A stretch of DNA of 64,000 nucleotides from an uncultured Bacteroidales bacterium (lineage in GTDB: Bacteria; Bacteroidota; Bacteroidia; Bacteroidales; FEN-979). Below the pieces are notes generated by a model, which saw only the letters and a program-made list of their open reading frames with translations, searched no databases and was not told the DNA's origin. The translations under genes were made by a program, and so were the position numbers. The stretch is taken from contig CAIYJU010000183.1 of NCBI GenBank assembly GCA_903926565.1, forward strand, positions 1-64,000, given 5' to 3'. The first letter of the stretch is position 1, and every line of letters starts with the position of its first letter. Positions 1 to 64,000 of the stretch are shown piece after piece.

Positions 1-204
1 AAAATTGAAGAGCTGATCTTTGAACTGAGAAAGAACTATACCATCGTCATTGTAACCCACAACATGCAGCAGGCTGCCCGTGTAAGCGACCATACGGCCT
101 TTTTCTACCTGGGCGAGCTGATCGAATTCGGCAAAACAAAAAAGATCTTCACAACCCCGGATAAAAAGCATACGGAAGAATACATCACCGGACGATTCGG
201 ATAA
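1..204 (+). CDS. pstB: Phosphate ABC transporter ATP-binding protein PstB, C-terminal part
   Basis: Only the last 67 codons are inside the window; the gene begins upstream. The visible part contains the ABC H-loop ([16 protein letters not shown]), followed by the typical PstB tail ([11 protein letters not shown], then a KKIFTTP-like stretch and a final TGRFG). PstB hydrolyses ATP at the inner face of the membrane to drive phosphate import through PstCA. The identification rests on this tail and on phoU lying 43 bp downstream, the usual pst-phoU order. No sign of damage is visible. Confidence 0.93.
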
Positions 205-212
205 CCCCCCAA

Positions 213-232
213 CCCCGCACTTCAGTGCGGGG
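213..232. repeat. Short palindrome between pstB and phoU
   Basis: Perfect 8-bp inverted repeat CCCCGCAC / GTGCGGGG with loop TTCA, lying 8 bp after the pstB stop. A near-identical hairpin with the same loop occurs at 27792-27811 between nuoF and nuoG, so this is a dispersed element and not a private terminator. It has no T-tract. It could still stabilise or process the pst-phoU transcript. Confidence 0.75.
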
Positions 233-247
233 ATATAGACATCAAAC

Positions 248-952
248 ATGGAACGACACTTTGAGCAAGAACTGGAAAAGCTGAACAAGCGGCTCCTTAA
301 AATGGGAAACCTGGTATATGATCAGGTTCACAATTCACTGGAAGCATTATTGACCGGCGACCTTGAACTGGCCCGCCAGGTTGTCGGACTCGACAACAAG
401 GTTGATAAACTGGATGTGAAAATCGACAAGCTCTGTCAGCGGATTTTCGCACTCACCCAGCCGGTGGCCACCGACCTGCGCCTGATCATGTCGGCCCTCA
501 AGATGAACAACGACCTTGAGCGCCTGGGCGACCTTGCAGTAAATATCTCCGAAAAAATCGAAGGTGTCAGCGATTACAAGGAGATCCTTTCCGAGCTTCA
601 TGTGGATGAGCTCGCCAACATGGCCGATCTCATTGTAAAAGATGTTGTTAACATCCTTCATACCCGCAACACCGCCTTTGTGAAAGATATTTTCACTTCA
701 GCCTCTGCCATTGAAGTTAAAGTTCAGGCTGTGTCGGGCCGTATCCTCGATGAGATGATGCATAAAACGGAGGTGATCATTGTGGCAACGAACCTGATGA
801 TCATCCTTACCCAGATCGACCGTATCGCCGGCTATTCGACCAACATTGCCGAATCCATCGTCTTCATCGTTGAAGGCAAAATGATCAAGCACAAAAAGCT
901 TTTTAAGGAACGGGATGCTGCTTCGGAGGAAACAGCTGAGGAAGAGTTGTAA
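248..952 (+). CDS. phoU: Phosphate signalling complex protein PhoU
   Basis: The 234-residue product has the family length and two PhoU-type three-helix repeats, roughly residues 15-105 and 120-205, with the conserved stretch VATDLRLIMSALKMNNDLERLGDLAVNI (broken here as ATDLRLIMSAL, then NDLERLGD). PhoU is a cytoplasmic, peripherally membrane-associated negative regulator that connects the Pst transporter to phosphate sensing and limits excess uptake. It follows pstB in the same direction with only a small hairpin between them, which suggests cotranscription. The start ATG at 248 begins MERHFEQELEKL, the normal family start. The charged tail (EEL end) is unremarkable. Confidence 0.95.
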   Translation: MERHFEQELEKLNKRLLKMGNLVYDQVHNSLEALLTGDLELARQVVGLDNKVDKLDVKIDKLCQRIFALTQPVATDLRLIMSALKMNNDLERLGDLAVNISEKIEGVSDYKEILSELHVDELANMADLIVKDVVNILHTRNTAFVKDIFTSASAIEVKVQAVSGRILDEMMHKTEVIIVATNLMIILTQIDRIAGYSTNIAESIVFIVEGKMIKHKKLFKERDAASEETAEEEL

Positions 953-973
953 AGTGAAAGTCAGGCGGACGAA

Positions 974-1002
974 ACCTTCCTGGTTTTCAAAACCAGGAAG
1001 GT
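974..1002. repeat. Palindrome, first copy, left of the ORF6N relics
   Basis: A perfect 29-bp palindrome (ACCTTCCTGGTTTT, a central C, then its reverse complement). A second copy, differing by an A/T pair, is at 1818-1850. The two copies bracket the two decayed ORF6N genes. No T-tract follows, so a simple terminator role for phoU is less likely than a dispersed repetitive element. Confidence 0.8.
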
Positions 1003-1057
1003 CTGGTGCCGTTGTTGAAAACTTCTCCTGAAAATCGTATTACCTTTTGGTGAAAAG

Positions 1058-1595
1058 ATGATTAAGCAGGAAAATGGTATGGAAGAACTTATTAACCCTG
1101 AAGGGTTTGAACATTTTATTTTAATGATTCGCCGCAATCGCGTAATGGTTGACCGAGACCTTGCAATGATTTATGGTGTGGAAACAAAATATCTGAACCG
1201 GCAGGTAAAAAGAAACCCGGATCGGTTCCCGATTGAATTCATGTTTCAGTTGAATATTAAGGAAACGATGAACTGGTGACAAATTGGCACCGGTTCTCCA
1301 ATCTGAAACATTCATCTTATTACCCTATGCTTTTACAGAACATGGTGTTGCCATGATTGCATCAGTTCTCAACAGCAAGCGTGCAATACAGATGAGCATT
1401 CATATTGTGAAAACTTTCATCAGGGTGCGAGAATTTATGTCGGCGAGTCGACATTTTGACGAGCGTCTATGCGAACTGGAAGAGAAAGTCGACCATCAGT
1501 TTTCATTGGTATTCGAAGCGTTTGATGCAATGGTTGCCGTCAAAAATCAGCCAATGAATCCAGTTGGATTCAAAATTGGGGAGAATTCAAAGTAA
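1058..1595 (+). pseudogene. ORF6N-domain protein gene, broken by two frameshifts
   Basis: The first reading frame (1058-1279) encodes the N-terminal half of an ORF6N DNA-binding domain (RNRVMVDRDLAMIYGVETK, then NRQVKRNPDRFPIEFMFQL). At about 1268 the homology continues in another frame as ELVTNWHRFSNLKHSS, and at about 1318 it moves to a third frame as LPYAFTEHGVAMIASVLNS, ending with a normal family C-terminus (coiled stretch, then PVGFKIGENSK). Joined, this matches a complete ORF6N protein of about 175 residues, so one ancestral gene has suffered two indels within roughly 50 bp. ORF6N proteins come from phage and mobile elements and are thought to bind DNA. This copy should be inactive unless sequencing errors explain both shifts. 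Confidence 0.85.
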
Positions 1596-1605
1596 CAACA
1601 CAGCG

Positions 1606-1817
1606 ATTCTGTATCAGGTTGAGAATCGGGTGCTGAGCGAAACTGTAATGAGAAACGTATAAAAAACCCCAGGGATTTCATGATTCAGTTGAATCACGAG
1701 GAATAAGAAATTGGATATCACAAATTGTGACATCCAAAAAATCACGCTGACGACAGACTTGATGTTCCAAAATGGAACATCAAGTTGGGGAGGTCGGAGA
1801 AAACTCCGGTATGCATT
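1606..1817 (+). pseudogene. Second ORF6N-domain gene fragment, heavily degraded
   Basis: Translating across frames recovers a second ORF6N relic. ILYQVENRVLSETVMRN (1606 onward) parallels AMIYGVETKYLNRQVKRN in the gene before it. After a frameshift comes NPRDFMIQLNHEE, then NWISQIVTSKK, then FQNGTSSWGGRRKLRYAL, which is the family's middle motif (normally SSWGGRRxLPYAF). The match stops exactly where the palindrome at 1818 begins; no C-terminal part is found beyond it. The fragment lacks both its beginning and its end and cannot encode a functional protein. Its closeness to the first relic suggests an old tandem pair. Confidence 0.7.
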
Positions 1818-1850
1818 AAACCTTCCAGGTTTTCAAAACCTGGAAGGTTT
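1818..1850. repeat. Palindrome, second copy, truncating the second ORF6N relic
   Basis: A perfect 33-bp palindrome (AAACCTTCCAGGTTTT, a central C, then the reverse complement). It is a second copy of the element at 974-1002 and sits at the point where ORF6N homology ends, which suggests insertion into, or rearrangement at, that gene. The 80 bp between it and the next gene holds no other recognisable signal. Confidence 0.8.
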
Positions 1851-1931
1851 GGCATCCGGTTTGGGGGTTCCATATATTTAACTATTTTTGCCTGAAACAA
1901 ATCAACAGCACTCCTCACCAAAATCATCTTC

Positions 1932-3281
1932 ATGGCACAACAGGCAGGATTACCGCTCACCGGCCAGCAGAAGGGTAATTACATCCTTTCGATCACCATC
2001 ATCGGGATATTTTTCTTCATCTTCGGATTTGTCACCTGGCTCAACTCCGTGCTCATCCCTTTTCTGAAAATTGCCTGTGAAAAAAACAACTTCGAATCCT
2101 ATTTCGTCGCCTTTGCCTTTTACATCTCCTATTTCGTGATGGCGATCCCATCGTCGTTCGTGCTGCACAAAACCGGCTTCAAAAACGGGATGTCGCTCGG
2201 ACTGGTGCTGATGGCCATTGGCGCGCTGATCTTCATCCCGGCCGCCTATTCCAGGATGTACGGCCTTTTCCTCACGGGCCTTTTTGTCCAGGGTACCGGC
2301 CTGGCAGTGCTGCAAACGGCTTCCAACCCCTATGTTACAATCCTTGGGCCGCTCGAAAGTGCCGCAAAACGCATCAGCATCATGGGGATCTGCAATAAAA
2401 TTGCCGGGGTGATCAGTCCGCTCATATTGGGTGCCATCGTGCTAAAGGGGATGGACCGCTACGACAAAACCCTGCTCGACGCGATGGACGAAATGGCGAA
2501 AATTACGATGCTCAACGAACTGGCCGGGCGGATCATCCTGCCATACATCATCATGGCCATTGTCCTGGTGGTCCTTGCCATCCTGCTGCGGTTTTCGGCG
2601 CTCCCGGACATCGATACCGACAAAGAGGATGAGACGACATCGTCAGCAAACATGGGAAAAACCAGCATTTTCCAGTTCCCCCAACTCGTGTTGGGAGTGG
2701 TGGCCATTTTCGTTTATGTCGGCGTGGAGGTGGTTGCGGTGGATACCATCATTAATTACGGAAAAGCCCAGGGGTTTTCGTTTGAGCTCTCGAAATTTTT
2801 CGCCTCCTACACATTGGTGGCGATGGTGCTGGGATACATCATCGGGATCATCACCATCCCGAAATACCTGAAACAGGAAAAAGCCCTGATGATCTCGGCC
2901 TGGATGGGCATCATTTTTGGCGTGCTGGCCATTTTTGCAGCCGGGATGCACTACCAAACAACATTTTCATTCTCTTTGGCTGGATTTCCGATGACCCTGC
3001 CCTTTGATCTATCGGTATTTTTTATTGCACTTTTGGGATTGGCCAACGCCATCATGTGGCCGGCAATATGGCCGCTTGCCATCGACGGGCTGGGCCGCTT
3101 TACCAAGATAGGTTCTTCCCTGCTCATTATGGCCATTGCCGGGGGCGCTTTATTGCCGCTGCTGTATGGCAGGATGGTTGACCTCTTCAGCCCGCAGCAG
3201 GCTTACTGGATATTGATTCCTTGTTATATGTTCATTTTTTATTACGCTATGTCTGGGCATAAACTGCGTTCGTGGAAGTAA
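1932..3281 (+). CDS. Sugar MFS transporter, FucP/GluP family
   Basis: The 449-residue product has about 12 hydrophobic segments and the signatures of the fucose/glucose/galactose:H+ symporter family: FGFVTWLNSVLIPFLK in TM1, VFQ/VQGTGLAVLQTASNPYVT around TM4, and NAIMWPAIWPLAIDGLGRFTK in the C-terminal half. It would import a monosaccharide (glucose, galactose, N-acetylglucosamine or fucose cannot be separated by eye) across the inner membrane with protons. The next gene is a sugar-nucleotide transferase in the same direction, which fits a sugar uptake and activation unit, but a palindromic element of about 130 bp separates them. The start ATG at 1932 gives a short polar N-terminus before TM1, as usual for the family. 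Confidence 0.92.
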   Translation: MAQQAGLPLTGQQKGNYILSITIIGIFFFIFGFVTWLNSVLIPFLKIACEKNNFESYFVAFAFYISYFVMAIPSSFVLHKTGFKNGMSLGLVLMAIGALIFIPAAYSRMYGLFLTGLFVQGTGLAVLQTASNPYVTILGPLESAAKRISIMGICNKIAGVISPLILGAIVLKGMDRYDKTLLDAMDEMAKITMLNELAGRIILPYIIMAIVLVVLAILLRFSALPDIDTDKEDETTSSANMGKTSIFQFPQLVLGVVAIFVYVGVEVVAVDTIINYGKAQGFSFELSKFFASYTLVAMVLGYIIGIITIPKYLKQEKALMISAWMGIIFGVLAIFAAGMHYQTTFSFSLAGFPMTLPFDLSVFFIALLGLANAIMWPAIWPLAIDGLGRFTKIGSSLLIMAIAGGALLPLLYGRMVDLFSPQQAYWILIPCYMFIFYYAMSGHKLRSWK

Positions 3282-3285
3282 AATT

Positions 3286-3416
3286 TACCACAATAGGCAC
3301 ATTAGGACACAATAGCAGGCACATTAGTTAATACGAATCGTTTAAGTTGCAGGCATTCAGTTATATTCAATTTTCTATTGTGTTTTTCTATATGCCCTGT
3401 TGTGCCTATTGTGGTA
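3286..3416. repeat. Long imperfect palindrome between transporter and nucleotidyltransferase
   Basis: The ends are perfect 15-bp inverted repeats, TACCACAATAGGCAC (3286-3300) and its complement (3402-3416). Further in, the arms stay related in a looser way (ACACAATAG on the left, CTATTGTG on the right). The unit starts 4 bp after the transporter stop codon and ends 37 bp before the next start. It is made of short reused words, like the elements in the nuo cluster, but of a different family. No ORF is inside. It could fold as a long hairpin in the transcript. Confidence 0.75.
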
Positions 3417-3453
3417 GAAAACATCAATCCCTGTACAAGAAAAAAGAAGCATT

Positions 3454-4362
3454 ATGAAACCAACACTGTTAATTCTCGCTGCCGGCATGGGCAGCCGTTA
3501 CGGAGGCCTCAAACAGCTTGACCAGGTAGGCCCATCTGGAGAGACAATCATCGACTACTCAATTTATGATGCCATCCGGGCCGGTTTCGGCAAGGTGATC
3601 TTCATCATCAAGGAGGCCATCGAGGATGACTTCAAAGAGACCTTCGTCGAACGGTTGAAAGACAAAATCGCCATCGACTATGTTTTCCAGGAGACCTGGA
3701 TGGTGCCCGAAGGCGTTACAATTCCCGATAACCGGAGCAAACCCTGGGGAACCGGTCATGCCGTGATGATGGCCGATGGAAAGATACACGAACCCTTTGC
3801 CGTGATCAATGCCGATGATTTCTATGGCCGTGGTGCGTTTGAAACCCTGGCCGGATATTATAAGGATTGGACTCCGGAACTTTCGGCCGACTATTGCATG
3901 GTCGGATACCGGCTGGCCAACACCCTTTCGGAGTTTGGCGCAGTGTCGCGCGGAGTTTGCGAGCCCGACGAGAAATCGTTTCTCGTCGATGTGGTGGAAC
4001 GCACCCAAATCGCACGAAGCGGGGCAGACATCGCCTATAAAGACGAAAAGGAACAGCAGGTCGTTCTGCCGGGCGATACCATCGTTTCCATGAATTTCTG
4101 GGGATTTACCCCTTCGTTGTTCGGTTTCCTCAACACCGGGTTTGAAGCATTTATCCGTAAGAATGCGGAGAACCTGAAGGCGGAATTTTTCATTCCCAGC
4201 GTGGTCAACGACCTCATCAAGTCAAAACAGGCCACTGTCAGAATCCTTCACTGTGAAGAGAAATGGTTTGGGATGACCTACCGGGAAGACCGTGAAACAG
4301 TGGTGAAAAGCATCAGGGAACTTGTAGAACAGGGCGTTTACCCGGAAAACTTATGGGCCTGA
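3454..4362 (+). CDS. Sugar-phosphate nucleotidyltransferase-like protein
   Basis: The 302-residue protein opens with the nucleotidyltransferase signature LAAGMGSRYGGLKQ (residues 8-21), followed by PSGE. It carries the metal/nucleotide-binding segment INADDFYG with Asp121-Asp122 and WGTGHAV, which contacts the base in related enzymes. It belongs to the NTP_transferase superfamily (RmlA/GlmU-type Rossmann-like fold), which joins NTP and a sugar 1-phosphate to give an NDP-sugar. The exact sugar cannot be read from the sequence. A GAG-type ribosome site (AAAGAAG) precedes the ATG. The preceding sugar transporter suggests a role in sugar salvage. Confidence 0.88.
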   Translation: MKPTLLILAAGMGSRYGGLKQLDQVGPSGETIIDYSIYDAIRAGFGKVIFIIKEAIEDDFKETFVERLKDKIAIDYVFQETWMVPEGVTIPDNRSKPWGTGHAVMMADGKIHEPFAVINADDFYGRGAFETLAGYYKDWTPELSADYCMVGYRLANTLSEFGAVSRGVCEPDEKSFLVDVVERTQIARSGADIAYKDEKEQQVVLPGDTIVSMNFWGFTPSLFGFLNTGFEAFIRKNAENLKAEFFIPSVVNDLIKSKQATVRILHCEEKWFGMTYREDRETVVKSIRELVEQGVYPENLWA

Positions 4363-4407
4363 TCCAATTTTCCGGACTTTTCATCGTTATTCTGCCTGTT
4401 AAATAGC

Positions 4408-4415
4408 TACTTTTG
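4408..4415 (+). promoter_or_regulatory. TAnnTTTG promoter element for the barrel protein
   Basis: TACTTTTG matches the Bacteroidota -7 consensus TAnnTTTG and lies 22 bp before the ATG at 4437. It makes the in-frame TTG at 4413 an unlikely start. No convincing -33 TTTG is visible at the usual spacing. Confidence 0.55.
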
Positions 4416-4436
4416 CAACCGGTTAAAACCCCTTCT

Positions 4437-5135
4437 ATGAAAAGTGTCCATAAAATTCTCATCACCCTCACCGCATTCATTTTATGCATCTCAATCCTTG
4501 CGCCCCGGACAGGGGTAGCACAGTCCGTGACTGCAGCAACAAAAAAGAGGATCAGCATTGGCGTTGGATTATATACCGACATTTGGATGAACACCCCGGA
4601 TGGGATGAAAACCCGCACCATCAACCAGGGTGTGCAGCTGTTTGCCACCTACAACGTGCCATTTGGCAAAAGCATCTTCAGCTTTGCCATCGGGGCCGGT
4701 CTCAGCGTTCATAATCTCTTCTGGAATTACAGGTTCCAGGGCGACAGTCTCAATTTCCAGTTTGTGAAAGTGGATGAGACTAAAATAAGTTACAAACGAA
4801 GCAAACTCTCTATGCCCAATATCGAAGTCCCCATTGAATTCCGGATGAAAACCAGGAGCAAAATTTCAGTAGGTATCGGGTTCAAGGCTGCATATAATAT
4901 TGCTGCGCACGCCAAATGGGTGGGCGACGATTACCTTTTCAACACCACCAATCAACTCAGAGTCTCCTTCAAAGGGATAAAAAACCTGGAAAACTTTTCG
5001 TACGGTCCCACTGTACGCGTTGGTTACAAGTGGTTTAATGTCAATGCATACTATTCGATGACCAGCATCTTTGTAAAAGACAAAGGTCCGGATATCTACC
5101 CGATATCAATTGGATTTCTCCTGATGCCATTCTGA
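4437..5135 (+). CDS. Small outer-membrane beta-barrel protein, PorT-like
   Basis: The ATG at 4437 gives 232 residues starting MKSVHKILITLTAFIL, a clear signal peptide ending near GVAQS. The rest is alternating polar/hydrophobic strands (for example ISIGVGLYTDIWM, FSFAIGAGLSV, KISVGIGFKAAYNIA, YGPTVRVGYKWFNVNAYYS) and ends in GFLLMPF with a terminal Phe, a normal outer-membrane barrel ending. This fits the outer membrane protein beta-barrel families common in Bacteroidota (roughly eight strands). Substrate and function are unknown. A TAnnTTTG element directly upstream suggests independent transcription. An in-frame start at 4413 exists but lies within the promoter. Confidence 0.8.
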   Translation: MKSVHKILITLTAFILCISILAPRTGVAQSVTAATKKRISIGVGLYTDIWMNTPDGMKTRTINQGVQLFATYNVPFGKSIFSFAIGAGLSVHNLFWNYRFQGDSLNFQFVKVDETKISYKRSKLSMPNIEVPIEFRMKTRSKISVGIGFKAAYNIAAHAKWVGDDYLFNTTNQLRVSFKGIKNLENFSYGPTVRVGYKWFNVNAYYSMTSIFVKDKGPDIYPISIGFLLMPF

Positions 5136-5217
5136 TCAGAGCAGAATCATCCTTTGCCGGGCCCTATTACAACAACTTCCTTTTTTCGAATGGAAAGCCT
5201 CTTGATATGATTTTCAG

Positions 5218-5300
5218 AAATTTGGTTGCCTCATCAATTGCCACTGGCTTTAGCCAGTGGTTTGAAGATTTGCCACAAATTACTGGCTTTAGCCAAATAA
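5218..5300. repeat. 83-bp direct repeat, left copy, flanking the ATPase gene
   Basis: Begins AAATTTGGTTGCCT and ends GGCTTTAGCCAAATAA. It contains the perfect palindrome CCACTGGCTTTAGCCAGTGG and a second partial copy of TGGCTTTAGCCA. A closely similar sequence in the same orientation lies at 6591-6674, just after the ATPase gene. Only these two copies were seen in the window. Confidence 0.85.
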
Positions 5301-5354
5301 TCGTCATCACAACAACTCCCATCACAAAGCCGGAAAATATTTCGACTGGCTGGT
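5301..5354 (-). pseudogene. Displaced 3' end of a membrane-protein gene (direct repeat with 12581-12634)
   Basis: On the minus strand this stretch reads DQPVEIFSGFVMGVVVM, nearly the same as HQPAEIYSGFVMGVVVM at the C-terminus of the intact membrane protein at 12561-13175. About 46 of 54 bases match. The match ends abruptly at the 83-bp repeat on one side and in unrelated AT-rich DNA on the other. The two copies are in direct orientation and enclose about 7.2 kb of AT-rich DNA. This looks like the duplicated gene end left when an element integrates into the 3' end of a gene, though an old partial duplication is possible. Confidence 0.75.
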
Positions 5355-5402
5355 CAGTGAACCCATTATTTTGGTTAACAATCGCAAATATTAACCTTAA
5401 TA

Positions 5403-5434
5403 TTTGTGGTCAACCATAAATATTAATATATTTG
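5403..5434 (+). promoter_or_regulatory. Promoter of the AAA ATPase gene
   Basis: TTTG (5403-5406), a 20-bp spacer, then TATATTTG (5427-5434): a full match to the Bacteroidota -33/-7 promoter pattern. It is 19 bp before the ATG at 5454. The region is strongly AT-rich and includes a partial inverted repeat (AATATTAA and its complement). Confidence 0.7.
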
Positions 5435-5453
5435 TACGAATTATAGGACAATC

Positions 5454-6584
5454 ATGGAAATCAATCGTTTGATAAAAACAAAGATACTCAGTGATTTGAA
5501 AGAACGCAATAAAGTTGTTCTGATTTACGGCCCCAGGCAGGCAGGAAAAACGACACTGTCAAAACACATTATACAGGAGATTGGCTTGAAAACCCTGATT
5601 ATCAATGCTGATCAATCAAAGTTTATCGACGTTTTATCAAGCCGGGATTTAGGTAAACTCCGGTCGCTGGTGGCAGGTTATGAATTGCTGTTTATTGATG
5701 AAGGACAGCGAATTCCGGAAATTGGAATTAACCTTAAAATTCTTCATGATGAATTGCCGGAATTAAAGATTCTGGTCACAGGATCTTCCTCCTTCCTGCT
5801 GGCAGGGCGCGTATCGGAATCGCTGGCCGGACGAAAAACAGTCTACACACTTCTACCTGTTTCCATGCAGGAACTTGCTGAAATTTATAATCCATTCGAA
5901 TTGAACGATCAACTTGAAGAGCGTTTAATTTTCGGGTCCTATCCCGAAGTCATAAATACCATAAACAATTCCGACAAAGAAGAATACCTGCGTGATATTT
6001 CCACTTCATTTATTTTTAAGGACATTCTGGAACTGGAGATGATCAAATACCCGCTAAAAATCAGGGATTTATTGAAATTGCTGGCATATCAGGTTGGATC
6101 ACAGGTTTCTATTCATGAACTTGGCACTAAATTGGGGTTGAATCGGGACACAGTAGAAAGGTATCTTTTTTTGCTTGAACAATCCTTTGTGATCTTCAAA
6201 CTCCCTGCGTTTAGTCATAATCCGCGAAAGGAGATAAGCAAATCCCAAAAGTATTATTTTTACGATACAGGCATCCGTAATATATTGATTGACAATATGA
6301 AGTATCTGTATGACCGAAATGATGCCGGTGCCTTATGGGAAAACTTTATCATTGCTGAACGACGTAAATATTTATTGTACAATCAGAAGAATGTCAATTG
6401 CTATTTTTGGCGAACCTATTCCGGGACTGAAATTGATTATGTAGAAGAAATTATCGATGAATACTACGCGTACGAAATTAAATTCGGTAAAGCAAAAACA
6501 AGAATTCCTGTAAGTTGGAGCGGAGAATATGGTTCAAATTTTCAGATTATCAGCAAAGCAAATTACCTGGGGTTTATTACATAG
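5454..6584 (+). CDS. AAA+ ATPase with DUF4143 C-terminal domain
   Basis: The 376-residue product has an AAA_14 domain with Walker A GPRQAGKT (residues 26-33), Walker B LLFIDEGQ (Asp82-Glu83) and a sensor stretch ILVTGSSSF. A C-terminal DUF4143 region contains the usual LLAYQVGSQVSIHELGTKLG winged-helix-like segment and a nuclease-fold-like end (FWRTYSGTEIDYV, then YAYEIKFG). Members are widespread and often on mobile or laterally moved DNA; their function is not settled. Here the gene has its own promoter, no partner gene, and direct repeats of about 83 bp on both sides. Base composition is clearly AT-richer than the genes to its left. Confidence 0.92.
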   Translation: MEINRLIKTKILSDLKERNKVVLIYGPRQAGKTTLSKHIIQEIGLKTLIINADQSKFIDVLSSRDLGKLRSLVAGYELLFIDEGQRIPEIGINLKILHDELPELKILVTGSSSFLLAGRVSESLAGRKTVYTLLPVSMQELAEIYNPFELNDQLEERLIFGSYPEVINTINNSDKEEYLRDISTSFIFKDILELEMIKYPLKIRDLLKLLAYQVGSQVSIHELGTKLGLNRDTVERYLFLLEQSFVIFKLPAFSHNPRKEISKSQKYYFYDTGIRNILIDNMKYLYDRNDAGALWENFIIAERRKYLLYNQKNVNCYFWRTYSGTEIDYVEEIIDEYYAYEIKFGKAKTRIPVSWSGEYGSNFQIISKANYLGFIT

Positions 6585-6590
6585 GGTCTG

Positions 6591-6674
6591 AAATTTGGTT
6601 GCCTGATCAATTGCCACTGGCTTTAGCCAGTGGTTTGGAGAGTTGCAAACACATTTTTGGCTTTAGCCAAATAA
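6591..6674. repeat. 83-bp direct repeat, right copy, flanking the ATPase gene
   Basis: Same sequence family and orientation as 5218-5300, starting 7 bp after the ATPase stop. It includes the same CCACTGGCTTTAGCCAGTGG palindrome. Differences between the copies are concentrated in the middle, after the palindrome. Confidence 0.85.
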
Positions 6675-7316
6675 ATAACTAAACCCTTAAGCCATTAAGG
6701 ATGTTTGTGCTACCTTCATCTGCATTTTCGGCCACCCGGTCTAATTCATCTTGCTGATGATCATTGTCACCTTTTAGCGAAACCATCTCTCCAAACCTTT
6801 TCTGGATTACCCTCGGTATTTAACCTGGTTTGGTTAAAACACGGGGTATTACTCGCAGAAGCAAAATTTCCCTGCCTGGAACAAATGCTAATCGGAATAA
6901 TTCAGAGTATAAACAGGTGTAAGGGTAAAATTAAGTAATCTGACAGACCGGTTATATTGAAAATGGTTTTCTTATATTATTAATAATCAGTTGTTAAAAA
7001 ATAAAGTTTGGGTAAAATTAGGTTTATATAAAATTGCAATATATATTTGCTTTCCAATTTCAATAACACAAGTAGTTTTCAGGGATGACAAATAGAAGCA
7101 ATCTGAGGATTTATAACAAGAACACAATTAGGTTTTTTTCTGAAAAAAACCCCCGATCAAATTGAAAATCAACCATACTCGCGATACAATCAATTGACAA
7201 AAAGAAAGGAGGTCTGTATGCAAAGGTAGAAATATTAATTTGCCCGGGATACCAAAACAATCCATGTTCTAATCATCATCTTCCATTTATTATTCATCTT
7301 TGCTAATCTTGTTATA
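6675..7316. other. AT-rich gap without a recognisable gene
   Basis: No supported gene. It holds CCTTAA/TTAAGG at about 6686-6701, a TATATTTG element at 7042-7049 that might be a distant promoter for the following protease, and a hairpin-like run at about 7130-7157 (T-run, CTG, A-run, CCCCC). A 77-codon open frame at 6705-6938 has no recognisable features and is probably chance. Confidence 0.5.
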
Positions 7317-7613
7317 ATGAAGAAGTATATTCTATTCATCATAGTTTATTGTGTTATGTATTACTCCCAAGGGTTTGGACAAACCATAACCTATTTGCAA
7401 AACGGGAAAATTATTTCCGAAACAAATGGATCCCTTCTTGACATCACAAATGGAGATTCGTTACTGATACTTAAGAAATTGATCCTGATAAAGTATTCAC
7501 CTGGAATTTCCAATGACAGTATAACCTTGATTGAACAAACAAATGATCTTGAAGGCGACACACCTGTACCACCGGATGGGTTATTTACAATGTGCCCGAT
7601 ACAAACGCACTAA
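7317..7613 (+). CDS. N-terminal piece (signal peptide and prodomain) of the frameshifted secreted protease
   Basis: Encodes MKKYILFIIVYCVMYYSQGFGQ, a good signal peptide, then a prodomain-like stretch (TYLQNGKIISETNG and so on) and stops after 98 codons. The following frame continues without its own signal peptide. Reading that frame back gives TGWVIYNVPDTNALIAL, a smooth continuation, so the two frames are one ancestral gene with a shift of -1 (or +2) around 7560-7590. No canonical slippery heptamer is visible there. The piece alone would be a short secreted peptide. Confidence 0.65.
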   Translation: MKKYILFIIVYCVMYYSQGFGQTITYLQNGKIISETNGSLLDITNGDSLLILKKLILIKYSPGISNDSITLIEQTNDLEGDTPVPPDGLFTMCPIQTH

Positions 7614-10600
7614 TTGCCCTGACAGTGAGATTATTAACACAAATTGACAGTTCACAGCTTGCATTCGATCATCCGTTGACTTACTTTACCTCAACGCCCG
7701 ATGACCCTGAGTATCCACGTCAATGGTATTTTCCAGATATCAAAGTATCGGAAGCTTGGGAGATTACAACAGGAAATTCTGACATAAAAGTAGGAATATT
7801 AGATAAGGGTGTTGATTGGAGTAACCCTGATTTCTTTCCTGATAACCTTCTGGGTTGGAATTTTGTCGATAGTAATAATAATACTTACCCGAATTGTTCG
7901 GATTGTTGGCATGGGAATATGGTGTCGTCCATTATTGCTGCCCGCACGAACAATAATATTGGGTTAAGTGGAATCGCCGGAGGCTGGAATTCATCACCTG
8001 CGAAAATTGTAATGTGTAAAGTTGGAAATGATGAACCTGATTTTGCCTTATGTGCAATAGCATTGGATTGGGCACTGGAAAGAGGCGTTAAAATTTTTAA
8101 TTTTAGTTGGGGTGCACATCACATGTACGATGGTAAACTAGGATTTGTACTACTGGTTGGTGATGCCCTTGGAAACACCGCAATCGCTGGCGTCCCTGCT
8201 GCAAGAGATCCGGCTTTAACTTCAGGTGTAGAGTATTGTGATAATGATTATTATTACTCTTGTATTACACACTCCAATGGTAATTGGGATAAAAATGGTG
8301 ATTTTTTTATTGGTCGTTTTTGTGCAGATGATGAAACAGAATTGTTAAATGTAGTAAATAAAACATGTAAATATGAAAATGAATATGACTTCGATTCTTG
8401 GCGGAAAAATAACACATTAGCCTTTGGGGGAGGTGGGTTGGATGAACAAAAATATTTTTGTGAGGATTTTCGAGATTGGTTAAATAGTTTGTACCAGCCT
8501 GTATATACAACCACGGTAATGAATGCAGTTACTCTATTGAATTGGAATCAAGATTATATTTCGCATATAAATGGGACAGGTTCGAATATCGTAATTAATT
8601 ATGGACATGGCAAACCTTGGTCCTGGTGCAATGGGGATGGGCTTTGTGATGATCTGCCGAATACTCAAGCCTTAGCAATGAATTATAAAAAAAATCATTT
8701 GTCAAACTCAGGGAAAAATCCATTTGTGATTTCAAATGCATGTAACACAAATGCATATTCAAATTGGGCCGAGGGTGACGACTGTATCGGGGAGGAAATG
8801 ACTGTATATTCATCTGAAAATGGTTATGTAGCATATATTGGATGTTGGAATAAATCAGGACTTACCACGACTAGTCCAGGTAATTTCCCGCAATGGTTCT
8901 GGGAACGTATTCCTTATGCAATATATCATGATTTGTCGACGGTATTAGGGGAATGCATTCTGGAAAGCAGGTTAGGTTTAAATGCGCTCGGATGGAATAC
9001 ACATATTGAGTTTAATTTAATGGGCGATCCTGCACTTAACCTTATGGCGCCAGGCTATGAAATAACACATAATATTGCCCTTTATGGTTCGAATACAATA
9101 TCCACTAAAGTATACGTCAGGTCAAATGCAACATTGACACTTGGTGCCGGGGCTACGCTCCAGTTTGAAGAAAATGGCCAACTTATCATTGACCAGGGAG
9201 CAACCCTCGTTATGGGCAACAGTTCGACTGTTAAAGGGAAAAACCAAAATAATGTGATTGAGGTATTTGGGACACTTGTTGGAAAATCGGAAGCACCGAA
9301 TCCCCCCTCCCCAATTCCCTTGGAGAATGTCACCTTTTCTACACTCCCGGCACAGCCAGGGCAACCTGAAAATTTATGGAGGGGGATTGAATTTCATAAC
9401 CCTGAACTGAATGTTACCATATCTCAAGGTACAATCAGGAATTGTAAAATCACCGGAGCATTAAACAATCTGGAGGCTAAGAGTATGACGAGTTTCACGA
9501 ATTCTGCAATCAATTTAAATGAATCTGATTTGTTGATTGATCAATGTACTTTTTCAAATTCAAACATCCTTCTGACCAATTATGCCCAATTAGTCAGGTA
9601 CGCACGCATTTTTCATAGTTCTTTCCGCAACAGTGAGTCAGATGCAATTATTAAAATTGATCACTATCCCGCCTTTTATATTGAAGATGACACGCTGTAT
9701 TACAGCAATGGGACAGGGATCCATCTTACTTATTGTGGAAATATCAATTCACAACATTTAATCCAGAATTGCACCATTCAAAAATCAGGAGATCCACAGG
9801 AACTGAGTTGGGGAGTCGTTGTTTACCATTCATTTGCTGATATTTTCAACAATTTCATCTCTAACAACACGTATGGCATTGCCACCGCGAATTTAAGCAG
9901 TGTTCAAATCATGGGAAATGGTACAGCCCAATCTGATTCTGAAACGCAACAGATCGTGGATAACTACCAAAACCAGGTAAAATGCTATGATAACAGCTTC
10001 CCGTATGAGTTCCATTACAATGTTATTAAAAATTCCCTGGCGGCAAATCCTTTGATTTACTATCCAACGCAAGTCTCCTGGGAGCCAAAGCCGGATCCGG
10101 AAGATGCCATTGGTTCACGGAATGTCAAATGCAATTGTTTCCCGTCAAATCCAATATTTTATCCGATTGGTGGATATATTTGGCAACCCACTTGGTGCCC
10201 TCCTGCAAATTGTTTGTACGATGATCCAGGACGAGAAGATTATGATGTAGCAATGGCAAGTTTGGATTCAGGAAATTATTTAACAGCAGAGACACAGTTT
10301 AAGGCTGTGATCCAGGAGTATACGGAGAACAAATATGTCAGGGAATCGGCCAAAAAACTGCTTATGTTAACGGTTATTGCAAACCATGACATTGCAGGGT
10401 TGAAAAATTACTATGATACTACTGCGAATCTGCATCTTGATTCGGTTACCACACGATTAACTGAACGCCTCATGATCCGGTGTGATATTGAACGTAAGGC
10501 CTATGTGGAAGCAGTTGCATGGTATGAGAATGCTATTCTGAATCCATTTTCTTCCAATGATTCCATTTATTCAATTATTGACCTGGAGGACACATACATG

Positions 10601-11044
10601 CTGGTGGCAGCAGACAGCAACCTGAAGACAGGTAATACAAACCTAAATGGACAACTTGTTCAATATAAGCCTAAAAGCAGGAATGAGTACCTCGAAAACA
10701 AAGACCGGCTGATAAAGTTGTTATTTAAAGAGGGTGAAGAATTAGACACTACTCGTGTATACCCGGAAGATTTGTCCCGGAGGTTTTTTCTGTTTCAGAA
10801 TACGCCCAATCCTTTCACTACAGAAACCGAAGTATCATTTTCTTTACCGGAGAAATGTAACATTTTACTTGTTGTCACTAATATGCTGGGTCAACAGACT
10901 CTAAGCATTCCTCTTGCAGGGTTGTCGTCCGGAAAACACACTAAAAAAATCAACATGGCAAACATGCCGGATGGTCCGTATATTATTTCCCTTCTTTTAA
11001 ATAACAAAGAAGTTTCAAGGATTAAATGTGTAAAAAATCATTGA
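7592..11044 (+). CDS. Chimeric S8-C25 (subtilisin/gingipain-like) T9SS-secreted protein
   Basis: The frame is open for 1150 codons, but its apparent GTG start at 7592 is unlikely to be real (see the N-terminal piece at 7317). It starts as a subtilisin-family S8 domain with the Asp motif ILDKGVDWSNPDF (Asp codon 7802-7804) and the His motif CWHGNMVSSIIAA (His codon 7910-7912). After NFSWGAHH it changes to a gingipain-like C25 domain: FVLLVGD, DNDYYYSC, FFIGRFCADDETELLNVVNKT, INYGHG (His codon 8606-8608), ISNACNTNAY (Cys codon 8741-8743) and NLMGDPALNLM. The S8 serine segment is absent. Then follow beta-helix-like repeats, an alpha-helical TPR-like stretch and a T9SS sorting domain (NTPNPFTTETEVSFSLPE onward). 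It is probably a surface or secreted protease whose working site, if any, is the C25 His/Cys pair. Confidence 0.85.
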   Translation: MPDTNALIALTVRLLTQIDSSQLAFDHPLTYFTSTPDDPEYPRQWYFPDIKVSEAWEITTGNSDIKVGILDKGVDWSNPDFFPDNLLGWNFVDSNNNTYPNCSDCWHGNMVSSIIAARTNNNIGLSGIAGGWNSSPAKIVMCKVGNDEPDFALCAIALDWALERGVKIFNFSWGAHHMYDGKLGFVLLVGDALGNTAIAGVPAARDPALTSGVEYCDNDYYYSCITHSNGNWDKNGDFFIGRFCADDETELLNVVNKTCKYENEYDFDSWRKNNTLAFGGGGLDEQKYFCEDFRDWLNSLYQPVYTTTVMNAVTLLNWNQDYISHINGTGSNIVINYGHGKPWSWCNGDGLCDDLPNTQALAMNYKKNHLSNSGKNPFVISNACNTNAYSNWAEGDDCIGEEMTVYSSENGYVAYIGCWNKSGLTTTSPGNFPQWFWERIPYAIYHDLSTVLGECILESRLGLNALGWNTHIEFNLMGDPALNLMAPGYEITHNIALYGSNTISTKVYVRSNATLTLGAGATLQFEENGQLIIDQGATLVMGNSSTVKGKNQNNVIEVFGTLVGKSEAPNPPSPIPLENVTFSTLPAQPGQPENLWRGIEFHNPELNVTISQGTIRNCKITGALNNLEAKSMTSFTNSAINLNESDLLIDQCTFSNSNILLTNYAQLVRYARIFHSSFRNSESDAIIKIDHYPAFYIEDDTLYYSNGTGIHLTYCGNINSQHLIQNCTIQKSGDPQELSWGVVVYHSFADIFNNFISNNTYGIATANLSSVQIMGNGTAQSDSETQQIVDNYQNQVKCYDNSFPYEFHYNVIKNSLAANPLIYYPTQVSWEPKPDPEDAIGSRNVKCNCFPSNPIFYPIGGYIWQPTWCPPANCLYDDPGREDYDVAMASLDSGNYLTAETQFKAVIQEYTENKYVRESAKKLLMLTVIANHDIAGLKNYYDTTANLHLDSVTTRLTERLMIRCDIERKAYVEAVAWYENAILNPFSSNDSIYSIIDLEDTYMLVAADSNLKTGNTNLNGQLVQYKPKSRNEYLENKDRLIKLLFKEGEELDTTRVYPEDLSRRFFLFQNTPNPFTTETEVSFSLPEKCNILLVVTNMLGQQTLSIPLAGLSSGKHTKKINMANMPDGPYIISLLLNNKEVSRIKCVKNH

Positions 11045-11051
11045 CATATAT

Positions 11052-11059
11052 TAACTTTG
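11052..11059 (+). promoter_or_regulatory. TAnnTTTG promoter element for the Asp-box protein
   Basis: TAACTTTG lies 8 bp after the protease stop and 43 bp before the ATG at 11103. It matches the Bacteroidota -7 consensus. The expected transcription start falls inside the adjoining hairpin. Confidence 0.5.
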
Positions 11060-11087
11060 AACGGAGGGATGGAGACATCCCCCCGTT
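11060..11087 (+). terminator. Hairpin after the protease gene
   Basis: AACGGAGGGATG, loop GAGA, CATCCCCCCGTT: a 12-bp stem with one mismatch, followed by CTTAATAGTTTT. The position 15 bp after a stop codon suggests a transcription terminator, though the T-tract is poor. It may also shape the leader of the next gene. Confidence 0.5.
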
Positions 11088-11102
11088 CTTAATAGTTTTA
11101 AT

Positions 11103-12353
11103 ATGAAAACACAACCCCTAACTTTAAGGATATTATTTCTACTGATTATATACTGCAGTGTAATTTTACCAAATATCGGGACAGCCCAAACAAATCATTT
11201 TTTGGCGCGTGGTGCCGACACAGCAGAAATTTACGTTACCTCATATTGGTATAAAGTTCCCTCTCAATTATTCGGATGGGGTGGAATTTTTCGATCGCAA
11301 GATAACGGTGCAACTTTGACGTTGCAACATAAATACAACTACGAGAAGAACCGGCACGAAATATATGGTGACTCTATTTCCGGAACAATTTACCTTCAAC
11401 ATTATGCAGGGCTTGACACCTTGATGGTTAGTCACGACTTTGGGATTACATTTAATGCAAAGTTTATAGATTTCATAGGGTACGTGAAAATGGCCAGTGG
11501 TTGCATGAGCGGTGAACTCTATACCGGGCCAAGTATTTCATACCCGGGTTTATCACGATTTACGCATTATGGAGACTCCTCATATATTACTAATTTGAAT
11601 GCAGATTCATTGCTTGTTATGGATGTCGGAAGTCTTCCGGGTGAATTGTATGCTCAGCTATGGCCATATAGTTGGCCAATTAATATGGATACCCTTGGAA
11701 TAGCTTATAGTAGTGACTATGGACAGCATTTTTCAGTTATTTACCAGGATACCGGCCTCATTTCATATAAAAGCAACTACACGTTTACGAGAGGAACTGA
11801 TCAAGGAGAATTATATATAACAGGTAAGGATACGAACGATTGTTATCATATATTTCATTCGACTGATAATGGCCAGACTCTTGAGTTAAAGCAAATCACG
11901 CAACCCCTCCTGGCATGTTGTGAAGATATATCATTCACTGCAGGAAGGGCTCCCGGCTCATTTTATATGTCAAGGGTTATTGGTTATTCATCCTACCATG
12001 CCGATCTTTGGATTTATTACAGCAGCGACTTCGGCGCAACATTTACAACCTATTATCATAGTCTTGACAGCACTTTAACTGGGGTAGTTCGCAAGGAAAT
12101 TATTCCTGAATTAAAGGTTTTTCCCAACCCTGCCACTGAACAGGTTACAATCCGAACGGAGGTATTACCACAAAGAGAAGATGCGCAGATCACCCTCTAT
12201 GACCTTTTGGGCAAACCGGTAGCTATGGAAATACTGCCAAAGGGGCAGCCGGAGATGGCGCTCAATGTTCGAAACTTAGCACAAGGTGTTTATTATTACG
12301 TAATCACGCAAAACCAGCGCCGGCAAAACGGGAAGCTTGTAATTGTCAAATGA
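11103..12353 (+). CDS. Secreted Asp-box (BNR-like) repeat protein with T9SS sorting domain
   Basis: The 416-residue product starts with a signal peptide (MKTQPLTLRILFLLIIYCSV, cleavage after GTAQ). It contains five Asp-box-like motifs: SQDNGATLT, SHDFGITFN, SSDYGQHFS, STDNGQTLE and SSDFGATFT. These turn motifs occur in sialidases and photosystem-assembly-type beta-propellers, so a propeller is likely, but no catalytic residues can be assigned. The C-terminus (LKVFPNPATEQVTIRTE, YDLLGKPV, LAQGVYYYVI, KLVIVK) is a T9SS type A sorting domain, sending the protein to the surface. It follows the chimeric protease in the AT-rich block. Confidence 0.85.
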   Translation: MKTQPLTLRILFLLIIYCSVILPNIGTAQTNHFLARGADTAEIYVTSYWYKVPSQLFGWGGIFRSQDNGATLTLQHKYNYEKNRHEIYGDSISGTIYLQHYAGLDTLMVSHDFGITFNAKFIDFIGYVKMASGCMSGELYTGPSISYPGLSRFTHYGDSSYITNLNADSLLVMDVGSLPGELYAQLWPYSWPINMDTLGIAYSSDYGQHFSVIYQDTGLISYKSNYTFTRGTDQGELYITGKDTNDCYHIFHSTDNGQTLELKQITQPLLACCEDISFTAGRAPGSFYMSRVIGYSSYHADLWIYYSSDFGATFTTYYHSLDSTLTGVVRKEIIPELKVFPNPATEQVTIRTEVLPQREDAQITLYDLLGKPVAMEILPKGQPEMALNVRNLAQGVYYYVITQNQRRQNGKLVIVK

Positions 12354-12403
12354 GGAGAATGGAGAACTCTGGAAAAATTGATTCGTGAGTCTCTTTTCCA
12401 TAA

Positions 12404-12505
12404 TGGACATCCATCTTACTCGCTTTTAAGGGATACCATCTCTCCAATTTTCGCCTTGTGTACAACAAGCAACAGGTTGCAGGCGAGAAAGTTATAGTTA
12501 AATGA
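12404..12505 (+). pseudogene. Possible relic of a T9SS sorting-domain end
   Basis: A 34-codon stretch, open from a stop codon and without a start, ends GYHLSNFRLVYNKQQVAGEK and then VIVK before a TGA. This resembles the last strand of T9SS sorting domains (compare GKLVIVK closing the gene at 11103). It may be the end of a lost T9SS protein gene at the right side of the AT-rich block. The match is short and could be chance. Confidence 0.3.
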
Positions 12506-12560
12506 TCATTGAAGGTGCCTCTGTAAATGATCCTAAGGTTTATTGCCAATGCCTTTCTCG

Positions 12561-13175
12561 TTAAAGCAATATCATCAGGATCGCCATCACAACAACTCCC
12601 ATCACAAAGCCAGAGTAAATCTCAGCTGGCTGGTGGGAGTTTGTTTTCAAACGGGCAAAGCCGACGATGCCGCCAAGGATGATGCCTGCGTAGATTTCTA
12701 CCATGAGGTTGATCCCGAAGTTAAGGGAGAGCCCGAGGACAAGTCCGGTACAACTGCCGATCGCGATCATGTGAAGGCTTATCTTCCGGGAAAAGGTGAT
12801 GATCAGCGACAGGATGGCCAGCAGCGTGGCTCCCAGCATATAGTAGCTGAAGATGGTGGAGATGTGAATCCCTTTCAAAAGGAAATAGGTGATATAATAA
12901 AACACGGAGATCGCCAGGATCGGGAATATCCTGTCCTCTTTGGTGTTCATAAAGATGGAGGAGATGATTCCCAGCCGGAAGAGCATCCAGGTGAAAAAGA
13001 GCGGGAAAATCATGGTGGTTAACACGACCACCCCGATCAGGGCCATTTTATAGTAGAAAATAAGCGGGAGCGGCATGAAGCTGTGATGGTTCAGCAGAAG
13101 CAGCAGCATGTACAGGGGCATCATCAGGGGATGAAAAACATAGGAGATCACCCTGGCGAGTTTTGACTCATTCAT
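12561..13175 (-). CDS. Multi-pass membrane protein, PAP2-related family of Bacteroidota
   Basis: From the ATG at 13175 the protein has 204 residues with about six membrane segments. It begins MNESKLARVISYVFHPLMMP and ends with NSHQPAEIYSGFVMGVVVMAILMILL (split here as NSHQPAEIYSGF, then VMGVVVMAILMILL). The His-Pro/Ala-Glu-Tyr-Gly ending resembles the last motif of PAP2-type phosphatases, but the earlier PAP2 motifs are not evident, so enzymatic activity is uncertain. A longer start at 13211 would overlap rpoN by 26 bp; the ATG at 13175 leaves a 10-bp gap and matches the usual family start. It is probably cotranscribed with rpoN. Its 3' end is duplicated at 5301-5354, which may mark an integration site. 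Confidence 0.75.
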   Translation of the reverse strand: MNESKLARVISYVFHPLMMPLYMLLLLLNHHSFMPLPLIFYYKMALIGVVVLTTMIFPLFFTWMLFRLGIISSIFMNTKEDRIFPILAISVFYYITYFLLKGIHISTIFSYYMLGATLLAILSLIITFSRKISLHMIAIGSCTGLVLGLSLNFGINLMVEIYAGIILGGIVGFARLKTNSHQPAEIYSGFVMGVVVMAILMILL

Positions 13176-13185
13176 TGGATGGCAG

Positions 13186-14673
13186 TTATAGTTCTTTTCT
13201 GAGGCGGGCAACGGGAATGTTCAGCTGCTTGCGGTATTTTGCAATGGTGCGGCGGGCAATGTTGTAACCTTTTTCTTTCAGCAGATCTACCAGCTCGTCA
13301 TCGGTGAGCGGTTTAGCCTTCTCTTCGGCATTGATGGTGTCGGAGAGGATCTTCTTGATCTCCCTGGTGGAGATCTCCTCGCCTTCGGTGTTGAGCATCG
13401 ATTCGCTGAAAAAGCTCTTCAGCAGCAGGGTTCCAAAGGGTGTCTGCACATATTTGCTGTTGGCGACACGGGAGATGGTGGAGATGTCGAGTGAGACAAT
13501 GGTGGCAATGTCCTTAAGGATCATCGGCCGCAGCTTGGTATCATCTCCCGAGAGAAAATACTCCTGCTGGTAATTCATGATGGCATTCATGGTGGTGTAG
13601 AGGGTCTCCTGCCGCTGCTTGATGGCATCGATGAACCCGCGGGCTGAATCCAGCTTTTGTTTGATGAACGACAGGGCATCTTTTTCCGCCGACTTGTTTT
13701 TAGCGCCGCCGTATTCATGCAGCATGCTGATATAGTCGCGGTTAAGCGACAATTCCGGCGTGTAACGGGTGTTAAGTGTCAGCTCCAGGATGCCGTCGGT
13801 ACTGGATATCAGGAAGTCGGGAACAACATATTGGCTGTCGCGGGCCACTTCCGAAATGGTGTAGCCGGGTTTGGGGTTAAGCGACTGGATCTCCACGATG
13901 GCCTCCCGCAACTCATCCTGGGAGATGTTCCCCTTCTGCAGGATCTTGTCGTAATGCTTTTTGCTGAATTCATCGAAATAGAACCGCAGGATAATGGCAG
14001 CCAGGTCGGTGGTATAGGTACGGTTGGGTTTGTGCTCAAGCTGGATCAGCAGGCACTCCTGCAGGTTTCGCGCGGCGATGCCCGGCGGATCGAATGACTG
14101 AACAGCCTTTAACACTTCGAGGATCTCCTCCTGGGTGGCCTCGATGGCCTGGTTGAAGGCCAGGTCGTCGGCAAGGGCAGGAATCTCGCGGCACAGGTAT
14201 CCCGACTCATCAAGGTTTCCGATGATGGTGGCTGCAATAATATATTGTTTATCAGTGAATTTGTGTAACCCTATCTGGCTGATAAGAAACTCCTGGAAAC
14301 TGATCCCCGATACGATCGGAACCTCACGGACTACATCGTCGGGACTCTGATTGTTGGCCACCAGCCGGTATTCCGGGATTTCTTCTTCATCCACATAGTC
14401 TTCAAAGGTGAACTCATCGTCGGCAGAAACAGGGGGTTCAACTTCCAAAAATTCATCTTCATCAGAATCGATGGAGTCGGGCACGCTCTCCTCCTCATTG
14501 GTGTCAACATCCTCTTCATCTGCGCTGGCTTCTTCCAGTGCCGGATTCTCTTCAATCTCCTGCTTGATCCGCTGGTCGAGCGAGAGAATGGGTTCCTGCA
14601 ACAAACGCATCACCAGCACCTGCTGGGGTGAGAGTTTCTGGATTAAGCGCTGTTGTAATTTCTGGTTCAACAT
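13186..14673 (-). CDS. rpoN: RNA polymerase sigma-54 factor RpoN
   Basis: From the ATG at 14673 the protein has 495 residues. Region I is the glutamine/leucine-rich MLNQKLQQRLIQKLSPQQ..LMRLLQEPILSL, followed by a long acidic region II (about residues 50-100, many Asp/Glu), the core-binding region, and the C-terminal DNA-binding part. That part has the RpoN box ARRTIAKYRKQLNIP, which reads the -24 promoter element. The TTG at 14691 is ruled out because a TAnnTTTG promoter element lies between the two candidates. RpoN needs an AAA+ activator, and none is encoded in this window. Confidence 0.96.
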   Translation of the reverse strand: MLNQKLQQRLIQKLSPQQVLVMRLLQEPILSLDQRIKQEIEENPALEEASADEEDVDTNEEESVPDSIDSDEDEFLEVEPPVSADDEFTFEDYVDEEEIPEYRLVANNQSPDDVVREVPIVSGISFQEFLISQIGLHKFTDKQYIIAATIIGNLDESGYLCREIPALADDLAFNQAIEATQEEILEVLKAVQSFDPPGIAARNLQECLLIQLEHKPNRTYTTDLAAIILRFYFDEFSKKHYDKILQKGNISQDELREAIVEIQSLNPKPGYTISEVARDSQYVVPDFLISSTDGILELTLNTRYTPELSLNRDYISMLHEYGGAKNKSAEKDALSFIKQKLDSARGFIDAIKQRQETLYTTMNAIMNYQQEYFLSGDDTKLRPMILKDIATIVSLDISTISRVANSKYVQTPFGTLLLKSFFSESMLNTEGEEISTREIKKILSDTINAEEKAKPLTDDELVDLLKEKGYNIARRTIAKYRKQLNIPVARLRKEL

Positions 14674-14679
14674 AAGACG

Positions 14680-14687
14680 CAAATATA
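14680..14687 (-). promoter_or_regulatory. TAnnTTTG promoter element of rpoN, nearly leaderless
   Basis: On the minus strand TATATTTG is followed by CGTCTT and then the rpoN ATG. With transcription starting about 5-8 bases after the element, the mRNA would have almost no leader. Confidence 0.55.
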
Positions 14688-14818
14688 GCAATTAATCTTT
14701 CTGAGTTATTTTCCTTATCGGTGAAAAAATCTTTCCAATCATTAAAATAGGATGAACTGTCTATTTTGTGAAAAAGTTGCCCGGGAATTGAATAATTTCG
14801 CCGAAAAAAGAATACTCC

Positions 14819-15847
14819 ATGGAAGAAATTCCTATTCTGAAATCAAAATCCTATTCCCTGCTGATTCATATTCTTGTGTGGGTGGCCTTTTTACTCGTTC
14901 CGATGCTTTTCATCGAATCCTCGGAGGGAAGAGAGCGTTTCATGATCATGGGCTGGTTCCTCCAGCTCTTGATGATCGGTTATTTTTACTACAATTACCT
15001 GTTTCTCATCCCGCAGTATCTGCTGAAGAAGCGGATCGGACTCTATTTCCTGCTGCTTGTCGTGGGCCTGATTACCATCATTGCGGTCAACGTTTCATTT
15101 ATCTATCTTACGTACGATCTCATAGAGCACCGGCACAAGTTCGATTTCTTGCATTCAGCTTTGTTCGCTGTCTACCCGGGCATCATGGCTTTTGCGCTGA
15201 GCAGTTTTGTCAGGATCACAATGGAGTGGTTTAAGAATGAGCGGCAAAAGAAAGAGATGGAGGCCGAGAAACTCTCTTCTGAACTGGCATTCCTGAAATC
15301 ACAGGTCAACCCTCATTTCCTTTTTAACATCCTCAACAACATATGTTCCCTGGCCCGAAAGAAATCGGACGAAACAGAAAATGCCATCATCAAACTTTCA
15401 CAGATCATGCGTTATATGCTGCAGGATTCAAAGGATGAGAAGGTAAGCCTGGAAAAAGAGGTGGACTACCTGCAGAGTTATATTGAATTGCAGCGGTTGC
15501 GACTCTCAGAGTCTGTGATCATTGACTTCTCTTCGGAGGGTCGTTGCGAACTGCTTTCGATTGAACCGCTGCTCCTGATCCCGTTTGTTGAAAATGCGTT
15601 CAAACATGGGGTGAGTTACCAGGAGTCATCGGCAATCCATATTCGCCTGACCTGTCAGGGCCATGCAATCTCTTTTGTGGTGGAGAACCACATTGCAAAA
15701 CCGAGGGGAGGCGTGACGGAACAGGGTTCTGGCATCGGGCTGAAAAACGTGACGCGCAGGCTTGAACTCCTTTATCCGGGAAAGCACCAGCTGAAGATCA
15801 GTGATGATGATAACCAATACAAGGTGGAGCTCGATATACAATTTTAA
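14819..15847 (+). CDS. LytS/YehU-type sensor histidine kinase
   Basis: The 342-residue protein has four predicted membrane segments in the first 135 residues, a short coiled linker, then a His_kinase domain (PF06580 type) with the phosphoacceptor motif QVNPHFLFNILNN (His166) and an ATP-binding lid with LIPFVENAFKHG and GSGIGLKNVTRRL. It would autophosphorylate at the inner membrane and pass phosphate to the LytTR regulator encoded 2 bp downstream. No extracellular sensor domain is present, so it may sense membrane state or a partner protein. The efflux operon starts 68 bp after the regulator, a common arrangement suggesting control of that pump. Confidence 0.93.
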   Translation: MEEIPILKSKSYSLLIHILVWVAFLLVPMLFIESSEGRERFMIMGWFLQLLMIGYFYYNYLFLIPQYLLKKRIGLYFLLLVVGLITIIAVNVSFIYLTYDLIEHRHKFDFLHSALFAVYPGIMAFALSSFVRITMEWFKNERQKKEMEAEKLSSELAFLKSQVNPHFLFNILNNICSLARKKSDETENAIIKLSQIMRYMLQDSKDEKVSLEKEVDYLQSYIELQRLRLSESVIIDFSSEGRCELLSIEPLLLIPFVENAFKHGVSYQESSAIHIRLTCQGHAISFVVENHIAKPRGGVTEQGSGIGLKNVTRRLELLYPGKHQLKISDDDNQYKVELDIQF

Positions 15848-15849
15848 CT

Positions 15850-16578
15850 ATGATACGTTGCCTGGCCATAGATGATGAGATGCTTGCCCTCGACCTGATT
15901 GAGGACAATATTAAAAAAGTGCCGTTCCTGGAACTGGTTCAAAAGTGCAAAAGCGCCATTGAAGCCATGGAAGTTCTTCGCACCCAGTCCATCGACCTGA
16001 TATTTCTCGACATCCAGATGCCGGACATCAGCGGTATCCAGATGCTCAGGAGTTTGAATAACAAACCCCTGGTAATTTTCACCACGGCTTATTCAAAATA
16101 TGCCACCGATGGTTTTGACCTTGATGTGATTGATTATCTGCTTAAACCTTATGCCTTTGAGCGGTTTCTGAAAGCAGTGAACAAGGTTCATGAGTATATG
16201 GATCTGCGTGAACGGACTGCAAGCCATTCAAATGTCAGGGATGTTGTGGCCTCACCGAATTTTTTATTTGTCAAGGCCGACTACAAACTCTATAAAATAA
16301 ATTTGAAAGATATCCTCTATGTTGAGGGATTGAAGGATTATGTGAAAATTTATGCCAGCGACAAGCCGATTGTTACCCAGATCAGCATGAAGGCGCTCGA
16401 AGAAAAGCTGCCATCGCAGGATTTTATCCGGGTTCACCGATCGTTTATCGTGGCGTTTAGCAAAATAGACTTCATCCAGAAGCACATGCTCACCATCGGG
16501 AAAAAGGAGATACCTATCAGCGAGCATTACCGCGATCAGCTGTTTAACATTATTAACCACGAAAAACCGCTGGAATAA
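15850..16578 (+). CDS. LytTR-family response regulator
   Basis: The 242-residue protein has a receiver domain with acidic residues Asp8-Asp9, phosphoacceptor Asp54 (FLDIQMPD), Thr79 and Lys99 (LLKPY), then a LytTR DNA-binding domain from about residue 140 (FVKADYKLYKINLKDILYVEGLKDYVKIY; then RVHRSFIVAFSKI). It is the partner of the kinase just upstream and probably regulates transcription, most plausibly of the TolC-MacAB operon that follows. Direct target sites could not be recognised. Confidence 0.94.
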   Translation: MIRCLAIDDEMLALDLIEDNIKKVPFLELVQKCKSAIEAMEVLRTQSIDLIFLDIQMPDISGIQMLRSLNNKPLVIFTTAYSKYATDGFDLDVIDYLLKPYAFERFLKAVNKVHEYMDLRERTASHSNVRDVVASPNFLFVKADYKLYKINLKDILYVEGLKDYVKIYASDKPIVTQISMKALEEKLPSQDFIRVHRSFIVAFSKIDFIQKHMLTIGKKEIPISEHYRDQLFNIINHEKPLE

Positions 16579-16580
16579 CA

Positions 16581-16626
16581 CCTCACCCCCTGCACCCCCT
16601 CTCCTGAATGAGAGGGGGACGTGGTG
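16581..16626. repeat. C-rich palindromic element, copy 1 of 3
   Basis: CCTCACCCCCTGCACC leads into a hairpin with arms CCCCCTCTC (16595-16603) and GAGAGGGGG (16610-16618), then ACGTGGTG. Related copies lie at 47035-47085 and 54237-54287. It sits between the LytTR gene and the TolC-type gene and could attenuate read-through between them. Confidence 0.8.
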
Positions 16627-16646
16627 CATGGAAATTAGCATTTTAC

Positions 16647-17993
16647 ATGATGAATAAAACCAATTTACTATTAGTCGTCTTCATTCTTGCTTCAGCAATT
16701 GCAGAAGCCCAAAATAAGCCCTGGACGTTTCAGCAATGCCTGGATACGGCGCTTCAACGGAATATTTCGGTGAACCAGAGCCGCATGAGCAATGAACTCG
16801 ATAAGGTTGCGCTTGAACAATCAAAGGCCAACCGCATCCCGAGCCTAAGCGCAAATGCCAGTGAAGCGCTCAATGTCGGCAAAAACGTTGATCCTACCAC
16901 AAACGGCTTTGTCACGCAGGCATACCATTCAACGAATGTTGGAGTAAGCAGCAGTTATAACCTCTTTAACGGGTTGCAGAATGCCAACACCATCAAACAA
17001 AACAGGCTGAATGTACAATCAGGGCAGTATGATGTTGAAAAGGCAAAAAATGATGTGACCCTGAACATTACTACGGGGTATCTGCAGGTTTTATTTGCCG
17101 GGGAGATCCTTTCAGCCGCGAAAAGCCAGGAGGCGGCTACTGCTGCACAGGTTGACAGGACTGAAAAGATGGTGAATGCCGGTAAGTCACCCGAAAGTGA
17201 CCTCCTGCAGATTAAGTCACAGCTGGCCACCGACAATCTTTCGGTCATCACCTCACAGAATCAGCTCGACATGGCTAAGGTGACCCTGATGCAACTCATG
17301 GAAATTCCCATCACCGACAATTTTGAGGTGGCGGTTCCCGTGATGGATGAGTCTTTGGCGGGTATATTGCAGACCAACGCGGAGATCTATCAGAAATCGC
17401 TGTCCGTTCAACCGCAGATAACCAGTGCTTCGTTGCAAACCAGTTCGTCGGAGATGGCGTTGAAGATCGCCAGGGGCGCCCACTGGCCAAGCCTGAGACT
17501 CGGCGCCAACCTGAACACCAACTACGCTTCAAGCAGAAAGCAGGGGACGAATGTAAACCCGGAAGGATATCCCTTTTTTCAGCAGATGTGGGATAACATC
17601 GGACAGTCATTTTCCATGGGATTATCAATTCCCATATACAGTAACAGGCAAATTCAAAGCAACATTGAACGGGCCACAATAAATCTGATTACCATGCAAT
17701 TGAGTGAACAGAATGTGAAAAATGTATTGCGAAAAAATGTGGAGCAAACCTACACCGACATGCGTGCCTCCATTAAGAAATATGAGGCGACAAAGCAACA
17801 GGTTGCCGCGGTGGAGGCGGTATACAGCAATGCAGAAAAGAAGTTCACCGTAGGGGTGATGAGTGCCACCGATTTTCTGATCCAGAAGAACAATTTTACA
17901 CAATCGCAGTCAAACCTGATACGGGCGAAATACGATTACATTTTTAAGCGGAAGATCCTTGATTTTTACCAGGGAAACCCGATTGTTTTTTAA
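16647..17993 (+). CDS. TolC-family outer-membrane efflux protein
   Basis: The ATG at 16647 gives 448 residues with a signal peptide (MMNKTNLLLVVFILASAIAEA) and two OEP repeats of long alpha-helices, with typical stretches WTFQQCLDTALQRNISV at the start and SYNLFNGLQNANTIKQN in the first half. It forms the trimeric outer-membrane tunnel for the adaptor and MacB-type transporter encoded next. Upstream in-frame codons (from 16608) run into the C-rich repeat and are unlikely to be translated. The gene is followed by a tandem repeat and the adaptor gene in the same direction. Confidence 0.93.
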   Translation: MMNKTNLLLVVFILASAIAEAQNKPWTFQQCLDTALQRNISVNQSRMSNELDKVALEQSKANRIPSLSANASEALNVGKNVDPTTNGFVTQAYHSTNVGVSSSYNLFNGLQNANTIKQNRLNVQSGQYDVEKAKNDVTLNITTGYLQVLFAGEILSAAKSQEAATAAQVDRTEKMVNAGKSPESDLLQIKSQLATDNLSVITSQNQLDMAKVTLMQLMEIPITDNFEVAVPVMDESLAGILQTNAEIYQKSLSVQPQITSASLQTSSSEMALKIARGAHWPSLRLGANLNTNYASSRKQGTNVNPEGYPFFQQMWDNIGQSFSMGLSIPIYSNRQIQSNIERATINLITMQLSEQNVKNVLRKNVEQTYTDMRASIKKYEATKQQVAAVEAVYSNAEKKFTVGVMSATDFLIQKNNFTQSQSNLIRAKYDYIFKRKILDFYQGNPIVF

Positions 17994-17995
17994 TG

Positions 17996-18050
17996 CACCC
18001 TGACGGGGTCCATCACCCTGACGGGGTCCATCACCCTGACAGGGTCAAAC
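17996..18050. repeat. 18-bp tandem repeat, almost three copies
   Basis: The unit CACCCTGACGGGGTCCAT is repeated twice and followed by a third, changed copy (CACCCTGACAGGGTCAA). Each unit holds the palindrome ACCCTGACGGGGT with one imperfect pair. It lies between the TolC-type gene and the adaptor gene and is readable in frame with the adaptor upstream of its likely start, giving an artificial extension of HPDGVH repeats. Confidence 0.85.
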
Positions 18051-18088
18051 ATGAAGTTAATAACCTGAACGAAGAAACAAAACAGAAG

Positions 18089-19486
18089 ATGAAAAAAGCA
18101 TATTGGATTATTGCAGCAGTCGTTGTTGTATTGGCAGGGATTGCCCTCTGGATGATCGTGGGAAAGAAAAAATCAGCCGCAGTGGAATACCGTACCGCCA
18201 AAGTGGAAAAGGGGGATATCCAGGTAACGGTAAGAGCCAGCGGAACCCTCCAGGCCGTAACGACCGTGCAGGTGGGAACCCAGGTTTCGGGAATCATCAA
18301 AAAAATATATGCCGATTTCAACTCCGTGGTTAAAGAGGGGCAGGTGATCGCGGTTCTTGATACGATTTTGCTGGCACAGGCTGTCGACGATGCCAGGGCT
18401 TCACTCAGGAAATCGGAAATCCAGGTAAATCAGTCAAAACGTGACTTCGACCGCACCAAAGTGCTGTTCGAACAAAAGGTCATGGCCCAGGCCGATTTTG
18501 ACCTTGCCCTTACCACGTATGAAACTGCTGTTGCAAACTCCATCTCGGCCCAATCGGCCCTGAGCCGGGCCAAAATCAACCTGAGGTATGCCACCATCGT
18601 CGCACCCATCTCAGGTGTGGTGGTTTCACGTGCTGTAGATGTCGGCCAAACTGTCGCTGCAAGCTTTAGCACTCCCACCATGTTCACCATTGCCAACGAC
18701 CTCACCAAGATGCAGGTTCAGGCCAACATCGACGAGGGCGACATTGGGAAGATAGCTGTTGACCAAACCGTAAAATTTACGGTAGATGCATACCCCGACA
18801 TGACCTTCGACGGAACAGTGCGCCAGGTGAGGCTCCAGCCGGTCGTGACACAGAATGTGGTTAATTATACAGTGATCATCGATGTGCCAAACCCCGACCT
18901 GAAGCTGCTGCCCGGGATGACTGCCAACATTACCGTGATGATCCAGGAAGAGAAGGATGTGCTCAAAGTTCCATCCACAGCGCTGCGCTTTTCACCACCT
19001 CAGGAGTATCTGGATGCCCTTGAGAAAAACCTGCCGGATTCAATAAAGAAGAAGCGCGCTCAATGGGGCAGTGGCGCCGGCCGTCACACCGGGGCCGGTA
19101 ACGGCACCGGCGGCGGCTCCGGAGATGGTTCGGGCGGCGGCTCGCGCAGAAGCAGTGCAGGAGTGCAGGGGGGAATGTCCGGGACCATGATGACCGGAGG
19201 AATGCCTGGTGCCGGCATGCAGGGTAACCATGGAAGTGGTGAAAACCGGCGACGCGGAAATTTTGGAATGCTGTGGGTCAAAGTTGGCGATTCGCTTCTG
19301 CCACGGAGGGTAAGAACCGGGGTGACCGATGGATTAAATACCGAAATTCGGGGGAAAATAGAGGAAGGAGAGGAGGTCGTGCTCAGCATGACCACCGCGC
19401 AAACAACGCAAACCGGCCAGCAACAACAAAACCCCTTTGCACCTACAATGCAGCGGGGTAGCACCAGTGGCAGGGGAGGACATTAA
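18089..19486 (+). CDS. MacA-like periplasmic efflux adaptor (HlyD/RND-MFP family)
   Basis: The ATG at 18089 gives 465 residues: a short cytoplasmic start, one membrane anchor (AYWIIAAVVVVLAGIALWMIV), a barrel-sandwich/lipoyl domain (GTLQAVTTVQVGTQVSGIIKKI, then ATIVAPISGVVVSRAVDVGQTV), a helical hairpin between them, and a beta-barrel region. Between the barrel and the last membrane-proximal strands is a Gly/Ser-rich insert of about 65 residues, with methionines (GMSGTMMTGGMPGAGMQG), probably disordered. It would link the TolC-type tunnel to the MacB-type transporter. The start upstream at 17993 would translate the tandem repeat and is rejected. Confidence 0.92.
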   Translation: MKKAYWIIAAVVVVLAGIALWMIVGKKKSAAVEYRTAKVEKGDIQVTVRASGTLQAVTTVQVGTQVSGIIKKIYADFNSVVKEGQVIAVLDTILLAQAVDDARASLRKSEIQVNQSKRDFDRTKVLFEQKVMAQADFDLALTTYETAVANSISAQSALSRAKINLRYATIVAPISGVVVSRAVDVGQTVAASFSTPTMFTIANDLTKMQVQANIDEGDIGKIAVDQTVKFTVDAYPDMTFDGTVRQVRLQPVVTQNVVNYTVIIDVPNPDLKLLPGMTANITVMIQEEKDVLKVPSTALRFSPPQEYLDALEKNLPDSIKKKRAQWGSGAGRHTGAGNGTGGGSGDGSGGGSRRSSAGVQGGMSGTMMTGGMPGAGMQGNHGSGENRRRGNFGMLWVKVGDSLLPRRVRTGVTDGLNTEIRGKIEEGEEVVLSMTTAQTTQTGQQQQNPFAPTMQRGSTSGRGGH

Positions 19487-19487
19487 C

Positions 19488-20243
19488 ATGGACAAACCAA
19501 TCATTTCAGTCAGGGCACTTGTCAAAACCTATAAAATGGGGGATGTGGAGGTTCATGCCCTGCGAGGTGTCAATGCCGAAATCGGAAAGGATGATTTCGT
19601 GGCCATCCTGGGAAAAAGCGGTTCCGGGAAGTCAACCTTCATGAACATCATTGGATGCCTGGATGTGCCAACCCGTGGCCAGTATCATCTTGATGGTGTA
19701 GATGTCAGCAGTCTCACCAAAGATCAGCTTGCCAACCTCAGAAACCGGAAAATAGGATTTGTGTTCCAGTCATTTAATTTGCTTTCAAGGACTTCTGCAT
19801 TGGAAAATGTCGAACTTCCATTGATGTATAACAAGAAAATAACCTCCCGGGATATGCGGGAGCGTTCCCTGAACGCACTCGAAGCGGTAGGTCTTGCTGA
19901 CCGTGCGCACCATTTCCCGAATCAACTCTCCGGCGGTGAGCAGCAGCGTGTGGCCATTGCACGCTCCCTGGTGAACGATCCGGTGGTGATTCTGGCCGAT
20001 GAGCCCACCGGGAACCTCGACACCCGTACAAGCCTTGAAGTGATGGCCATCTTCCAAAAGTTGAACCGGAAGGGGATCACCATCGTAATTGTAACACATG
20101 AGGCAGATATCGCTGCATTTACCAAACGAAATATCACATTCCGCGATGGTAAAATCATTAAATCCGTTGAAGTGAATAAACCAAGGAATGCCGTTCATGA
20201 ACTCGCTAACATGCCTGTGATGGTTGAGGAGGAAGAAGTATGA
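19488..20243 (+). CDS. MacB-type ABC transporter ATP-binding protein
   Basis: The 251-residue ATPase has Walker A GKSGSGKST, Q-loop FVFQSFNLL, ABC signature LSGGEQQRVAIARSL, Walker B VVILADEPTGNLD and H-loop VIVTHE. It is the LolD/MacB-type nucleotide-binding subunit energising the permease encoded next. The ATG at 19488 is preceded by AGGGGAGGA and starts 1 bp after the adaptor stop; the upstream start at 19437 would overlap the adaptor. The 3' end overlaps the permease start by 4 bp, a translational-coupling arrangement. Confidence 0.95.
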   Translation: MDKPIISVRALVKTYKMGDVEVHALRGVNAEIGKDDFVAILGKSGSGKSTFMNIIGCLDVPTRGQYHLDGVDVSSLTKDQLANLRNRKIGFVFQSFNLLSRTSALENVELPLMYNKKITSRDMRERSLNALEAVGLADRAHHFPNQLSGGEQQRVAIARSLVNDPVVILADEPTGNLDTRTSLEVMAIFQKLNRKGITIVIVTHEADIAAFTKRNITFRDGKIIKSVEVNKPRNAVHELANMPVMVEEEEV

Positions 20244-21460
20244 AAATGAAAAATCTGTTAAAGGCAGCCCTTCGGTCACTTGCAAAAAATAAAATGCGTA
20301 CATTCCTTACCATGCTGGGCATCATCATCGGGGTTGCATCTGTGATTGCCATGCTGGCCATTGGCCAGGGTTCCAAGCAAAGCATCCAGGCGCAGATCTC
20401 CACCCTCGGAACCAACGTGCTCATGATCTTTCCACAGGCAAGCAGTGCAGGTGGCGTGCGCATGGAGGCAGGCTCTTCCCAGAAGATGACCATCGAGGAT
20501 GTCACTGCGATTACCGAACGCTGTCCGTCTGTGGCGTATGTTACCCCGCAGGTGCGCAGCAGCGGACAACTTGTCAATGGAAATTTGAACTGGAGAACAT
20601 CTGTGTACGGTGTTTATCCGAATTACTTTGAGATCAGGAACCTCAACCTGGTCAGCGGAAGCTTATTCACCATGAGTGACGACCGCAGCGCAACCAAAGT
20701 TTGTGTGATCGGGCAAACGGTGGTCACAAACCTGTTTGGCACAGATGCTGACCCGGTTGGGAGTTTTATCCGGATCAATAAAATTCCGTTTAAGATAGTG
20801 GGCGTTACCGAGAAAAAAGGGCAAAACGCTTACGGGCAGGACCAGGACGATATGGTAATCGCCCCGTTTTCCACCGTGCAGAAGCGAATAATGGCCATTA
20901 CCCACATTCAGAGCATGCTTGCGTCAGCCAGGTCAGAACCGCTGATAACCAACGCATCACAGGAGATCAAAGATGTGCTGAAGGCCAAACACAACCTGGG
21001 ACCGTCGGAAGATCCCGATTTTACCATACGTACACAAACTGACATTGCAGCCGCGGCAACTGCAACCTCAGGGATTCTCACCATTTTGCTTGCAACCATT
21101 GCCAGCATCTCCCTGCTCGTCGGGGGCATCGGGATCATGAACATCATGCTGGTATCGGTGACAGAACGTACCCGTGAGATCGGGATCCGCATGAGCGTGG
21201 GCGCCCGCGGGCGTGACGTCCTGCTTCAGTTTCTCATCGAAGCACTGCTGATCAGCCTGCTTGGAGGTTTCATAGGTGTTTCGCTTGGGGTTCTTGTCTC
21301 CCAGCTGATTGCCAACATCCTCAACTGGCCGGTGACCATCACGATCCAGTCCATCCTGATGTCGTTCATCTTCTCATCAGCCATCGGAATATTTTTCGGC
21401 TGGTACCCGGCGCGTAAAGCTGCCGGACTGAATCCGATAGATGCGTTAAGATACGAGTAA
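20240..21460 (+). CDS. MacB-type ABC transporter permease
   Basis: The 406-residue protein has an N-terminal membrane helix (MRTFLTMLGIIIGVASVIAMLAIGQG), a large periplasmic MacB_PCD domain (about residues 40-270) and a C-terminal FtsX domain with three membrane helices, including the GGIGIMNIMLVSVTERTREIGIRMSVGA signature (split: GGIGIMNIMLVSV, TERTREIGIRMSVGA). With the ATPase it works as a mechanotransmission pump that drives substrate from the periplasm through the TolC-type tunnel. Last gene of the 16647-21460 operon. Substrate unknown; peptide or macrolide-like molecules are typical. Confidence 0.95.
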   Translation: MKMKNLLKAALRSLAKNKMRTFLTMLGIIIGVASVIAMLAIGQGSKQSIQAQISTLGTNVLMIFPQASSAGGVRMEAGSSQKMTIEDVTAITERCPSVAYVTPQVRSSGQLVNGNLNWRTSVYGVYPNYFEIRNLNLVSGSLFTMSDDRSATKVCVIGQTVVTNLFGTDADPVGSFIRINKIPFKIVGVTEKKGQNAYGQDQDDMVIAPFSTVQKRIMAITHIQSMLASARSEPLITNASQEIKDVLKAKHNLGPSEDPDFTIRTQTDIAAAATATSGILTILLATIASISLLVGGIGIMNIMLVSVTERTREIGIRMSVGARGRDVLLQFLIEALLISLLGGFIGVSLGVLVSQLIANILNWPVTITIQSILMSFIFSSAIGIFFGWYPARKAAGLNPIDALRYE

Positions 21461-21464
21461 GGAA

Positions 21465-21494
21465 GTGTTAAGTGATTAAGTGTTAAGTGTTAAG
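21465..21494. repeat. Short tandem repeat at the 3' end of tmk
   Basis: Words of the type GTGTTAAG are repeated four times (one as TGATTAAG) between the convergent permease and tmk genes. On the minus strand the repeat supplies the last residues (LTLNT) and stop codon of tmk, so it has probably extended or replaced the original gene end. Confidence 0.6.
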
Positions 21495-22105
21495 ATGGAT
21501 AGGTGGTGGCGGATGTCGGCGGCGATCAGTTCCTGGGAGCGGTTTCCGTCGGTGATGAATATTTTCTCAACAGATTTTAGCTTTTCAATGGCTTCATAGT
21601 ACTTTTCGCGGACAATTATCAGGTTTTCCATCGTTTCAAATAGCTCAAGGGAGGTTCGTCCCTTCTTAAGGCGTGCCATGCTGATTTCGGGGAAGATGTC
21701 GATATAAATGTTGATATCCGGCCGCATTAGATCAGCGCTCAGGGAATTTGCCCCGATCACCCATTCGAGCGGCATGTGGGCGCCATGATAGGCGTACGAA
21801 GAGAGGTAATACCGGTCGGTAATTACAGTATAACCCTCGTCCAGCTTCTTCAGAATTCCATCGGTTTTGTTCAAAAGGTGATCCAGCCTGTCGGCTACGA
21901 AAAGCCCGGCAATGGTGCGATGATCTGCTTCGATTTTATGGCTGAAGATGCTCCGGATGATAGAACCGATGTGACTGTTGGTGGGTTCAACCGTGCAATA
22001 GACCTTATGCCCGGACTTTTCCAGGTGTTCGGTGAGCAGTTTTACCTGGGTGCTTTTTCCGCTTCCATCAATGCCTTCAAAGGCGATAAACAGGTTTTTT
22101 CTCAT
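21476..22105 (-). CDS. tmk: Thymidylate kinase
   Basis: The 209-residue enzyme has the P-loop FEGIDGSGKSTQ (residues 8-19), the DR(Y/H) motif in ITDRYYLSSYAYHG and the dTMP-binding arginine region VADRLDHL. It phosphorylates dTMP to dTDP in the cytoplasm, an essential step to dTTP. Length is normal. The last few residues are encoded by a tandem repeat. It is on the opposite strand to the efflux operon and convergent with it. A good TAnnTTTG element lies 25 bp upstream of the ATG. Confidence 0.95.
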   Translation of the reverse strand: MRKNLFIAFEGIDGSGKSTQVKLLTEHLEKSGHKVYCTVEPTNSHIGSIIRSIFSHKIEADHRTIAGLFVADRLDHLLNKTDGILKKLDEGYTVITDRYYLSSYAYHGAHMPLEWVIGANSLSADLMRPDINIYIDIFPEISMARLKKGRTSLELFETMENLIIVREKYYEAIEKLKSVEKIFITDGNRSQELIAADIRHHLSILTLNT

Positions 22106-22130
22106 CTTCGGTAAGGATCATTTCAGCGCA

Positions 22131-22138
22131 CAAAAGTA
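22131..22138 (-). promoter_or_regulatory. TAnnTTTG promoter element of tmk
   Basis: On the minus strand TACTTTTG ends 25 bp before the tmk ATG and fits the Bacteroidota -7 consensus. No clear -33 box was found. Confidence 0.55.
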
Positions 22139-22208
22139 GCGTAAAATCCTGTTGTTTCTTTTCCCCCTGATGAAAAAGCGATAGAAGAAATGAGCAGAAG
22201 CCAATTTG

Positions 22209-22622
22209 TTAATTGTAATTCACGAATATCTGGTAAGGACCTGATGGCTGGAACAACCCGCTTTTAACCTTTTCGTCGAATGCAACATTCAAACATATGG
22301 TTGTCATGTCAATGGAGGCTGCCTTCTGCCTTTTTAAACTCAGGCTGTAACTCACTTTTTGTGTCCCGTCTTTACTGGTCAGCACTGGCTGGAGGTCCGA
22401 AATACATATTTCAAAAACGCTGTTCGCTCCGTTTTTCAGGAGAAATTCAGTGCCATTCGGAGAAGATAATGAGATGCTGCAAATGTCCTCCGGATTGATG
22501 ATCCTGGCATTAATTTTGGGGGTGAAGGATAACTGTGCCATGGAGGAGGTGGCCGTCAATATCAGCACCATTATTGTGAACAATGAGGTGATGAGTGCTT
22601 TCTTTATTCTTTTTAGCTCCAT
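22209..22622 (-). CDS. Small secreted protein of unknown function
   Basis: The ATG at 22622 gives 137 residues starting MELKRIKKALITSLFTIMVL with a signal peptide ending at SSMAQ. The mature part (LSFTPKINARIINPEDICS.., ISDLQPVLTSKDG) looks like a single beta-sandwich domain. No family was recognised. A longer frame back to 22721 exists but would place 33 residues before the signal peptide. It is followed by tmk in the same direction, 103 bp away. Confidence 0.6.
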   Translation of the reverse strand: MELKRIKKALITSLFTIMVLILTATSSMAQLSFTPKINARIINPEDICSISLSSPNGTEFLLKNGANSVFEICISDLQPVLTSKDGTQKVSYSLSLKRQKAASIDMTTICLNVAFDEKVKSGLFQPSGPYQIFVNYN

Positions 22623-22956
22623 GATTCTGCAACGTTTATAACTTGGGATTCCTGTAAATTGAATATTTGCAGGAACCCACAATGAAATAATTGAGCCAAA
22701 GAAATTGGATGGGATAAACAACCGGAAAACAAAGTGTTGAAAATAATCAAGTTGTTAACAAGTTCTCAATGTCGGAGTAGAATCCAGATATGAGAGCGTT
22801 TCTGCACGCCAAATAATAGGTTCAAGATATAAACCCATTTGTGCTTCCCTGCTTTCGGGACGGGAGGAGCCGGGGCAGGGCAGGCATGAACATGTTGGTA
22901 CTTCAGCAATCTTTCATTTTATTTGTGAAGATTTTAACGATATTGAAAAAAATTTA

Positions 22957-22964
22957 TATCTTTG
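22957..22964 (+). promoter_or_regulatory. TAnnTTTG promoter element upstream of nuoA
   Basis: TATCTTTG lies 19 bp before the nuoA ATG at 22984 and is the only good promoter match upstream of the operon. The -33 region is A/T-rich without an exact TTTG at 19-20 bp. It is probably the main promoter for the nuo genes. Confidence 0.6.
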
Positions 22965-22983
22965 TCAAGAATAATTCTAAATA

Positions 22984-23367
22984 ATGGACGCCAGCTTTTT
23001 CCCGTCAGATTACATTCCCGTGTTGGTTCAGTCAGCAGTCGCTTTTGGTTTTGTGGCAGTTACAATGTTTGCAACCCATGTTATCGGAGGCAAACGAAAA
23101 AAATTTCACACCATCAGGAAGGATCAGAATTTTGAATGCGGGATCGAAGTACAAGGCAATGCACGCTTTCCTTTTTCAGTCAAATATTTTTTAATCGCCA
23201 TCCTTTTTGTCCTTTTCGATGTGGAGATCATCTTCTTCTATCCATGGGCTGTTAATTTCAAGGAATTCGGCTGGGATGGTTTTTGGGAAATGCTTTTATT
23301 CCTGGGTTTTCTGCTGTTCGGATTTTGGTATATTATCAAGAAAGGTGCCCTTAACTGGGAGGATTAG
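22984..23367 (+). CDS. nuoA: NADH-quinone oxidoreductase subunit A
   Basis: The 127-residue membrane subunit has three transmembrane helices and the NuoA signature QNFECGIEVQGNARFPFSVKYFLIAILFVLFDVEIIFFYPWA (seen in parts: FECGI, KYFLIAILFVLFDVE). It anchors the connection between the hydrophilic arm and the membrane arm of complex I. First gene of the cluster, 19 bp after a promoter element. Followed by a palindromic element before nuoB. Confidence 0.96.
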   Translation: MDASFFPSDYIPVLVQSAVAFGFVAVTMFATHVIGGKRKKFHTIRKDQNFECGIEVQGNARFPFSVKYFLIAILFVLFDVEIIFFYPWAVNFKEFGWDGFWEMLLFLGFLLFGFWYIIKKGALNWED

Positions 23368-23473
23368 AAAAATGCAAAATGCAGAGTGCAAAGGCAAATT
23401 TCAAATTTTGCAGTAGTTGAAGTTGAACAAAAATTTGACATTTGATTTTGCATTTTCCAATTTGAATTCAATT
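23368..23473. repeat. nuo-cluster palindrome, copy 1 (nuoA-nuoB gap)
   Basis: Left arm with AATGCAAAATGCAGAGTGCA..GGCAAATTTCAAATTTT, right arm AAATTTGACATTTGATTTTG..CATTTTCCAATTTGAATT; the right arm is an imperfect reverse complement of the left. The central loop (about 23410-23430) is not conserved between copies. It fills the whole gap, ending 2 bp before the nuoB ATG. Copies 2-4 are before nuoE, nuoI and nuoL. Confidence 0.85.
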
Positions 23474-23475
23474 AA

Positions 23476-24030
23476 ATGGACAGGACGATCCCGACATATA
23501 ACAAAGTTGAACCACCCGACGGTTATACCGCCCCGGGAATATTTGCAACCTCATTTGATAAAGTTGTTGGCATCGCACGAAGCAATTCGATCTGGCCATT
23601 GCCTTTTGCTACCTCGTGCTGCGGCATTGAATTCATGGCAACAATGGGTGCGCATTATGATCTTGGAAGATTTGGAGCTGAAAGGCTCAGTTTTAGTCCG
23701 CGCCAGGCCGACCTGCTGATGGTGATGGGGACGATTGCAAAAAAAATGGCACCGGTGATTCAACAGGTTTATATCCAGATGGCCGAGCCACGCTGGGTAC
23801 TTGCTGTTGGCGCCTGTGCGTCCAGCGGAGGAATTTTTGATACCTACAGTGTACTCCAGGGGATCGATCGGGTTGTTCCGGTTGATGTATACGTGCCGGG
23901 TTGTCCGCCACGGCCTGAGCAGATCATCAACGGCTTTATGAAGATCCAGGACCTGGTGGTAAATGAATCACTGAGGCGCAGGTACTCCCCGGAATACAGG
24001 GAATTGCTGGCTTCATACGGGATCATGTAG
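23476..24030 (+). CDS. nuoB: NADH-quinone oxidoreductase subunit B
   Basis: The 184-residue subunit carries the four cysteines of the N2 [4Fe-4S] cluster: the tandem pair in TSCCGIEFM, then VGACASSGG and VPGCPPRPE. It passes electrons to quinone at the junction of the two arms. The stop codon lies inside a perfect 34-bp palindrome. The start is preceded by the repeat-derived leader (TTGAATTCAATTAA) with no evident Shine-Dalgarno sequence. Confidence 0.97.
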   Translation: MDRTIPTYNKVEPPDGYTAPGIFATSFDKVVGIARSNSIWPLPFATSCCGIEFMATMGAHYDLGRFGAERLSFSPRQADLLMVMGTIAKKMAPVIQQVYIQMAEPRWVLAVGACASSGGIFDTYSVLQGIDRVVPVDVYVPGCPPRPEQIINGFMKIQDLVVNESLRRRYSPEYRELLASYGIM

Positions 24031-24057
24031 ATACGGGGCATGCCCCGTATCTACATG
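24024..24057. repeat. 34-bp perfect palindrome containing the nuoB stop codon
   Basis: CATGTAGATACGGGGCA followed directly by its exact reverse complement. The nuoB TAG (24028-24030) is in the left arm, so the element provides the last codons and stop of nuoB. Seventeen base pairs without a loop would form a strong hairpin or cruciform between nuoB and nuoC. Confidence 0.9.
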
Positions 24058-24073
24058 TCGATTATTTAAAAAG

Positions 24074-24568
24074 ATGGAAAACACCTACATAACCGATCTG
24101 CTGCATAAGCACTTCTCCCACGATATCCTTGAAAAGGAGACCGGCGGAGATATCCTCACAGTGATCGTTACATCCCCCGTGATCCATGATGTGATCAGGT
24201 TTTTGAAGGAAACTGAAAATATGAACTTTAACTTCCTGACAGACCTTTGTGGCATTCACTATCCCGACCGCGGGTTGCCGCTCGGAGTTGTGTATCACCT
24301 GCACAACCTGTCGGAAAATAAACGCATTCGGGTTAAAACATTCGTTACTGTCAGCAATCCAACAATCCCTACTGTCACAGACCTGTTTTCAACAGCAAAC
24401 TGGATGGAACGCGAAACTTATGATTTTTACGGGATCCTTTTTGAAGGGCACCCCAACCTGAAACGGATTTTAAATGTAGAATACATGGATTTTTTCCCGA
24501 TGCGCAAGGAATATCCTCTCGAGGATCCGACAAGGGAAGACAAAGATGACAGATATTTTGGAAGATAA
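24074..24568 (+). CDS. nuoC: NADH-quinone oxidoreductase subunit C
   Basis: The 164-residue subunit has the 30-kDa complex I signature ERETYDFYGILFEGHPNLKRIL (seen as WMERETYDFYGI, FEGHPNLKRI), ending MRKEYPLED as usual. It is a hydrophilic-arm subunit next to NuoD. It is separate from nuoD here (no C-D fusion) and overlaps its start by 23 bp. Length is normal for the separate form. Confidence 0.96.
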   Translation: MENTYITDLLHKHFSHDILEKETGGDILTVIVTSPVIHDVIRFLKETENMNFNFLTDLCGIHYPDRGLPLGVVYHLHNLSENKRIRVKTFVTVSNPTIPTVTDLFSTANWMERETYDFYGILFEGHPNLKRILNVEYMDFFPMRKEYPLEDPTREDKDDRYFGR

Positions 24569-25730
24569 GCAATATACAACGCTAAACCTCGGCCCGACCC
24601 ATCCGGCCACGCACGGCATATTCCAGAATGTGCTGACGCTTGACGGTGAGCAGATCATCGATGCCGAACAAACCATCGGTTATATTCACCGTGCCTTTGA
24701 AAAGATTGCTGAACGCCGGCCATACTATCAGATCACACCCCTTACCGACCGGCTGAACTATTGCTCTTCACCCATCAATAACATCGGCTGGCATTTGACG
24801 GTTGAGAAACTGCTTGGTATCAAAACCACGAAGCGGATCGATTATATGCGCATCATCCTGATGGAACTGGCGCGCATCACCGACCACCTCGTTTGCAACA
24901 GCGTGATCGGTGTCGACAGCGGCGCGCTCACAGGTTTCATTTATGTTTTCCAGGAACGGGAAAAGGTATATGAAATCTATGAAGAGGTCTCCGGGGCCCG
25001 CCTGACCACCAACATGGGCCGGATCGGGGGGTTCGAACGGGACTTTACACCAAAAGCGGTTCAGAAAATAAGGGCTTTCATCGATCATCTGCCCAAAGTT
25101 TTAGTTGAATTCGAAAAACTGCTTCTCCGCAACCGGATTTTCATGGACCGCACCATTGGTGTGGGACCCATCAGCGGAGAGCGTGCGCTTAACTATGGCT
25201 TTACAGGCCCCAACCTGCGTGCAGCCGGAGTTGATTATGATGTAAGGGTAATGACGCCATACAGCAGCTACGACGATTTTGAATTTGTCATTCCTGTTGG
25301 AACACAGGGAGATACCTATGACCGGTTTTGTGTGCGTCAGCAGGAACTTTGGGAAAGTGTCAAACTTGTCAGAAACGCCCTCGAAAATCTGCCGGAAGGG
25401 AATTTTCATGTGGATGCTCCGCAGTTTTACCTGCCACCCAAGGAAGCGGTGTATTCAAAAATGGAGTCGCTGATCTGGCATTTTAAAATTGTGATGGGAG
25501 AAATTGATGTTCCGGTTGGAGAAGTTTTTCATTCGGTGGAAGGTGGCAACGGTGAACTGGGCTTTTATCTTGTGAGCGATGGTGGCAGAACCCCGTTCCG
25601 TCTGCATTTCCGCAGGCCGGGATTTATCTATTACCAGGCTTACCCGGAGATGATAAAAGGTGGTGTTTTGTCGGATGCCATCCTGACGATGAGCAGTATG
25701 AATGTAATTGCAGGTGAACTGGATGCATAA
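24546..25730 (+). CDS. nuoD: NADH-quinone oxidoreductase subunit D
   Basis: The 394-residue 49-kDa subunit has LNLGPTHPATHGIFQ, IGYIHRAFEKIAE and a C-terminal PFRLHFRRPGF.., which form the quinone-binding cavity with NuoB. The overlapping start within nuoC (ATG at 24546) gives MTDILEDKQYTTLNLGPTHP, the usual N-terminus. It ends with AGELDA rather than the common GEVDR; a small difference. The second palindrome copy follows 1 bp after the stop. Confidence 0.97.
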   Translation: MTDILEDKQYTTLNLGPTHPATHGIFQNVLTLDGEQIIDAEQTIGYIHRAFEKIAERRPYYQITPLTDRLNYCSSPINNIGWHLTVEKLLGIKTTKRIDYMRIILMELARITDHLVCNSVIGVDSGALTGFIYVFQEREKVYEIYEEVSGARLTTNMGRIGGFERDFTPKAVQKIRAFIDHLPKVLVEFEKLLLRNRIFMDRTIGVGPISGERALNYGFTGPNLRAAGVDYDVRVMTPYSSYDDFEFVIPVGTQGDTYDRFCVRQQELWESVKLVRNALENLPEGNFHVDAPQFYLPPKEAVYSKMESLIWHFKIVMGEIDVPVGEVFHSVEGGNGELGFYLVSDGGRTPFRLHFRRPGFIYYQAYPEMIKGGVLSDAILTMSSMNVIAGELDA

Positions 25731-25849
25731 AAATATCAAAATGCAAAATGCAAAATGCAAATGCAAAATGCAAATATCGGGGGATTATGATCGTAGATCA
25801 ATAATTTTGACATTTGGTTTTGCAATCTGCATTTGGAATTATTAAGACA
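25731..25849. repeat. nuo-cluster palindrome, copy 2 (nuoD-nuoE gap)
   Basis: The left arm repeats ATGCAAA several times (AAAATGCAAAATGCAAAATG then CAAATGCAAAATGCAAATATC). The right arm is AATTTTGACATTTGGTTTTG..CAATCTGCATTTGGAATT. It spans the complete gap and ends exactly at the nuoE ATG. The left arm is longer than in the other copies by extra ATGCAAA units. Confidence 0.85.
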
Positions 25850-26434
25850 ATGAAAAACAGCAACATAATACATCACCCCCGGTTTGCCCGCGACGGCAAA
25901 TCAGTCGCATTCACACCTGCTGTGCTTGCAAAGGTGCATGCCTTGATCCTGCGTTACCCGGAGGGTCAGCAGAAATCGGCATTGCTTCCCGTTTTGCATA
26001 TTGCCCAGGAAGAACTGGGGGGCTATCTTTCTGTTGATGCAATGGATTATGTGGCCACACTCCTGGGTATCCAGCCGATTGAAGTGTATGAAGTGGCTAC
26101 ATTTTATTCAATGTTTTATCTTGAAAAAATGGGAAAATATGTGATAGAAGTCTGCCGGACCGGCCCATGTGCCATTTCGGGAGGCGAAAAGATTTTAGCA
26201 CACCTTCAGGAGGTTCTGGAGATAAAACCCGGTGAAACCACGCCTGACGGAGTTTTCACGCTGAAAGAGGTGGAGTGCCTGGGCTCCTGCGGTACCGGGC
26301 CGGTGATGCAGGTCAACAGTGAATATTATGAGAAGCTCACACCGGGAAAGGTGGATAAGCTTATCGAAGACTTTAGGGAATATGCAAACAGAAATAAACC
26401 GGGCGGATTATCATGGGTGGAAAAATTCTGCTAG
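25850..26434 (+). CDS. nuoE: NADH-quinone oxidoreductase subunit E
   Basis: From the ATG at 25850 the protein has 194 residues. It is a thioredoxin-fold [2Fe-2S] subunit with the four cluster cysteines in CRTGPC and CLGSCGTGP, and a helical N-terminal part (QKSALLPVLHIAQEE). It forms the NADH-input module with NuoF and NuoG. The frame is open upstream to 25814, but that would translate the palindrome. The 3' end overlaps nuoF by 22 bp. Confidence 0.96.
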   Translation: MKNSNIIHHPRFARDGKSVAFTPAVLAKVHALILRYPEGQQKSALLPVLHIAQEELGGYLSVDAMDYVATLLGIQPIEVYEVATFYSMFYLEKMGKYVIEVCRTGPCAISGGEKILAHLQEVLEIKPGETTPDGVFTLKEVECLGSCGTGPVMQVNSEYYEKLTPGKVDKLIEDFREYANRNKPGGLSWVEKFC

Positions 26435-27789
26435 CCGGCATTGACATCCCGGGTATCCGGGGATTCGACGTTTACCGTGCCCACGGTGGCTATGCTGCTG
26501 TGGAAAAAGCTTTACGGGAAATGACGGCGTCTGAGGTTGGCCAGGAGGTGAACCGGTCGGGTTTGCGGGGCAGGGGAGGCGCCGGTTTCCCGACAGGGCT
26601 CAAATGGAGTTTCCTCGACCGGAAGTCTGACAAACCCAGATACCTTGTCTGCAACGCCGACGAAAGTGAGCCCGGAACATTCAAGGACCGTTACCTGATG
26701 CAGCATCTGCCGCACCGCCTTATCGAAGGGCTGATCATTTCGAGCTATGCCCTTGGCGTAAACACCTGTTATATCTACATCCGGGGTGAGTTCAAATACC
26801 TGGTCGGCATCCTTGAAACAGCGATCATGGAGGCCCGTCAGCACGGTTTCCTGGGCGACCGTATCCTGGGAACCGATTATTCTTTAAACATTTACGTCCA
26901 TCCCGGCGCCGGAGCCTATATATGCGGAGAAGAGACCGCCCTGCTCGAATCACTTGAAGGTAAACGGGGCAACCCCCGCATCAAACCGCCATTTCCCGCA
27001 TTCAAAGGGCTTTATGGATGCCCGACCGTGGTGAACAATGTGGAAACCCTTGCTGCTGTTGGCCCCATCATCCTCATGGGCGGAGAGACCTATTCAAAGA
27101 TCGGGCGAGGAAAAAGTACCGGAACCAAACTGATCTCGGCCTGCGGCAACATCAACAACCCCGGGGTTTATGAAATCGAAATGGGTCTTCCGGTGGAGGA
27201 TTTTATCTATGCTCCGGAATATTGCGGGGGCATTGCAAATGATAAATATTTGAAAGCCGTTATTCCCGGCGGATCCTCAGTGCCGATCCTTCCGGCTGAT
27301 CTGATGCTGAACACGGCAAAAGGTGAGAAACGCCTTATGACGTACGAATCCCTGGCTGATGGAGACTTTGAGACAGGTACCATGCTGGGTTCAGGCGGGT
27401 TCATCGTGTATGATGAAGATGCCTGTATCGTGCGCAATACCTGGAACCTGGCCCATTTCTACCGTCATGAATCGTGCGGGCAATGTTCTCCCTGCCGGGA
27501 AGGTACCGGATGGATGGAGAAGGTCCTGTACCGGATCGAGCATGGCCTGGGGAAGATGTCGGATATCGATCTGCTCGTCAGGGTAGCCAAAAATATTGAA
27601 GGCAATACGATTTGTCCGCTCGGAGATGCAGCGGCCTGGCCGGTTGCCAGCGCCATCAGGCATTTCCGGAAGGAGTTCGAGTTTCATGTTAAACATCCGG
27701 AGACAGTGAAAAATATTCACCACGGAGCGCTTAATATCGAGGAGGAGTCGCTGATACCCGATTCCGGAACAGGCATAAAATACTGGTAA
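26413..27789 (+). CDS. nuoF: NADH-quinone oxidoreductase subunit F
   Basis: The 458-residue subunit has the NADH-binding GRGGAGFPTGLKWSF, the FMN-binding GAGAYICGEETALLESLEG and the [4Fe-4S] motif ESCGQCSPCREGT with the fourth cysteine in NTICPLG. It oxidises NADH and feeds electrons into the chain. Its start overlaps nuoE. A short hairpin follows before nuoG. The presence of this full NADH module shows a true NADH dehydrogenase rather than a ferredoxin-type 11-subunit complex. Confidence 0.97.
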   Translation: MGGKILLAGIDIPGIRGFDVYRAHGGYAAVEKALREMTASEVGQEVNRSGLRGRGGAGFPTGLKWSFLDRKSDKPRYLVCNADESEPGTFKDRYLMQHLPHRLIEGLIISSYALGVNTCYIYIRGEFKYLVGILETAIMEARQHGFLGDRILGTDYSLNIYVHPGAGAYICGEETALLESLEGKRGNPRIKPPFPAFKGLYGCPTVVNNVETLAAVGPIILMGGETYSKIGRGKSTGTKLISACGNINNPGVYEIEMGLPVEDFIYAPEYCGGIANDKYLKAVIPGGSSVPILPADLMLNTAKGEKRLMTYESLADGDFETGTMLGSGGFIVYDEDACIVRNTWNLAHFYRHESCGQCSPCREGTGWMEKVLYRIEHGLGKMSDIDLLVRVAKNIEGNTICPLGDAAAWPVASAIRHFRKEFEFHVKHPETVKNIHHGALNIEEESLIPDSGTGIKYW

Positions 27790-27791
27790 AA

Positions 27792-27811
27792 CCCTACACT
27801 TCAGTGCAGGG
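27792..27811. repeat. Short palindrome between nuoF and nuoG
   Basis: CCCTACAC, TTCA loop, GTGCAGGG: an 8-bp stem with one mismatch, nearly identical to 213-232, 27.5 kb away. It lies 2 bp after the nuoF stop. Confidence 0.7.
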
Positions 27812-27825
27812 TCAAACAAGAAACC

Positions 27826-28791
27826 ATGAAAGTCACAATAGATAACGTCCAGGTCGAAGTAGAAGATGGCACCACCATCCTCCAGGCGGCGCGAAAAATC
27901 GGGGGAAAACTCGTCCCCCCGGCCATGTGCTACTACTCCAAACTGAAAGGTTCAGGAGGGAAATGCCGTACCTGCCTGGTTAAGGTGGCGCAATCCTCTG
28001 CAAAAGATCCGCGACCCATGCCAAAGCTCGTGGCTTCCTGCAGCACGCCCGTTCAGGATGGCATGGTGGTACAGAACCTCACTTCACCAGAGGTCATTGA
28101 AGCGCGGAAAGGTGTTGTTGAGTTTTTGCTCCTTAACCATCCGCTCGATTGCCCGGTTTGCGACCAGGCAGGTGAATGTGACCTGCAGGACCTGAGTTTT
28201 GGTTACGGGATGGATGAAACGGCTACTGAAGAGGATCGCCGTGAATTCCCGGTAATCGATATCGGGGAAAATATCAAACTCCATATGAACAGGTGCATCC
28301 TTTGCTACCGGTGTGTTTATACTGCCGGCCAGCTTACCGATAAACGGTTGCACGGCGTGATGTACCGTGGAGATGTTTCAGAAATCAGTACTTTTATCGG
28401 GAATGCAGTGACCAATGAATTTTCAGGGAACGTCATTGATGTTTGCCCGGTTGGGGCGCTTACCGACAAGACTTTTCGGTTTAAAAGCCGGGTTTGGTTC
28501 CTTAAACCCATGAATGCCCATCGTGAATGTTCCAAATGTGCCGGGAAAACTGCTGTCTGGATGTTTGGAAACGAAATATACCGCGTCACCGGGCGTAAAG
28601 ACGAGTTTGGTGAGGTGGAGGAGTTCATCTGCAATGAATGCCGCTTTGAAAAAAAGGATGTCAACGATTGGATCATCGAAGGACCAAGGCACATCACACG
28701 CCAGTCGGTTATTTCAGCCAATCATTATGAAGAGAGTAAGAAACAGTCGGTGATCAACCCGATTGAAGGAACAATGGAGATACAGGAATGA
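27826..28791 (+). CDS. nuoG: NADH-quinone oxidoreductase subunit G, short form
   Basis: The 321-residue protein has the N-terminal ferredoxin domain (MCYYSKLKGSGGKCRTCLVKV), the His/Cys cluster motif HPLDCPVCDQAGECDLQD, and a [4Fe-4S] domain (RCILCYRCV; VCPVGALTD). It stops soon after the HRECSKCAG stretch, so the large molybdopterin-oxidoreductase-like C-terminal domain of classical NuoG (total near 700-900 residues) is absent. The gene is intact and overlaps nuoH by 4 bp, so this is a natural short form carrying the electron-transfer clusters. Confidence 0.94.
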   Translation: MKVTIDNVQVEVEDGTTILQAARKIGGKLVPPAMCYYSKLKGSGGKCRTCLVKVAQSSAKDPRPMPKLVASCSTPVQDGMVVQNLTSPEVIEARKGVVEFLLLNHPLDCPVCDQAGECDLQDLSFGYGMDETATEEDRREFPVIDIGENIKLHMNRCILCYRCVYTAGQLTDKRLHGVMYRGDVSEISTFIGNAVTNEFSGNVIDVCPVGALTDKTFRFKSRVWFLKPMNAHRECSKCAGKTAVWMFGNEIYRVTGRKDEFGEVEEFICNECRFEKKDVNDWIIEGPRHITRQSVISANHYEESKKQSVINPIEGTMEIQE

Positions 28792-29810
28792 TAACACAAA
28801 TCATATACAAAGCCCTTCTTGCCAGCTTCATCCTGGTGTTAAGCCTTGTTGTGGCGATGTACTCAACCCTCATCGAACGCAAGGTAGCCGGATGGTTCCA
28901 GGACCGCCATGGTCCCAACCGGGCAGGACCGTGGGGATTGCTGCAGCCTTTGGCCGACGGACTCAAACTTTTTTTCAAGGAGGAGTTCATGCCGGCATCG
29001 GCAGACAAATTCCTTTATATTCTGGGACCTTCACTAACCATGTTCGTTGCGCTTCTGACAAGTGCTGCCATTCCCTGGGGCCCCGACATCGTGATCAACG
29101 GGGTGGTTTATCCCATGCAGGTGGCCGACGTCAATATCGGAATACTCTATGTCTTTGCCATCCTCTCCATTGGTGTCTATGGCATCATGATCGGAGGATG
29201 GGCCTCAAACAACAAATATGCCCTCCTCGGTGCGGTGCGCGCTTCTTCTCAGATGATCAGCTACGAACTGGCAATGAGCCTGTCGATCATCACCATTGTC
29301 ATGATGTCGGGATCGCTCAGCATGCGTGAAATTGTTGCACAGCAGCATGGTTTTCACTGGAATATCCTTTATCAGCCCCTTGGATTCCTGATCTTCCTGG
29401 TGTGCGCTTTTGCCGAAACAAACCGCGCCCCTTTCGACCTTCCGGAGTGTGAGACCGAACTGGTTGGAGGATACCATACAGAATACAGCAGCATGAAACT
29501 CGGTTTTTATCTTTTTGCCGAGTACATCAATATGTTTATCTCCGGTGCCGTTATGGCGACCCTGTTTTTAGGCGGGTACCATTTTCCCGGAATAGACAAA
29601 CTGGGGCTTTCGCCCAATGTTTTTGCCTTCGTGAGTTTCATGGTGCTCTTTACAAAAATTACTTTTTTCGGATTCATCTACATGTGGATCCGATGGACCC
29701 TCCCACGGTTCCGCTATGACCAGCTGATGAAACTTGGGTGGAAAAGCCTGATACCACTGGCTATTTTGAATGTTGTGATAACAGGAGTTGTGATACTGCT
29801 AAATCAATAA
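28788..29810 (+). CDS. nuoH: NADH-quinone oxidoreductase subunit H
   Basis: The 340-residue membrane subunit has about eight helices and the signatures LIERKVAGWFQDRHGPNRAGPWGLLQPLADGLK (seen in parts) and FAETNRAPFDLPECETELVGGYHTEYSS. It forms much of the quinone-access channel and the first proton path. It overlaps nuoG by 4 bp, suggesting coupled translation. Palindrome copy 3 follows its stop. Confidence 0.97.
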   Translation: MITQIIYKALLASFILVLSLVVAMYSTLIERKVAGWFQDRHGPNRAGPWGLLQPLADGLKLFFKEEFMPASADKFLYILGPSLTMFVALLTSAAIPWGPDIVINGVVYPMQVADVNIGILYVFAILSIGVYGIMIGGWASNNKYALLGAVRASSQMISYELAMSLSIITIVMMSGSLSMREIVAQQHGFHWNILYQPLGFLIFLVCAFAETNRAPFDLPECETELVGGYHTEYSSMKLGFYLFAEYINMFISGAVMATLFLGGYHFPGIDKLGLSPNVFAFVSFMVLFTKITFFGFIYMWIRWTLPRFRYDQLMKLGWKSLIPLAILNVVITGVVILLNQ

Positions 29811-29915
29811 AAAAGGGCAAAATGCAGACAGAAAAATCAAAGTGCAAAATTTGGGAGTGGCTGTCGTAACAAATTTTGATATTTAACTTTGCATTTTGCC
29901 TATTGAATTATAAAA
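29811..29915. repeat. nuo-cluster palindrome, copy 3 (nuoH-nuoI gap)
   Basis: Left arm GGGCAAAATGCAGACAG..AAATCAAAGTGCAAAATTT, right arm AAATTTTGATATTTAACTTT..GCATTTTGCCTATTGAATT. It fills the whole 105-bp gap up to the nuoI ATG. The central part (about GGGAGTGGCTGTCGTAAC) differs from the other copies. Confidence 0.85.
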
Positions 29916-30491
29916 ATGAAGAACTTAACAAACAGGTCTAAAATAGTTTCGAACAAAAAGATGTCTTTCCGGGAAAGGATTTACTTCCCGGCGATTCTTG
30001 GCGGAATGCGCATTACCTTTGGGCACCTGTTCCGCCGGAAGACCACTGTTCAGTATCCTGAGGTAACACGTGAATTTTCTGATATTTATCGGGGAAAACA
30101 TGTGCTGAAGCGGGATGACGAAGGACGGGAACGGTGTACTGCCTGCGGACTTTGTGCAGTTGCCTGCCCGGCTGAAGCGATAACCATGGTGTCGGCCGAA
30201 CGGAAGCCGGGCGAAGAGCACCTTTACAGGGAAGAGAAATATGCCATAGTTTATGAAATCAACATGCTGCGGTGTATTTTCTGCGGAGATTGCGAAGAGG
30301 CATGTCCGAAAGAGGCCATCTTCCTGACGCCGGAAATTGTGAAGTCGGAATACCAGCGCGACAGGTTCATCTATGGCAAAGATGTACTGGTTGAGCCTGC
30401 TGACCCGGCAAAACGGGTCGATGTTTCAAAGAGGCAAACGGCGAAAGTGCTTGAATTTAAGAAAGATAAGAGATATAAACATAATAAATAA
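29916..30491 (+). CDS. nuoI: NADH-quinone oxidoreductase subunit I
   Basis: The 191-residue protein has two ferredoxin-type [4Fe-4S] motifs, CTACGLCAVACP and CIFCGDCEEACP, that carry clusters N6a and N6b between NuoG and NuoB. The N-terminal amphipathic part (FPAILGGMRITFGHLFRRKTTVQYP) is typical. The ATG at 29916 follows the palindrome's right arm directly. nuoJ starts 2 bp after its stop. Confidence 0.96.
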   Translation: MKNLTNRSKIVSNKKMSFRERIYFPAILGGMRITFGHLFRRKTTVQYPEVTREFSDIYRGKHVLKRDDEGRERCTACGLCAVACPAEAITMVSAERKPGEEHLYREEKYAIVYEINMLRCIFCGDCEEACPKEAIFLTPEIVKSEYQRDRFIYGKDVLVEPADPAKRVDVSKRQTAKVLEFKKDKRYKHNK

Positions 30492-30493
30492 GG

Positions 30494-30994
30494 ATGTTCA
30501 CACAATACATCTTCCATTTTCTCAGCGTCATGGCCCTGTTTTCGGCAGTGATGGTGCTTGCGTCAAAAAAACCAATCCATTCGGTTTTGTTTCTGACAAT
30601 GACCTTTTTTGCAATTGCAGGTCACTATGTATTGCTGAATGCCCAGTTCCTGGCAGTTGTGCATGTAATCGTTTATGCCGGTGCCATCATGGTGCTGTTC
30701 CTGTTTACGGTGATGCTGCTGAACCTTAACAAAGACGAAAGGTCACCAAAGCCGTTATGGGTCAATATTATGGCTTTTATTGCCGGCGGCATGCTGATGC
30801 TTACCCTGATCGGTATTTTCAGGGGGTATGACATTCAGTCGCTGCAGGATCCGATGAGCACCCAGATAGGATTGGTTAAAAATCTTGGAAAAATACTCTA
30901 TCATGACTACCTGATACCGTTTGAATTATCGTCGGTGTTGTTTTTAACTGCGATGGTTGGGGCGGTGCTTTTAGGGAAGAAGGAGCAGATCTAA
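30494..30994 (+). CDS. nuoJ: NADH-quinone oxidoreductase subunit J
   Basis: The 166-residue membrane subunit has five predicted helices, with the conserved third-helix region HVIVYAGAIMVLFLFTVMLLNL that contains the pi-bulge important for coupling. It ends VGAVLLGKKEQI. Immediately after the stop begins the inverted-repeat unit that carries the four-helix-bundle gene, separating nuoJ from nuoK. Confidence 0.96.
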   Translation: MFTQYIFHFLSVMALFSAVMVLASKKPIHSVLFLTMTFFAIAGHYVLLNAQFLAVVHVIVYAGAIMVLFLFTVMLLNLNKDERSPKPLWVNIMAFIAGGMLMLTLIGIFRGYDIQSLQDPMSTQIGLVKNLGKILYHDYLIPFELSSVLFLTAMVGAVLLGKKEQI

Positions 30995-31491
30995 ATGAAT
31001 ATCGAATATTGAATATCGAATATTGAATATCGAATGTTGAATATCGAATGTTGAATCCAGAACTGAGGAGAGACAATCTGTGAACGAGGAGAAAAAATAT
31101 GATTTAGAAGATCGGCTTATTACTTTTGCTGTAATGATCGCCAATATGTCTGAAAACTTACCAGAAACAATGTATGGCAGATATATTTGTGGTCAGATAA
31201 TTCGGTCTGCGACTTCGCCGGCATTAAATTATGGTGAGGCCAAAAGTGCGGAGTCTTTGAACGATTTTATCCATAAGATGAAGATTTGCCTGAAAGAGTT
31301 GAGGGAAACCCTTGTTGCCTTAAAAATAATTCAGAAAAAACCTTTAATCAGAAATACTGAAACTGTGGCAATTGGACTTCAGGAATGTAATGAACTAATT
31401 GCAATATTTGTAAAAAGTATCCAAACATCAGAGAAACGCAAAACGCCTAAATAGTTCGATATTCGTTATTCAATATTCGATATTCGTTATT
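30995..31491. mobile_element. Inverted-repeat unit enclosing a four-helix-bundle protein gene
   Basis: The left end (30995-31056) is built from repeats of GAATATCGAATATT and GAATATCGAATGTT; the right end (31455-31491) reads TTCGATATTCGTTATT twice with CAATATTCGATATTCG between. The right end is an imperfect reverse complement of the left, with a 19-bp exact core (GAATATCGAATATTGAATA). The right arm starts directly after the gene's stop codon. The unit is about 500 bp and sits exactly between nuoJ and nuoK, an intrusion in an otherwise conserved gene order. Whether it moves is not known. Confidence 0.7.
31080..31454 (+). CDS. Four-helix-bundle protein (23S rRNA intervening-sequence protein family)
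   Basis: The 124-residue protein has the family pattern: an N-terminal helix (YDLEDRLITFAVMIANMSENLP), the signature GRYICGQIIRSATSPALNYGEA, the helix DFIHKMKICLKELRETLVAL, and a basic tail. Relatives are encoded in intervening sequences inside 23S rRNA genes and include the Avd accessory protein of diversity-generating retroelements; no reverse transcriptase is near. The likely start is GTG at 31080 with AGGAGAG 7 bases upstream. The gene is enclosed in inverted repeats and inserted between nuoJ and nuoK, so it should be transcribed with the operon although it has no link to complex I. Confidence 0.88.
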   Translation: MNEEKKYDLEDRLITFAVMIANMSENLPETMYGRYICGQIIRSATSPALNYGEAKSAESLNDFIHKMKICLKELRETLVALKIIQKKPLIRNTETVAIGLQECNELIAIFVKSIQTSEKRKTPK

Positions 31492-31506
31492 AAAATAATA
31501 TAATAA

Positions 31507-31824
31507 ATGGATATACCTACAAACATCCCGATCCAGTATTACCTCGTCTTTTGCTCTGTCCTTTTCAGCATCGGCGTAATCGGCGTGCTCATCAAACGCA
31601 ACGCCCTGGTGATCCTGATGTCGATAGAGTTGATGATCAATTCGATCAATCTTTTGCTTGCAGCATTTTCAGCCTATAACAACGATCCGGCAGGACAGAT
31701 CTTCGTCTTCTTCATCATGGTTGTGGCTGCAGCAGAAGTGGCGATCGGGCTGGCCATTGTGGTGCTCATTTATCGCACGACGCATTCGATTGATATAAAC
31801 GTACTTAATAAACTTAAATGGTAA
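31507..31824 (+). CDS. nuoK: NADH-quinone oxidoreductase subunit K
   Basis: The 105-residue protein has three helices with the two buried glutamates of the family, in LMSIELMINSINLLL and VAAAEVAIGLAIVV, which take part in proton transfer. Normal length. It follows the four-helix-bundle unit and precedes palindrome copy 4. Confidence 0.96.
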   Translation: MDIPTNIPIQYYLVFCSVLFSIGVIGVLIKRNALVILMSIELMINSINLLLAAFSAYNNDPAGQIFVFFIMVVAAAEVAIGLAIVVLIYRTTHSIDINVLNKLKW

Positions 31825-31944
31825 TTCGGAAAATTCAAAATTCAAATTGCAAAGGCAAATATCAAAATATTTGTTCTGCTTAACCTACCACCAAATTTTT
31901 ATATTTGACTTTGCTATCTGCAATTTGAATTCATTTTTAAAACT
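31825..31944. repeat. nuo-cluster palindrome, copy 4 (nuoK-nuoL gap)
   Basis: Left arm AAATTCAAAATTCAAATTGC..AAAGGCAAATATCAAAATATTT, right arm AAATTTTTATATTTGACTTT..GCTATCTGCAATTTGAATTC. It fills the gap and ends about 10 bp before the nuoL ATG. It contains TATATTTG (a TAnnTTTG match) in the right arm, so it might act as an internal promoter. Confidence 0.85.
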
Positions 31945-33855
31945 ATGAACCTGACCTTTGTTGTTTTTTTAATTCCAATATTTCCGCTTCTGGGATTCCT
32001 GATCCTTGGGATGGGCTTTCGTTCCATCCCCAAAAAAGTCACCTCGATCCTGGGCCCGGGCACGGTGCTTTTATCATTTATCTTCTCCCTCTTTACTTTT
32101 TTCAATGTTCACAATTTCGCTGGTTCACCAACTCAAACGCTCTTTACCTGGATCCACACCGGCTCCCTTCAGATTCCTTTCGCCTTCCTCATAGATCCCC
32201 TGTCGGTATTGATGCTGCTGATCGTTACAGGCGTTGGTTTCCTGATACATGTTTATTCGGTTGGTTACATGAAAGAGGACCCGGGGTACGGCCGGTTCTT
32301 TGCCTACATGAACCTCTTCGTCTTCTTCATGCTGCTGCTTGTTCTTGGCGCCAATTATCCGATCATGTTCATCGGCTGGGAAGGGGTGGGACTCTGTTCC
32401 TATCTCCTCATTGGCTTCTGGTTCAAAAATCATGATTATAACAATGCCGCAAAAAAGGCATTCATCATGAACCGCATCGGAGATCTTGGTTTTCTTCTTG
32501 GAATGTTTTTGATATTCAACACGTTCAGTTCACTTTCGTTTGATCAGGTTTTTCAACAGGCAAAGGCCATGCCGATGGGAGATCCGACAATCATCGCCAT
32601 CACCCTGCTGCTTTTCATCGGGGCGGTCGGAAAGAGTGCGCAGATTCCGCTTTATACCTGGTTGCCCGACGCCATGGCAGGCCCAACACCGGTTTCAGCA
32701 CTCATCCATGCTGCAACCATGGTCACTGCAGGGGTTTACATGATCGCCCGGTCGAATATCCTCTACGTGCTGGCTCCGACAACAATGTCCGTTATCGGAA
32801 TTACAGGACTTGCAACCGCCTTGTTTGCAGCCAGCATTGCGATCTTTCAGAATGACATCAAAAAAGTGCTGGCCTATTCCACCATCAGCCAGCTTGGTTA
32901 TATGTTTGTGGGACTGAGTGTTGGTGCTTTCACCGGTGCCATGTTCCACCTCACCACCCATGCCTTCTTCAAAGCGCTTCTCTTTCTGGGTGCCGGGAGT
33001 GTGATCCATGCACTTGGCGGGGAACAGGATATCCGAAACATGGGCGGACTGCGAAGCAAACTTCCCAAAACTTACTGGACATTTCTCATTGCCACCATTG
33101 CCATAGCAGGAATTCCGCCATTGTCGGGTTTCTTTTCCAAAGATGAAATCCTTTTGCACCTGTTTGAACACTCCTCCCTCCTCTGGATCATTGCCGTAGT
33201 CGGCTCGCTGATGACCGCGTTTTACATGTTCCGCCTGCTTTACCTGACATTTTTCAGAAGTTTCCGAGGAACAGATGAACAAATGCATCATCTCCATGAA
33301 TCACCCAGGGTGATGACCACTCCGCTGATCATCCTTGCCATTCTGGCAGCGTTTGGCGGATTGCTTAACCTGCCGGAAATTTTCAATGGAGGAAACTCGC
33401 TCTCGGGCTTCCTGGCCCCCGTTTTCGCCGATTCGGCTGTCCTGGTTACACCGGAAACCCCGATGTCACTAAGTACCGAATTGTTGCTGATGGGCATCAC
33501 CCTGATAGTTGTACTTGGCATGGTATTCCTTGCATATTTCCGCTTTGTTAAAAATGAACCGGAACTGCTTCCGGATGGCGCCAAACGGCCTTCCCTGGTG
33601 CAGTTAATGATTAATAAATATTATATCGACGAACTGTATGACTATATCATTTCCAAACCGATTCTCTGGCTGTCAAAGGTTTTTCATGAAGTTGTCGAGA
33701 TTCGCTTCATCGACCGCCTCGTGAACGGGGTGGGCAACATGGTTGTTTGGACCGGCAATACCGTTCGTTTCATCCAAACCGGAAATGTAGGTTTTTACAT
33801 GTTCATCATGATTTTGGGGATCATCCTGATCCTTTTTCTTAACATCCTGATCTGA
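31945..33855 (+). CDS. nuoL: NADH-quinone oxidoreductase subunit L
   Basis: The 636-residue antiporter-like subunit has the conserved WEGVGLCSYLLIGFW, the proton-pathway region LYTWLPDAMAGPTPVSALIHAATMVTAGVYMIAR (in parts) and KVLAYSTISQLGYM, then a C-terminal amphipathic arm (about residues 550-600). It is the most distal proton pump of the membrane arm. Length is normal. The ATG at 31945 opens MNLTFVVFLIPIFPLLGF. nuoM starts 3 bp after the stop. Confidence 0.97.
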   Translation: MNLTFVVFLIPIFPLLGFLILGMGFRSIPKKVTSILGPGTVLLSFIFSLFTFFNVHNFAGSPTQTLFTWIHTGSLQIPFAFLIDPLSVLMLLIVTGVGFLIHVYSVGYMKEDPGYGRFFAYMNLFVFFMLLLVLGANYPIMFIGWEGVGLCSYLLIGFWFKNHDYNNAAKKAFIMNRIGDLGFLLGMFLIFNTFSSLSFDQVFQQAKAMPMGDPTIIAITLLLFIGAVGKSAQIPLYTWLPDAMAGPTPVSALIHAATMVTAGVYMIARSNILYVLAPTTMSVIGITGLATALFAASIAIFQNDIKKVLAYSTISQLGYMFVGLSVGAFTGAMFHLTTHAFFKALLFLGAGSVIHALGGEQDIRNMGGLRSKLPKTYWTFLIATIAIAGIPPLSGFFSKDEILLHLFEHSSLLWIIAVVGSLMTAFYMFRLLYLTFFRSFRGTDEQMHHLHESPRVMTTPLIILAILAAFGGLLNLPEIFNGGNSLSGFLAPVFADSAVLVTPETPMSLSTELLLMGITLIVVLGMVFLAYFRFVKNEPELLPDGAKRPSLVQLMINKYYIDELYDYIISKPILWLSKVFHEVVEIRFIDRLVNGVGNMVVWTGNTVRFIQTGNVGFYMFIMILGIILILFLNILI

Positions 33856-33858
33856 CCG

Positions 33859-35307
33859 ATGCTGACAGTTATACTCATATTATTTCCCCTGGCGCTCTCG
33901 CTGATACTGATCTCCGTCAGGCAGGAAAGGGCCATCAGGCAATTGGCGCTGGCTGGCTCTGTTGCTGAATTCGTGCTGGCTGTGGCAGCCTTCATCACCT
34001 ATAAAACTTCATGCCATTGCAATCTGCTGGTGACGGCCGACTGGCTCTCCACACTTGGTGTAAGTCTTAAGTTCGGGATGGATGGCATCAGTTTAATGAT
34101 GGTGATGCTGACTACTTTCCTGGTTCCGGTGATCATTCTCGCAAGTTTCAACCACTCATACAGCAAGCCAGCTGCCTTTTACAGCCTGATTCTATTGATG
34201 GAGATGGCGCTGGTAGGAGTTTTCGTGGCGTTCGACGGACTCGTGTTCTATATTTTCTGGGAACTGGCACTCATCCCGGCCTGGTTTATCTGCGCGGTTT
34301 GGGGAGGAAATGACCGCATACGGATTACATTTAAGTTCTTCATATACACCTTTGTGGGAAGCCTTTTCATGCTGGTGGCCCTGTTATACGTCTATTTCAA
34401 AACGCCGCTTCCCCATTCATTTGACTTTCAATGGCTCTATGCAGCCAGGCTGACACCATCTGAGCAATCATGGATCTTTTTGGCATTTTTTGTAGCGTTT
34501 GCCATTAAAATACCTGTTTTCCCATTTCACACATGGCAACCCGATACATATACCGCGGCTCCTGCCGCAGGAAGCATGCTGCTGGCCGGGATCATGCTGA
34601 AGATGGGCCTGTACGGCATGATACGCTGGCTGATACCGGTTTGTCATAACACAATGCAACAATTTGCCCCGGTCGTGTTGGTCCTTGCTGTAACCGGAAT
34701 TGTTTATGCATCAATTATTGCAATCAGGCAGCAAGACATGAAACGGCTCGTGGCGTATTCATCCATTGCACATGTGGGGTTGATTGCAGCCGGTATCTTT
34801 GTGCTCAATCCTTATGCCATGCAAGGTGCTGTAATTCAAATGGTATCACATGGCGTAAACATCGTCGGGCTCTTCATCGTGATCGACCTGATTGAACAGC
34901 GGACAGGTACCCGGAACATCAGCGACCTCGGTGGAATTGCCCTGAAGGCACCCCGGCTTGCCATCGTCTTCCTGATCATCCTGCTGGGCAGCATTGCCCT
35001 TCCCCTTACCAACGGATTCATCGGAGAATTCCTGCTGCTGCTGGGATTGTTTAAATATTCCATGATTTTTGCCGCCATTGCCGGGCTGACCATCATCTTC
35101 AGTGCAGTTTACATGCTCCGGATGTATCAGCGTACCATGCTTGGCAAGATCAATGAAATCACTGCATTAACAACAGATTTATCATGGCGGGAAATGGCAG
35201 CACTAATTCCGTTGGTTATTATGATCCTGTGGATCGGACTATTCCCGATGTTATTTTTGAACCTGACTGCGGACGATGTAATACAGGTGCTGAATTATTG
35301 CAGGTAA
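33859..35307 (+). CDS. nuoM: NADH-quinone oxidoreductase subunit M
   Basis: The 482-residue antiporter-like subunit has about 14 helices with the conserved FYIFWELALIPAWFICAVWG, PVFPFHTWQPDTYTAAPAAGSMLLAGIMLKMGLYGMIRW (in parts) and KRLVAYSSIAHVGL. It is the middle proton pump. In most operons nuoN follows directly; here a 2.7-kb acyltransferase pair intervenes. Confidence 0.97.
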   Translation: MLTVILILFPLALSLILISVRQERAIRQLALAGSVAEFVLAVAAFITYKTSCHCNLLVTADWLSTLGVSLKFGMDGISLMMVMLTTFLVPVIILASFNHSYSKPAAFYSLILLMEMALVGVFVAFDGLVFYIFWELALIPAWFICAVWGGNDRIRITFKFFIYTFVGSLFMLVALLYVYFKTPLPHSFDFQWLYAARLTPSEQSWIFLAFFVAFAIKIPVFPFHTWQPDTYTAAPAAGSMLLAGIMLKMGLYGMIRWLIPVCHNTMQQFAPVVLVLAVTGIVYASIIAIRQQDMKRLVAYSSIAHVGLIAAGIFVLNPYAMQGAVIQMVSHGVNIVGLFIVIDLIEQRTGTRNISDLGGIALKAPRLAIVFLIILLGSIALPLTNGFIGEFLLLLGLFKYSMIFAAIAGLTIIFSAVYMLRMYQRTMLGKINEITALTTDLSWREMAALIPLVIMILWIGLFPMLFLNLTADDVIQVLNYCR

Positions 35308-35370
35308 GTAAACATGACGTTTTATTTTGATGATGAGATTCCGGAAGTAAACCGGGATTAATGTAAAAAT

Positions 35371-36846
35371 ATGGTTTTCGACAGTCCTGTTTTTCTCTTT
35401 CTCTTTTTTCCGGTATTTGCCGGGGTTTATTTCCTTTCACCGGCAAAACTTAAAAATATCATACTGATTCTGTTCAGCCTGCTGTTTTATTTCTGGGCCG
35501 ACAGATCGCTGGTTCTCATATTGCTTTTGTCGTGTTTAGTCAACTATATTTTCGGATGGATTATCGGAAATGGCTACAAGAGAACAGGACTGGTCACCTC
35601 CGTGATTTTTAACGTTTCCCTTTTGTTCTTCTATAAGTATCTCACTCCGATAATAGATACCGGGATGCTGATGGCAAAAAACAGCATGGCAGAAAAACCT
35701 GGATTTTCATTAGCGGATATTGCAATTCCACTTGGGATCAGTTTTTATACATTCAGGGCTATTTCTTATTCTGCAGATATTTACCGCGGAAAGGTAGAAA
35801 GGAGTCGGAATTTCCTGGAATTCCTGACATATTTTACCCTGTTCCCTTTAATGATTGCCGGACCGATCGTTCGTTATGCAGATATTTGCGGGCAACTGTC
35901 AGCAAGGGTAGTCACGGTTAGGCACCTGACATCAGGCATTGAACGAATTATCATAGGTTTGGCCAAGAAAATCCTGATTGCCGGTACTTTTTCACGGGTT
36001 GCAACCCTTATTTTCGATGCACCGGCCGGGGATGTCTCAACTTTGATGGCATGGACAGGCATTATTGCTTTTGCATTCGAGATATATTATGATTTCTCAG
36101 GCTACACGGATATCGCAATTGGCATTGGAAAGCTTATCGGATTCGATTTTCAGGAAAATTTCAACTACCCGTATGTTTCGAGAAACATTCGTGAATTCTG
36201 GCGCAGATGGCATATTTCATTGTCGGCCTGGCTGCGTGATTATATCTTTCTTCCACTGGCATACATGCTTTCACGCAGGTTGCCCGGGAATAAGTATTTT
36301 CAGGTCAGAACCGAAAATATAATATACCTTATTGTGACAGGAATCACCTTCCTGATTTGCGGATTGTGGCATGGTGCAGGATTGCATTTTGTTGCCTGGG
36401 GAATTTATTTTGCTTTCTTTCTGGTGCTGGAACAGCTTTTTCTCGGCAGAATCCTTAGAAAGTTCTGGGTTCCTCTCCAACATGCCTATACATTACTGGT
36501 TGTAGTCTGCAGCTGGGTTCTTTTCAAATCCGGCGATCTCAGTGAGGCATTTGGCTACTTTGAAAAAATGTTCACATTTTCGCACGGTTTACCTGCATTT
36601 ACAAGCTACCTTGTTTACTTTATTTTTACGGGAGAAACGCTGGCAATTACATTGATTGCCCTGTTACTTGCGACTCCGGCATACCCCCGGTTAAAGGCAG
36701 CAATCTTCTCCCCGGCATTTGAGCACCCGGTTTTCATAAGGGTTACCCGCGTTGCCGGTATCCTGATCCTGGGCGTGCTTTTAATTGTGAGCATTAGTTA
36801 TATGGCTGAAAACACATACAACCCGTTTATTTATATGAGGTTTTAG
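35371..36846 (+). CDS. MBOAT family O-acyltransferase (AlgI/DltB-like)
   Basis: The 491-residue protein has about 10-12 membrane helices, starts MVFDSPVFLFLFFPVFAGVYFL and contains the MBOAT signatures: IPLGISFYTFRAISY, FEIYYDFSGYTDIAIGIGKLIGFDFQENFNYPY (parts), REFWRRWHISLSAWLRDY and the catalytic His in CGLWHGAGLHFVAWG. It should move acetyl groups across the inner membrane for O-acetylation of a polysaccharide, together with the AlgJ/AlgX-like protein encoded 2 bp downstream. The codon use is more AT-rich than in nuoM or nuoN. The pair sits between nuoM and nuoN, which is unusual. Confidence 0.93.
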   Translation: MVFDSPVFLFLFFPVFAGVYFLSPAKLKNIILILFSLLFYFWADRSLVLILLLSCLVNYIFGWIIGNGYKRTGLVTSVIFNVSLLFFYKYLTPIIDTGMLMAKNSMAEKPGFSLADIAIPLGISFYTFRAISYSADIYRGKVERSRNFLEFLTYFTLFPLMIAGPIVRYADICGQLSARVVTVRHLTSGIERIIIGLAKKILIAGTFSRVATLIFDAPAGDVSTLMAWTGIIAFAFEIYYDFSGYTDIAIGIGKLIGFDFQENFNYPYVSRNIREFWRRWHISLSAWLRDYIFLPLAYMLSRRLPGNKYFQVRTENIIYLIVTGITFLICGLWHGAGLHFVAWGIYFAFFLVLEQLFLGRILRKFWVPLQHAYTLLVVVCSWVLFKSGDLSEAFGYFEKMFTFSHGLPAFTSYLVYFIFTGETLAITLIALLLATPAYPRLKAAIFSPAFEHPVFIRVTRVAGILILGVLLIVSISYMAENTYNPFIYMRF

Positions 36847-36848
36847 GA

Positions 36849-37982
36849 ATGATGAAAAATATACGGAGCATCAGTTTTATCAGCGTCATTCTTTTTTTCG
36901 CACTGTTGTGTTTGCCACTCATCGTTAAGATATCAGGGTTGAAGGTTCCTGCCGGGAATTTTGAAAACAGGAAGAAAGAGGCCATGCCTTCCCCTGCGTT
37001 TTCTGATTTCAATCACCTTTACAGGAATATAGATGTGTTTTTCAAGCAATTTGATCGTTATTATGCCGATAATTTCGGGTTGAGGGAGTTGATGCTCAAT
37101 TTGTTTACACAAATCAAGGTTAAGGTTTTCAGAGTCAATCCTTTTCCGCAGAAAGCCGTTGAGGGGGAGAATGGGTGGCTTTTTCTGGGTGATTCATGGT
37201 CGGATGTGATCAAAGAGTCCAAAGGCATCGTTGTTTACAATGACGAAGAGGTCCAAAGGATTGTGGCGAAGGTTCTTCAAATGCAGAGCTATTTTGATCA
37301 AAGGGGCATTAAATTCTATCTTGCTGTTGCACCCGGAAAACTTGGCATATATAGTGAGTATCTTCCGATTGAGAAATCCGGGAAGATGATAAAAATTGAT
37401 CAGGTCAGGGGGGCATTGATGAAGCATGGGATCGGGATAATCGACATGAGGGATGATTTCCAGTCTTACAAGGATTACCAGTTGTATTATCACACCGATA
37501 CCCACTGGAACGGGATCGGAACCTTCTCCGGCTATCAAACGATCATGAAACGATTGGTCAGGGATGGATGTAATGAATTGAAAATACTGAATTTCAGTGA
37601 TTACCGCATCGATACCAGCACCACATTCAGAGGGGGATTGTCTAATATGATACGCAGGGCCGATAAGGAAAAAATGGTGATTCTGAAGCCTCTCTTTAAA
37701 AGCAATGCAACTGCCCGGCAAACAAAACTTGTAATGCCTGAATATATACAGTTGAAGCCCGGGTTGTATGAGTCCCGTCATACAAGTAATGTAAATAACC
37801 TTAAAATACTGGTCTTTCATGATTCGTTTTTTCAATATACGGCTGAATTTTTCAAGGAAGGCTTTGGAGAGACAGTCCTTGTATGGTCGGGGCTGGATTA
37901 TAATATTGTAAATAAGGAACAACCGGATATTGTGATTTACGAGTTGGCAGAGAGGAGTTTAGACATATTACTTGATATTTAA
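36849..37982 (+). CDS. AlgJ/AlgX-like SGNH-type O-acetyltransferase partner
   Basis: The 377-residue protein has an N-terminal membrane anchor (IRSISFISVILFFALLCLPLIV) and an extracytoplasmic domain with GENGWLFLGDSW, FYLAVAPGKLGIYSEYLP, the Asp-His motif YYHTDTHWNGIGTFSGYQ and the serine-containing LVFHDSFFQ. This is the AlgX/AlgJ acetylhydrolase-like pattern (Asp/His plus the Ser of HDSF), so it probably transfers acetyl groups delivered by the MBOAT protein to a periplasmic glycan. It forms a two-gene unit with the preceding gene. The target polymer is unknown; no glycan-synthesis genes lie nearby. Confidence 0.85.
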   Translation: MMKNIRSISFISVILFFALLCLPLIVKISGLKVPAGNFENRKKEAMPSPAFSDFNHLYRNIDVFFKQFDRYYADNFGLRELMLNLFTQIKVKVFRVNPFPQKAVEGENGWLFLGDSWSDVIKESKGIVVYNDEEVQRIVAKVLQMQSYFDQRGIKFYLAVAPGKLGIYSEYLPIEKSGKMIKIDQVRGALMKHGIGIIDMRDDFQSYKDYQLYYHTDTHWNGIGTFSGYQTIMKRLVRDGCNELKILNFSDYRIDTSTTFRGGLSNMIRRADKEKMVILKPLFKSNATARQTKLVMPEYIQLKPGLYESRHTSNVNNLKILVFHDSFFQYTAEFFKEGFGETVLVWSGLDYNIVNKEQPDIVIYELAERSLDILLDI

Positions 37983-38067
37983 TGCCGGTTTTTGTGATTT
38001 TGTGCCGGAATAATCGTGCAGCCATGATCGTAAATGTTTCAATACAATTAAATTTGCAGAGCAGCAT

Positions 38068-38075
38068 TATATTTG
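38068..38075 (+). promoter_or_regulatory. TAnnTTTG promoter element upstream of nuoN
   Basis: TATATTTG 18 bp before the nuoN ATG. It suggests that nuoN, cut off from nuoM by the acyltransferase pair, has its own promoter. The TTG within it (38073) is the alternative start codon of the frame, which is therefore unlikely. Confidence 0.5.
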
Positions 38076-38093
38076 ACTTTTAAAAATGTTTCA

Positions 38094-39470
38094 ATGACTA
38101 CCATCGTTTCGTTAACAATCCTCGGTGTTTTGGTCCTCTTTCTGGGGATCATGAAAAAGCAATCATGGCTTTTGCCGGTGATCCTCCTGGGATTGGTGGT
38201 CTCCATGTTACTCACGGTGCAGGATTGGAATGCATTCAGGAATTATTACCACGACATGATCATTGTCGATAATACATCGGTTGCGTTCAGCATGGTTCTT
38301 GTTTTTTCGGCTTTCCTGATTTTTTCGCTGGCCGCACACTATTATCGGGGTGTTCAGCGGCCCCTTGACGATATTTACGGAGTGATGATCTTTGCCCTGA
38401 CAGGTGCTGTGATGATGACCTCGTATGGTAATCTGATCATGCTTTTCCTTGGAATCGAAACTCTTTCCATCGCACTCTATGTGCTCGCCGGGAGTCACAA
38501 GGAGGCGATTACTTCGAATGAGGCAACCTTGAAATACTTCCTCCTTGGCTCTTTCCTTTCCGGGTTCTTATTATTCGGCATCGCCTTAATTTATGGTTCC
38601 AGCGGATCATTCGATCTGCAGAATATCTCCGTTTACGTTGCCTCCTGTGGCGGAACCTACCCGCCGATGTTCCTTGCAGGACTGTTTTTGCTCATTATCG
38701 GCCTGGCTTTTAAAATTGCCATCGTCCCGTTCCATTTCTGGGCCCCTGATGTGTATGAGGGAACCCCGACTTTGCTTACGGCGTTTATGGCGACAGTGGT
38801 GAAAACAGCCTCGATTGTTGCCATGTTCCGTTTTTTCAGCCACACGTTCCATGGCATTCATGGTGTTTGGGAAACCACCATCTGGGTCATGGCTGCCTTC
38901 ACCATTTTATTGGGAAACCTCACAGGTGTGTATCAGCCCAACCTCAAGCGAATGCTGGCCTATTCGAGCATCAGCCATTCAGGCTACATGCTGCTTGCTG
39001 TCGTGGCCTTCAGTGCGATGTCAAACAATGCACTGCTGCTCTATACATTGTCTTATTCAATTGCCACCATATCGGCATTCGGCATCCTGATCCTCATCCG
39101 TGAGGCTCATGGCAACGACTACTTTACCTCCCTTAACGGGATGGCAAAAACGAATCCGCTTGAGGCATTCTGTCTCACTGTCTCCATGCTTTCTCTCGCG
39201 GGAATTCCGCCATTGGCAGGGTTTATGGCAAAATACTACCTCTTTTCCACAGCGCTTGAACAAGGGTTCGTATGGCTGGTCATAGTTGCTGTAGCCGGAT
39301 CGGCCATCAGTGTGGCCTATTATTTCAGGCCCATCATTGCGATGTATCTTAAAGATTCAGATGGGGTGAAACTCACTGTGGAAACTTCCTATAAAGTCTC
39401 CCTTTTCTTCATGACCATGCTGATTATCCTCACTGGTCTCCTGCCGTTCCTGTTTATCGGGCTCCTGTAG
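38094..39470 (+). CDS. nuoN: NADH-quinone oxidoreductase subunit N
   Basis: From the ATG at 38094 the protein has 458 residues and about 14 helices, with the antiporter-like signatures FLGIETLSIALYVLAGS, IAIVPFHFWAPDVYEGTPTLLTAFMATVVKTAS (parts) and KRMLAYSSISHSGYMLLAVVA. It is the third proton-pumping antiporter-like subunit and completes the 14-subunit set. The ATG is chosen because the TTG at 38073 lies inside a promoter element. Confidence 0.96.
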   Translation: MTTIVSLTILGVLVLFLGIMKKQSWLLPVILLGLVVSMLLTVQDWNAFRNYYHDMIIVDNTSVAFSMVLVFSAFLIFSLAAHYYRGVQRPLDDIYGVMIFALTGAVMMTSYGNLIMLFLGIETLSIALYVLAGSHKEAITSNEATLKYFLLGSFLSGFLLFGIALIYGSSGSFDLQNISVYVASCGGTYPPMFLAGLFLLIIGLAFKIAIVPFHFWAPDVYEGTPTLLTAFMATVVKTASIVAMFRFFSHTFHGIHGVWETTIWVMAAFTILLGNLTGVYQPNLKRMLAYSSISHSGYMLLAVVAFSAMSNNALLLYTLSYSIATISAFGILILIREAHGNDYFTSLNGMAKTNPLEAFCLTVSMLSLAGIPPLAGFMAKYYLFSTALEQGFVWLVIVAVAGSAISVAYYFRPIIAMYLKDSDGVKLTVETSYKVSLFFMTMLIILTGLLPFLFIGLL

Positions 39471-39633
39471 AGAAAACACTTCTGACTGTTCTTCTTTTTT
39501 TTATACAACAAGTCCTGCCATTCAGGGTATAGTCAAACCAAAATTATCAACAATTGAATTTTATGTAGCAAATTGTTTTAATTTCGTTTGTTCAAATTCA
39601 ATATCGATCTCATTTATTAAGTAACTGGTCACC

Positions 39634-39978
39634 ATGGAAATAACAGGAAAAGTCATCAAAATGTTGCCGCTTCAGTCGGGTGAAGGAAAGAATGGAATCT
39701 GGAAAAAACAGGAATTTATTCTCGAAACCAGTGCCCAGGTCCCCCGGAAAATCTGTTTTTCACTCTGGGGTGATAAAATCGACCAGTTTAAAGTAGCCGA
39801 AGGCGACGAGGCAGAAATCTCTTTCGACCTCGAAAGCCGGGAATTCAACAACCGCTGGTACACCGAAGCCAAAGCGTGGAAAATTGCCAAAAAAAGTGCC
39901 GGGCAATCCCTTCCCCCGGAAGCAGAACCTCTGCCGGGCTACTATGAAATGCCATCTGACGACGGGATGCCATTCTGA
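39634..39978 (+). CDS. DUF3127 domain protein
   Basis: The 114-residue protein (MEITGKVIKMLPLQSGEGKN.., WKKQEFILET, FSLWGDKIDQF, SREFNNRWYTEAKAWKI) matches the DUF3127 family of Bacteroidota, small single-domain proteins with an OB-fold-like pattern similar to single-stranded-DNA-binding proteins. The ending (DDGMPF) resembles the acidic tail with terminal aromatic residue of SSB proteins, which in SSB recruits partners. Function is unproven. A TAATTTCG sequence at 39579-39586 may be its -7 element. A tiny lysine-rich ORF and a terminator follow. Confidence 0.85.
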   Translation: MEITGKVIKMLPLQSGEGKNGIWKKQEFILETSAQVPRKICFSLWGDKIDQFKVAEGDEAEISFDLESREFNNRWYTEAKAWKIAKKSAGQSLPPEAEPLPGYYEMPSDDGMPF

Positions 39979-40019
39979 TAAACAATCAACCAAATAAATA
40001 AACCTTAAAACCCTAAGCC

Positions 40020-40121
40020 ATGTCAAAAGGACAAGATCAAAAAAAGGAGGCCAAAAAAGAGCCAACAAAGTCGCTGAAAGAAAAAAGGTTGGAAAAAAAG
40101 GAAAAAAAGGCCAAAAAATAG
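40020..40121 (+). CDS. 33-residue lysine-rich small protein
   Basis: An ATG at 40020 opens 33 codons encoding a protein that is nearly half lysine (MSKGQDQKKEAKKEPTKSLK, then EKRLEKKEKKAKK). It lies 41 bp after the DUF3127 gene and 35 bp before a strong terminator, so it would be on the same transcript. The sequence is clearly non-random and would be a basic helix. It could bind nucleic acid or ribosomes, which is inference only. Short lysine-rich ORFs of this kind are often missed by gene finders. Confidence 0.6.
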   Translation: MSKGQDQKKEAKKEPTKSLKEKRLEKKEKKAKK

Positions 40122-40156
40122 CCGACCTTCAGATTACATTTCATTGTTTTATTGCG

Positions 40157-40196
40157 AACAGTCTGTGTTAAAAAATGTTAACACAGACTGTTTTTG
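40157..40196 (+). terminator. Rho-independent terminator after the DUF3127/small-ORF transcript
   Basis: CAGTCTGTGTTAA (40159-40171), a 6-base loop, then the perfect complement (40178-40190), followed by TTTTTGCTTTT. A 13-15 bp stem with a T-tract. A new promoter follows at 40209. Confidence 0.85.
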
Positions 40197-40208
40197 CTTT
40201 TATTGCCC

Positions 40209-40216
40209 TATCTTTG
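40209..40216 (+). promoter_or_regulatory. TAnnTTTG promoter element of the large T9SS protein
   Basis: TATCTTTG, 23 bp before the ATG at 40240 and just after a terminator. It shows that the frame's upstream start at 40144 cannot be used. Confidence 0.65.
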
Positions 40217-40239
40217 TTATAATCAATCTAAATAACACA

Positions 40240-43200
40240 ATGAAAAAAGTCGTTACTCTCTCTCTTATTCTGGCATTCCTTGTGATCACCCGCCAGGGAC
40301 AAGGCAACACCATTTATATCCCGACTAATTACAGTACCATTCAGGCGGGGATCGATGCATCTGCCAATGGGGATACCCTGATCGTTGATCCGGGAACCTA
40401 CTTCGAGCACATAGACCTGAATGGCAGGAATATCGTGCTCGGTTCATGGTTTCTTACCACCGGGGATACATCGTTTATTTCCACAACGATCATCGACGGT
40501 AGCAGCACGGGGCGCGTAATGACCATCAGCCAGGGTGAAGATTCAACCTGCCGTATTGTCGGATTGACCTTACAGCATGGGTATGCACCATCGGAGTTGA
40601 ATCAAATCTACGGCGGCGGAGGTGTTTTTATTTTAGAGTCATCACCGCGGATACTCAATTGTGTTATTCAAAATAATTATTCACCGGATTTTGGAGGAGG
40701 ATTATGCCTGGTTGGATTAGCTGCAAGCGCAAAAGTGATAAATTGTACCATTAAAAATAACACTTCGAACAGTTTTGGAGGAGGTGTATTCATGGGTGAT
40801 TGCAGTGCCGATGCAGCGATCGTTAATTCGACCATTTCAGGGAATTCGATTACCTGCAATTGCGACTGGAATGGTGGGGGAGGAGGCGTGAATCTCTACC
40901 ACACCGGCAAATTGATAAATTGTCTTATCAGTAACAACAGTGCGCCAAACGCATCGATCGGCGGCGGTGGTGTACATTGTGACTGGGGTGATCAGCTAAA
41001 TCACGCCATCCTTGTGATCGGGTGTACCATTGTCAATAATACTGCGGCAGACCGGGGAGGTATCAGTTATGTGTTTGAAGGCGGGGAGTTCCGGAACTGC
41101 ATCATATGGGGCAATACCGACCAGTTTGGAAATGTCTCCAACTACGATGGCAACCTGTTTGAGTATTGCTGTACTACACCGTTGCCGGTTGGAACAGGGA
41201 ATATCTCGTCAAATCCGAATTTTGCAGATTCGATTGCCGGCAACTTCAGGCTGTTAGCCGGAAGCCCATGTATCAACACCGGGAACAATGCATTTAACGA
41301 TCAGCCAAAAGATCTCGATGGGAACCTGAGGGTCTTTAACTCCATCATTGACATGGGAGCCTTTGAAAAAGGCGCAGGAGCGGGTGTGACCGTGCAGGTT
41401 GGATCGGGTACTGAGACGTCAGTGCTTTTTCCTGTCCACAGTTACTATGGTTATAATTACAGCCAGCAGATCTACCTGGGAAGTGAAATTACCACAGGCG
41501 GAGGAGGCTCCGGAATCATTACAAAAATCCGGTTTTACTACTCTTCCGGATCACCTGACTTCTCAACATGGAATAACTGGACCGTTTACCTGGGAAATAC
41601 CGTGAAGGCAGAATTTGCCAGTGATGTCGATTGGATTCCGTTAGCCTCCATGACCCAGGTTTTCTCAGGGCTAATTCCCGACCCTGTTGCTGAAAACTGG
41701 TTTGAAATAACCTTGCCTGCTCCTTTTTACTATACAGGTAACAATATTGTAGTTGCCGTGGATGAAAATTCTCCCGGCTGGGACTCGCCACCGGCGCAAT
41801 TTCGCTCATTTTCTACTGGCGCAAACAGGGGATTGATATATTACGATGATGACCTCAATCCGGATCCGGCAATCCCACCGTTAGGCTTTACGACTCTGGA
41901 CAACATCATTGCCCAGGTTCAATTTCAAATAGACATGACCAGCAACCCTTTTGCGCCACCGGCAGGTTTGCAGGCAAGCCTTTCCGGGCCGATGCTCAAC
42001 AATGTTCATTTAAGCTGGATGCCGCCGGGATCGGTGGCTGACCAATGGATTTACTGGGGCGATGGCTCCATCATCGGCGCTCTTGGATACGGCGGACCTG
42101 CCATTTTCTCTGTTGCCTCCAGGTGGCCTGTTACTGATATCGCCCCTTATGATGGGGCCTATCTGAAAAAGATACGATTTGTGGTTGCAGAACCAACGGC
42201 CACGTACACCTTGAAAGTATGGAAAGGAGTTGATGCCGGGACTTTACTTCTTTCACAGGCCATTGTCAATCCTTATATCGGTTCCTGGAATGAGGTGACA
42301 CTGAATACTCCGATCCTGATTGACGGAACCGAAGAATTATGGTTCGGTTATGAGGTGATTGAAACCTCGGGATATCCTGCCGGATTAAGTTCGGGCCCGG
42401 CAATTGCAGGCAAAGGAGATATGATCAATGCCGGTTACGGTTGGCTGTCAATGAAAAATTCGTGGAATTTTGACTTTAACTGGACGTTGCAGGGATTTGT
42501 TTCAGAAAGTGCCCTGTTGGCTCCCCAAAAACTGATGCAAACGGCAGAAAATACGCTGCCCAAGCCTGCTAAAGACATCGCAATGCCTGCAATGGGAATG
42601 CCAACGGTTGTCCTTAACAATCCAATAACAGCTGCAAAACCTGAATCCGGTCAGGATGAGACCGACCAGGCTCAACCAGGTGTGACAGCGCAACAGCCGG
42701 GTTTAGCTTTGGGTGTCTTTACCGGTTACAATGTTTACCGGGATAATCTAAAAATCGGTGATAATATTCCTGATCTTTTTTATGATGACCTTGCACTTGC
42801 CCCGGGAGGGTATGATTGCCAGGTCTCTGCACAGTATGATTTAGGCGAATCTGACAGGCTCGGGCCGCTGCATGTGGATATTTACACCTGCTTTCCCCCA
42901 ACCAATGTAACGGTTTCCAATACAACACTGACCACGACAACAGCGGATGTATCCTGGACTCCCTCTGCTTACTCTGTCAATCCGGAGTGGACCATCGAAT
43001 GGGTACAGAAGGACTATCCACAGGGAACCGGAACTACGGCACATGTTACTTCCACACCGGCATATTCATTAACCAACCTTTTGCCGGGGTATGAGTATGA
43101 TCTTTATGTAAATACCTACTGCAGTGAAACAGATGCGAGTGCATGGGTGAAGAAGACTTTCCGCACCCATTACTTTAACTGTCCTGCAGGCGCAGTGCCT

Positions 43201-44901
43201 GAAGCAGAGGTTTGCGGTACCAATACCAATGGATGCGACCTTGTGCCTCCCGCATACGAGACGATTGCCTGTGGCGATACTATTTGCGGAACTGCCTGGC
43301 TGGAAAGATCATACCGCGATTCCGACTGGTATAGCCTGGTCCTCACAGAGCCCAATGATGTTACCCTGACTGCTCAGGCTGAATTCCACTATTTCATAGG
43401 AATTGGTACCGCCATGTGCCCCTCCACTTTGTATTATTCAAGTATGACCGACGGTGCCGGTTATACCAGTTCAATTACATCTCAACTAGGTGCTGCAGGT
43501 CCCTACTTTGTAACAATCTCGCCTGAGTATTCCCAACAAGTGGCATGTGATTCACTGAGCAGGTACTGGATAAAACTTACCTGTAATCCGTGTCTGTCTC
43601 CCACTGCGCTGACTGCCACAAACATCACCTCAACCTCTGCCACGCTTGGATGGACTTCCGGCGGAAACTTGTGGAATATCGAATGGGGCAATTTCGGGTT
43701 TACAAAGGGTACCGGAACCATGATTACCGGAGTAAACTCCAATCCCTATAATTTAACCGGGTTGATCATGGGTTATTCCTATAGCTATTACATTCAAAGT
43801 GATTGCGGAGGAGGTTCCACAAGTAACTGGTCAGGCCCTTTTACTTTTTATTTACCCTGCCCTGCAATAACCCTGCCCTATTCAGAGGATTTCACCATGA
43901 CAATTGGCATCACACCTCAATGCTGGCAAGTGCGAAATAGCGGTGCCCCTTCAAACTGGGTTGTAGAACTGAATAATTATGCCGGAGGTGCTTTTCCTCA
44001 ACTCGAGTTTAAACCATACACTCCCTATTTTAACGGAAGATCCTATTTAATGTCGCCGGTCATCAATACAACGGGAGCAGCTTCTCTGGATCTCTCGTTT
44101 AAGCATTACATCAATGCCTATACTTCAACCTCATCCTGTGAGATATGGACGACCAGCGATGGTGGAACTACATGGAACCCGGTATGGGCGAATGCCCTGG
44201 CCGGGATACTGGGACCGGAAGCCACAACCATGCTATTTACCACCCCGGATGTTGGCTCCCCGACTTTCCGGTTTGCCTTCGCTGTAAACGGTAATTCGTG
44301 GGAAATCGGTACCTGGCAGATCGACGATATCACACTCACAGACCCTGCCGCCCCTCCACCAACCACTGCGATTCAGAATGTAACGGTTGTAAATGGACAG
44401 TCACCATGTTATAATGCAACCCAGACCATCACGGTTGCTGGCAGCGGTACATCGTTTATTGTCGAAAACGGGGGTATAACAACAATGATAGCCGGGGTCA
44501 GCATCGATTATCTCCCGGGTACCTGGGTCAAATCCGGTGGATATATGCATGGAACAATCGCACCCGGCGGCCCATTCTGCGGGGCACCACCCGCTTCCTT
44601 TGTGACTGCTGAAATTACGGAAGGTGAAACTTTACCTCCGTTTAATGCCGAAAAATCAGGGGTCAGGGTCTATCCGAATCCCACCAACGGAAAATTCCGG
44701 GTGGAACTTACGGGCAAACTCCCAACCGGGTTGGTCCGGGTTGAGATTTATGGAATCAGGGGAGAAAGCATATTGTCAGAAAGCCTTCCGGGCGAGTCAG
44801 CCAGGGAATTTTCGCTGTCGGACAAGCCCTCAGGGATCTATTTTATCAAGGTGATTGCCGGAGAAAATATCTTTACGTCAAAACTAATTAAAACAAGGTA
44901 A
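40240..44901 (+). CDS. Large secreted beta-helix/FN3 protein with T9SS sorting domain
   Basis: The ATG at 40240 gives 1553 residues: signal peptide (MKKVVTLSLILAFLVITRQG), then a right-handed parallel beta-helix (about residues 20-390; NTIYIPTNYSTIQAGIDAS, repeated N-rich NCxIxNN turns, glycine-rich stacks). It closes with a choice-of-anchor-Q-like segment (FRLLAGSPCINTGNN, LDGNLRVFNSIIDMGAFE). Several beta-sandwich domains follow, two with fibronectin-III character (PTNVTVSNTTLTTTTADVSW; SPTALTATNITSTSATLGW), and a lectin/MAM-like jelly-roll around SLDLSFKHYINAY. The T9SS type A domain ends it (VRVYPNPTNGKFRVELTG, KPSGIYFIKVI). It is probably a cell-surface adhesin or glycan-binding protein. 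The frame's earlier start overlaps the terminator. Confidence 0.9.
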   Translation: MKKVVTLSLILAFLVITRQGQGNTIYIPTNYSTIQAGIDASANGDTLIVDPGTYFEHIDLNGRNIVLGSWFLTTGDTSFISTTIIDGSSTGRVMTISQGEDSTCRIVGLTLQHGYAPSELNQIYGGGGVFILESSPRILNCVIQNNYSPDFGGGLCLVGLAASAKVINCTIKNNTSNSFGGGVFMGDCSADAAIVNSTISGNSITCNCDWNGGGGGVNLYHTGKLINCLISNNSAPNASIGGGGVHCDWGDQLNHAILVIGCTIVNNTAADRGGISYVFEGGEFRNCIIWGNTDQFGNVSNYDGNLFEYCCTTPLPVGTGNISSNPNFADSIAGNFRLLAGSPCINTGNNAFNDQPKDLDGNLRVFNSIIDMGAFEKGAGAGVTVQVGSGTETSVLFPVHSYYGYNYSQQIYLGSEITTGGGGSGIITKIRFYYSSGSPDFSTWNNWTVYLGNTVKAEFASDVDWIPLASMTQVFSGLIPDPVAENWFEITLPAPFYYTGNNIVVAVDENSPGWDSPPAQFRSFSTGANRGLIYYDDDLNPDPAIPPLGFTTLDNIIAQVQFQIDMTSNPFAPPAGLQASLSGPMLNNVHLSWMPPGSVADQWIYWGDGSIIGALGYGGPAIFSVASRWPVTDIAPYDGAYLKKIRFVVAEPTATYTLKVWKGVDAGTLLLSQAIVNPYIGSWNEVTLNTPILIDGTEELWFGYEVIETSGYPAGLSSGPAIAGKGDMINAGYGWLSMKNSWNFDFNWTLQGFVSESALLAPQKLMQTAENTLPKPAKDIAMPAMGMPTVVLNNPITAAKPESGQDETDQAQPGVTAQQPGLALGVFTGYNVYRDNLKIGDNIPDLFYDDLALAPGGYDCQVSAQYDLGESDRLGPLHVDIYTCFPPTNVTVSNTTLTTTTADVSWTPSAYSVNPEWTIEWVQKDYPQGTGTTAHVTSTPAYSLTNLLPGYEYDLYVNTYCSETDASAWVKKTFRTHYFNCPAGAVPEAEVCGTNTNGCDLVPPAYETIACGDTICGTAWLERSYRDSDWYSLVLTEPNDVTLTAQAEFHYFIGIGTAMCPSTLYYSSMTDGAGYTSSITSQLGAAGPYFVTISPEYSQQVACDSLSRYWIKLTCNPCLSPTALTATNITSTSATLGWTSGGNLWNIEWGNFGFTKGTGTMITGVNSNPYNLTGLIMGYSYSYYIQSDCGGGSTSNWSGPFTFYLPCPAITLPYSEDFTMTIGITPQCWQVRNSGAPSNWVVELNNYAGGAFPQLEFKPYTPYFNGRSYLMSPVINTTGAASLDLSFKHYINAYTSTSSCEIWTTSDGGTTWNPVWANALAGILGPEATTMLFTTPDVGSPTFRFAFAVNGNSWEIGTWQIDDITLTDPAAPPPTTAIQNVTVVNGQSPCYNATQTITVAGSGTSFIVENGGITTMIAGVSIDYLPGTWVKSGGYMHGTIAPGGPFCGAPPASFVTAEITEGETLPPFNAEKSGVRVYPNPTNGKFRVELTGKLPTGLVRVEIYGIRGESILSESLPGESAREFSLSDKPSGIYFIKVIAGENIFTSKLIKTR

Positions 44902-44939
44902 CCGAAGGCGCGAACCCGTGCTTAAAGATGTTGAGGGAT

Positions 44940-46250
44940 TCACCCGGATATCTCAACTCTTATCTTTTTATTCTTGATCTTTTCATTTCTGATCAGGCCA
45001 AGAACCTGGTGTATTTTATTGCTGCGCACTGCCACATAGGACGAATGGTCCAATACTTCAATCAGCCCAAGCTCCTCTTTTGCCAGGTTGCCTTTTTGGA
45101 GCAGTGTGCCAACGATATCCATTTTATTGATCTTCTCCTTTTTACCGGCCGCAATAAATAAGGTGCTCCATGGAGATTTTCCGGGCAGGGTGTTTTTTTC
45201 AGGCAACACTTCGGGTTCAATATTTTCTTTGATGAATGGCGGCAGATGATCGGCCACGGCCAGCAACAGGTAGGAGATGCCGGAGGCATTCATTCTTGCC
45301 GTTCTTCCATTGCGGTGCGTAAAAATATCCAGCGTGGTTGGTAATTGATAATGTACAATGGCCTCAATTTCAGGAATATCAAGTCCCCGGGATGCAAGGT
45401 CGGTGGTAATCAGCAAACGGTGACTTCCGTTTCTGAATTTTATCAGCGCACGCTCCCGATCCTCCTGTTCCATTCCCCCGTGAAAAATTCCATGAGACAA
45501 ACCCTTCTCCGTTAGCAGCAACCCTATTCGCTCAACCGCTTCCCGGTGATTGCAAAAAACCAGGGTTGACTTATTCTGCAGTTTGCAAATTAATCCGAAC
45601 AGCAGCTGGAGTTTGTCAGCGTCATCACCCTTCAGGTATTTTAGGGTTAATCCTGCGGTGGTCAGAGAGGGAAGGTTCAGAAAGTTAAGCTCAACGGGAT
45701 TCCTGATACCGGTGAAAGAGGGAATCTCAGCCATCGTGGTTGCAGAAGTCAGGATTCGGTTTTTGAGTTTTTTCAACTGACTGATGATGAAAGACATATC
45801 CTCCTTGAATCCAAATTCCAGGGATTTGTCAAACTCATCCAGCACCAGTGTATGAATGGAACCGGTGTCAAAGTTGTCATTACGGAGATGCTGGGCGATC
45901 CTGCCAGGGGTGCCAACCATCACAGCAGGCGGATTTGACAAATTGTTTCTTTCGGTTTTGGTTAAATGCCCGCCATAAAAGCAGTTTATCTTAAAACCGG
46001 AACTCATCTGTTTAAACACCTGTTCAATCTGCAAGGCCAGTTCACGTGAAGGAACAAGGATCAGCGCCTGAACATTTGCATTTTCAGCGTTCAGCCGGCT
46101 CACAACCGGCAACAGAAATGCCAGGGTTTTTCCTGAACCTGTCGGAGACAAAAGAATGATGTCTTTTGACTTTTTGGCCGCATCGATGGTTGCCAGCTGC
46201 ATCTTATTCAATGATGCGAATTTAAAATTCTCAAGTACTTTTTGAATCAT
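44940..46250 (-). CDS. DEAD-box-type RNA helicase with DbpA RNA-binding domain, DEFD motif
   Basis: From the ATG at 46250 the protein has 436 residues: a RecA-like helicase core with motif I SPTGSGKT, motif Ib-like GTPGR, motif II DEFD (in VLDEFDKSLEFGF) in place of DEAD, motif III SAT, and motif VI HRNGRTAR. The C-terminal DbpA-type RNA-binding domain covers about the last 75 residues (TLFIAAGKKEKINKMDIVGTL onward). DbpA works in large-subunit ribosome assembly by recognising 23S rRNA hairpin 92; this may be the counterpart. A longer start at 46319 exists, but the extra 23 residues are not helicase-like. It is convergent with the T9SS gene, 38 bp away. Confidence 0.88.
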   Translation of the reverse strand: MIQKVLENFKFASLNKMQLATIDAAKKSKDIILLSPTGSGKTLAFLLPVVSRLNAENANVQALILVPSRELALQIEQVFKQMSSGFKINCFYGGHLTKTERNNLSNPPAVMVGTPGRIAQHLRNDNFDTGSIHTLVLDEFDKSLEFGFKEDMSFIISQLKKLKNRILTSATTMAEIPSFTGIRNPVELNFLNLPSLTTAGLTLKYLKGDDADKLQLLFGLICKLQNKSTLVFCNHREAVERIGLLLTEKGLSHGIFHGGMEQEDRERALIKFRNGSHRLLITTDLASRGLDIPEIEAIVHYQLPTTLDIFTHRNGRTARMNASGISYLLLAVADHLPPFIKENIEPEVLPEKNTLPGKSPWSTLFIAAGKKEKINKMDIVGTLLQKGNLAKEELGLIEVLDHSSYVAVRSNKIHQVLGLIRNEKIKNKKIRVEISG

Positions 46251-46367
46251 TTTGGGTTTCCGGTCAATCTGATGAAATTGATAAGTTGACAGTTGCAAAA
46301 CTATTTCATAAAAGTACAAATAAATCCCCTGCCAGGTGACAGGATGCCCATACGTACGGTTACGGAC

Positions 46368-47012
46368 TTACTTTTTCAGCAACTTGAAGGCATGCATCCA
46401 TTCATTCCGGATAAACCCCGGGATACACCATAAGATACAAAGAGGCTCAATGGCTCTTGCTGCTTCGACTGCGCCCATGTCTTCAATTTCCCATCCGAAC
46501 TGATCAAGAATGGTGGTCACCTGCATTTTTGCATCTGCATCGTTGCCACAGATGAACATGGTTGGCTTGATCCCGCCGAAATCGGGATTGATCATGAAGT
46601 GGTTGCCCACGCTGTTAAAGGCTTTTACAAAACGGGCATCCGGAAATGAAGCCTGCAGCCGCTCCATCTGGGAGTCGCCGAGGCCGGTAAAATACTGAAG
46701 GACCCCGTTCACCGGGGCAGCATCTTCAATGGGATTGGTTGTGTCGATCACAACTTTCCCTTTCAGATTGGCTGAACCCGCCAATTGAAGAACTGCTCCG
46801 GCAGCCGTTCCTTTTGAAGCCAGCACGACAATCTTGCCAAAAGCAGCGGCTTCGCTGAAACTTCCGATCTTTGCATTATTTAAAGCCTGCCATTCAGCAA
46901 GTTTTGAAAGGTCACGGGTGCCAAGCATTACCTCATACCCATGTTTCAGGAACCCGCTCCCCAGTACCCGGGCAACTACGCCTGATCCTAAAATTCCAAT
47001 TTTTGTTTTCAT
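46368..47012 (-). CDS. F420/NADP-dependent oxidoreductase-like protein
   Basis: The 214-residue protein has a Rossmann fold starting KIGILGSGVVARVLGSGFLKHGYEVMLGTRD (glycine motif GSGVVA), then VVIDTTNP, KAFNSVGNHFM and FICGNDADAK, the pattern of the F420H2:NADP oxidoreductase / NADP-binding family (COG2085). Whether it uses F420 is doubtful; Bacteroidota members are usually taken as NADPH-dependent reductases with unknown substrates. Normal length for the family. It is followed by a C-rich palindrome. Confidence 0.85.
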   Translation of the reverse strand: MKTKIGILGSGVVARVLGSGFLKHGYEVMLGTRDLSKLAEWQALNNAKIGSFSEAAAFGKIVVLASKGTAAGAVLQLAGSANLKGKVVIDTTNPIEDAAPVNGVLQYFTGLGDSQMERLQASFPDARFVKAFNSVGNHFMINPDFGGIKPTMFICGNDADAKMQVTTILDQFGWEIEDMGAVEAARAIEPLCILWCIPGFIRNEWMHAFKLLKK

Positions 47013-47034
47013 TGATTGTGTTTTATTAAATTAA

Positions 47035-47085
47035 CCTCAACCCCTGCACCCCTTCTCCTCAAGGAGAAGGGGACGGGGGATGAGG
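47035..47085. repeat. C-rich palindromic element, copy 2 of 3
   Basis: CCTCAACCCCTGCACC, then a hairpin with arms CCCCTTCTCCT and AGGAGAAGGGG, then ACGGGGGATGAGG; the ends CCTCA and TGAGG also pair. It overlaps the 3' end of the TPR gene on the minus strand, where it encodes the final residues RPHPPSPSP and the stop codon. Confidence 0.85.
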
Positions 47086-48882
47086 TCTTTTGGTTATTTT
47101 TCTTGCATGTTCCTTCATTTTCTTTACCAGAGAAAATCTCGAAATATCAAGCAATTTATGGTTCAAAAGGTAGGTGATTACCCTCTTTTCAATTTCATGA
47201 TGAAGGGGGAGGAGGATGGCGATGAGGAATATTTTTATCAGCAGCACTTTCCAGGGCTCCCCGTGTGTGATTACTTCGATCTTGCGATCAGCAAGTAAAA
47301 TGATGAACTCAAAGAGAAAAATAAAGGAGAAGAAGCCCAGCATCCTGATGATCCATTCGGGAACCTTCATGCTTCCCAGCATGATCAGGATGACAAATAC
47401 CGATAAGATTCCAATGGTTATCGCGGTATATTGCAAATAATGTCTCCTGCTCCTGGTTTGCTTATCTTGCTCTGCCAGCAATTCCTGCTGTTTTGTTTCA
47501 TGGTCAATCTCCATGATCAGCAATTGGTCCTTTTTAGACATGTTGTTCAAACTGTCGCTCAAAACCTTGTTCATTACTGAGAACCGATATGCATTTTTAA
47601 AATCCCCCTCTTCGGCATAAATTTCTTCAAGATGTTTTGCTGCACCCTGCATGTAGTCAATATAGAATGCCGATTGTGCCAGTTCGAGTGATTTAGAAAA
47701 CTTTTCAACGGCCTTTTCTTTCAGTCCGTGACGAAGCAGAAACTGACCAAACCGATGGTAAAAATTTGATTGCAAAATTACATTGGGATCAGATTGCAGG
47801 AAATTTTCTGCCTTGTTGAAATAGATTAGCGCCGAATCAGTCTTTTGTTCTTCCTCACAAAAGAACGCCTTAAGCCTGAAATATAACGCAGGGTTTCCTA
47901 ACGCCAGATCATTTAATTCCCGTGGAAATTTTTTATAATAAAGATCACGCAGCTGGCTTATTTTATTGGCTTCGATAAAGTGTGTGCGGATGAGCGCAAT
48001 TTCGTAGTTTAACATCCGCTTATGCCCGTGGCGGATGGCGAAATCGAGGATTCCCTGCATGCTGCTTTCGTACAACTGGTTGTTGTTGGAATTGATGTCG
48101 ATCACCTGTAAATCATATTCCGTCCACATCAGGGCTGTCGAATCAATCGGGGTTGTTGATTTAATCAGATTCTGCTGCAACAATTTGTAATGGGTTGCTT
48201 TATCGTATAATTTACTGAAGTTGTAGAAGTTCGACAGCAGGGAATAACATTTTATCTGCAGTTTCTGATCTCTGATCCGTTCCGACAGGCTCACCGCATT
48301 CAGGTAATTCCGGAAGGCATCAATTTTCTGGTTTTTCCCTTCAAGGCATTGCCCGATGTACAAATAGCTTTCAGCTTTCAATCCGGTATTTTCGGTCGTG
48401 CCAGCAATTGACAGAAGTTTGTAGCTGTATTTCAACGCCTTATCGAATTCATACCCCGACAGGTAGATCGACGCCAGATTTTTGTAATTTCTAAACGCAA
48501 TTTCCTGGTTTTTATCAGGCAAGGAGATCTGTTCCGCCTTTAATGCATAATCAAGCGCTTTCTGGTAATATTTATGAAGGTTAGCCGATTCAACATATCC
48601 GTTGTATGCCATGGACAATAATTCCGGGCGACGACTTTTTTCTGCAATCCGGATGGCCATTTCAGCAATGCTGTCTGCACGTTGCTGGTCGCCGAGATAG
48701 TCAGTGAAGAAAAATGCAAGGCCACACAGCTTTTCGATCTTCAGGCTGTCATTCTCAGTTGCTTCAGATTCCCGAAAAACTTTATCAATATAAGTTTGCG
48801 GATCAGATTGGCTAAACAGCCCAACTGAATGCATGCAGAGGAGAATGACAAGCAGGGCGGCTGTATTAATGGGATTCTTCAT
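47059..48882 (-). CDS. TPR-repeat membrane protein, C-terminus supplied by a repeat
   Basis: The 607-residue protein has a signal peptide (MKNPINTAALLVILLCMHSVG), about ten TPR-like helical pairs (residues 30-450), a coiled stretch (MEIDHETKQQELLAEQDKQ), then three membrane helices (about 470-495, 505-525, 530-550) and a cytoplasmic tail. The layout is like TPR-containing sensor proteins of Bacteroidota (often with a kinase or helix-turn-helix end), but no such output domain is present. The last nine residues (RPHPPSPSP) and the stop come from the C-rich palindrome at 47035, so the original end may have been lost. Function unknown. Confidence 0.8.
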   Translation of the reverse strand: MKNPINTAALLVILLCMHSVGLFSQSDPQTYIDKVFRESEATENDSLKIEKLCGLAFFFTDYLGDQQRADSIAEMAIRIAEKSRRPELLSMAYNGYVESANLHKYYQKALDYALKAEQISLPDKNQEIAFRNYKNLASIYLSGYEFDKALKYSYKLLSIAGTTENTGLKAESYLYIGQCLEGKNQKIDAFRNYLNAVSLSERIRDQKLQIKCYSLLSNFYNFSKLYDKATHYKLLQQNLIKSTTPIDSTALMWTEYDLQVIDINSNNNQLYESSMQGILDFAIRHGHKRMLNYEIALIRTHFIEANKISQLRDLYYKKFPRELNDLALGNPALYFRLKAFFCEEEQKTDSALIYFNKAENFLQSDPNVILQSNFYHRFGQFLLRHGLKEKAVEKFSKSLELAQSAFYIDYMQGAAKHLEEIYAEEGDFKNAYRFSVMNKVLSDSLNNMSKKDQLLIMEIDHETKQQELLAEQDKQTRSRRHYLQYTAITIGILSVFVILIMLGSMKVPEWIIRMLGFFSFIFLFEFIILLADRKIEVITHGEPWKVLLIKIFLIAILLPLHHEIEKRVITYLLNHKLLDISRFSLVKKMKEHARKITKRPHPPSPSP

Positions 48883-48959
48883 GTACCAATGCTTACATTT
48901 AATGGGTAGAATTTACTGATTTTCCCAAAAAAAAATTATGTTGAATTGTTATAAACATT

Positions 48960-48967
48960 TATCTTTG
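48960..48967 (+). promoter_or_regulatory. TAnnTTTG promoter element of the gene at 49012
   Basis: TATCTTTG, 44 bp before the ATG. A TTG at 48941-48943 lies 16 bp upstream, slightly short of the usual spacing. Confidence 0.55.
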
Positions 48968-49011
48968 AGCGAAATTACACTTTAATTTAACATCATTCTA
49001 AATAAAATATT

Positions 49012-49464
49012 ATGAAAACAAAAAATTATTTCCTGATGGCCATGGTGTTTATCACCGGCCTGGTATCCGGTATTTCAATAATCAGCATGATGGCCTTTAC
49101 CAATGGCCCCGGATCAATCGCCCCGGGAAACCCGATAACGCCGGTTACCTCCGCGGATGCACGTGTGTTTGTGACTTCCTACCTGACATCGGCAGTGCCG
49201 TTTAACCAGGTCATCAAAGGGTTTACGATCGACAAATCGCAACTGGATGCCATGAATGCCATTTCCAGAGAGAATGCTGCCCTCACAGGGTTCAGGGTAT
49301 ACATGGGAAAGGATAACAGCGCAAAAACCGTTGGAATCGTGGTTGGTATTGATGATACTGGCAAGGATGCTATTAAGAACACGATATTCAGTACAGAATC
49401 CCGGAGTTTAAGCCCTTGTCCGCCAATATGTGATGTAAGCAGTCCGATCATCCTTGACAAATAA
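49012..49464 (+). CDS. Small exported protein of unknown function
   Basis: The 150-residue protein begins MKTKNYFLMAMVFITGLVSG, with a hydrophobic segment to about residue 30 that is a signal peptide or anchor. The mature part has SADARVFVTSYLTSAVPFNQ.. and GFRVYMGKDNSAKTVGIVVGID, a small alpha/beta domain, and two nearby cysteines at the end (SPCPPICD). Not recognised as a named family. It has its own promoter. The Cys-Pro-Pro-x-Cys ending is notable but its role cannot be judged. Confidence 0.7.
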   Translation: MKTKNYFLMAMVFITGLVSGISIISMMAFTNGPGSIAPGNPITPVTSADARVFVTSYLTSAVPFNQVIKGFTIDKSQLDAMNAISRENAALTGFRVYMGKDNSAKTVGIVVGIDDTGKDAIKNTIFSTESRSLSPCPPICDVSSPIILDK

Positions 49465-49470
49465 ATTGGT

Positions 49471-49571
49471 CTCGCAGATTTTCGCAGAAAAGGGCGCAAA
49501 TTTCCGCAGATTCATGACGTGTAGCATTCTTCAGCGAAAATCTGCGAAAAAAATCTGCGAAAATCTGCGTG
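49471..49571. repeat. Palindromic element built on CGCAGATTTTCGCAGA
   Basis: Left arm CTCGCAGATTTTCGCAGAAA then GGGCGCAAATTTCCGCAGATT; right arm CAGCGAAAATCTGCGAAAAA then AATCTGCGAAAATCTGCGTG. The right arm is an imperfect reverse complement of the left. It starts 6 bp after the stop of the preceding gene. It resembles the nuo palindromes in build but with other words. Confidence 0.8.
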
Positions 49572-49665
49572 AACATATTTAGTGTGTAGATGCACCTGAA
49601 ATACTAAAGGTTATATTGGAGTGTTTTTTGAATGGCTATTCCCATTCGCACAATTAGAATAACCT

Positions 49666-49673
49666 TACCTTTG
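49666..49673 (+). promoter_or_regulatory. TAnnTTTG promoter element that decides the start of the SufT-like gene
   Basis: TACCTTTG lies downstream of the ATG at 49632 and 12 bp before the GTG at 49686. If used, transcripts start at about 49680 and only the GTG can serve. Confidence 0.6.
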
Positions 49674-49685
49674 CAAAAAAAAATC

Positions 49686-50018
49686 GTGGAATCCGGCAAC
49701 CAAATTCACCACAGCCCTTTTGAGGCAAAAATTATCGCTGCACTCAGGTCTGTCTTCGATCCTGAGATCCCGGTCAACATCTATGACCTTGGGTTGATTT
49801 ACAATCTGCAGATCAATGAACAAACCAATGACGTTTACATCCTGATGACGCTGACCTCGCCCAACTGCCCGGTGGCTGAAGACATGCCTTTGCAGGTCCA
49901 GGAGACGGTGAAAATTGTGGAAGGTGTTGGAAATGTAAAAGTTGAACTCACTTTTGAACCACCATGGGACAAAGAGATGCTTTCGGAATCTGCCCTTCTG
50001 GAACTCGGATTACTATAA
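49686..50018 (+). CDS. SUF-associated Fe-S assembly protein (DUF59/MIP18 family)
   Basis: From the GTG at 49686 the protein has 110 residues, the usual length: IIAALRSVFDPEIPVNIYDLGLIYNLQI, then LMTLTSPNCPVAEDMP with the conserved cysteine, and FEPPWDKEMLSESALLELGLL. These proteins (SufT, PaaD-like) assist iron-sulfur cluster assembly or delivery in the cytoplasm. The start follows from the promoter element at 49666, and the longer frame from 49632 would add 18 non-conserved residues. dxs, whose product lies upstream of the Fe-S enzymes IspG and IspH, starts 11 bp downstream, so the two are likely cotranscribed. Confidence 0.9.
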   Translation: MESGNQIHHSPFEAKIIAALRSVFDPEIPVNIYDLGLIYNLQINEQTNDVYILMTLTSPNCPVAEDMPLQVQETVKIVEGVGNVKVELTFEPPWDKEMLSESALLELGLL

Positions 50019-50028
50019 ATCAAGCAAA

Positions 50029-51936
50029 ATGACTCCGCTTACAGGACCATTGTTAACCAACATTAACCTGCCCCCTGATCTCAAAAAACTCAAACTTGAG
50101 GATCTTCCAAGATTGTGTGAAGAGATCCGGCAGTTCATCATTGAGGTAATGGCAGTAAATCCCGGTCACCTGGGAGCCAGTCTTGGAACCGTCGAACTTG
50201 CCGTTGCACTGCATTATGTGTATGATGCACCCTTCGACAAGATCATCTGGGATGTTGGACATCAGGCGTATGCGCACAAGATTCTGACAGGGAGAAAAGA
50301 CCGGTTTCATACCATACGTACCTACAAAGGAATCAGTGGCTTCCCGAAAATGGCAGAAAGTGAGTATGATGCCTTTGGTGTCGGACACTCCTCCACTTCC
50401 ATTTCTGCTGCCCTTGGAATGGCGGTTGCCGCAAAATTGAGCGGCCAGACAAACCGGCACCATGTGGCCATCATCGGCGATGGGGCCATGACCGGCGGAA
50501 TGGCCATGGAAGCCCTCAACAATGCCGGGGTTTCAAATGCCAACCTCATGGTGATCCTCAATGATAACCAGATCGCCATTGACAAGAATGTAGGAGCCAT
50601 CAAAGATTATCTTGCAGATATCGTTACCTCGCGAACTTATAACAAGGTTCGTGATAAGGTTTGGTTGCTGATGGGAGGTGGTACAAAATATGGTAAGAAC
50701 TCCAGGGCCATTGTGAAGCAGCTGGGGAATGCGGTAAAAACCACCCTGCTGAGAAGCGGCAATCTTTTCGAAGCGTTTAATTTCAGGTATTTTGGTCCGG
50801 TGGATGGCAATGATGTGATCAGGATGGTGAAGTTACTCAAAGACATGAAGGGCATCAAAGGCCCGAAACTGCTGCATATCCATACCGTCAAAGGCAAGGG
50901 ATTCGAGAAGGCGGAGAAGGATCAGACTGTTTATCATGCACCGGGCGTATTCGATAAAAACACGGGCACCATCAAAGAGGACAAATGTCATGGGCTTGCG
51001 CCAAAATACCAGACAGTGTTTGGCCGGACCATTATTGAACTGGCGGAAGCAAACCCTAAAATCGTCGGGATTACACCTGCCATGTCAACCGGTTGTTCGC
51101 TCAACCTGATGATGACCAAAATGCCAGACCGTACGTTCGACGTTGGCATTGCCGAACAGCATGCCGTCACCTTCAGTGCAGGGATGGCTGCATCGGGATA
51201 CGTTCCTTTTTGCAATATTTATTCCACGTTCATGCAACGGGGATATGACCAGGTGATTCACGATGTTGCACTTCAGAAACTGAATGTGGTGTTTTGCCTT
51301 GATCGTGGCGGTCTTGTCGGGGAAGATGGAGCAACACATCACGGGGTATATGACCTGGTATACCTCCGGTGCATCCCGAATATCATTGTAGCTTCTCCGA
51401 TGAACGAATCGGAGCTGCGCAACATGATGTTTACTGCACAATTACCTGATATGGGACCCTTTGCCATCCGTTATCCGAAAGGCCGCGGGGTCTTGCCACA
51501 GTGGAAAACACCTATGATGCCTCTTGAGACTGGCAAAGGACGCATGATCCGGGACGGCAGAGATGCTGCCATCATCACCCTGGGTCCTGTGGGAAATTAT
51601 GCAGTTGAAGCATGCAAGGTCCTTGAACAGGCAGGGTATTCGGTGGCCCATTACGATCTTCGTTTTCTGAAGCCACTGGATGAATCGCTCCTGCATGTCC
51701 TCTTACGGAAATTCAATAAAATTATCACGGTCGAAGATGGCTCCGTAATGGGAGGAATGGGTTCGGCCGTACTTGAATTCATGGCCTGTCATGGTTATTC
51801 AGCCCAGGTTTGCCGGCTTGGCGTACCAGATCATTTTATAGAACAGGGTTCGGTAGCTCAGCTCCATCACGAGTGTGGATTTGATGCTGAGGGTATCATC
51901 AGAAAGGCAACAGAGATCTTGAGCGACAAATCCTAA
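50029..51936 (+). CDS. dxs: 1-deoxy-D-xylulose-5-phosphate synthase
   Basis: From the ATG at 50029 the enzyme has 635 residues. It contains VNPGHLGASLGTVELAVALHYVYDAPFDKIIWDVGHQAYAHKILTGR (in parts), the thiamine-diphosphate motif IGDGAMTGGMAMEALNNAG, the transketolase pyrimidine-domain motif DVGIAEQHAVTFSAGMAASG and a C-terminal transketolase domain. It condenses pyruvate and glyceraldehyde 3-phosphate to DXP, the first step of the MEP isoprenoid pathway. The stop TAA overlaps the stop of the convergent membrane-protein gene. An upstream start at 49942 would overlap the SufT-like gene and is rejected. Confidence 0.97.
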   Translation: MTPLTGPLLTNINLPPDLKKLKLEDLPRLCEEIRQFIIEVMAVNPGHLGASLGTVELAVALHYVYDAPFDKIIWDVGHQAYAHKILTGRKDRFHTIRTYKGISGFPKMAESEYDAFGVGHSSTSISAALGMAVAAKLSGQTNRHHVAIIGDGAMTGGMAMEALNNAGVSNANLMVILNDNQIAIDKNVGAIKDYLADIVTSRTYNKVRDKVWLLMGGGTKYGKNSRAIVKQLGNAVKTTLLRSGNLFEAFNFRYFGPVDGNDVIRMVKLLKDMKGIKGPKLLHIHTVKGKGFEKAEKDQTVYHAPGVFDKNTGTIKEDKCHGLAPKYQTVFGRTIIELAEANPKIVGITPAMSTGCSLNLMMTKMPDRTFDVGIAEQHAVTFSAGMAASGYVPFCNIYSTFMQRGYDQVIHDVALQKLNVVFCLDRGGLVGEDGATHHGVYDLVYLRCIPNIIVASPMNESELRNMMFTAQLPDMGPFAIRYPKGRGVLPQWKTPMMPLETGKGRMIRDGRDAAIITLGPVGNYAVEACKVLEQAGYSVAHYDLRFLKPLDESLLHVLLRKFNKIITVEDGSVMGGMGSAVLEFMACHGYSAQVCRLGVPDHFIEQGSVAQLHHECGFDAEGIIRKATEILSDKS

Positions 51937-53084
51937 GTAACTTTTACCTGGGAGGTCTCTTCCTCTTTTTGCTTCGCATCAGGTTCTTTTTTATTCTCCA
52001 TCGTTTTCAACCCGACATAAGCTCCGGAACTGATACCCATCAGGCCAAGCAAACTTTCGTCGAGCTGGGGAATCTGCTGCAGACGGATTACGCTGGTAAC
52101 AAAGATAATTCCCATGATTACCGTCCACATGAACATCTGGGCACGGTGTACGCTGTACCCCAGCTCATCCTGAAGAATATCCTCAATAAAGGATTCCGAG
52201 AGCTTTGAAACATATCCCTGGGTCTTTGCACGAAGATCAACAAGTCGCGAGCCCGCTGTTGTAAGTGCGCTCACCGAGATCAGTACCAGGGTTGAACCGG
52301 TTATCGGCGGAAGTTCTTCTGTCACAATCCAGATATAGACAAAGGAAGAAGCAACTACAATGGACCAGAACGAAAGCTGGGTAAGTGCAAGGCTGAACGG
52401 GCTCCGGTAATCGCCAATCCTGATCAGGTTGGTTTTTGCAGCCAGAACAATAAACGTAGCGATGATGGTGGCGATGAAAAGAAGTGAAAACACCATCGAC
52501 CATCTGCTGACGTATTCGAGGTTTGTTTGCTTGAGTCCGCTGACAACAGGCAGGATCATGCCGTTTTTATACCCGGCGCTGAAAGAGACCAGGATCGATG
52601 ACCACAGGTATGGGAATTTAGGATAGAATTTCATCAGGTATGCTGAATGACGGTCGAGATGAAAAGTCAGCTCTTGCTTCTGATGGTCAACATTCATCAC
52701 CCCGATGTCACGCATTGCATTGCCGTTGATATAAAGTATTACATCGGCCATGGTGTCTTTCTTCATACCCGAAATGGAGTCGGTAATGGCGTCCATGGCA
52801 GGCATGCTGTCAATCTTAATAATGATATAGTCACCATAAACGGCCAGATTCCCTGGTCTTTTGGTGGATTCAACGCCAACGACTGTTGGAAACACGAGGA
52901 ATTTTGAGGGAGACTTGCTGGCATTGGCGGCAACCAGAATTTTTGCCCGGATAGAATCCAGTTGCTTCAACATGGCCTTCGGGTTCAGGGTGTCTTTATT
53001 TTCTGCCGGATTCATGCTGTAACCAGCCAGGCTGATTAACACGAAAATCATCAACAGGGTTTGGAGGTATGGTTTGAATTTCAT
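51933..53084 (-). CDS. Multi-domain membrane protein of unknown function
   Basis: The 383-residue protein has an N-terminal signal or anchor (FKPYLQTLLMIFVLISLAGYS), an extracytoplasmic domain to about residue 190 (with LVFPTVVGVESTKRPGNLAVYGDYIIIKI and a region resembling a polymer-binding beta fold), then about five membrane helices (195-340) and a charged tail. The DRHSAYLMKFYPKFPYLWSS stretch marks the border. No named family recognised. The stop TAG overlaps the dxs TAA in the shared CTAA. The gene starts 3 bp after the next membrane-protein gene on the same strand, so they form a two-gene unit. Confidence 0.65.
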   Translation of the reverse strand: MKFKPYLQTLLMIFVLISLAGYSMNPAENKDTLNPKAMLKQLDSIRAKILVAANASKSPSKFLVFPTVVGVESTKRPGNLAVYGDYIIIKIDSMPAMDAITDSISGMKKDTMADVILYINGNAMRDIGVMNVDHQKQELTFHLDRHSAYLMKFYPKFPYLWSSILVSFSAGYKNGMILPVVSGLKQTNLEYVSRWSMVFSLLFIATIIATFIVLAAKTNLIRIGDYRSPFSLALTQLSFWSIVVASSFVYIWIVTEELPPITGSTLVLISVSALTTAGSRLVDLRAKTQGYVSKLSESFIEDILQDELGYSVHRAQMFMWTVIMGIIFVTSVIRLQQIPQLDESLLGLMGISSGAYVGLKTMENKKEPDAKQKEEETSQVKVT

Positions 53085-53087
53085 AGG

Positions 53088-53477
53088 TTACAATTTTTTT
53101 GAATTTTTGTTTTTAATAAAATGACTGAGAATAAACAGGACTCCCACCACCACGAAAGGTAAATTGATGAGGAGCACAACGCTGATGCTCATCCATACAG
53201 AATGGTTCATCTGGTAGTTCATCATGTAGATGAACGGCAGCAAGCCAAGTCCGATGATTACGAACATGATCCCTCCGATTAATTCCCACTTCCAGGCGAT
53301 GACCAGAAAAAGGATCAGCATAAAGGAAGGGATCAGATGCATAAAAAAACCACCAATTTGCTGCCAAAGCGGCATCCCGGGTTCAAAAGCATCCAGGGCA
53401 AACATACTTACAAACAAGATAGCCAGAATGCATATGATCCTGGGGAGCCAATGGAGAATACTGATGCTTGCTTTCAT
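53088..53477 (-). CDS. Small four-helix membrane protein
   Basis: From the ATG at 53477 the protein has 129 residues and four hydrophobic helices (LPRIICILAILFVSMFALDAF; GGFFMHLIPSFMLILFLVIAW; GGIMFVIIGLGLLPFIYMMN; VVLLINLPFVVVGVLFILS). It matches a small uncharacterised membrane-protein family common in Bacteroidota and other bacteria (FEPG motif after the first helix). The longer frame to 53534 adds 19 residues without support. Probably cotranscribed with the 383-residue protein downstream. Confidence 0.75.
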   Translation of the reverse strand: MKASISILHWLPRIICILAILFVSMFALDAFEPGMPLWQQIGGFFMHLIPSFMLILFLVIAWKWELIGGIMFVIIGLGLLPFIYMMNYQMNHSVWMSISVVLLINLPFVVVGVLFILSHFIKNKNSKKL

Positions 53478-53598
53478 GGAACGATGGATTTGCGGTGCAA
53501 GATACAATATTATCATTGGGTTGTCAAGCAACACAATTCAGGAAAATTGTTTGTAAACAAAGAAAATCAGCAGTTCAGCTGGCTATGGTGGGGCGAAT

Positions 53599-54222
53599 TT
53601 AATGGCTGGATAATGCCGGCATCTGCCCGTCGTATCTCTTATCTGTCAGCAGTTTCAGCATGAAATCGGCCACATCGGCCCGGGGTATGGATTTGGATGT
53701 CGGAATCCCCGGGTTTACCTTATAGGTGTTTGTTTTCGGGGCATCGGTAAGGCCAACCGGCCGGATGATGACCCAGTCGGCATTGCTCTCCCTGATTACA
53801 TTAACCTGTCGTTTCTTATCGTCAAACACATGGTTCAGAAAGAGTGGCATGATAATTTTCCCGAACCAGAATCCCCCGTCATTTCCGAGAATTCCGGCTG
53901 AGGACATGCAGATAAACCGCTTCACTCCTGTTGACTCCATCGCTTTTAAAATATTCCGGGTTCCATCGGAAATAACAGTATTTGGTTTGTTTTTATCAAC
54001 TCCCAGTGCACAGAGCACAACATCATGACCCTGAACAGCTTCTTTTACTTTGTCATAATCCAGCACATCCCCCCGGATGATCCGGAGGTTTTTATGCTCA
54101 ATGGTGACTTTTGAAGGCTGGCGTGCAAAAGCTGTGACCTGATGGCCCTGGTTGAGTGCCTGGTAAACAATAAGGATGCCGGTTTTGCCGCTGGCCCCGA
54201 ATACAATAATGTTCGATTTCAT
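53599..54222 (-). CDS. NAD(P)H-binding protein, NmrA/atypical SDR family
   Basis: The 207-residue protein has a Rossmann fold with NIIVFGASGKTGILIVYQALNQGHQVTAFARQPSKV (GASGKTG nucleotide motif in parts), RGDVLDYDKV, CALGVDKNK and VKRFICMSSAGILG, then ADWVIIRPVGLTD. This matches the NAD(P)H-binding NmrA-like group, which act as reductases or redox-responsive regulators. Substrate unknown. The gene follows the GMP reductase-like gene on the same strand with a C-rich palindrome between them. Confidence 0.88.
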   Translation of the reverse strand: MKSNIIVFGASGKTGILIVYQALNQGHQVTAFARQPSKVTIEHKNLRIIRGDVLDYDKVKEAVQGHDVVLCALGVDKNKPNTVISDGTRNILKAMESTGVKRFICMSSAGILGNDGGFWFGKIIMPLFLNHVFDDKKRQVNVIRESNADWVIIRPVGLTDAPKTNTYKVNPGIPTSKSIPRADVADFMLKLLTDKRYDGQMPALSSH

Positions 54223-54236
54223 TTGGGTTTAATTTA

Positions 54237-54287
54237 CCTCATCCCCTGCACCCCTTCTCCTCAAGGAGAAGGGGACGTGGGTTGAGG
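54237..54287. repeat. C-rich palindromic element, copy 3 of 3
   Basis: CCTCATCCCCTGCACC, hairpin arms CCCCTTCTCCT and AGGAGAAGGGG, then ACGTGGGTTGAGG. Nearly identical to 47035-47085 in the hairpin. It occupies most of the 74-bp gap between two minus-strand genes. Confidence 0.85.
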
Positions 54288-54296
54288 TGTATGAAT

Positions 54297-55376
54297 TCAT
54301 TTGTTAAACCTGTTCAGGCTGTTTTGCGTGATTAAATTCCATTCGGGCTTGCCTATGAAACCGGAAAGATCTTTACTGTCGGTATATGACATGGCCGAAG
54401 AGAGATAGTCTTTGAAATTCTCTACCCAGCCGGCAATCGTATATTCAACCTGGATCATCCTGGTAACTCCTTCTGAGGAGCGCAATTCGTTGCCGAGATG
54501 CGCCTGGACCTCCTTGGTGCTCATCCCACGGAATTTCTTGTAAAACAGCGATCCCATCTTAAAGGCGGTTTTTACTTCGTCGCTGTACTGATCAACCTGG
54601 TCGCCCGGAACCGTATACCCGTCAAACTTCTTATTCGCTGCGAAAGTGTTGCCGGCCGATTCAAGTGCTTTGTTGAAAATGCCTCCGCACATGACAAAAT
54701 CGGCTCCCAGTGCAAGAACCTTGATAATATCACTGTACTTCTTTATGCCTCCGTCTGCAACAACTTTTGCAAACCGGATGGAATGATTCTGTTTTTCCCG
54801 GTGGATGTCATGAATCAGGGAGGCGAGGGGATAACCGATCCCCGTGTGCACGGAAGTACTGCATCCCGAACCGTTGCCAATGCCTACCCTCACATAATCA
54901 GCCCCTGCAAGGGATAATTCGATGTAGGTTTGCGGGTTCGCAACATTTCCTACCATGATGACCAGCTGGTCATTGTATCTCTCCCTGGCCTTTATGACTG
55001 CATTCTTCAGCCGTTGCATGTGTCCGTTCGCGATATCAATACAGATACGAATCATTTCAGGATTTTTTTCAGCATTATCGGCAAGAAACAGCCTCTCAAA
55101 CTGATCCAGGCTCAGGGCGATCCAGTCCCCGACACCTCTGCAGTCGGCTGCAGTGAAGGATTTTGTCTGGGTTCTGGGTATCATGGGGTAGATTTGGTTC
55201 TCTTTGAAAATATTCCGGTGTTCCAGTTCGATAACGGTGTCCATCGGCGCAGTGAACAAAGGAAGCATTCCATTTTCATCCAGTACTTTAACTGTTTTTC
55301 TTGAGTCGATGGTGCTGTTCACTGCCGGGCAAATCAGTATGTCGTCGAAGTCAAATTTAATATCGCTTTTATACAT
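54297..55376 (-). CDS. GMP reductase / IMP dehydrogenase-like protein without CBS domains
   Basis: The 359-residue TIM-barrel protein has FDDILICPA at the start, PLFTAPMDTV, VGNVANPQTYIELSLAGADYVRVGIGNGSGCSTSVHTGIGYP (parts) with the catalytic Cys in GSGCST, and KVVADGGIKKYSDIIKVLALGADFVM. It lacks the CBS pair found in most IMP dehydrogenases, and its length is closer to GMP reductase (about 345 residues). Either GMP to IMP reduction or IMP oxidation is possible; the flap residues that decide cannot be judged by eye. A near-consensus -7 element on the minus strand (TATCTTCG, 55412-55419) may drive it. Confidence 0.88.
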   Translation of the reverse strand: MYKSDIKFDFDDILICPAVNSTIDSRKTVKVLDENGMLPLFTAPMDTVIELEHRNIFKENQIYPMIPRTQTKSFTAADCRGVGDWIALSLDQFERLFLADNAEKNPEMIRICIDIANGHMQRLKNAVIKARERYNDQLVIMVGNVANPQTYIELSLAGADYVRVGIGNGSGCSTSVHTGIGYPLASLIHDIHREKQNHSIRFAKVVADGGIKKYSDIIKVLALGADFVMCGGIFNKALESAGNTFAANKKFDGYTVPGDQVDQYSDEVKTAFKMGSLFYKKFRGMSTKEVQAHLGNELRSSEGVTRMIQVEYTIAGWVENFKDYLSSAMSYTDSKDLSGFIGKPEWNLITQNSLNRFNK

Positions 55377-55455
55377 GGTTTGAATATTTAGGATTTTCTG
55401 GTATTACCAATCGAAGATACAAGCTGTGCTTTACTATTAAAGGGACAGGGATCAA

Positions 55456-55849
55456 TGTGTAAAAATTACTGCTGATGCGTTAACTTTTTATATTCTACTA
55501 TAAATTATTGATACATAAAACAATATGGTAATTCTGACATTTTTTGATTTGAATTGACCGTGAGTCAGCAAACTTAATATTGGCTTATAAACCTGAACAA
55601 TTCATGAAATTTATCTCTGTGGCTCTCTGTGCTGTTTCTCTGTGGTTCTCTGTGAAACAAAATTACACAGAGGTTCACTGAGAAGACACGGAGAACCACA
55701 GAGGGAAACCTAATGTAACATAATTTGTGAGTTGACCGGATTAAATATCATTGATATAACTACTTAAAAAACATTTTATCGGTTAGAAAGCCAGGGAAAT
55801 TACATTCTGATAATACCTTAAGTTAAACGCATCAGCACTGTGTAAAAAT
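55456..55849. mobile_element. MITE-like segment with terminal inverted repeats and flanking direct repeats
   Basis: Terminal inverted repeats TGCTGATGCGTTAACT (55470-55485) and AGTTAAACGCATCAGCA (55821-55837) differ by one base. Just outside each is the direct repeat TGTGTAAAAAT (55456-55466 and 55839-55849). The inside has no ORF and holds another palindrome at 55613-55707. This has the form of a small non-autonomous transposable element with an 11-bp target duplication, though no transposase or second copy is in the window. Confidence 0.55.
55613..55707. repeat. Palindromic element built on CTCTGTG words, nested in the MITE-like segment
   Basis: Left arm ATCTCTGTGGCTCTCTGTGC then TGTTTCTCTGTGGTTCTCTG; right arm ACACAGAGGTTCACTGAGAA then GACACGGAGAACCACAGAGG. 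The arms are imperfect reverse complements around AAACAAAATT. No gene lies within; the gap between genes (55377-56021) otherwise shows only AT-rich sequence and a promoter. Confidence 0.8.
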
Positions 55850-55956
55850 AATCAATATTTCGAGAAGACTCAACAAATAGATATTCGTGTTACCGGTATG
55901 GCGGGCAGCAGTTTTTTCTAAAAAGAAGCATAAACGGTCGCTGTGGTTTATTATTG

Positions 55957-55964
55957 TATCTTTG
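55957..55964 (+). promoter_or_regulatory. TAnnTTTG promoter element of the cold-shock-domain gene
   Basis: TATCTTTG lies 57 bp before the ATG at 56022, leaving a leader of about 50 bases, which is long for this window and suits a cold-shock-type gene. No clear -33 element was seen. Confidence 0.55.
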
Positions 55965-56021
55965 CAAATCCATAACAGCTCACCCTGAGCAGTTTTGGCT
56001 TCATTTAAACAAGAATATTAG

Positions 56022-56468
56022 ATGGCGAGTTCACAAGAAACCTATAACAAAAGAGACCAGGAGAAAAAGCGTTTAAAAAAGAGACTGGATAAGCAACAAA
56101 AACTCGCCGACCGGAAGGCGAATTCTCCGGGCGGCGGCCTTGAGAACATGATTGCTTATGTTGATGAAAACGGACGTATTACCGACACTCCGCCCAACCC
56201 TGCCGACCGGAAAAAGATCGATGTTGACAGCATTGAAATAGGGGTTCCAAAAAGGGAAGCAATCGAGGTTCCTGCCATACGTAAAGGCAGGGTTGAGTTT
56301 TTCAACAATTCAAAAGGCTTTGGTTTTATCAAGGAACTCGACAGCCAGGAGAAATTTTTCGTACACGTGAATAACGTTACGTTTGACATTAAAGAGGGTG
56401 ATCTCGTCACCTTTGAACTCGAGCGCGGCTTTAAAGGCATGAGCGCTATTGACGTGAAGAAAGCATAA
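56022..56468 (+). CDS. Cold-shock-domain protein with basic N-terminal extension
   Basis: The 148-residue protein has a strongly charged, lysine/arginine-rich N-terminus (about residues 8-35: NKRDQEKKRLKKRLDKQQK), a linker, and a C-terminal cold-shock domain with RNP1 KGFGFI (98-103) and RNP2 FFVHV (112-116). It should bind single-stranded RNA or DNA. The double architecture (basic helix plus CSD) is common in Bacteroidota and longer than the approximately 70-residue CspA type. Its 3' end overlaps the convergent PAS/GAF gene by 23 bp. Confidence 0.93.
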   Translation: MASSQETYNKRDQEKKRLKKRLDKQQKLADRKANSPGGGLENMIAYVDENGRITDTPPNPADRKKIDVDSIEIGVPKREAIEVPAIRKGRVEFFNNSKGFGFIKELDSQEKFFVHVNNVTFDIKEGDLVTFELERGFKGMSAIDVKKA

Positions 56469-58275
56469 GGGTTTCGTTCAGCTTCCTTATTTCATTTTCC
56501 GCAATTCTGAGCTCGGTAATATCCCTGGTAATGCCAAAAAACACAGGTTTGCCATCCCAGAATCCTTTCGAAATTCTTGTTTCAACCGGAATTTCTGTTC
56601 CTGTTTTTGTCATGACCGGGCACGGGCAGAAGCTCTTTGTACCATTCAGCATCTCAAGGACGATCCTGGCGGCTTCCTCCCGGTAGGCCGGAGGGTGGAT
56701 CATGAGAACCGACTGATCTGAAAGTTCTTCATCCTTGTATCCAAGGCGTTCTTTTACAGCCAGGTTGGTATGAACGATTTTCCCGGTTTCATCCAGGACA
56801 AAAAGCAAATCATCAATCCTGTTAAAAAAGGTTTGATAATTGAGCCTGGTCTGATGTAATAATTCCTCGGCAATTTTGCGTTCGGTAATATCCTGGTTTA
56901 TTCCAAAAACTGCTGTCGGGCTATAGTCAGGCTCACGATGAAGTTTCCCCATAGAAAGTATATGCCGGAGAGCCCCGTCGTTTTTTCTGTTGATCCGGAA
57001 TGCAACCGTGTAGGGTTCGCCTGTAATCATGGTGGATTTTAGCACTTCGGAAACCTGAAGGATGTCGTCGGGGTGGATGCATGCCGAGACCTCCTGAAAA
57101 GTCGGATGGCTGTCGGGGGGAAATCCAAAAATTCTCAAGCCTTCCTGCGATGCAGTGAAAATATTTGAGGCGAGGTCCAATTTCCAGTTGCCGAGATGTG
57201 CTATTTTTTGACTTGTCTGCAATTCGGAGAGCATTTCCTGAAGATCTTCCTCGGTTTTTTTCCGGTCGTCGAGTAACTTTACTTTCATCAAAGCCAGGCT
57301 TACCTGCTTGGCGACAGATTCAATAAAATCAAATTCTTCCGGTTTCCATTGTCTGGAAGTAAGAATCTGATTTAATGCAAATAAATAATATCCACCCTTA
57401 TAGAAGGCGAAGGGATACCAGATTAAACTTTTGATTTTGAAGTGCTCATGCAGGATTCTCCCTGAATCATCTTTTGAATAGAATGCCCCAATTGCATCGT
57501 ATTGACTTTCAAGATGTTTCCTGGTGTTTTTAATTTCCGTAAAAGGCACTGAAAACATATCGACAGGGTATTGTGCTTTTGTAGGAATGATGTCGGGATG
57601 TTCATTTTTAAGCCATTCGCACAAACCAGTTATAAACCCTTGTTCAAATGCAACATCGTAAATCAGCGCCCGGTCGAGCTGCAACGTTTCCCCGAGAATC
57701 CGGTTCGCACTCTCAAGAATAATAGCAGAATTATCATTGGAGATAATCACCTCTGCAATTTCATTTAAGGCAGTGGTGTATATTAATTGCTGGTCACGAT
57801 GGGATTCTGCCAGTTTACGTCCGGTGATGTCAATCATGGTGACAAAGCACTGCTTTCCATTTTCTGTTGCAATTCCGGTAAGATGCACAAAGATGGGAGA
57901 TCTACCGCTGCCGGCGATGATCATTTCACACGATTCTTTGACATTGCTCTGAAATACCGAGCTCAGGAAGAGGTTGAAAGCCGCAACCGTTTCTGTAGAG
58001 ACAAAAAACCCGAACCTTTGGTTTTTCAGGAACCCGCGTTCCTTCCCAAGCATGTTTGCCCCGCTGAGGTTCAGCTCAATAATTTTACCCTCCCGGGAAA
58101 GCATAAAATACCCTGTTGGAGTAAAATCGTATAATCCTGTATACTTATCGTTGAGAACTTCCGTCTTAGCCCATAAATGCCGGAGCTCTTCATTCTGAAT
58201 CTCAAGGTCGGCCGCCTTTTGGCGAAGGGTTTTGATTTCAGATATATAATCGGGGGTCTCCATCAAAAACTCCAC
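56446..58275 (-). CDS. PAS/GAF sensor protein lacking an output domain
   Basis: The 609-residue cytoplasmic protein has an N-terminal coiled stretch, PAS 1 (about residues 45-160, ending TMIDITGRKLAES), a GAF domain (about 165-335), PAS 2 (about 350-480, DITERKIAEELL) and PAS 3 (about 485-600, GITRDITELRIAENEIRKLN). The chain ends ETLMLSSRQ just where a histidine kinase helix would start, and no ATPase or GGDEF domain follows. The last 23 bp overlap the cold-shock gene on the other strand, so the 3' part has probably been lost. It may still act as a partner of another kinase. Start ATG at 58275; a second Met four codons later is also possible. Confidence 0.85.
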   Translation of the reverse strand: MEFLMETPDYISEIKTLRQKAADLEIQNEELRHLWAKTEVLNDKYTGLYDFTPTGYFMLSREGKIIELNLSGANMLGKERGFLKNQRFGFFVSTETVAAFNLFLSSVFQSNVKESCEMIIAGSGRSPIFVHLTGIATENGKQCFVTMIDITGRKLAESHRDQQLIYTTALNEIAEVIISNDNSAIILESANRILGETLQLDRALIYDVAFEQGFITGLCEWLKNEHPDIIPTKAQYPVDMFSVPFTEIKNTRKHLESQYDAIGAFYSKDDSGRILHEHFKIKSLIWYPFAFYKGGYYLFALNQILTSRQWKPEEFDFIESVAKQVSLALMKVKLLDDRKKTEEDLQEMLSELQTSQKIAHLGNWKLDLASNIFTASQEGLRIFGFPPDSHPTFQEVSACIHPDDILQVSEVLKSTMITGEPYTVAFRINRKNDGALRHILSMGKLHREPDYSPTAVFGINQDITERKIAEELLHQTRLNYQTFFNRIDDLLFVLDETGKIVHTNLAVKERLGYKDEELSDQSVLMIHPPAYREEAARIVLEMLNGTKSFCPCPVMTKTGTEIPVETRISKGFWDGKPVFFGITRDITELRIAENEIRKLNETLMLSSRQ

Positions 58276-58372
58276 TTTTAAAACAAGCCACTAAAATAGC
58301 GATAACTTGTCAATTACATCTTTATTTCTGATCAAAGCAGAAGATTTGTTTCTTTCAGGGAAATAAATAGTA

Positions 58373-58380
58373 TATCTTTG
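58373..58380 (+). promoter_or_regulatory. TAnnTTTG promoter element of the T9SS protein at 58447
   Basis: TATCTTTG, 66 bp before the ATG. A TTTG at 58345-58348 is 24 bp upstream, a little longer than the usual spacing. Confidence 0.5.
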
Positions 58381-58446
58381 ATGAAGCACTGGCGCTTTTT
58401 GGCACCCGGAATGCAAGTTAGTATATGATCAATAAAACAGATTCTT

Positions 58447-60702
58447 ATGAAAACCAACAGGTGCAAATCAACCGGAGTTGTTCCCGTTTACAGCGTTTTT
58501 TTGATTGCTGTGATTGGATTGTTAGCCATAAGCCCGTGCAGGATCCAGGCACAGTGGAACAATAATACGTATGAAAATATCTTGTTGTCGGGCCTTCCAA
58601 CGGCCGACATCCAGTCCGCCCCCACCTCGGATGGCAAAACCTGGATCGCCTTTTATCATCAGAACGGCGGGAATTACGACATGAGGGCGCAGCTGATTGA
58701 TGCAAACGGTTATAAGTTACTCGGCCCTGATGGCATGCTTGTCGGAAACCACACTTCCGGTTCTGCCACCTATGTTTTTAATGTTTGCGTTGATGCATCT
58801 AATAATTTCATCATAGGATACCAGGATGAGCGGACAGGAACCATGCAGGCTGTTGCCTATAAAATTTCAGAGGCCGGCACCCAGCTTTGGGGTGCAAATG
58901 GTGTTGTTCTTGGCGGAGGACTGGCTCCTTATCCGGCCGCTTTAAGCAACGGCGAGGTGGTGGTTGCATGGAGCGGAGATTTAGGCAATACGCTGAATCT
59001 TCAGAAAATCACCCCGACAGGGTCACTGGCATGGGCCACACCTGTCACCATTACCGTTGGCTCGTCAACCACGACACGGGGGCAGGTTATTGCAAATTCT
59101 TCCGGAAAATTCTCGGTAATCTATCAAAAGGGAGGCATTTATACCACCCTGTATGCCCAGATGTTTGAAAATTCCGGCACAGCTGTCTTTCCTCCTTTGC
59201 AGATTTGTAATCAGACTACTGCAGGATACAGGTATTATTCCGTAGTTGCTGAAGCGGATACAACGTATTGCGGATATTACTCCTCTTCGGGGATGCGGTT
59301 TAACTCATTTCTTCAACGTATTAATCCTTCCGGAACCATCCCCTGGGGGATGAACGGGTCAAACTTCAACACCGCTGTTGCCTCCAATGACAATTACCAG
59401 GAAGAGACCAGCATCAATTTAACCCCGGGTTCCGATTTTGTCTGGTCCGTTTGTAATTTCAGCAATCCCAATCAAACGGTATATGGCGTTTATATTCAGA
59501 AATTTCGTAAAACAACAGGCGCACGGCAATTTACCGATCAGGCCAAAGTTGTCTATGCAATTAGTGCAGGAAGGGATCAGCGCTGTGGTGACCTCGCACT
59601 TGTGGATGATAACCCGATGTTTCTGAGCTACAACTCCACTGAGAAAATATTTGCCACAAGACTTGATGCCACAGGTAATTTTGCCTGGCCGGGGAACAGA
59701 ATTGAAGTCAGTTCAACCACAGCCGGCGGGTCAACACCCAAAATGCGCTATGGGTTCACACCCGACGGGCCAAACCGTTGCGCCGCCACCTGGACCGAGG
59801 ACAGGGGCACGGGTTATATGGGATATGCGCAGGGCGTGTCGGTTGGCGGATTGATCGGACTTAAGGTTGAGACTGCGAACGGGGTTCCTGCCATCATCAA
59901 TACAAGCGGCGGAACGTTACAGATGATCGCGACTGTGTTCCCTGCCACATCTGTCCAGGATGTTACCTGGAGCATCGTACCTGCAACAGGAATGGCCTCT
60001 GTTACCACAACCGGCCTGGTAACGGCAATTTCCAATGGCAATGTTTATGCAAAAGCTACCGCTGTGCAGGACCCGACTGTTTCAGATTCGATGCTGATCA
60101 CCATAAGCGGGCAATCTGCACAGCCACCAACCGTAATAACATTGCCAGCTACTGACGTTAGTTCATATACTGCATCTTTAAATGGAAATGTCAATGCAAA
60201 TGCGTCAGGTACCGAAGTGTTTTTCGATTGGGGGCTGACTTCAGCTTATGGCAATACCTTGAATGCAAGCCCTCAGGTGGTAACCGGCACAACTTCGACC
60301 CCGGTATCAGCCATGCTGAGCGGGTTAACTTCCAACACCACCTACCATTTCCGTGCCCGGGGCAGCAATGTGGCCGGAACAGCCACAGGTGCCGATCTCA
60401 CCTTTACAACAGCTGCAGGAGTTGGGATGTCAGAGAACAAGAAGTTGAAAGCAGATGTTTATCCGGTGCCAAATAACGGAAGGTTGAACGTCGTCCTCAG
60501 CAACATGACCAGTAAAATGGTTACATTAGAGGTGTATAACAACCTGGGAAAGAAAATCTTCAGTATTACAGACTTCAATGCCACGGAAAACGAAGTCACG
60601 GGCATTGATCTGAGGCCGGTTCCTCCCGGGATTTACACGCTCATTGTTCGCAGCATCAGCGAAAGAACGACATTTAACTTTGTGATAACTGATGGAAACT
60701 AA
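58447..60702 (+). CDS. Secreted multidomain protein with Ig-like and FN3-like domains and T9SS ending
   Basis: The 751-residue protein has a signal peptide (about the first 35 residues, ending RIQAQ). Residues 40-470 form a repetitive beta-rich region, probably a propeller, with recurring blades of type DASNNFIIGYQDERTG, GEVVVAWSGD and RCAATWTEDRGTG. Next is a Big_2-type Ig domain (about 475-560; TLQMIATVFPATSVQDVTWSI), an FN3-like domain (about 565-660; TYHFRARGSNVAGTATG) and a C-terminal T9SS-like domain (DVYPVPNNGRLNVVLSN, VPPGIYTLIVRS). The sorting domain has PVPNNG where PNPxxG is usual. It probably acts at the cell surface; ligand unknown. Its last 11 bp overlap the start of a histidine kinase gene. 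Confidence 0.85.
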   Translation: MKTNRCKSTGVVPVYSVFLIAVIGLLAISPCRIQAQWNNNTYENILLSGLPTADIQSAPTSDGKTWIAFYHQNGGNYDMRAQLIDANGYKLLGPDGMLVGNHTSGSATYVFNVCVDASNNFIIGYQDERTGTMQAVAYKISEAGTQLWGANGVVLGGGLAPYPAALSNGEVVVAWSGDLGNTLNLQKITPTGSLAWATPVTITVGSSTTTRGQVIANSSGKFSVIYQKGGIYTTLYAQMFENSGTAVFPPLQICNQTTAGYRYYSVVAEADTTYCGYYSSSGMRFNSFLQRINPSGTIPWGMNGSNFNTAVASNDNYQEETSINLTPGSDFVWSVCNFSNPNQTVYGVYIQKFRKTTGARQFTDQAKVVYAISAGRDQRCGDLALVDDNPMFLSYNSTEKIFATRLDATGNFAWPGNRIEVSSTTAGGSTPKMRYGFTPDGPNRCAATWTEDRGTGYMGYAQGVSVGGLIGLKVETANGVPAIINTSGGTLQMIATVFPATSVQDVTWSIVPATGMASVTTTGLVTAISNGNVYAKATAVQDPTVSDSMLITISGQSAQPPTVITLPATDVSSYTASLNGNVNANASGTEVFFDWGLTSAYGNTLNASPQVVTGTTSTPVSAMLSGLTSNTTYHFRARGSNVAGTATGADLTFTTAAGVGMSENKKLKADVYPVPNNGRLNVVLSNMTSKMVTLEVYNNLGKKIFSITDFNATENEVTGIDLRPVPPGIYTLIVRSISERTTFNFVITDGN

Positions 60703-61810
60703 ATTTGCCTCTGCAACAAGAAGTCCGATTGATAGTATTTTAAACAGCAATCTCAGTCTGGACAAGATTACCTATCTGAACGACATTTTCTGCTCGCTCT
60801 CGTTTATCTTTTGCATCCTTGACGAAAACCGGCAAATCGTTTATACTAACGATGTACTGATGAAAACCCTGCAGGTAGAAAATGTCGGGCAGGTCCTGGG
60901 TAAACGGTTTGGAGAAGCCATCAATTGCCGGTTTGCCTTTCAGGAGGAGGGTGGCTGCGGGACTTCGGAAAATTGTCGTTATTGCGGGGCAGTAAATGCA
61001 ATCCTTCAATGTCAGAAAACCCGGCTCAAAACCACATCGGAATGCCGGGTAAGACGAATTATTGAAGGCACAGAAAACTTCCTGGATATTGAAGTTACTG
61101 CAACTCCTTTTGTTCATGACAATTCCAGTTACACGATATTTTCACTGATCGATATCTCCGACCGTAAGCGTAAAGCGATTATTGAAAGGATATTCTTCCA
61201 TGATATAATGAATGTTGCTGCAGGTTTACAGGGATTTTTTGAATTGTTCGGTTCCATTGACGAGGAAGAGAAGGAGAGTTTTATTCAACTGGGGGCATCC
61301 TTAAGTCAGCAGATTATCGAAGAAATCGAAATGCAAAGGTTGATCACCCAGGCTGAAAACCATGAGCTGGCAGTAAATCTTCAGAAAACCGACACCCTCG
61401 ATTTCATCCAGCAATTGGCCGGCGATCTCCAGTTTCTTACGGTGGCAAAGGGAAAGAACATCGTGGTTGATGAAAACTCGGTAAAAATGTCATTTGAAAG
61501 CGATCCCGTATTGCTGCGCCGTGTTCTTAACAACATGGTGAAAAATGCGCTTGAAGCATCCCGAACCGGACAAACTGTGACCCTGGCTGTGAAAGAGATT
61601 GATGAAAAGATACAATTCTCCGTCCATAACCCGACTTTCATCCCCCGCGACATAGAGATGCAGGTGTTTATGCGTTCCTTCTCAACCAAAGGAACGCAAC
61701 GCGGTATTGGTACCTACAGCATGAAAATACTGGGTGAACAGCACCTTGGTGGGCGTGTTGATTTTACCACATCCGAAGTTGAAGGGACAACCTTCTTTAT
61801 TGTTTTATGA
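60692..61810 (+). CDS. PAS sensor histidine kinase with a cysteine cluster
   Basis: The 372-residue protein has an N-terminal PAS domain (about residues 30-155), a dimerisation helix with phosphoacceptor candidate His170 (FFHDIMNVAAG), and an ATP-binding domain with N-box VLNNMVKNALEAS and G-box RGIGTYSMKIL. No membrane segment. Inside the PAS domain four cysteines are arranged C79-x9-C89-x5-C95-x2-C98 (CRFAFQEEGGCGTSENCRYCG), which could bind an Fe-S cluster, zinc or heme and make it a redox sensor. The gene overlaps the preceding T9SS protein gene by 11 bp. No response regulator is adjacent. Confidence 0.9.
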   Translation: METKFASATRSPIDSILNSNLSLDKITYLNDIFCSLSFIFCILDENRQIVYTNDVLMKTLQVENVGQVLGKRFGEAINCRFAFQEEGGCGTSENCRYCGAVNAILQCQKTRLKTTSECRVRRIIEGTENFLDIEVTATPFVHDNSSYTIFSLIDISDRKRKAIIERIFFHDIMNVAAGLQGFFELFGSIDEEEKESFIQLGASLSQQIIEEIEMQRLITQAENHELAVNLQKTDTLDFIQQLAGDLQFLTVAKGKNIVVDENSVKMSFESDPVLLRRVLNNMVKNALEASRTGQTVTLAVKEIDEKIQFSVHNPTFIPRDIEMQVFMRSFSTKGTQRGIGTYSMKILGEQHLGGRVDFTTSEVEGTTFFIVL

Positions 61811-61842
61811 CCATATTTTAGTAATATTGAAGAAAAATAGCT

Positions 61843-64000
61843 ATGTCACCTGCCAATTTCTTCAGTTCAAAGGCAAAAAGCTTTCCTGCCAGGTTGGTAC
61901 TTGCTTTACTCCTGATCCTTCAATGTCAGTCCTTATTTGCAATACCATCCGGGGAGGTAACAGACTCCATACAGAGACAGGATTCGATAAACAATCCTGC
62001 CCGTTGGCTGGCCGGTAAGTCTGCGGCAAACCTGCTGAAGAAACGCACAGCCGATTATTATGAACACCAGGCAATTTTGAAACAAGGCAGGAATTTCATT
62101 CTTCTGAAAAGTGAAATCGAGACAGCATGGAATTTTATCGGTCAGGGCTTTGATTATGATGAAGTCAGGGAAGAGATCAAAATGATGTACACCTGGAGGG
62201 GAATGGCTGTTAAAGATGTCATCGTTCATCCGGACAGCATACTTACTGCCCGTAACCTGACAACCACGGCAATCCTGGTCAACGAGCTTTTAAACAGAAC
62301 CAGGAACCGGGTGACACAGATTCTTGCCTACCATAAATCCCTCGGGCAAATTCAGTCAAGGCTTGATTCCCTGGCCATGAACAGCATCCTGTACAAGGTT
62401 CCTGCCGACCCTGAGGCATTAAAGGATTATACCGGGAAAACCAATGCTTTGGACAATAAGCTGGAACCGGTAAACCATGGTCTGCGATTGGCCCTCGACA
62501 GCATCCAACGCCTTGAGACCCGCATTTATACGTTAAAAGCCATTCTTGAATCAGACATCTCCGACATTGAATCATTACGCCGGAAAACCTATGAAGAATT
62601 CGAATTCAAGTTGTCAGGAAGATTTAAACAACCTGCGTCCAAAAACAACAGTGCCGGACAAATTATCGGTTATTCCTGGGATAAGGCAGCGCTGGTCCTG
62701 GTTTTTTACATTTTTAACCATTATGATAAACTAGTCCTCATGTTGCTGTTTATTGTGGGGGGATACTTTTATCTGATCATGCTCAGAAAGAAATGCAGGG
62801 TAGACGGCTCTCTTGAACAGCTTAACACCCGTCAGCATGTCCTGAAATACCCGTTTGCATCTGCCACCTTCATGGTCATAGCCATTTTTCAGTTTTTTCT
62901 GCCGCTCCCACCTATTATTTTCAGTGGTTTAATATGGATTCTAAGTGCAGTTCTTCTGTCCGTTATCATCAGGCAATCGGTTTCCGGGTTCTGGTTCAAT
63001 ATCTGGCTATTGTTTACGCTGCAGTTCCTTCTTGCGTTTTTTGATAATTTAATACTGAAACAATCCCTGTTTGAACAGTGGGGCATCCTTTTGTTGAGTA
63101 TTTCCGGTCTGGCAACAGGAGTTTTCATACTTGTAAAAAACCGAAAGAATAATAAACAGGATAAGGTAATCATGCTGGCTATAGGGGTAATGTCATTGTA
63201 CGAACTATTGTCCATTTATTTTAATCTGACAGGTGGATATGATTTTGCCAAATCACTAATGTCCAATGGATTATACACGATTGTTGTAGCGTTTCTCCTT
63301 CTCTGGACCCTCCGCCTGTGGAATGAAACGCTGCGGATTTCCTACCACTACTTCCATGGTTCTGAAGAAGAAAAGCGTCCGCTGACCGATTTAAATTTCA
63401 ACAATACCTTTCCGGGATACTTTTACCTTCTTTTTTTCGCCGGATGGGTTGTCCTGATTGCCCGTACGACCTATTTCTACCAATCGCTCTTTGAGCCGTT
63501 GAAAGAAACCCTGATCGTTGAACGACACATCGGGGACTTTTCATTTACATATCAAAGCATCGTTGTCTTTTTCTTTGTCCTTTTTTTGGCAGGGTTTATT
63601 GCACGCATAGTCTCCTTTATTTCAGCAGACCCCCCGGAGAGCGCCGGTAAATCAAGAAACAGCGGTCTGGGAAGCTGGCTTCTCCTGGTCAGGATTGCCA
63701 TTATTGCAGCAGGTGTCACACTTGCTTTCATCTCTGCAGGGATTCCGATGGACAGGTTCGCGATCATCCTCGGCGCCCTCAGTGTTGGAATAGGATTCGG
63801 TTTGCAAACCCTCGTAAACAACCTCGTAAGCGGGTTGATTATCGCATTTGAAAAACCTGTGAATGTCGGAGACATTGTTGATTTTGCCGGCCAGACCGGG
63901 AAAATGAAGTCGATCGGGATTCGCAGCAGCGTGGTAACTACCTGGGATGGCGCCGATGTGATCATTCCCAACGGCGACCTGTTAAATCAGCACCTCGTAA
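61843..64000 (+). CDS. MscS-family mechanosensitive channel, large form, 3' end beyond the window
   Basis: The frame opens at the ATG at 61843 and is still open at the window end (719 codons). It starts with a signal peptide (about residues 1-33, ending QSLFA), a periplasmic helical, coiled-coil-rich region (about 40-270), several membrane helices (about 280-560), then the MscS core. The core has the pore helix with SVGIGFGLQTLVNNLVSGLI and the start of the beta domain (AFEKPVNVGDIVDF, then IRSSVVTTWDGADVIIPNGDLL). Large MscK-like members release solutes under membrane tension. The C-terminal domain is not visible. Confidence 0.93.
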   Translation, partial: MSPANFFSSKAKSFPARLVLALLLILQCQSLFAIPSGEVTDSIQRQDSINNPARWLAGKSAANLLKKRTADYYEHQAILKQGRNFILLKSEIETAWNFIGQGFDYDEVREEIKMMYTWRGMAVKDVIVHPDSILTARNLTTTAILVNELLNRTRNRVTQILAYHKSLGQIQSRLDSLAMNSILYKVPADPEALKDYTGKTNALDNKLEPVNHGLRLALDSIQRLETRIYTLKAILESDISDIESLRRKTYEEFEFKLSGRFKQPASKNNSAGQIIGYSWDKAALVLVFYIFNHYDKLVLMLLFIVGGYFYLIMLRKKCRVDGSLEQLNTRQHVLKYPFASATFMVIAIFQFFLPLPPIIFSGLIWILSAVLLSVIIRQSVSGFWFNIWLLFTLQFLLAFFDNLILKQSLFEQWGILLLSISGLATGVFILVKNRKNNKQDKVIMLAIGVMSLYELLSIYFNLTGGYDFAKSLMSNGLYTIVVAFLLLWTLRLWNETLRISYHYFHGSEEEKRPLTDLNFNNTFPGYFYLLFFAGWVVLIARTTYFYQSLFEPLKETLIVERHIGDFSFTYQSIVVFFFVLFLAGFIARIVSFISADPPESAGKSRNSGLGSWLLLVRIAIIAAGVTLAFISAGIPMDRFAIILGALSVGIGFGLQTLVNNLVSGLIIAFEKPVNVGDIVDFAGQTGKMKSIGIRSSVVTTWDGADVIIPNGDLLNQHLV

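Follow-up and report, generated by a model that had tools for sequence, protein, structure and literature searches.

Intervening sequences (IVSs) of rRNA are the closest described relatives of the element reported here; for these and for all other published systems our statements refer to the cited sections of each paper. The IVS of Coxiella burnetii rRNA, 428 nt in length, contains an IVP open reading frame (ORF) with three copies of the heptamer GACAGAT upstream, and in vitro RNase III cleaves its 28-bp terminal stem (PMC4990558). The origin and function of IVSs are called unclear in the same account. Scattered arrays of tandem heptamers are also known (PMC4692102, PMC4679880, PMC2670836), and the Xanthomonas GGGAATC repeats occur in inverted pairs as well (PMC4692102, PMC2670836). 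Rehm et al. describe heptamer repeats as generally without association to mobile elements (PMC4692102). The resemblance of PF05635 proteins to Avd of diversity-generating retroelements (DGRs) is already in print (PMC10053308), and the references of that paper include Lin 2006, the title of which speaks of five four-helix bundles.

The unit described below consists of one IVP gene between two inverted heptamer arrays. With 23S rRNA IVSs it shares the single IVP ORF, terminal inverted repeats that can form a stem, heptamers upstream of the ORF, and its approximate size (~500 nt, against 428 nt in Coxiella). It differs from them in its location in a protein operon, its longer arrays on both sides, its intact gene, and the scattered solo arrays that accompany it; cleavage by RNase III is reported for the Coxiella IVS in vitro and is a possibility for the nuoJ-nuoK unit. 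REP/RAYT systems (PMC3116915) are similar in having a single gene beside a repeat, scattered copies of that repeat, and different repeat groups by different genes. RAYT, however, is a Y1 (HUH) transposase, whereas the single gene of the unit encodes an IVP four-helix bundle, and REPs are palindromes, whereas the repeats here are tandem heptamers, and six solo arrays folded alone formed as a rule no stable hairpin. Cyanobacterial STRR and Xanthomonas GGGAATC repeats resemble the solo arrays in being tandem heptamers scattered between genes and in some cases within them (PMC4692102, PMC2670836); the cited sections name no associated gene, whereas the unit here carries an IVP.

Heptamer arrays, rRNA IVSs and REP/RAYT are known already; the association of IVP genes with arrays in general, and the tie between word and protein, appear to be new. 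A literature search, with most subscription journals outside its scope, found no report of IVP genes generally lying between inverted heptamer arrays matched to the protein. The nearest precedent is the set of heptamers upstream of one rRNA IVS ORF (PMC4990558), and heptamers beside the ORF, reported for that one rRNA IVS, are perhaps not a defining trait of IVSs.

The unit between nuoJ and nuoK

The window is the whole stretch of 64,000 nucleotides that was analysed, from an uncultured Bacteroidales bacterium. In it nuoJ, the IVP ORF and nuoK all lie on the + strand (Table 1). The IVP ORF scored 43.2 bits against PF05635 (cut-off 33.8) and 70.8 bits against TIGR02436 (cut-off 24). It is the only gene of the unit (30996-31494), and PF05635 is the only Pfam match there, in agreement with a preliminary description that had placed a small IVP-type gene, foreign to complex I, within the nuo operon.

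Table 1. Features of the nuoJ-nuoK region, with positions in the window
Feature	Position	Strand	Role or evidence
nuoJ	30494-30994	+	Upstream host gene; PF00499, 143.9 bits
Upstream arm, 8 tandem heptamers and a partial ninth	30996-31056	+	Left end of the putative element
IVP/S23 four-helix-bundle gene, GTG start, 124 aa	31080-31454	+	PF05635, TIGR02436, predicted structure
Downstream arm, ~5 heptamers in the reverse orientation to those upstream	31455-31494	-	Right end of the putative element
nuoK	31507-31824	+	Downstream host gene; PF00420, 102.9 bits

The consecutive heptamers of the left arm read GAATATC, GAATATT or GAATGTT (consensus word GAATATY) and end in a tail, and the right arm holds 5.3 copies at period 7. 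The best arm pairs extend over 34-40 nt with 83-91% complementarity. The long imperfect inverted repeats reported earlier are accordingly present as inverted arms, and each arm is a tandem 7-nt array instead of half of a single long palindrome. A 24-nt arm word, with at most 3 mismatches, matched 6 times in the 64-kb window, every time in these two arms, and 0 times in 100 dinucleotide shuffles. When positions 30985-31510 were folded as RNA, z was -4.86, with ~34 bp of pairing between the arms. By this folding model the arms can pair in the nuo mRNA, and processing of the stem by RNase III and an approach of nuoJ to nuoK through it, both proposed earlier, are possibilities. The arrangement is that of an IVS, an IVP ORF between inverted repeats capable of forming a stem. 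Rfam gave no rRNA match at 30400-32000, where its only two matches were below threshold, and a promoter/terminator scan returned matches near expectation.

The predicted structure of the IVP (AF2, pLDDT 89.6) has four helices arranged as a four-helix bundle. Its nearest folds in Foldseek were 2RLD and 2GSC (query TM 0.69-0.81), each with chains A-E, followed by the Avd structures 4DWL, 8UBE and 8UB7 (probability 0.95-1.0, weak E of 0.15-0.73, 12% identity), which represent Avd both free and in the reverse-transcriptase particle. The shared fold does not extend to the layout of a DGR: the neighbours are nuoJ and nuoK, and the single-gene unit lacks both a reverse transcriptase and a template/variable repeat pair. 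Two RVT_1 matches in the window's own genome lie on contigs C186 and C52, apart from the contig of the element, and no link between these genes and the element was found.

Filled and empty sites

In the window's family nuoK was detected in 41 of 43 genomes, in some solely as a distant paralogue, and the site was compared at 30 loci, in all of which nuoJ adjoins nuoK. An IVP homologue lay between the two genes at 12 loci. Its frame was full-length in eight (L034, L038, L045, L052, L053, L057, L061 and L062) and broken or shortened in four (L036, L043, L048 and L058). Six other loci had short spacers without an IVP, of 13 nt (L055, L060) or 31-45 nt (L042, L050, L051, L056), and further spacers contained other words or arm-like remnants, the latter judged by eye and not blind. 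The preliminary description had called for such a comparison of empty sites and had named fixation of the gene between nuoJ and nuoK as an observation against its proposal. The gene is not fixed, and its IVS-like layout in a protein operon is present in some relatives and absent from others. With this variable presence, the unit is an insertion that is gained and lost and no complex I gene. Estimates of dN/dS for the IVPs at this site, computable for only 10 of 28 pairs and at saturated dS (1.3-2.8), were 0.044-0.137.

Retention of the full-length frame in eight genomes from three genera would suit a regulatory device of the host specific to nuo, made up of the hairpin and the small protein. 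At the other 22 of the 30 loci, however, the IVP is absent, broken or replaced, and the same architecture recurs at unrelated sites and in other phyla. We consider such a device very improbable, the variable presence at nuoJ-nuoK having largely refuted it.

Two further spacers deserve mention. In one (at locus L035, 1-3303) GAATAT-like outer repeats enclose a GxxExxY gene that is interrupted by a single in-frame stop. The other (L040, 406 nt) has GAATAT outer repeats around a TCTGTG/CACAGAG hairpin and no IVP; the hairpin is apparently a nested element of another class.

At one site in ten Mesorhizobium genomes, the unit was present in seven (481-570 nt between flank probes) and the site was empty in two (55 and 60 nt, no array). 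The remaining genome had 213 nt at the site, with inverted CGGCAGT arms and no IVP. The ends of the Mesorhizobium element coincide with the arms, and the number of GGCAGTA units in orthologues was 3-13 upstream and 3-11 downstream. The IVP, of 122 codons, was intact in 7/7 genomes with a median dN/dS of 0.056 (maximum 0.11, 21 pairs), and is under strong purifying selection. Nostoc edaphicum has a unit, on the opposite strand, in its nrdB-nrdA spacer, and in Calothrix NIES-4105 these genes are separated by a 40-nt spacer without the unit. Together, the comparisons in Mesorhizobium, in Nostoc and Calothrix, and in the window's family showed gene and arms entering a site as one insertion, with junctions that abut the arms. 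Inspection by eye of two filled/empty pairs, from related, not near-identical, genomes, revealed no target-site duplication. Inverted ends and a unit without the gene (L347) recall MITEs and insertion sequences, from which the element differs in its variable end sequences, in its lack of a transposase, and in that no target duplication was recognised by eye.

Inverted arms and their words around IVP genes

The sample of family IVPs consisted of the best-scoring places, the three genes of the window's own genome, the nuoJ-nuoK loci, and others within the loci examined. Removal of duplicates, matches below 70 aa, and two with a short flank reduced 110 HMM matches to 88, about 10 of which are orthologues at nuoJ-nuoK. 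For each gene the 350 nt upstream were aligned to the reverse complement of the 350 nt downstream, with a cut-off score of ≥15. Repeats around other family members, whose absence had been named beforehand as speaking against the element, were found: 75 of the 88 distinct genes had inverted arms (median score 25). Pairing the upstream flank of one locus with the downstream flank of another gave 29 passes in 880, direct instead of inverted comparison of the same flanks 6 in 88, and other ORFs 0 in 40, or 4 in 216 in a larger set. A chance origin of the arms is ruled out by the shuffles and by the cross-locus, ORF, direct-orientation and permutation controls. Thirteen of the 88 genes fell below the cut-off, including the other two of the window's own genome (L001 and L003). 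A predicted pI >8 was found for 80/88.

Of the 75 armed loci, 47 had an upstream arm that fitted a period of 7 nt best, 23 one of 8 nt and five one of another length; in 71 the upstream arm had more G than C. The words vary by locus and include GAATATY, AGGCAAT, GATTAGS, CGTGACG, GCGGACAA, TTAAGTK and AATTGAC, among others; since they differ in this way, a transposon with fixed terminal inverted repeats is ruled out. In a test for mirrored order of the units p was ≤0.05 in 16 of 66 loci (9 more were skipped), with p biased low because the segments were chosen as the best-aligned ones. Among tandem neighbour genes 78 IVPs were co-directional and 27 opposite; 40 more lay between convergent or divergent neighbours and 18 were unassigned, all by crude longest-ORF gene calls. 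Sense orientation in the operon is favoured, and is no requirement.

The excess of 78 to 27 is one of the observations that would fit an RNA function as the primary one, in which the paired arms offer RNase III a stem to cut, so that the IVP mRNA is freed and the operon remains unharmed. Pairing of the nuoJ-nuoK arms over ~34 bp would agree with this, as would the stem, the GACAGAT heptamers and the in vitro cleavage of the Coxiella IVS (PMC4990558). Such a function needs neither a word linked to the protein across phyla nor solo unpaired arrays (31/36, see below), however, and the 27 elements antisense to their tandem neighbours, together with unequal unit numbers in the two arms (e.g. 13 vs. 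6 and 6 vs. 11), also weigh against it. We judge it unlikely.

Across the 75 armed loci protein identity was correlated with similarity of the arm word (r = 0.41; 2678 pairs without similar outer flanks). None of 2000 Mantel permutations reached this value (maximum 0.10), and with one arm reversed (antisense) the correlation was -0.14. This correlation points to recognition of the arm word by the IVP or to strict co-inheritance; against recognition, a subfamily and its word could be inherited together even if the protein does not bind it. A degenerate subfamily word was present in both arms of 11/14 NI[AS]EG[WY] IVPs vs. 5/74 other family IVPs. For the same subfamily both arms contained the word at 36/54 loci from other phyla and at 8/21 GTDB Bacteroidota loci. 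As 593 of 3000 random 250-nt windows also contain the word, one arm by itself proves little. As far as sequences tell, the word was shown to track the protein subfamily, not the site.

The loci from other phyla came from a GTDB sample that is no random draw: two peptide patterns, both from one subfamily, gave at least 479 candidates that were confirmed, and the best 80 of these make up the sample. Within these best 80, 48 loci passed the arm cut-off (period 7 in 43, period 8 in 5), or 43/75 once five loci of already counted genomes were left out, and the cross-locus control passed in 71/952. Armed loci were found in Pseudomonadota (17/20), Cyanobacteriota (4/4), Planctomycetota (4/5), Acidobacteriota (5/8), Bacteroidota (9/25, plus one mislabelled, 1/1), Halobacteriota (archaea, 2/4), Chloroflexota (1/3), Patescibacteria (1/2), and Deltaproteobacteria, Desulfobacterota, Armatimonadota and Saganbacteria (1/1 each); Spirochaetota, Sumerlaeota, Nitrospirota and one unclassified record gave 0/1 each. 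Phylum labels were drawn from record titles. Since many records are contigs of MAGs and the title of one (L264) is clearly mistaken, phyla with a single locus and the archaeal loci should be taken with care. The 20 of the 80 loci that were compared with Rfam gave no match at gathering score. IVPs were also present in 24 plasmid records, 22 of them cyanobacterial by name, and the three examined all had inverted heptamer arms (GGGAAAA, AGGGAAA and TAGGGAG). Arm words of cyanobacterial IVPs include TAGGGAG, GGGAAAA and CGGGAGT. A Xanthomonas plasmid record with GGGAATC arrays had two solo arrays and no IVP; arms of this word are predicted around the Xcc0516 gene (2GSC). The layout of a gene between inverted arrays recurs in many bacterial phyla and apparently also in some archaea.

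Solo arrays and the IVP-array relationship

The window's own genome, with its three IVP genes, gave 95 forward and 67 reverse matches to a GAATAT pattern (backwards control 0) and 155 to a slightly different one; the matches overlap, so that one array yields several. Of 36 arrays at the own-genome loci examined, 31 were without an inverted partner in the surrounding 700 nt. A looser pattern yielded 38 arrays at these loci, among them one GATTTAC array and both arms of the nuoJ-nuoK unit, and 22 of the 38 had exactly five units. This mode is sharper than would be expected from slippage alone, and if the IVP is a pentamer each of its subunits might correspond to one unit. When six solo arrays were folded as ssDNA, z was 0.22, -0.17, 0.67, -1.44, -2.19 and 0.99; as a rule no stable hairpin formed, with one borderline case. 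A logic comparable to REP/RAYT but with a different protein, also put forward in the preliminary description, is upheld by these scattered solo arrays of the same word and by the word's tracking of the protein subfamily; that interpretation as a whole is partly supported.

Open frames of ≥200 aa contained 13 of the 38 own-genome arrays. The two compared with orthologues are in-frame GAATAT arrays, at 731-768 and 2906-2943, of one murF-alr fusion gene (L184; Pfam domains Mur ligase and alanine racemase). At both positions the orthologues in the genus have other words (GCGTCAC, CGTAAAT, GTCCGCC, TCCGAAA) or lack an array that can be recognised. At another locus (L188, 1054-2405) one forward and one reverse GAATAT array flank an open frame of 1.3 kb that is not an IVP; these may be two independent solo arrays.

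The median number of GAATAT matches was 44.5 (3-180) in the 12 genomes whose nuoJ-nuoK spacer contains an IVP homologue and 2 (0-77) in the 18 without, uncorrected for kinship; status was assigned by the presence of an IVP tblastn match between nuoJ and nuoK, and medians were taken by hand. Five genomes had arrays without a close IVP (G017, G020, G023, G004 and G016, with 77, 129, 52, 42 and 40 matches), their best nuoJK-like IVP being 28-43% identical. Conversely, G027 kept the element with 3 matches vs. 5 in the backwards control. GATTAG matches in five genomes predicted beforehand from IVP arms numbered 100, 179, 100, 19 and 7, and in non-predicted genomes 74 (G041), 19 (G036) and at most 10 in the others; the backwards control is void for this word, which reads the same backwards.

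The solo arrays of the own genome outnumber its armed genes, the words found in the permissive loops of murF-alr change from species to species, and unit number varies between orthologues. These three observations would be expected if arrays arose independently, as slippage or repair repeats, and IVP genes inserted into or recombined between arrays already in place. Two Mesorhizobium and one Calothrix empty sites lack an array, however, the word correlates with the IVP at unrelated sites, and insertion into one directional array would not give inverted arms on both sides. We therefore regard prior arrays as rather improbable.

The unit at 30996-31494 is, in our reading, probably an IVS-type element outside rRNA, with the heptamer arrays as its ends and as the probable recognition site of the IVP. 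The basic IVP would recognise the arm word, as DNA or RNA, and its solved relatives crystallised as five chains. Together with an enzyme supplied in trans, the IVP would copy arrays to new tolerated sites, and the gene-bearing unit as a whole would be copied more rarely; a reverse transcriptase is a candidate enzyme because the IVP fold is that of Avd, and the own genome has its two RVT_1 matches. At nuoJ-nuoK the element would be tolerated in its co-directional position, and its stem may be cut by RNase III upon transcription. Against this reading stand the 13/88 unarmed family IVPs and the pass rate of only 9/25 in GTDB Bacteroidota, the five genomes with arrays and no close IVP, and the element with 3 matches in G027. 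It also counts against it that no transposition was observed and no target-site duplication recognised by eye.

More tentatively, IVPs and arrays of tandem words may form a two-component mobile repeat system, in which each subfamily reads its own heptamer, spreads solo arrays and rides between inverted arrays, across bacteria and apparently some archaea. There is a real chance that this is a distinct class of two components rather than a variant of the IVS. If true, it would explain the origin of rRNA IVSs and the scattered heptamers (cyanobacterial STRRs, Xanthomonas GGGAATC) whose source is left unexplained in the cited sections of PMC4692102 and PMC2670836. Two puzzles, the function of IVPs with the movement of IVSs (PMC4990558) and the source of heptamer repeats (PMC4692102), would then become one question. 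If the IVP reads the word, a small, phylum-spanning class of elements joins the catalogue, arrays account for in-frame peptide insertions as well as intergenic repeats, and cyanobacterial array genotyping gains a mechanism.

A comparable scheme may apply to GxxExxY genes, with another class of word. GxxExxY genes (TIGR04256; L114-L143 and L035) had inverted arms at ≥15 in 18/30 cases (cross-locus 39/870), mostly with words of period ~10-11 (ACACAGAG.., ACACGAAG..), a few of the 18 not being tandem. In the window itself, the nuoK-nuoL spacer (31825-31944) contains a second hairpin, with arms at 31832-31868 and 31895-31931 that are 84% complementary and made of CAAATT/GCAAA-type words. Other short arrays lie at 21463-21494, 25737-25775 and 55614-55654 (AAGTGTT, CAAAATG and TCTCTGTGGT); the AAGTGTT array resembles the TTAAGTK arms of other IVPs, and the TCTCTGTGGT array resembles the GxxExxY arm class.
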